DNA from: an uncultured Aquabacterium sp. | Lineage (GTDB): Bacteria > Pseudomonadota > Gammaproteobacteria > Burkholderiales > Burkholderiaceae_C | Length of the DNA: 11,630 bases | Direction: 5' to 3' | Assembly: GCA_937923225.1 (NCBI GenBank) | Contig: CALAKR010000029.1 | Coordinates: 1-11,630 of the forward strand | Part shown: in pieces, positions 1 to 11,630 of the stretch | Numbering within the stretch: position 1 is the stretch's first letter | Layout of the letters: every line of letters starts with the position of its first letter | Notes under the pieces: model-generated | Databases searched by the model: none | Seen by the model: only the letters and a program-made list of their open reading frames with translations | What the model was told of the DNA's origin: nothing | Made by a program: the position numbers and the translations under genes

Positions 1-361
1 CCCGCAGCACCACGCGCAACGCAGCCAGTTGGCCCGCGGTGCCCGCACCCACGGCCCCTTCGGCCACGCGAACCTTGATGCGCTGGAAGATCTCTCCGGC
101 CAGGAACTCGGTGGTGGTGTTGCGACCCTTGAACACAGGCAGTTCATCAAGGTTCTGGTAGTTGAACTCGGCCAGCACATCGCGCAGCAGCTCCAATGCC
201 AGGCCGATGTCGCACACCAAGCCGTTGTCATCGAGTTGAGGCCGACGGAACTCGATCTCCACACCATAGGTGGCGCCATGCACCTTCTGGGCAGGCCCGA
301 AGACCTCTCCGCGGAAACTGTGGGCGATCATGAAGTGGTCCGAAACGGCAAGGCTGTACAT
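1..361 (-). CDS. Divergent 6-pyruvoyl-tetrahydropterin synthase/QueD-fold protein (partial, C-terminus off window)
   Basis: The first 120 residues are visible; the gene starts at ATG 361 and runs off the left edge. The fold is recognisable as the COG0720 T-fold family: an N-terminal AHS (His14), then a VHGATY segment (residues 27-32), a VCDIG strand (49-53), NLDE (70-73) and TTTEF (82-86). In QueD and PTPS enzymes three histidines bind zinc (one in AAH, two in HGH). Here His14 and His28 remain, but the second histidine of HGH is Ala30. The catalytic Asp-His pair (LDHH in QueD) reads LDE, and no cysteine sits just before HGA. The active site is therefore not that of a standard QueD, and the reaction is unknown. 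It follows the dehydrogenase gene by 13 nt, with AGAAGAG upstream as a possible ribosome site, so it is part of the ribA-led operon. A second, more normal QueD is encoded at 9129-9500, which argues that this copy does something else. Family assignment is fairly sure; function is not. Confidence 0.85.
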   Translation of the reverse strand, partial: MYSLAVSDHFMIAHSFRGEVFGPAQKVHGATYGVEIEFRRPQLDDNGLVCDIGLALELLRDVLAEFNYQNLDELPVFKGRNTTTEFLAGEIFQRIKVRVAEGAVGAGTAGQLAALRVVLR

Positions 362-374
362 GGGTAGGCTCTTC

Positions 375-1373
375 TCAGTTGTAGTCAATGACGTGGCAAA
401 GCTCGGCGCCGGGGGATTCCACCAGACGCGGCAAGGTGTGGGGCAGATGCTCGAAGCGGCTCTCGCCCGTGAGGAAGTGGTCGAACACAGGATCGGCCAG
501 CAGATCCAGGGCCAGGGCCAGGCGGCGCTGATAGGTCCAGCGGGCGCGCTGGGCCGTGGCCACCGCACCAACCTGGGATGAGCGCAGGTTTAAGCGCTTG
601 GCGTGGAAAGCCTCGCCCAGGGGCACGCTGACAGGGCGATCGCCGTACCAGCTCATCTCCAGCACCGTGGCTTCGAAACCGGCGATGCGCAAGGCGGTGG
701 CCAGGCCCTCGGGGTGGCCGCTCGCATGGATGACCAGGTCAGCATCCGGCGACGCATCAGCAGGTAGCGCAAAGCGGCATCCCAGTCGTGCGGCCAAGTC
801 AGCGCGCGCGGGGTGGGTGTCGATCAGCTCGACCGATGTGCCAGGCACACGGGCCGCCAGCGCGGCCACCAGGCCGCCGACCACGCCAGCACCGACCACG
901 GCGATGCGGTCGCCCAGACGCGGTGCGGCATCCCACAGGCCATTGACGGCGGTCTCCATGTTGGCGGCCAGCACGGCGCGTGCGTCGGGCACGGCATCCG
1001 GCAACAAGGTGACGGCATCCACCGGCACGATGTAGAGGTCCTGGTGCGGGTGCAGGCAGAACACGCGCTGGCCCAGCAAATGGGCCGGGCCCGCCTCCAC
1101 ACGGCCGACAGAGGCATAGCCGTACTTCACCGGGCCGGGGAAATCGCCCTCCTGAAAGGGGCAGCGCATGGCCTGCCATTGGCTGGCTGGCACCCCACCG
1201 CGAAACACCAGGCTTTCCGTGCCGCGGCTGATGCCGCTGCGCAAGGCCTTGACCAGCACTTCACCCGGAGCGGGTTCGCGCAGCGTCGTGCTGCGGATCT
1301 CGCCATGGCCAGGAGACACCACCCAGAATGCATGTCCGTCCAATCGAGCATTGGAACGATGCGGCTCACTCAT
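375..1373 (-). CDS. Medium-chain (zinc-type) alcohol dehydrogenase-like oxidoreductase without canonical zinc cysteine
   Basis: A 332-residue protein of the medium-chain dehydrogenase/reductase superfamily. The N-terminal GroES-like part carries SGISRGTE (46-53), where classical zinc alcohol dehydrogenases have a Cys-Gly-x-Cys-Gly-type motif; the catalytic zinc cysteine is serine. A YGYASVGRV segment (84-92) and FCLHPHQ (105-111) follow. A Rossmann motif GAGVVG (161-166) with an acidic LIDT at the end of the next strand (about 184-187) suggests NAD(H) binding. The cysteine lobe for the structural zinc is absent. BchC-like dehydrogenases share the SRGTE signature as I remember it, but I cannot assign a substrate. 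ATG 1373 gives an 8-nt overlap (ATGAGTGA) with the stop of the reductase gene upstream; an in-frame GTG at 1382 would add three residues and is the alternative. Translational coupling with the RibD-like reductase and the PTPS-fold gene implies a shared pathway, perhaps oxidising a side-chain hydroxyl of a pterin or pyrimidine intermediate. Confidence 0.85.
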   Translation of the reverse strand: MSEPHRSNARLDGHAFWVVSPGHGEIRSTTLREPAPGEVLVKALRSGISRGTESLVFRGGVPASQWQAMRCPFQEGDFPGPVKYGYASVGRVEAGPAHLLGQRVFCLHPHQDLYIVPVDAVTLLPDAVPDARAVLAANMETAVNGLWDAAPRLGDRIAVVGAGVVGGLVAALAARVPGTSVELIDTHPARADLAARLGCRFALPADASPDADLVIHASGHPEGLATALRIAGFEATVLEMSWYGDRPVSVPLGEAFHAKRLNLRSSQVGAVATAQRARWTYQRRLALALDLLADPVFDHFLTGESRFEHLPHTLPRLVESPGAELCHVIDYN

Positions 1374-2181
1374 GGAAGGCACACTCGATCATGGTGTCAT
1401 CGCCCAGCAGGAAGCGGCGCGTGCGCGGGCGCAGGCTGTGGGCCAGATCGTGGATCTCCGGCAGCACCAGGCTGGGCCGGCCGGAGCCGATGATCACCGG
1501 GGCCACGGTGATCTGCAGGCGATCGAGCGCGCCCGCCGCCAGGAAGCGCGACACGGTGATGCCGCCGCCCTCCACGAACAGCCAGTGCAGGCCACGCAGG
1601 GCCAGGACACGACGGATCTCGAACGGATCCAGGCCATGCTCACCGCGTGAAATGGGAATCACCTCGGCCTGCCCGCACCGTGGCTCACGGCCCATGCGGT
1701 CTGCAGCGACCAGCAGCAGTGTGGGCGCCTTGCCATCAGTGAACACCTTCTGGCTGCCATCGAGCCGCCGCTCAGGGTCCAGGATCACCCGGGTGGGGTG
1801 CTCGCCCGCGCACAGGCGCACGGTGAGCTGCGGGTCGTCATGCTGCACGGTGCTGGCGCCCACCAGCACGGCATCGGCGATGGCGCGCATGCGGTGGGTG
1901 TGCAGCAGGTCTTCATCACCACTCAACCAGCGCGACACGCCGCAGGTGGTGGCGATGCGCCCGTCCAGGCTCTGCGCCAGGTGGCCCACCACGTAGGTAC
2001 TGCCGCGTCGGCGCATGGCGCACAGAGGGCCGTACAAGGCATGCAGCAGCGATTCGCCATCCAGGAAGGGCACGCCACCTTCCCCCGGGGCGCCCTGACG
2101 GAGCAAGGCCTGCCAGGCCGGATCTTCGCCATGCAGCGCGACCGTGCCGGGCGGGCTCAGCAGCTCGGTGGCGGCCGTCAT
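1366..2181 (-). CDS. Stand-alone RibD C-terminal-type pyrimidine reductase
   Basis: A 271-residue protein with the dihydrofolate-reductase-like RibD C-terminal fold. Signatures are GHLAQSLDGRIAT (66-78), RAIADAVLVGAST (99-111) followed by HDDPQLTVR (114-122), PTRVILDP (129-136), FVEGGG (202-207) and a C-terminal VAPVIIGSG (226-234). In bifunctional RibD this domain reduces the ribose of the aminopyrimidine phosphate to ribityl with NADPH. The N-terminal ~60 residues contain neither the HAE nor the PCxxxC zinc motif of the RibD deaminase, so only the reductase is present. Stand-alone reductases that act before deamination are known in fungi (Rib7) and archaea; by analogy this enzyme could act directly on the RibA product, which is inference. 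Its start at 2181 overlaps the stop of the glucosyltransferase gene by 4 nt (ATGA), and its own stop overlaps the dehydrogenase start. It could also be a RibD-like reductase with a different nitrogen-heterocycle substrate. Confidence 0.85.
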   Translation of the reverse strand: MTAATELLSPPGTVALHGEDPAWQALLRQGAPGEGGVPFLDGESLLHALYGPLCAMRRRGSTYVVGHLAQSLDGRIATTCGVSRWLSGDEDLLHTHRMRAIADAVLVGASTVQHDDPQLTVRLCAGEHPTRVILDPERRLDGSQKVFTDGKAPTLLLVAADRMGREPRCGQAEVIPISRGEHGLDPFEIRRVLALRGLHWLFVEGGGITVSRFLAAGALDRLQITVAPVIIGSGRPSLVLPEIHDLAHSLRPRTRRFLLGDDTMIECAFHE

Positions 2182-3995
2182 TCTGCACGGCCCCCCGCCG
2201 CTACTGCAGCGCCAGCTGTAACGGCAGCTTGCGTGAGTTCGCTCTGGCCGAAGGGGGTGAACAGCACGGCGTACTCCGGCTTGTGCGGCAGCCGAGCCTC
2301 TTCAGGGATACGGCACAGGCGGCTTTCGGTCAACCAGCGGCCCAGGCGCGGATCAGCCGTGACCACCGCCAGCGGGATCGAGGCGCTCAAGCCCACCACA
2401 AAAGGCAGCCACAGCCAGAACGTGGCGGGGAACACCTGCCAGAAGGCCAGGCCCAGCACAAGGCCCAGTGTGGTGTGCAGCCATAGGCGGCGCGATGCAT
2501 CCGCCCATGACAAACCCACCGCATCACGCTGCTGCGCCGCCCAGCCGATCTGCCGCCCGAAGGGCAGCCCCAGCATGAACAAGGTGATGGACACCGCCAC
2601 GATGGGCGCCATCAGCACGGAGAACACCAGCTCCATCAGGGCACTGATCAGTACGCGCCCGGTGCCGCCGTACTCACTGCGCAACTCGGGGCGCAGCAGC
2701 ACGTCGCCCAGGGTAGCGAACTTCGGTGCGAAACACATGGTCATCGTGGTCGCGAAGAGCACTTGGAACAGTGTGATGTCCACCGGCAGATCACGCAGCA
2801 GGCCCAGGGCAATCATGCCCAGCCAGGCTGGCGCGCCCACGTACATCGCGATGGCCAGCCACAGCTGTGCACGGCTCACGGGCAGCAGGCCGGGCATGCG
2901 CAGCAGCTTGAGATACTGCAGGTTGCCCTGGCACCAGCGCAGGTCGCGGCGGATGAACTCGGGCATGGTGGGCGGGTTCTCTTCCCAGCTGCCGTCTTCT
3001 TCAGGCAGCACGCGAACCTCGTAGCCGGCGCGGCGCATCAGCACGGCTTCGAGCTGGTCATGGCTGAGCACGTGGCCGCTCAAGGGGCCCTTGCCCGGCA
3101 ACAGCGGCAGGTGGCAATGCTCGATGAAGGGTGCCAGACGGATGATGGCGTTGTGCCCCCAGTAGGGACCGCAATCGCCCTGCCAGCTGGCCGCACCCAG
3201 CGTGTATGAGCGCATGCCCAGGCGCATGCCGAACTGGAAGATGCGCGCGAAGGGACTGGTGCTGGGCAGGCCCGTCACCAGGGTCTGCAGAATGCCGATC
3301 TGCGGCTGCGCCTGCATGATGCGCACCAGGCGCAGCATGGCGGCCGATGTCATCACGCTGTCGGCATCGAGCACGAGGGCGAAGCGGTGCTGGCTGCCCC
3401 AGCGATCGCAGAAATCACGGATGTTGCCGGCCTTGTACCCTTCGTGCGTTTCGCGCCGGCGGTAGGTGATCTTCAGTTGGCTGCCAAAGCGGTCGGTGAG
3501 CCGGGCGGCCACCAGCCTCTCGCCGTGGATGATCTCGGTGTCATCGCTGTCGCTCAGCATGTACAGGTGGAACCACGGCGCGTGGCCGGAGCGCTGCAGG
3601 CCTTCGAGCATGAAGCCCAGGTTGCGCTCCAGGCGCTCGGTGTCTTCATGGCGGATGCACACCAGCAACGCGGTGGACTGTGTGATCGGCTCGGTGCCGG
3701 TGATGCTGCGCAGGTGCGGCGCCACCTCGGCGGCGGCATCCCGCGAGAAGTGCATCAGCCAGAAGCCGATCACGGCATTCCAGAAGCCGATGGTGGTCCA
3801 CGGCAGCGTGATGGCGAACAGCAGCATGATGCCGATGCCCAGGGTATCGACGCCGCCGTCGAACAAGGCCCCGCCCATCAGCGCCATCAGCGCCAGCGAG
3901 GTGGTGATGACCAAAGTGAGGAACACCTGGCGACGACGGCGCAAGGTGGCTTGGGCAGCCACCGAGGCCGCCATGTGTTGAAACGCGCTCAGCAT
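2178..3995 (-). CDS. OpgH/MdoH-type membrane glucosyltransferase (GT2 family)
   Basis: A 605-residue inner-membrane glycosyltransferase. Two or three N-terminal membrane segments (about 24-43, 50-82) precede a cytoplasmic GT2 domain. Further hydrophobic segments lie at about 377-400, 405-425, 446-478 and 506-546. The GT domain has the UDP-sugar aspartates in SDSDD (148-152) and LDAD (209-212), the family hallmark WGHNAIIR (279-286), the catalytic-type SHDQLEA (311-317), ENPPT (339-343) and the R-x-x-R-W acceptor motif RRDLRW (349-354). These closely match OpgH, which polymerises glucose from UDP-glucose into osmoregulated periplasmic glucans. E. coli OpgH is about 847 residues, so this is a short form lacking most of the long N-terminal cytoplasmic region. 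OpgH normally pairs with OpgG; no opgG is visible here. The gene instead starts 11 nt after ribA and overlaps the reductase by 4 nt. It may glycosylate or export a product of this pathway, or simply be an OPG synthase co-transcribed with unrelated genes. Confidence 0.85.
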   Translation of the reverse strand: MLSAFQHMAASVAAQATLRRRRQVFLTLVITTSLALMALMGGALFDGGVDTLGIGIMLLFAITLPWTTIGFWNAVIGFWLMHFSRDAAAEVAPHLRSITGTEPITQSTALLVCIRHEDTERLERNLGFMLEGLQRSGHAPWFHLYMLSDSDDTEIIHGERLVAARLTDRFGSQLKITYRRRETHEGYKAGNIRDFCDRWGSQHRFALVLDADSVMTSAAMLRLVRIMQAQPQIGILQTLVTGLPSTSPFARIFQFGMRLGMRSYTLGAASWQGDCGPYWGHNAIIRLAPFIEHCHLPLLPGKGPLSGHVLSHDQLEAVLMRRAGYEVRVLPEEDGSWEENPPTMPEFIRRDLRWCQGNLQYLKLLRMPGLLPVSRAQLWLAIAMYVGAPAWLGMIALGLLRDLPVDITLFQVLFATTMTMCFAPKFATLGDVLLRPELRSEYGGTGRVLISALMELVFSVLMAPIVAVSITLFMLGLPFGRQIGWAAQQRDAVGLSWADASRRLWLHTTLGLVLGLAFWQVFPATFWLWLPFVVGLSASIPLAVVTADPRLGRWLTESRLCRIPEEARLPHKPEYAVLFTPFGQSELTQAAVTAGAAVAAGGRAE

Positions 3996-4006
3996 GCCGA
4001 CTGCCC

Positions 4007-4657
4007 TTACTCGCTGATGGCCATGGATTGGGGCAAGGCGTGGCCCATGCGGGTGCGCTTGGCTTCGAAGTAGCCCACCGAATGCTGGTTGGGCACGGTG
4101 ATGACGGGCCGGCGCTTGTCGACCTTCACGCCCAGGGCTGCCAGCTTGGCCACCTTGTCGGGGTTGTTGGTCATCAGGCTGATGCTGGGCACGCCGAAGT
4201 GGGCCAGCATCTCGGGCACGACCTCGTAGGAGCGGGCGTCATCAGGCAAGCCCAGCATGCGGTTGGCGTCCACGGTGTCGTAGCCGCGTGATTGCAGGTG
4301 GTAGGCGCGGATCTTGTTGGTCAGGCCGATGCCGCGGCCTTCCTGGCGCAGGTAGAGGATGATGCCGGCGCCCATGCGCACGATCTCGGCCATGGCCTTG
4401 TCGAGTTGGTCGCCGCAATCGCATTTGAGCGAGCGGAACACCTCGCCGGTGATGCACTCGGAGTGCACCCGCACCGGCAGGCCGGTCTGGCCGATCACAT
4501 CACCATGCACCAGCGCCACGTGCTCGCGGAAACCTTCCGTGCCGTCACGGCTGGTGGTGCGAAACACGTGCATGGAGAACAAGCCATGCTCGGTGGGTAA
4601 ATCAGAAGACGCCAGCCATTGGGAATGACGGGAGGACAACGCGGTGGGACTGGACAT
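4007..4657 (-). CDS. ribA: GTP cyclohydrolase II
   Basis: A 216-residue stand-alone GTP cyclohydrolase II, the length of the free-standing family (E. coli RibA 196). It opens GTP to 2,5-diamino-6-ribosylamino-pyrimidinone 5'-phosphate, formate and pyrophosphate. Zinc ligands are Cys68 (HSECITGE), Cys79 and Cys81 (CDCG). The nucleotide-site motifs RQEGRGIGL (104-112) and NKIRAY (114-119) are intact, as are GYDTVDAN (125-132) and TNNPDK (163-168). Tyr102, equivalent to E. coli Tyr105, is retained. Replacement of that residue by Met is known to give a formamido product instead, so normal GCH II chemistry is expected. ATG 4657 has AGGA about 11 nt upstream. It is the first gene of the minus-strand operon and opens a pathway rather than completing riboflavin synthesis. 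No RibB domain is fused, and no FMN riboswitch is recognisable upstream. Whether the genome also has a ribBA fusion for riboflavin cannot be seen here. Confidence 0.95.
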   Translation of the reverse strand: MSSPTALSSRHSQWLASSDLPTEHGLFSMHVFRTTSRDGTEGFREHVALVHGDVIGQTGLPVRVHSECITGEVFRSLKCDCGDQLDKAMAEIVRMGAGIILYLRQEGRGIGLTNKIRAYHLQSRGYDTVDANRMLGLPDDARSYEVVPEMLAHFGVPSISLMTNNPDKVAKLAALGVKVDKRRPVITVPNQHSVGYFEAKRTRMGHALPQSMAISE

Positions 4658-4735
4658 ATTGATTTAATTCCTGCTGGCGCGTGTGCAGCGCGTGGTGGAC
4701 CTTTCAGAGGCTTACCGGTCAAGGGACCAGATCGC

Positions 4736-4748
4736 ATATTCAGAATAT
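4736..4748. promoter_or_regulatory. Perfect 13-bp palindrome, candidate operator for the ribA operon
   Basis: ATATTC-A-GAATAT is a perfect inverted repeat with a one-base centre, 78 bp upstream of the ribA start codon. Its AT-rich half-sites contrast with the GC-rich genome, as for a dimeric repressor or activator site. The binding protein is unknown. A related core, GAATATTC, occurs at 5052-5059 on the flavodoxin side. Confidence 0.4.
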
Positions 4749-4756
4749 CCGCCGGA

Positions 4757-4780
4757 TCACGACTCGTCACGCGAATCACG
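4757..4780. repeat. Three phased TCACG direct repeats upstream of ribA
   Basis: TCACG occurs at 4757-4761, 4767-4771 and 4776-4780, with start-to-start spacing of 10 and 9 bp, close to one helical turn. Read on the ribA strand these are three CGTGA boxes beginning 8 bp beyond the 13-bp palindrome. Iterated face-of-helix boxes of this kind often bind activators; no family can be named. Confidence 0.35.
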
Positions 4781-5010
4781 CAATAGCCCCGGACGCCATA
4801 GTTTGTTACATTCAAAAACGACTAAATGGAGCGGTCTTCATATTTTCAGCCATCTGCCCGATAGCGCATCTCACCACGCCATATCCTTTGTCATAACGAT
4901 ATGCGTATTTCCGGAAAGGTCTTTCACCCCCCCTGTTTGGGGGATTCCTAGTTACTGGTTGAGATATTGAACAGCGACACGCCAAGCCGATTCCAATAAA
5001 TGCTGGGGAT

Positions 5011-5070
5011 GGCTGAATACCGTTGAACGGCAATACCTGGACGGGTTGGCCGAATATTCAGTGAACGGCA
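5011..5070. repeat. Imperfect direct repeat (2 x ~23 bp) with internal palindromes
   Basis: Two copies of a GGCyGAATA...TGAACGGCA element lie at 5011-5032 and 5048-5070, starting 37 bp apart and differing by a one-base indel. The first copy contains a perfect CCGTT-G-AACGG palindrome (5020-5030) and the second the octamer GAATATTC (5052-5059). They lie 87-146 bp upstream of the flavodoxin start. They could be paired operator sites for either divergent gene; this is inference from repeat structure alone. Confidence 0.4.
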
Positions 5071-5142
5071 TGTCGCTAGCCGGCGGCTTTTTCCGGTACT
5101 TCGATGGCGCAGGGCATGGCGGAAAACACGGCGCCGCTCGCC

Positions 5143-5148
5143 TATGCT
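5143..5148 (+). promoter_or_regulatory. Possible -10 box (TATGCT) for the flavodoxin gene
   Basis: TATGCT sits 8 bp before the ATG at 5157, which would place transcription start at about 5155 and give an almost leaderless mRNA. This agrees with the lack of any Shine-Dalgarno sequence before that ATG. No good -35 box is seen at the matching distance, so the call is weak. Confidence 0.25.
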
Positions 5149-5156
5149 TCACACCC

Positions 5157-5657
5157 ATGAGCACGCCCAAAACCCTGCTGATCGTCTACCACTCCCAGAC
5201 CGGCGGCACCCACCAGATGGCGCGCGCCGCGCGGGACGGCGCACTGGCCGAGGAAGGCGTGTCGGTGCGCCTGCTGCATGCTACCGAGGCAAAGGCCGAT
5301 GACGTGCTGGCCGCCGACGGGCTGGTGTTCGCCACCCCGGAGAACCTGGCCGCCATCAGCGGGCAACTCAAGGACTTCTTCGACCGCAGCTACTACGCGG
5401 TGCTGGACCACATCAACGGCCGCCCCTATGCAGCGCTGATATGTGCCGGCAGCGACGGGCACAACGCCGCGCGCCAGATCGAGCGCATCGCCACCGGCTG
5501 GCGGCTCAAGCCCGTGGCCGAGCCCTTGATCGTCTGCACGCACGCGCAAACGCCCGAAGCCATCCTGGCCCCCAAGCAGATCGGGGAGGATGATCTGGAG
5601 CGCTGCCGGGCTCTGGGCGAATCGCTGGCGGCGGGGCTGGTGCTGGGCGTGTTCTAA
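5157..5657 (+). CDS. Flavodoxin-fold NAD(P)H/FMN oxidoreductase family protein
   Basis: A 166-residue single-domain protein. LLIVYHSQTGGTHQMA (7-22) is the flavodoxin phosphate-binding loop, with SQTGGT at 13-18 cradling the FMN phosphate. LVFATPENLAAISGQL (56-71) followed by KDFFDR (72-77) matches the flavin-ring loop and following helix of WrbA/NADPH-dependent FMN reductase relatives. A final strand IVCTHAQ is near residue 122. It probably binds FMN and carries or accepts electrons; the partner is unknown. ATG 5157 is chosen because the flavodoxin fold begins there; upstream in-frame ATGs at 5046 and 5070 would add a tail without family character. It is divergent from the ribA operon, so the two may share control. 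A flavin-binding protein beside a GTP cyclohydrolase II gene may be functional or chance. Its stop lies 5 nt from the stop of the convergent small gene. Confidence 0.85.
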   Translation: MSTPKTLLIVYHSQTGGTHQMARAARDGALAEEGVSVRLLHATEAKADDVLAADGLVFATPENLAAISGQLKDFFDRSYYAVLDHINGRPYAALICAGSDGHNAARQIERIATGWRLKPVAEPLIVCTHAQTPEAILAPKQIGEDDLERCRALGESLAAGLVLGVF

Positions 5658-5662
5658 ACACC

Positions 5663-5917
5663 TCAGCCGCCTGCCTGGCGGTCGATCCATTGCGTGGCGA
5701 CGGCAAAGCCATGGTCCTGCGCATCCTGCATCAGGGCAAAGCGCTTGCCCTGGGGCGCCAGCGCCACCTCTTCCTCGGTTTCAGAGCCCCGCACGTAGGC
5801 GGTGGCCATGAACTGGCGCGCGCCAGCATCCCACGCGGTGACCACGCGGATGCGGAATCCGGCATGGGCGCCGATGGCTTCTTCGTGATCGCCGCTGTGG
5901 ATGATTTGATGATCCAT
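5663..5917 (-). CDS. Small hypothetical protein (84 aa)
   Basis: I do not recognise this family. The 84-residue soluble, acidic protein has no signal peptide, membrane segment or cysteine. A possible beta-rich core runs RIRVVTAW ... FMATAYVRG (residues 22-44), followed by an acidic SETEEEVAL stretch (45-53) and a C-terminal helix-like region. It is called as real because a strong GGGAG (5924-5928) sits 6 nt before ATG 5917, codon use is genomic in type, and it fills the space between two real genes. It lies 72 bp downstream of the serine hydrolase gene and may be the last gene of that operon, or have its own promoter. It ends 5 nt from the stop of the convergent flavodoxin gene. Confidence 0.7.
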   Translation of the reverse strand: MDHQIIHSGDHEEAIGAHAGFRIRVVTAWDAGARQFMATAYVRGSETEEEVALAPQGKRFALMQDAQDHGFAVATQWIDRQAGG

Positions 5918-5989
5918 GATGGGCTCCCGGTAAGCGATGCCATCTTAGGCAATGGCGCTAAACCGGGATGGCCCAGCGGCTTTGCCCTG

Positions 5990-7036
5990 TCAAGCGTCCG
6001 CTACCGAAGCCAAGGCCTGGAAGGTCAACACCTCGGCATCCCCCTGCCCGCCCCCAACGACGGTGGTGCAAATGGCCTGCAGCGCGCCCTCCTGCCACAG
6101 CCCGAAGGCGCTCGCGTTGTACCCGGGGCCGCCACCGTTGTGACCGCGTACGAAGCCTATCGGCATCCCAGGGTCGATCATCAGGCCCAGGCCGTAGCCA
6201 GGCTGCTGCCAACGGCCGCCGACCTGCCCTGCCGGCATGGCATCGACCATGGCGGCCAAACTGGCGGGCTGAAGCAGGCGCCCCGAGAACAAGGCGTGCA
6301 GGAAGGCGCTCACCTCGGACGTGGTCGAGACGATGACGCCGTGCGATACCCAGCCGGGGTGATAACGCCCCCGCACATCCACCCAGGCATTCCCTTCGGC
6401 GATCTGGCGCGACAGGCCCGGCGCCAGCGGGCGCAGATCATCGAGCGTGGACGCCACCGTGGTGCGTGACAAACCCAAGGGCCCGCACACACGCTCTGCG
6501 AGTTGATGTTGCCAGGGGCTCTCGCCCACCATCTCCAGCAGCTGGCGCAGCACCATGTAGCCTGGGTTGCTGTAGGCGAAGCGGGCGGGCTCGGGCACCG
6601 TCCAGTCACGCGCCAGCGTGGCCTGAGTGAAGTGCTCGGTGGACCAGGGCTGGTCAGGGTGCTGGCGAACCTGGGCCTGATAGTCAGGCAGCGCACCGTA
6701 ATCGGGCAGGCCAGCCGTGTGGTTCAACAGGCGGCGCGGCGTGACCGCATCGGTGAAGGACGCTGGCAAGGCCGGGCCACGCCAGATGCTGCGAACAGGC
6801 GCATCCAACTCCAGCTTGCCCGCATCGGCCAGTTGCAGCAGCAGGCAGGCGATGAAGGTCTTGGTGATGCTGTAGATCAGGAAAGCCGGCTCCTGCTGCG
6901 TTGCGGCCTGGGGCGTGGTCCAGCGCGTGACGCTGCCTTGCGGCGTCCACACGCTCAGGGCGGCGGCGATGCCTTCTGCACGCGGCGCATCGAGCAGGCC
7001 ATCGATCTTCTGGATGAGGGCGTCGGCCGCAGGCAT
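5990..7036 (-). CDS. Beta-lactamase-fold (class C-related) serine hydrolase
   Basis: A 348-residue penicillin-binding-protein/class C beta-lactamase-family hydrolase. The nucleophile motif SITK gives Ser56 and Lys59, YSN gives Tyr155 and Asn157, and HNGG (299-302) takes the place of the third KTG-type box. HTAGLPDY (106-113) is the usual conserved loop. There is no signal peptide, so it is cytoplasmic, unlike true AmpC enzymes and periplasmic PBPs; this fits family VIII carboxylesterases or peptidases better than an antibiotic-resistance enzyme. ATG 7036 lies 8 nt after the bioD stop; an in-frame TTG at 7048, overlapping that stop as TTGA, would add four residues. Neither start has a strong ribosome site, so translation may depend on coupling to bioD. 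Its place at the end of bioA-bioD raises the possibility of an esterase role in biotin or pimelate metabolism, but substrate is unknown. Confidence 0.9.
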   Translation of the reverse strand: MPAADALIQKIDGLLDAPRAEGIAAALSVWTPQGSVTRWTTPQAATQQEPAFLIYSITKTFIACLLLQLADAGKLELDAPVRSIWRGPALPASFTDAVTPRRLLNHTAGLPDYGALPDYQAQVRQHPDQPWSTEHFTQATLARDWTVPEPARFAYSNPGYMVLRQLLEMVGESPWQHQLAERVCGPLGLSRTTVASTLDDLRPLAPGLSRQIAEGNAWVDVRGRYHPGWVSHGVIVSTTSEVSAFLHALFSGRLLQPASLAAMVDAMPAGQVGGRWQQPGYGLGLMIDPGMPIGFVRGHNGGGPGYNASAFGLWQEGALQAICTTVVGGGQGDAEVLTFQALASVADA

Positions 7037-7044
7037 CGGCAGGC

Positions 7045-7740
7045 TCAAGGCAAGGTGAGCGACTGCGCCAGTTGCGCCGGATCGGCCGCGGGATCCCAGC
7101 CCCAGTGGGCCAGCATCGGCGCCTGCAGGTGATCCCGCAGGGTGCGCAAATTGGCCTCCTGCTCCGGCATGGCGGCATCCACCACATTGGCCACCCAGCC
7201 TGCCAAGGTCAGGCCACGCGAGACGATGCTCTCCTGCGTGAGCAGCGCATGGTTCAGGCAGCCGAGGCGCAGGCCCACCACCATGATCACGGGCAGGCGC
7301 AGACGCTGGGCCAGGTCGGCGCTGGAGGCGAACTCACCAGGGCCTTCATGCAAAGGCACGATGAAGCCGCCCGCGCCTTCCACCACCACCGCATCGGCAT
7401 GCTGGCTGAGCGCATGGAAGCTCGCCTCGATGTGGCCGATGTCGATCACCGCGCCGGCATTGCGCGCGGCGATGTGCGGCGAGATGGCATCGGGCAAGGC
7501 ATACGGGTTGTCGAAGGCCGGCGGCACCTTCAGGCTGGAGGCAGCGCGCAGTGCGGCCACATCTTCATTGAGCCACTGGCCGGGGTGGCCATCGACGCCC
7601 TCGATCCAGTCGCAGCCGGCGGCCACGGGCTTCATGCCCACCACACGCTGATGATCGCGGCGCAGCGCATGGATCAGGGCGCAGCTGGTGCGGGTCTTGC
7701 CGACGCCGGTGTCGGTGCCGGTGACGAAGTAGGCGGTCAT
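7045..7740 (-). CDS. bioD: Dethiobiotin synthetase
   Basis: A 231-residue ATP-dependent enzyme closing the ureido ring of 7,8-diaminopelargonate with CO2 to give dethiobiotin, the penultimate step of biotin synthesis. The P-loop GTDTGVGKT occupies residues 8-16 (Lys15). Lys37 in MKPVAAG matches the substrate carbamate lysine of the E. coli enzyme, and VEGAGG (120-125) is the conserved second loop. Length is normal (E. coli 225). Its ATG overlaps the bioA stop by 4 nt (ATGA), so the two are translationally coupled and act in sequence. It is followed by the serine hydrolase. No odd features. Confidence 0.96.
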   Translation of the reverse strand: MTAYFVTGTDTGVGKTRTSCALIHALRRDHQRVVGMKPVAAGCDWIEGVDGHPGQWLNEDVAALRAASSLKVPPAFDNPYALPDAISPHIAARNAGAVIDIGHIEASFHALSQHADAVVVEGAGGFIVPLHEGPGEFASSADLAQRLRLPVIMVVGLRLGCLNHALLTQESIVSRGLTLAGWVANVVDAAMPEQEANLRTLRDHLQAPMLAHWGWDPAADPAQLAQSLTLP

Positions 7741-9110
7741 GGCACGGGTACCTCGCTGGCCTGGGCGTTGGCTGAACCTTCTTCGGCGAGCACGCGGTCG
7801 AGCACACGCAGCGCGCCCTCGGCCAGGTGGCGCTGCTCGGCCTCGCCCAGCACATAGGGCGGCATGAAGTACAGCGTCGGGCCGATGGGGCGCAGCAGCA
7901 GGCCTTCGTCGAGCGCGGCGCGGTGGTAGCGCGAGGCGAAGGTAGGGTCGGCCACGTCCACATCCCAGGCCCAGACCATGCCCAGGCGGCGCGAGGCTTT
8001 CACGCGTGGGTGGTCGGTGATGGGTTGCACCAGCTCGTCCAGTTGCTCGGCGGTGCGGCGGTTGTCGCCCAGCACGTCGCTGTCGGCAAAGGTGTCCAGC
8101 ACGGCCAGCGCGGCGCGGCAGGCCAGTGGGTTGCCGGTGTACGAGTGCGAGTGCAAAAAGCCATGCGTGGTGCGGTCGTCCCAGAAAGCCTGGTAGACCT
8201 CGTCCGTCGTCAGCACGGCCGACAGCGGCAGCACGCCGCCGGTCAGGCCCTTGCTCAGGCAGATGAAATCGGGCTTGATCGGCGCGCCGTCATCACCCAG
8301 GGCCTGCTGGTGCGCGAACATCGTGCCCGTGCGGCCAAAGCCCACGGCGATCTCGTCGGCGATCCAGTGCACCTGGTACTTGTCGCACAGGCGGCGCACG
8401 GCGCTGAGGTAATCGGGCAGGTACATGCCCATGCCGGCTGCGCCCTGGATCAAGGGCTCCAGGATGATGGCGGCGGTCTGCGCGTGGTGCTCTTCAAGGT
8501 AGGCAGCCAGCGCATCGATGCAGTGCTGCGTGTGCTGGGCCGGGCTCACGCCGGGCGCGGCATGGCGCGTGTCAGGCGATGGCAAGGTGGCGCTCAGGCG
8601 CAGCAACGGTGCGTACGATTCGCGGAACAGCGGGATGTCCGTCACCGACAGGGCACCGGCGGTTTCACCGTGGTAGCCGCCCTGCAGGCCGATGAAGCGG
8701 TGCTTGCCCTCGCGGCCCCGGTTGCGCCAGCTGTGCGCGCTCATCTTCAGCGCGATCTCGGTGGCGCTGGCCCCGTCGCTGGCGTAGAAGGCATGGCCCA
8801 GGCCGGTGAGCTGGCCCAGGCGCTCTGACAGCTCCACCACCGGCGGGTGCGTGAGGCCCGCCAGCATGATGTGATCAACCTTCTGCAGCTGATCCGCGAT
8901 GGCCTCGCGGGTGGGCGCGAAACCGTGGCCGAACAGGTTCACCCACCAGGAGCTCACGGCATCCAGGATGCGGTGACCACGGTCATCGATCAGCCAGGGG
9001 CCCTGCGCTGACACGATGGCGCGGGGCGGATGGGTATCGTGCACCTTCATCTGCGTGCACGGGTGCCAAACGGCCTGGCGGCTGCGATCCGCCCACGTCT
9101 TGTCCTGCAT
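7737..9110 (-). CDS. bioA: Adenosylmethionine-8-amino-7-oxononanoate aminotransferase
   Basis: A 457-residue PLP-dependent class III aminotransferase that moves the amino group of S-adenosylmethionine to 7-keto-8-aminopelargonate to make 7,8-diaminopelargonate. Motifs: SSWWVN with the BioA-specific Trp pair (55-56), GYHGET (145-150), the PLP aspartate in ADEIAVGFGR (251-260, Asp252) and the Schiff-base lysine Lys287 in SKGLTGG. E. coli BioA is 429 residues. ATG 9110 is preferred because GGAGG (9119-9123) lies 8 nt before it; an in-frame TTG at 9128 would lie upstream of that site. The gene begins 18 nt after the queD stop and overlaps bioD by 4 nt. No bioF, bioB or bioC is in this window. Confidence 0.96.
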   Translation of the reverse strand: MQDKTWADRSRQAVWHPCTQMKVHDTHPPRAIVSAQGPWLIDDRGHRILDAVSSWWVNLFGHGFAPTREAIADQLQKVDHIMLAGLTHPPVVELSERLGQLTGLGHAFYASDGASATEIALKMSAHSWRNRGREGKHRFIGLQGGYHGETAGALSVTDIPLFRESYAPLLRLSATLPSPDTRHAAPGVSPAQHTQHCIDALAAYLEEHHAQTAAIILEPLIQGAAGMGMYLPDYLSAVRRLCDKYQVHWIADEIAVGFGRTGTMFAHQQALGDDGAPIKPDFICLSKGLTGGVLPLSAVLTTDEVYQAFWDDRTTHGFLHSHSYTGNPLACRAALAVLDTFADSDVLGDNRRTAEQLDELVQPITDHPRVKASRRLGMVWAWDVDVADPTFASRYHRAALDEGLLLRPIGPTLYFMPPYVLGEAEQRHLAEGALRVLDRVLAEEGSANAQASEVPVP

Positions 9111-9128
9111 GGGGTGCGCCTCCACCAA

Positions 9129-9500
9129 TCAGGCCGTGGGCCGGTAGACGCAACGATCCCCCGCCGCGCGGGACACGCTCACCGCCGCCACCTGGGGCAG
9201 CTGCAGGTGCACCTGCGCGTAGATGAACACGCACAGGTTCTCCAGCGTGGGCGCGCCCAGGCCGGACACTTCATCCAGGAAATGATGATCGAGCTGCTCA
9301 CGCACGCTGGCAATCACGGCGCGCAGATGGGCCAGGTCCACCACCATGCCGGACTCGGGCTGGCGCTCGCCGCGCACCATCACCTCGGCCGTGTAGGTGT
9401 GGCCGTGGATGCGGCGGCTGCCGGCGGCCTCCTCGGCGCCCACCTGGCGTTTGAGCGTGTGGGCGGCATCGAAGGAAAAGGTCTGGCTCAGTTCGAACAT
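9129..9500 (-). CDS. queD: 6-carboxy-5,6,7,8-tetrahydropterin synthase, variant active site
   Basis: A 123-residue QueD, the normal length (E. coli 121), which in queuosine/preQ0 synthesis turns dihydroneopterin triphosphate into 6-carboxytetrahydropterin. Zinc ligands are intact: His14 in DAAH and His32/His34 in IHGHTY. The Asp71-His72 pair (LDHH) and the PTLEN helix start (84-88) are present. Two differences from E. coli QueD, compared from memory: the catalytic cysteine of CxxxHGH is Ser28 (SRRIHGH), and the late-strand glutamate that anchors the pterin aligns with Arg111 (SVSRAAG). It lies 19 nt downstream of queE and 18 nt upstream of bioA; its own ribosome site is weak. Adjacency to queE supports a queuosine role, so the substitutions are more likely a subfamily trait than inactivation. 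Confidence 0.93.
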   Translation of the reverse strand: MFELSQTFSFDAAHTLKRQVGAEEAAGSRRIHGHTYTAEVMVRGERQPESGMVVDLAHLRAVIASVREQLDHHFLDEVSGLGAPTLENLCVFIYAQVHLQLPQVAAVSVSRAAGDRCVYRPTA

Positions 9501-9519
9501 GTTGTTTGTATGGCGGGCC

Positions 9520-10182
9520 TCAGCGGATGCCCAATGTTTTGTGGGTCTGGACGCTCAAGAGCCAGCGCGGGTGGTCCAGGCACCATTGCACGGCCCATTC
9601 GGTGGCGGCCAGGCGCGCCTCGGGGGAGGCGCTGTCCATCGGCTGCACACGGCGCTGCACGAAATCCATGGCGTCGAACTCGGCCAGCCTGGCTGCATCG
9701 AAGCCGGCCTGGGGCACGACCACTTTGAGCTCGTGGCCCGAAGTCTGCACCAGGGTCGAGCCGGCCTTAGGGCTCACGCAGATCCAGTCCAGTCCGGGCG
9801 GCGCGGCCACGGTGCCGTTGGTCTCCACCGCGATCTCGAAGCCCTGATCATGCAACGCATCGATCAAGGCCGGGTCGACCTGGAGCAAGGGTTCGCCCCC
9901 AGTCAGCACCACGAAACGACGGCCCTTGCGGCCCTGCTCGGTGTCTGGCCAGAAGGCCGCGATGCGGGCAGCAAGGTCCAGCGCGGTGGCGAACTTGCCG
10001 CCGCCCAGCCCATCGGTGCCCACGAAGTCCGTGTCGCAGAACTGGCAGATGGCCTTGGGGCGATCCTCCTCGCGGCCCGTCCACAGATTGCACCCTGCGA
10101 AACGGCAGAACACGGCGGGGCGGCCCGCGTGGGTGCCCTCGCCTTGCAGGGTGTAGAAGATTTCCTTGACGCTGTAGGTCAT
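9520..10182 (-). CDS. queE: 7-carboxy-7-deazaguanine synthase (radical SAM)
   Basis: A 220-residue radical SAM enzyme converting 6-carboxytetrahydropterin, the QueD product, to 7-carboxy-7-deazaguanine on the way to preQ0 and queuosine. The 4Fe-4S ligands are Cys31, Cys46 and Cys49, spaced CX14CX2C rather than the usual CX3CX2C; this expanded motif is known from Burkholderia QueE. Other marks are TLQGEG near the N-terminus (11-16), TGGEP for SAM binding, VETNG, a CVSPKA strand and a QPMD segment. ATG 10182 has AGGGA about 7 nt upstream, and the ORF upstream of it has no QueE character. The ATG overlaps the stop of the membrane-protein gene by 4 nt. queD follows after 19 nt. queC and queF are not in the window. 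Confidence 0.96.
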   Translation of the reverse strand: MTYSVKEIFYTLQGEGTHAGRPAVFCRFAGCNLWTGREEDRPKAICQFCDTDFVGTDGLGGGKFATALDLAARIAAFWPDTEQGRKGRRFVVLTGGEPLLQVDPALIDALHDQGFEIAVETNGTVAAPPGLDWICVSPKAGSTLVQTSGHELKVVVPQAGFDAARLAEFDAMDFVQRRVQPMDSASPEARLAATEWAVQWCLDHPRWLLSVQTHKTLGIR

Positions 10183-10454
10183 GCACGTCCCTTGAAGCCA
10201 GTCCACCACACCACCAGCGCTGCCGAGATCACCAAGGCGGCGTAGGTGCTCATGGCCCCGTCGCGCCCCGAGATCAACATGCCGGCCACCAGCACGATGA
10301 CACCCGCCATGGCCACGCGGCTGGTCAGCACCCAGCCCATGCCTTTGAGTGTGCGCCACCAGAACAGGCGCGCCAAGGCCGGCAACAGCACGGCCAGACC
10401 CAGCGCGGGCAGCAGGAAATTGAACAGGTGGATCAGGGCGTCAAGAAAACCCAT
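10179..10454 (-). CDS. Small integral membrane protein, three predicted helices (91 aa)
   Basis: I do not recognise a named family. The 91-residue protein has three hydrophobic segments (about 6-31, 44-62 and 66-85) separated by short basic loops such as WWRTLKG (32-38) and SGRDG (62-66), with a WWTGFKGR end. No cleavable signal peptide is evident. It is first in the minus-strand que-bio operon and its stop overlaps the queE start codon (ATGA), so the pair is translationally coupled. It is far shorter than the known queuosine-precursor transporter YhhQ, so a transport role is only a possibility. No clear Shine-Dalgarno sequence lies before ATG 10454. Confidence 0.8.
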   Translation of the reverse strand: MGFLDALIHLFNFLLPALGLAVLLPALARLFWWRTLKGMGWVLTSRVAMAGVIVLVAGMLISGRDGAMSTYAALVISAALVVWWTGFKGRA

Positions 10455-10715
10455 GGACTACAAAGCCGGCGAAGGCGTGGCTGAACATCACAAACGGCGT
10501 GGCATCGCAAGCGCACAGATCAAACACGAGTCATAAGCATCTGCATCTGACGCATGTAGCACCTGAGCCACCTCAAATGTCAGCCAATCTCGTCAGTTCG
10601 GCCGACCACAAAGTGGTGCTAATCATCGACAATGCGGGCTCGACAATGAAGGTCTTTGAAAGCCTCAATGGCCTGACCCGCGCACGCCAAAACCCTCGAT
10701 TTTATAATTTCTCAC
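10455..10715. other. Divergent intergenic region between the que-bio operon and hemA
   Basis: A 261-bp non-coding stretch containing the start signals of both divergent units. Beyond the hemA -10 box I see a 13-bp inverted repeat ACCAC-AAA-GTGGT at 10605-10617 that could be an operator or a weak hairpin. No preQ1 riboswitch, FMN riboswitch or BioR-like site was recognised. No full two-box promoter could be placed for the minus strand. Confidence 0.6.
10703..10708 (+). promoter_or_regulatory. Consensus -10 box (TATAAT) of the hemA promoter
   Basis: A perfect TATAAT ends 7 bp before the hemA ATG at 10716, predicting transcription start at about 10715 and a leaderless or one-base-leader mRNA. 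No -35 box close to TTGACA is found at 16-18 bp. No Shine-Dalgarno sequence lies before the ATG, which fits leaderless initiation. Confidence 0.5.
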
Positions 10716-11630
10716 ATGAGTGTCTTGGCCCTGGGTCTCAACCACACGACGGCCGCGGTTGATCTGCGGGGTCGGTTCGCATTCGCCGTGGACCAGTTGA
10801 ATCCTGCGCTGCGCACCCTTCACACCCGTCTGGCGGGTGGTCAGGCCAGCCCGCAGACGGCCCCGGAGGCCGCTCTGCTCTCCACCTGCAACCGCACCGA
10901 GCTGTACTGCGCGGCCCCCGCCCTGAGCGGCTCGCCCCTGGTGCTGCAACGCGAAGCGGTGAACTGGCTGGCCCATGTGGGCGGTGTCTCGCCAGATGAC
11001 CTGATGCGCCACACCTACATGCTCGAAGGTGGCGCCGCCGCGCGCCATGCCTTCCGCGTGGCCAGCGGACTCGATTCGATGGTGCTGGGCGAGCCCCAGA
11101 TCCTGGGCCAAATGAAGCAGGCCGTGCGCGAAGCCGATGCCGCCGGCACCCTGGGCACCACCCTGCACCAGCTGTTCCAGCGCTCCTTCGCCGTGGCCAA
11201 GGAGGTGCGCACCTCCACCGAGATCGGCGAGCACTCCATCAGCATGGCCGCCGCCGCCGTGCGCCTGGCTGGCCAGCTGTTCGAGAACCTGTCCAAGACC
11301 AAGGTGCTGTTCGTGGGCGCCGGCGAAATGATCGAGCTCACGGCCACGCACTTCGCCGCCCGCGCGCCGCGCAGCATGGCCGTGGCCAACCGCACGCTGG
11401 AGCGCGGCGAAAAGCTCGCCACCCATCTGGGCGCCGAGGCCATGCGCCTGGCCGACCTGCCGCAGCGCCTGCACGAGTTCGACATCGTCGTCTCCTGCAC
11501 GGCCAGCACCCTGCCCATCATCGGCCTGGGCGCCATGGAGCGCGCCATCAAGGCCCGCAAGCACCGCCCCATCTTCATGGTGGACCTGGCCGTGCCGCGC
11601 GACATCGAGCCCGAGGTCGGCCAGATGCCC
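10716..11630 (+). CDS. hemA: Glutamyl-tRNA reductase (partial, 3' end off window)
   Basis: The first 305 residues of an expected ~420-430 are present. The enzyme reduces glutamyl-tRNA(Glu) with NADPH to glutamate-1-semialdehyde, the first committed step of tetrapyrrole synthesis in this lineage. Visible marks are the N-terminal LGLNHTTA (6-13), the nucleophilic Cys58 in STCNRTELY (56-64), [15 protein letters not shown] (118-132), the tRNA/dimer-linked AKEVRT (161-166), GEHSIS (171-176), and the NADPH-binding GAGEM (201-205). The [12 protein letters not shown] segment (288-299) is also typical. The reading frame is open to the last base. ATG 10716 gives the conserved N-terminus exactly. It is transcribed away from the que-bio operon and appears to be an ordinary housekeeping copy. 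Confidence 0.97.

Follow-up and report, generated by a model that had tools for sequence, protein, structure and literature searches.

What could a GTP cyclohydrolase II, a membrane glucosyltransferase, a stand-alone reductase, a dehydrogenase and a PTPS-fold protein make together in one operon? The window, meaning the whole stretch of 11,630 nucleotides that we analysed, is an entire contig of a MAG that is 54% complete, and it carries the following genes:

4007..4657, minus strand: RibA-type GTP cyclohydrolase II (GTP_cyclohydro2, 5.5e-60; TIGR00505, 224 bits, cut-off 205.85)
2178..3995, minus strand: OpgH-like membrane glucosyltransferase (MdoH models, best 2e-214), of a separate, cluster-bound clade
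1366..2181, minus strand: stand-alone RibD_C reductase without a deaminase domain (RibD_C, 1.7e-35)
375..1382, minus strand: medium-chain dehydrogenase (ADH), BchC-like; a weak match (ADH_zinc_N, 3.6e-05), with the start at 1373 or 1382
1..361, minus strand: PTPS-fold (T-fold) protein of the SCO6650 family (PTPS, 2e-20), its C-terminus lost at the contig end

An earlier note on this DNA had described five genes on one strand joined by short overlaps and gaps, and the spacings match: read on the DNA, an 11 nt gap lies between RibA and OpgH, a 4 nt overlap between OpgH and RibD_C and a 13 nt gap between ADH and PTPS, and RibD_C and ADH overlap by 8 nt with the ADH ATG at 1373 or, should ADH begin at GTG 1382, by 17 nt. 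The note also had the operon running beyond the left edge, and the PTPS protein indeed stops after 120 aa, where the contig ends. Another contig of the same MAG (C361, 4,310 bp) carries a methyltransferase (MT) and a GT4 glycosyltransferase that has lost its N-terminus at the contig end; judging from gene order in relatives, this contig likely adjoins the window as the continuation of the operon. A cytochrome b561 on contig C271 of this MAG was considered as a missing piece of the operon and rejected, as it sits in an ordinary-looking YceI-b561 pair outside the cluster.

The cluster dehydrogenase was found in 27 of 398 sampled Pseudomonadota genomes, our own included (about 7%), and the cluster is also present in Actinobacteria, with many Streptomyces in the 80 loci that represent the best 80 of 587 relatives, chosen by similarity to the query. 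Across 123 loci (88 in the first set and 35 drawn later from genome samples), whose genes were located by profile mapping, 117 have PTPS on the ADH strand no more than 1 kb downstream of ADH, 109 have GT4 within 2 kb and 106 have MT within 3.5 kb. RibD_C occurs at some place in 89 loci; of the 34 where it was not found, 17 are Streptomyces, and contig ends truncate some loci. Two Zoogloea records, L018 and L020, have the complete order RibA-OpgH-RibD_C-ADH-PTPS-GT4-MT. The core genes thus stay neighbours in relatives; RibA does not, being optional: 3 of the 15 OpgH-type loci with collinear genes carry it (L043 and L162 being the same genome). This speaks against the pathway proposed below, in that a GTP origin of the product would rest, in the other 12, on RibD_C and the PTPS fold. 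The unit is therefore not the five genes first proposed, its core in relatives being ADH-PTPS-GT4-MT, usually with RibD_C. Among the smaller neighbour families (under 14 loci), the three that recur in 10-12 loci are an ABC transporter ATPase, a beta-lactamase-fold hydrolase and one family without a Pfam match, which is encoded opposite the methyltransferase and overlaps it. The five genes of the window appear to be the readable part of a widespread cluster that would convert GTP into a modified pyrimidine or pterin, glycosylated and sent to the cell envelope.

The OpgH-like gene, at first taken for a constant part of the unit, proved to be one of three exchangeable membrane modules, its slot being filled elsewhere by a CDP-alcohol phosphatidyltransferase (most loci) or an acyltransferase (a few). 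In 111 loci, ADH has three or more of PTPS, GT4, MT and RibD_C beside it; 101 of them contain a CDP-alcohol transferase, an acyltransferase or a cluster-type OpgH, and 100 of these 101 have exactly one. The exceptions are L037, where OpgH and the CDP-alcohol transferase occur together, and 10 loci without any of the three. The mutual exclusion of OpgH and CDP-alcohol transferase holds by locus (Fisher p 2e-12) and when the loci are grouped at 80% ADH identity (73 groups, p 8e-8). The pattern was first seen in the 88 loci, and the later 35 agree with it (14 OpgH-type, 13 CDP-alcohol and none with both). Moreover, the flippase-like LPG_synthase_TM is present in 51 loci, each with a CDP-alcohol transferase, YceI lies mostly beside the CDP-alcohol type, and cytochrome b561 accompanies the OpgH type (17 of 26 loci). 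A fold search with the secreted protein of OpgH-type loci found nothing (best E 0.025; model pLDDT 77). From these patterns in the sequences we lean, with some reserve, towards reading the operon as the OpgH-type version of a widespread pathway for a GTP-derived small molecule of the envelope.

Another possibility is that the OpgH homologue makes ordinary OPGs, the GTP-related genes being incidental or OPG-modifying. The window protein does pass two NCBIfam MdoH cut-offs (NF003958, 545 over 419; NF003962, 474 over 328), the top-scoring model NF003963 (714) staying under its cut-off of 884, and in Halomonas (L044) the cluster adjoins a canonical opgGH. However, a 100/100 branch splits 26 cluster-type from 12 canonical OpgH rows, the latter labelled by their low identity to the window OpgH (33-38%, and 30% for one 127-aa fragment); of these 12, six were checked for OpgG, and all six come from genomes that have it, four adjoining it. 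A cluster-type OpgH is present in 23 genomes, a set in which two entries are one genome twice and several are MAGs; 17 of the 23, our own 54% complete genome included, have no OpgG (PF04349), and none lies beside OpgH in the window. Furthermore, Thiocapsa holds both OpgH types at separate places, and the core synteny is kept in loci without any OpgH. OPG housekeeping was rejected, since most genomes tested have no OpgG and OpgH falls in a separate clade, and we consider OPG synthesis very unlikely to be what the cluster is for.

Could RibA and RibD_C, both riboflavin-type enzymes, instead raise flavin synthesis, with the other genes glycosylating or exporting a flavin? As had been noted before, the window is without ribH, ribE and ribB, neither RibE nor RibB being among its identified genes, and the riboflavin genes of our own genome (a ribD piece, ribH, and a 384-aa frame with a second GTP cyclohydrolase II domain) are all on another contig, C153; the window RibA is thus one of two GTP cyclohydrolase II matches in this incomplete genome. 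RibH was found in none of the 123 loci with one query, which recovered our own ribH as a control, and two RibD deaminase queries gave in the same loci only two weak matches (L027 and L041, E 4e-07), both in acyltransferase-type loci. Outside the cluster, RibH is present in 14 of 14 genomes checked, with a bifunctional RibD over the cut-off in 11 of them, and flavin synthesis has no need of the PTPS-fold protein that is the constant partner in the cluster. We rejected a riboflavin operon because the riboflavin genes are elsewhere, and a glycosylated or exported flavin strikes us as highly improbable.

In the preferred reading, that of an envelope small molecule derived from GTP, the first enzymes would work on an early intermediate. 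The window RibA has the canonical Glu53 and Tyr105 (E. coli numbering). In relatives, a creatininase-family gene, present in 45 of 123 loci, always accompanies a RibA with a replaced Tyr105 (24 of 24) and never a canonical one (0 of 8), and it is missing in 8 of the 24 loci whose RibA has Ala or Ser at 53 and keeps Tyr105, so that the pairing is exact only for Tyr105 changes and canonical RibA and is broken in 8 of 56 overall. According to PMC9478397, the creatininase-family enzyme BrbF deformylates the GTP-opening intermediate in S. meliloti, and in M. extorquens and O. anthropi more distant BrbF relatives failed to replace it. No creatininase-family deformylase was identified in the window. 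For RibD_C, the match (PF01872) starts at residue 63 of the 271 of the window protein, which scores below the TIGR00227 cut-off (127.9 vs 150.15). The Arg residues of the motifs HR.RA and DDPxLTxR and the Glu of EGG, which we take to be contacts to the phosphoribosyl chain in B. subtilis RibD, are conserved across 58 cluster members, and three other positions, presumably those of Ser167, Trp169 and Lys151 of the same protein, vary. The best solved relatives are phosphoribosylaminopyrimidine reductases.

The PTPS-fold protein of the window had been described as having an altered active site, and this holds across the family: the third metal-site His (H33) is replaced by Ala in 116 of 117 cluster proteins (HGA for HGH), as is Cys27, His71 is kept in 0 of 117 and Asp70 in only 3, while Glu110 is present in all 114 readable proteins. 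The window protein shows the HGAT and MIAHSF motifs, and its Glu110 position falls beyond the contig end. By sequence, then, the cluster PTPS proteins form a distinct family. S. coelicolor SCO6650 (PDB 3d7j, filed as uncharacterised) matches a cluster PTPS over its full length (1.4e-51), and the PTPS family is partly on record through the solved structure of one member. We assign SCO6650 to the family on the basis of this match and the common motif MIAHSFRG...FGPAQRLHGAT. It reportedly has no zinc and no PTPS activity and retains a pterin-type pocket, and to our knowledge only the single protein has been described. At the same time, the window's own QueD has no Glu110 equivalent in the alignment, which weakens the argument that Glu110 means a 2-amino ring.

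The PTPS fold also allows another order of events, in which RibA, with or without a deformylase, gives the diaminopyrimidine, the PTPS-fold protein performs an Amadori-type rearrangement and ring closure, both of which GTP cyclohydrolase I achieves within a single enzyme, and RibD_C then reduces the dihydropterin, tailoring and delivery being as in our main proposal. The T-fold is common to GTP cyclohydrolase I and PTPS, and the invariant Glu110, the variation at part of the RibD contact positions and the dihydrofolate reductase fold of RibD_C are all compatible with this order. The chain contacts that RibD_C retains (Arg, Arg and Glu, in the roles assumed above) and its nearest solved relatives argue against it, and we think it unlikely.

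Alongside the observed gene content, order, conservation, module exchange and active-site changes, we infer the following reactions and product for the preferred pathway. RibA, from its family, would convert GTP to 2,5-diamino-6-ribosylamino-4-pyrimidinone 5'-phosphate, and in relatives with an altered RibA the creatininase-type enzyme would take off the formyl group. The stand-alone RibD_C, given its retained substrate residues, would reduce the ribosyl to a ribityl chain, and the 2-amino group would be kept, as the cluster has no deaminase linked to it. The PTPS-fold protein, whose metal and proton-relay residues are gone and whose pterin-anchoring Glu is kept, may bind the ring and help to close or modify it, the weakest step of the scheme. 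The dehydrogenase, methyltransferase and GT4 glycosyltransferase would tailor the molecule. Here the dehydrogenase falls under the Pfam cut-off for ADH_zinc_N, its top NCBIfam model is BchC (1.3e-17, far under the cut-off) and its catalytic zinc ligands are not recognisable (SGISRGTE, KYGY), and a fold search with the methyltransferase returned a methyltransferase fold only (best E 2e-11, TM 0.53); all three families are too generic for substrates to be named from them. Finally, delivery to the envelope would fall to the CDP-alcohol phosphatidyltransferase in most loci, often with the flippase-like protein, and to the acyltransferase in a small number. The OpgH-like synthase would take this part in the window, adding glucose and moving the product across the membrane. 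The glycosylated or exported pyrimidine or pterin suggested in the earlier note is partly supported, in that glycosylation and an envelope destination agree with these neighbour genes.

In our preferred reading the product would be a GTP-derived 2-amino-pyrimidine or pterin glycoconjugate, envelope-delivered and perhaps redox-active. We can extend this, doubtfully, to a new class of envelope-bound redox molecules, in which a glycosylated reduced pterin or ribityl-diaminopyrimidine on a phospholipid, acyl chain or glucan would carry electrons or quench radicals at the membrane, with cytochrome b561 recharging it in the OpgH type and a YceI lipocalin ferrying it in the CDP-alcohol type. Despite the spread of about 7%, the cluster genes are currently named as enzymes for queuosine, riboflavin or glucan. 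If we are right, an unrecognised metabolite would connect GTP chemistry with the cell envelope, a function would be at hand for a PTPS family whose structure is filed as uncharacterised, and spare copies of GTP cyclohydrolase II may be accounted for; moreover, the exchange of one out of three membrane enzymes sharply predicts product location and anchoring mode.

Our literature searches on the cluster and its members found no account of the cluster, its product, the module exchange or the OpgH variant, and the comparison is therefore with systems that share some of its parts. Like the early riboflavin pathway and the BrbF system of S. meliloti (PMC9478397), the cluster has GTP cyclohydrolase II and RibD_C, and its relatives add a creatininase-family protein beside an altered RibA; it differs in having no tied deaminase or RibH and in the PTPS-fold protein and envelope enzymes that follow, and the window differs from BrbF in its canonical RibA and in that no creatininase was identified there. 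LcoA (cytochrome b561) and BcnA (YceI) act in lipid-peroxyl detoxification with ubiquinone as the proposed carrier (PMC9113575); both families recur in the clusters, where the carrier is GTP-derived by hypothesis only. Compared with QueD and other PTPS enzymes, the cluster protein is without the three-His zinc site and the Cys-Asp-His catalytic set, but it has the same fold and Pfam family (PF01242) and keeps two of the three metal-site His and Glu110. As for OpgGH (MdoGH), the cluster OpgH forms a separate clade, bound to the GTP cluster and mostly without OpgG, but it is likewise a membrane GT2 synthase, with DADS and RRDLRWCQGN-type motifs in common with the canonical rows.

The five genes at the left end of the window belong to a pathway that is real, conserved and apparently uncharacterised, with putative reactions and product:

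4657-4007, minus strand: RibA
3995-2178, minus strand: OpgH-like glucosyltransferase
2181-1366, minus strand: stand-alone reductase (RibD_C)
1382 or 1373 (start) to 375 (end), minus strand: medium-chain dehydrogenase (ADH)
361 to the contig end, minus strand: PTPS-fold protein

With the ADH start placed at 1373, the intergenic spacing described in the earlier note is right. That note, which proposed a five-gene operon for a GTP-derived pathway, had caught the edge of the conserved pathway. The window is a complete contig (C29) of a genome that is 54% complete and in 505 contigs, and another contig of the same genome, C361, carries a glycosyltransferase (GT4), whose N-terminus is missing at the contig end, and then a methyltransferase. 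The two are likely the next genes of the operon; this GT4 is 61% identical to that of a Zoogloea record (L018), and the unbroken order RibA-OpgH-RibD_C-ADH-PTPS-GT4-methyltransferase is found in this record and in a second one from Zoogloea (L020). In the open-access literature searched for the cluster and its members, we found no description of the cluster. Elsewhere in the window, a flavodoxin/NADPH-dependent FMN reductase-like gene (5157-5657, plus strand) is divergent to RibA, and a gene at 5990-7048 (minus strand) adjoins bioD and bioA; it encodes a serine hydrolase that falls in Pfam's beta-lactamase family and is equally likely to be an ordinary esterase/peptidase or a lactamase.

In genome samples at three ranks, each counting the window's own genome, ADH was found in 8/150 (family), 10/300 (order) and 27/398 (phylum). 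A genome-contig scan gave at least 595 stretches, of which at least 587 are relatives. Those retained, the 80 best of at least 587, come from Zoogloea, Thauera, Variovorax, Halomonas, Thiocapsa, Streptomyces, Micromonospora and others; together with the window, 7 family loci and 35 from the order and phylum samples they make up 123 loci (L043 and L162 being one genome), in which genes were mapped by purpose-built profile HMMs. Searching proteins with a single PTPS of the cluster gave at least 8,000 relatives, which may take in ordinary PTPS/QueD and so is not the family size. Among the 123 loci, 117 have PTPS on the strand of ADH and no more than 1 kb downstream of it; the corresponding counts are 109 for GT4 (within 2 kb) and 106 for the methyltransferase (within 3.5 kb). 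RibD_C occurs in 89, RibA in 56 and creatininase in 45. The 34 loci where RibD_C was not found include 17 of Streptomyces, by record titles. Six loci have ADH without PTPS: in L093 the contig stops after ADH, and for L030, L042, L047, L053 and L054 a second use of the dehydrogenase is possible. A large protein with weak sulfatase similarity is present in 29 of the 123 loci (L012, L013 and L017 among them), often beside YceI and a CDP-alcohol transferase. L042, L053 and L054 carry a CDP-alcohol transferase and a sulfatase-like gene; L030 carries a cluster-type OpgH and FkbM.

Numbered after E. coli QueD, the aligned cluster PTPS retain H16 and H31 (117/117) and E110 (114/114 sequences long enough to show the position), have Ala at the H33 and C27 positions (116/117 each), and retain D70 in three and H71 in none of 117. 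S. coelicolor SCO6650, a family member of solved structure (3d7j, E 1.4e-51), is said in its structure paper to have a pterin-type pocket, with zinc and PTPS activity both absent. The window's own QueD (9129-9500, minus strand), adjoining QueE in an ordinary queuosine context, scores under the QueD cut-off; in the alignment it retains H33, D70 and H71, with C27 replaced by Ser and E110 by Arg. Because this QueD is without E110, that residue alone does not settle the substrate. The best solved relatives of RibD_C are phosphoribosylaminopyrimidine reductases (6p8c, 3.9e-24; 2b3z; 2azn). The 58 members compared share the motifs QSlDG, HR.RA, DdP.Lt.R and EGGG, but do not conserve the contact positions Ser167, Trp169 and Lys151 of B. 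subtilis RibD. Since two RibD deaminase queries against the 123 loci gave weak matches in two loci only (L027 and L041, E 4e-07), and one RibH query matched none, the simplest expectation is that the product ring keeps its 2-amino group. Both matches fall in acyltransferase-type loci, beyond the mapped genes of the cluster by about 4 kb (L027) and 1 kb (L041). At the usual zinc-ligand positions ADH reads SGISRGTE and KYGY, and its profile relatives in the PDB, all weak (best 1.4e-09), are mostly polyol and alcohol dehydrogenases.

The membrane module is exchanged between loci. In the 111 loci where three or more of PTPS, GT4, methyltransferase and RibD_C lie beside ADH, a CDP-alcohol phosphatidyltransferase is found in 72, a cluster-type OpgH in 24 and an acyltransferase in 6; exactly one module is present in 100, two in one (L037) and none in 10, two of them (L159 and L160) short pieces. 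Tested against each other, OpgH and CDP-alcohol transferase give p 2e-12 by locus and p 8e-8 over 73 groups (80% ADH identity). The pattern was first noticed in 88 loci, and the 35 added later include 14 OpgH-type, 13 CDP-alcohol and none with both; in nine of these 35, OpgH is divergent and just before ADH, the site of the CDP-alcohol transferase in other loci. LPG_synthase_TM, present in 51 loci, always accompanies the CDP-alcohol transferase and never a cluster-type OpgH. From this one-of-three exchange, we read the three membrane enzymes as doing one job by different means, with the product moved or anchored at the membrane.

In the tree, a 100/100 branch separates cluster-type OpgH (26) from canonical OpgH (12), the latter assigned by low identity to the window OpgH (33-38%, and 30% for one 127-aa fragment, against 44-70% for the cluster type). 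Six of the 12 canonical rows come from OpgG-containing genomes, four of them adjacent to OpgG, and OpgG status covers these six only. OpgG was not found in 17 of 23 genomes with cluster-type OpgH, some of them incomplete, and Thiocapsa has both types. Five Halomonas loci (L044, L051, L074, L081, L092) have a canonical OpgH near a CDP-alcohol-type cluster, in L044 as part of an opgGH pair.

Cytochrome b561 occurs in 17 of 26 OpgH-type loci (6/12 in the first set, 11/14 in the second; for example L024:5770-6282), and elsewhere in 1/79 CDP-alcohol, 0/6 acyltransferase and 1/12 other loci. A second protein, about 310 aa long, looks secreted, having a signal-like N-terminus, and shows conserved FWR and YGSSF motifs. 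It is found in 13 of the 26 (L021:7706-8650, L158:11930-12868, L188:13659-14672 and ten further loci), and its one other occurrence is in L159, a contig of 4.9 kb; it has no Pfam or NCBIfam match, and a fold search assigned no fold. Neither gene adjoins the window operon. Of the 123 loci, 24 carry YceI, and 22 of these are CDP-alcohol-type. In Burkholderia, according to PMC9113575, b561 and a YceI protein jointly limit lipid peroxidation; this pair is the whole root of the idea that the product may be an envelope-bound electron carrier or radical quencher.

The 56 cluster RibA domains, which include related genomes and so give counts that are not independent, comprise 8 with canonical E53 and Y105 (creatininase-family gene in 0/8 of their loci), 24 with Met or His at 105 (creatininase in 24/24) and 24 with Ala or Ser at 53 but Y105 (16/24). 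A RibA from Streptomyces carrying Met at 105 reportedly halts at the formyl compound (Spoonamore and others, 2006). The window RibA is canonical and would need no deformylase. In S. meliloti, as PMC9478397 describes, a creatininase-family enzyme removes the formyl group from the GTP cyclohydrolase intermediate, and two more distant relatives of this deformylase failed to substitute there.
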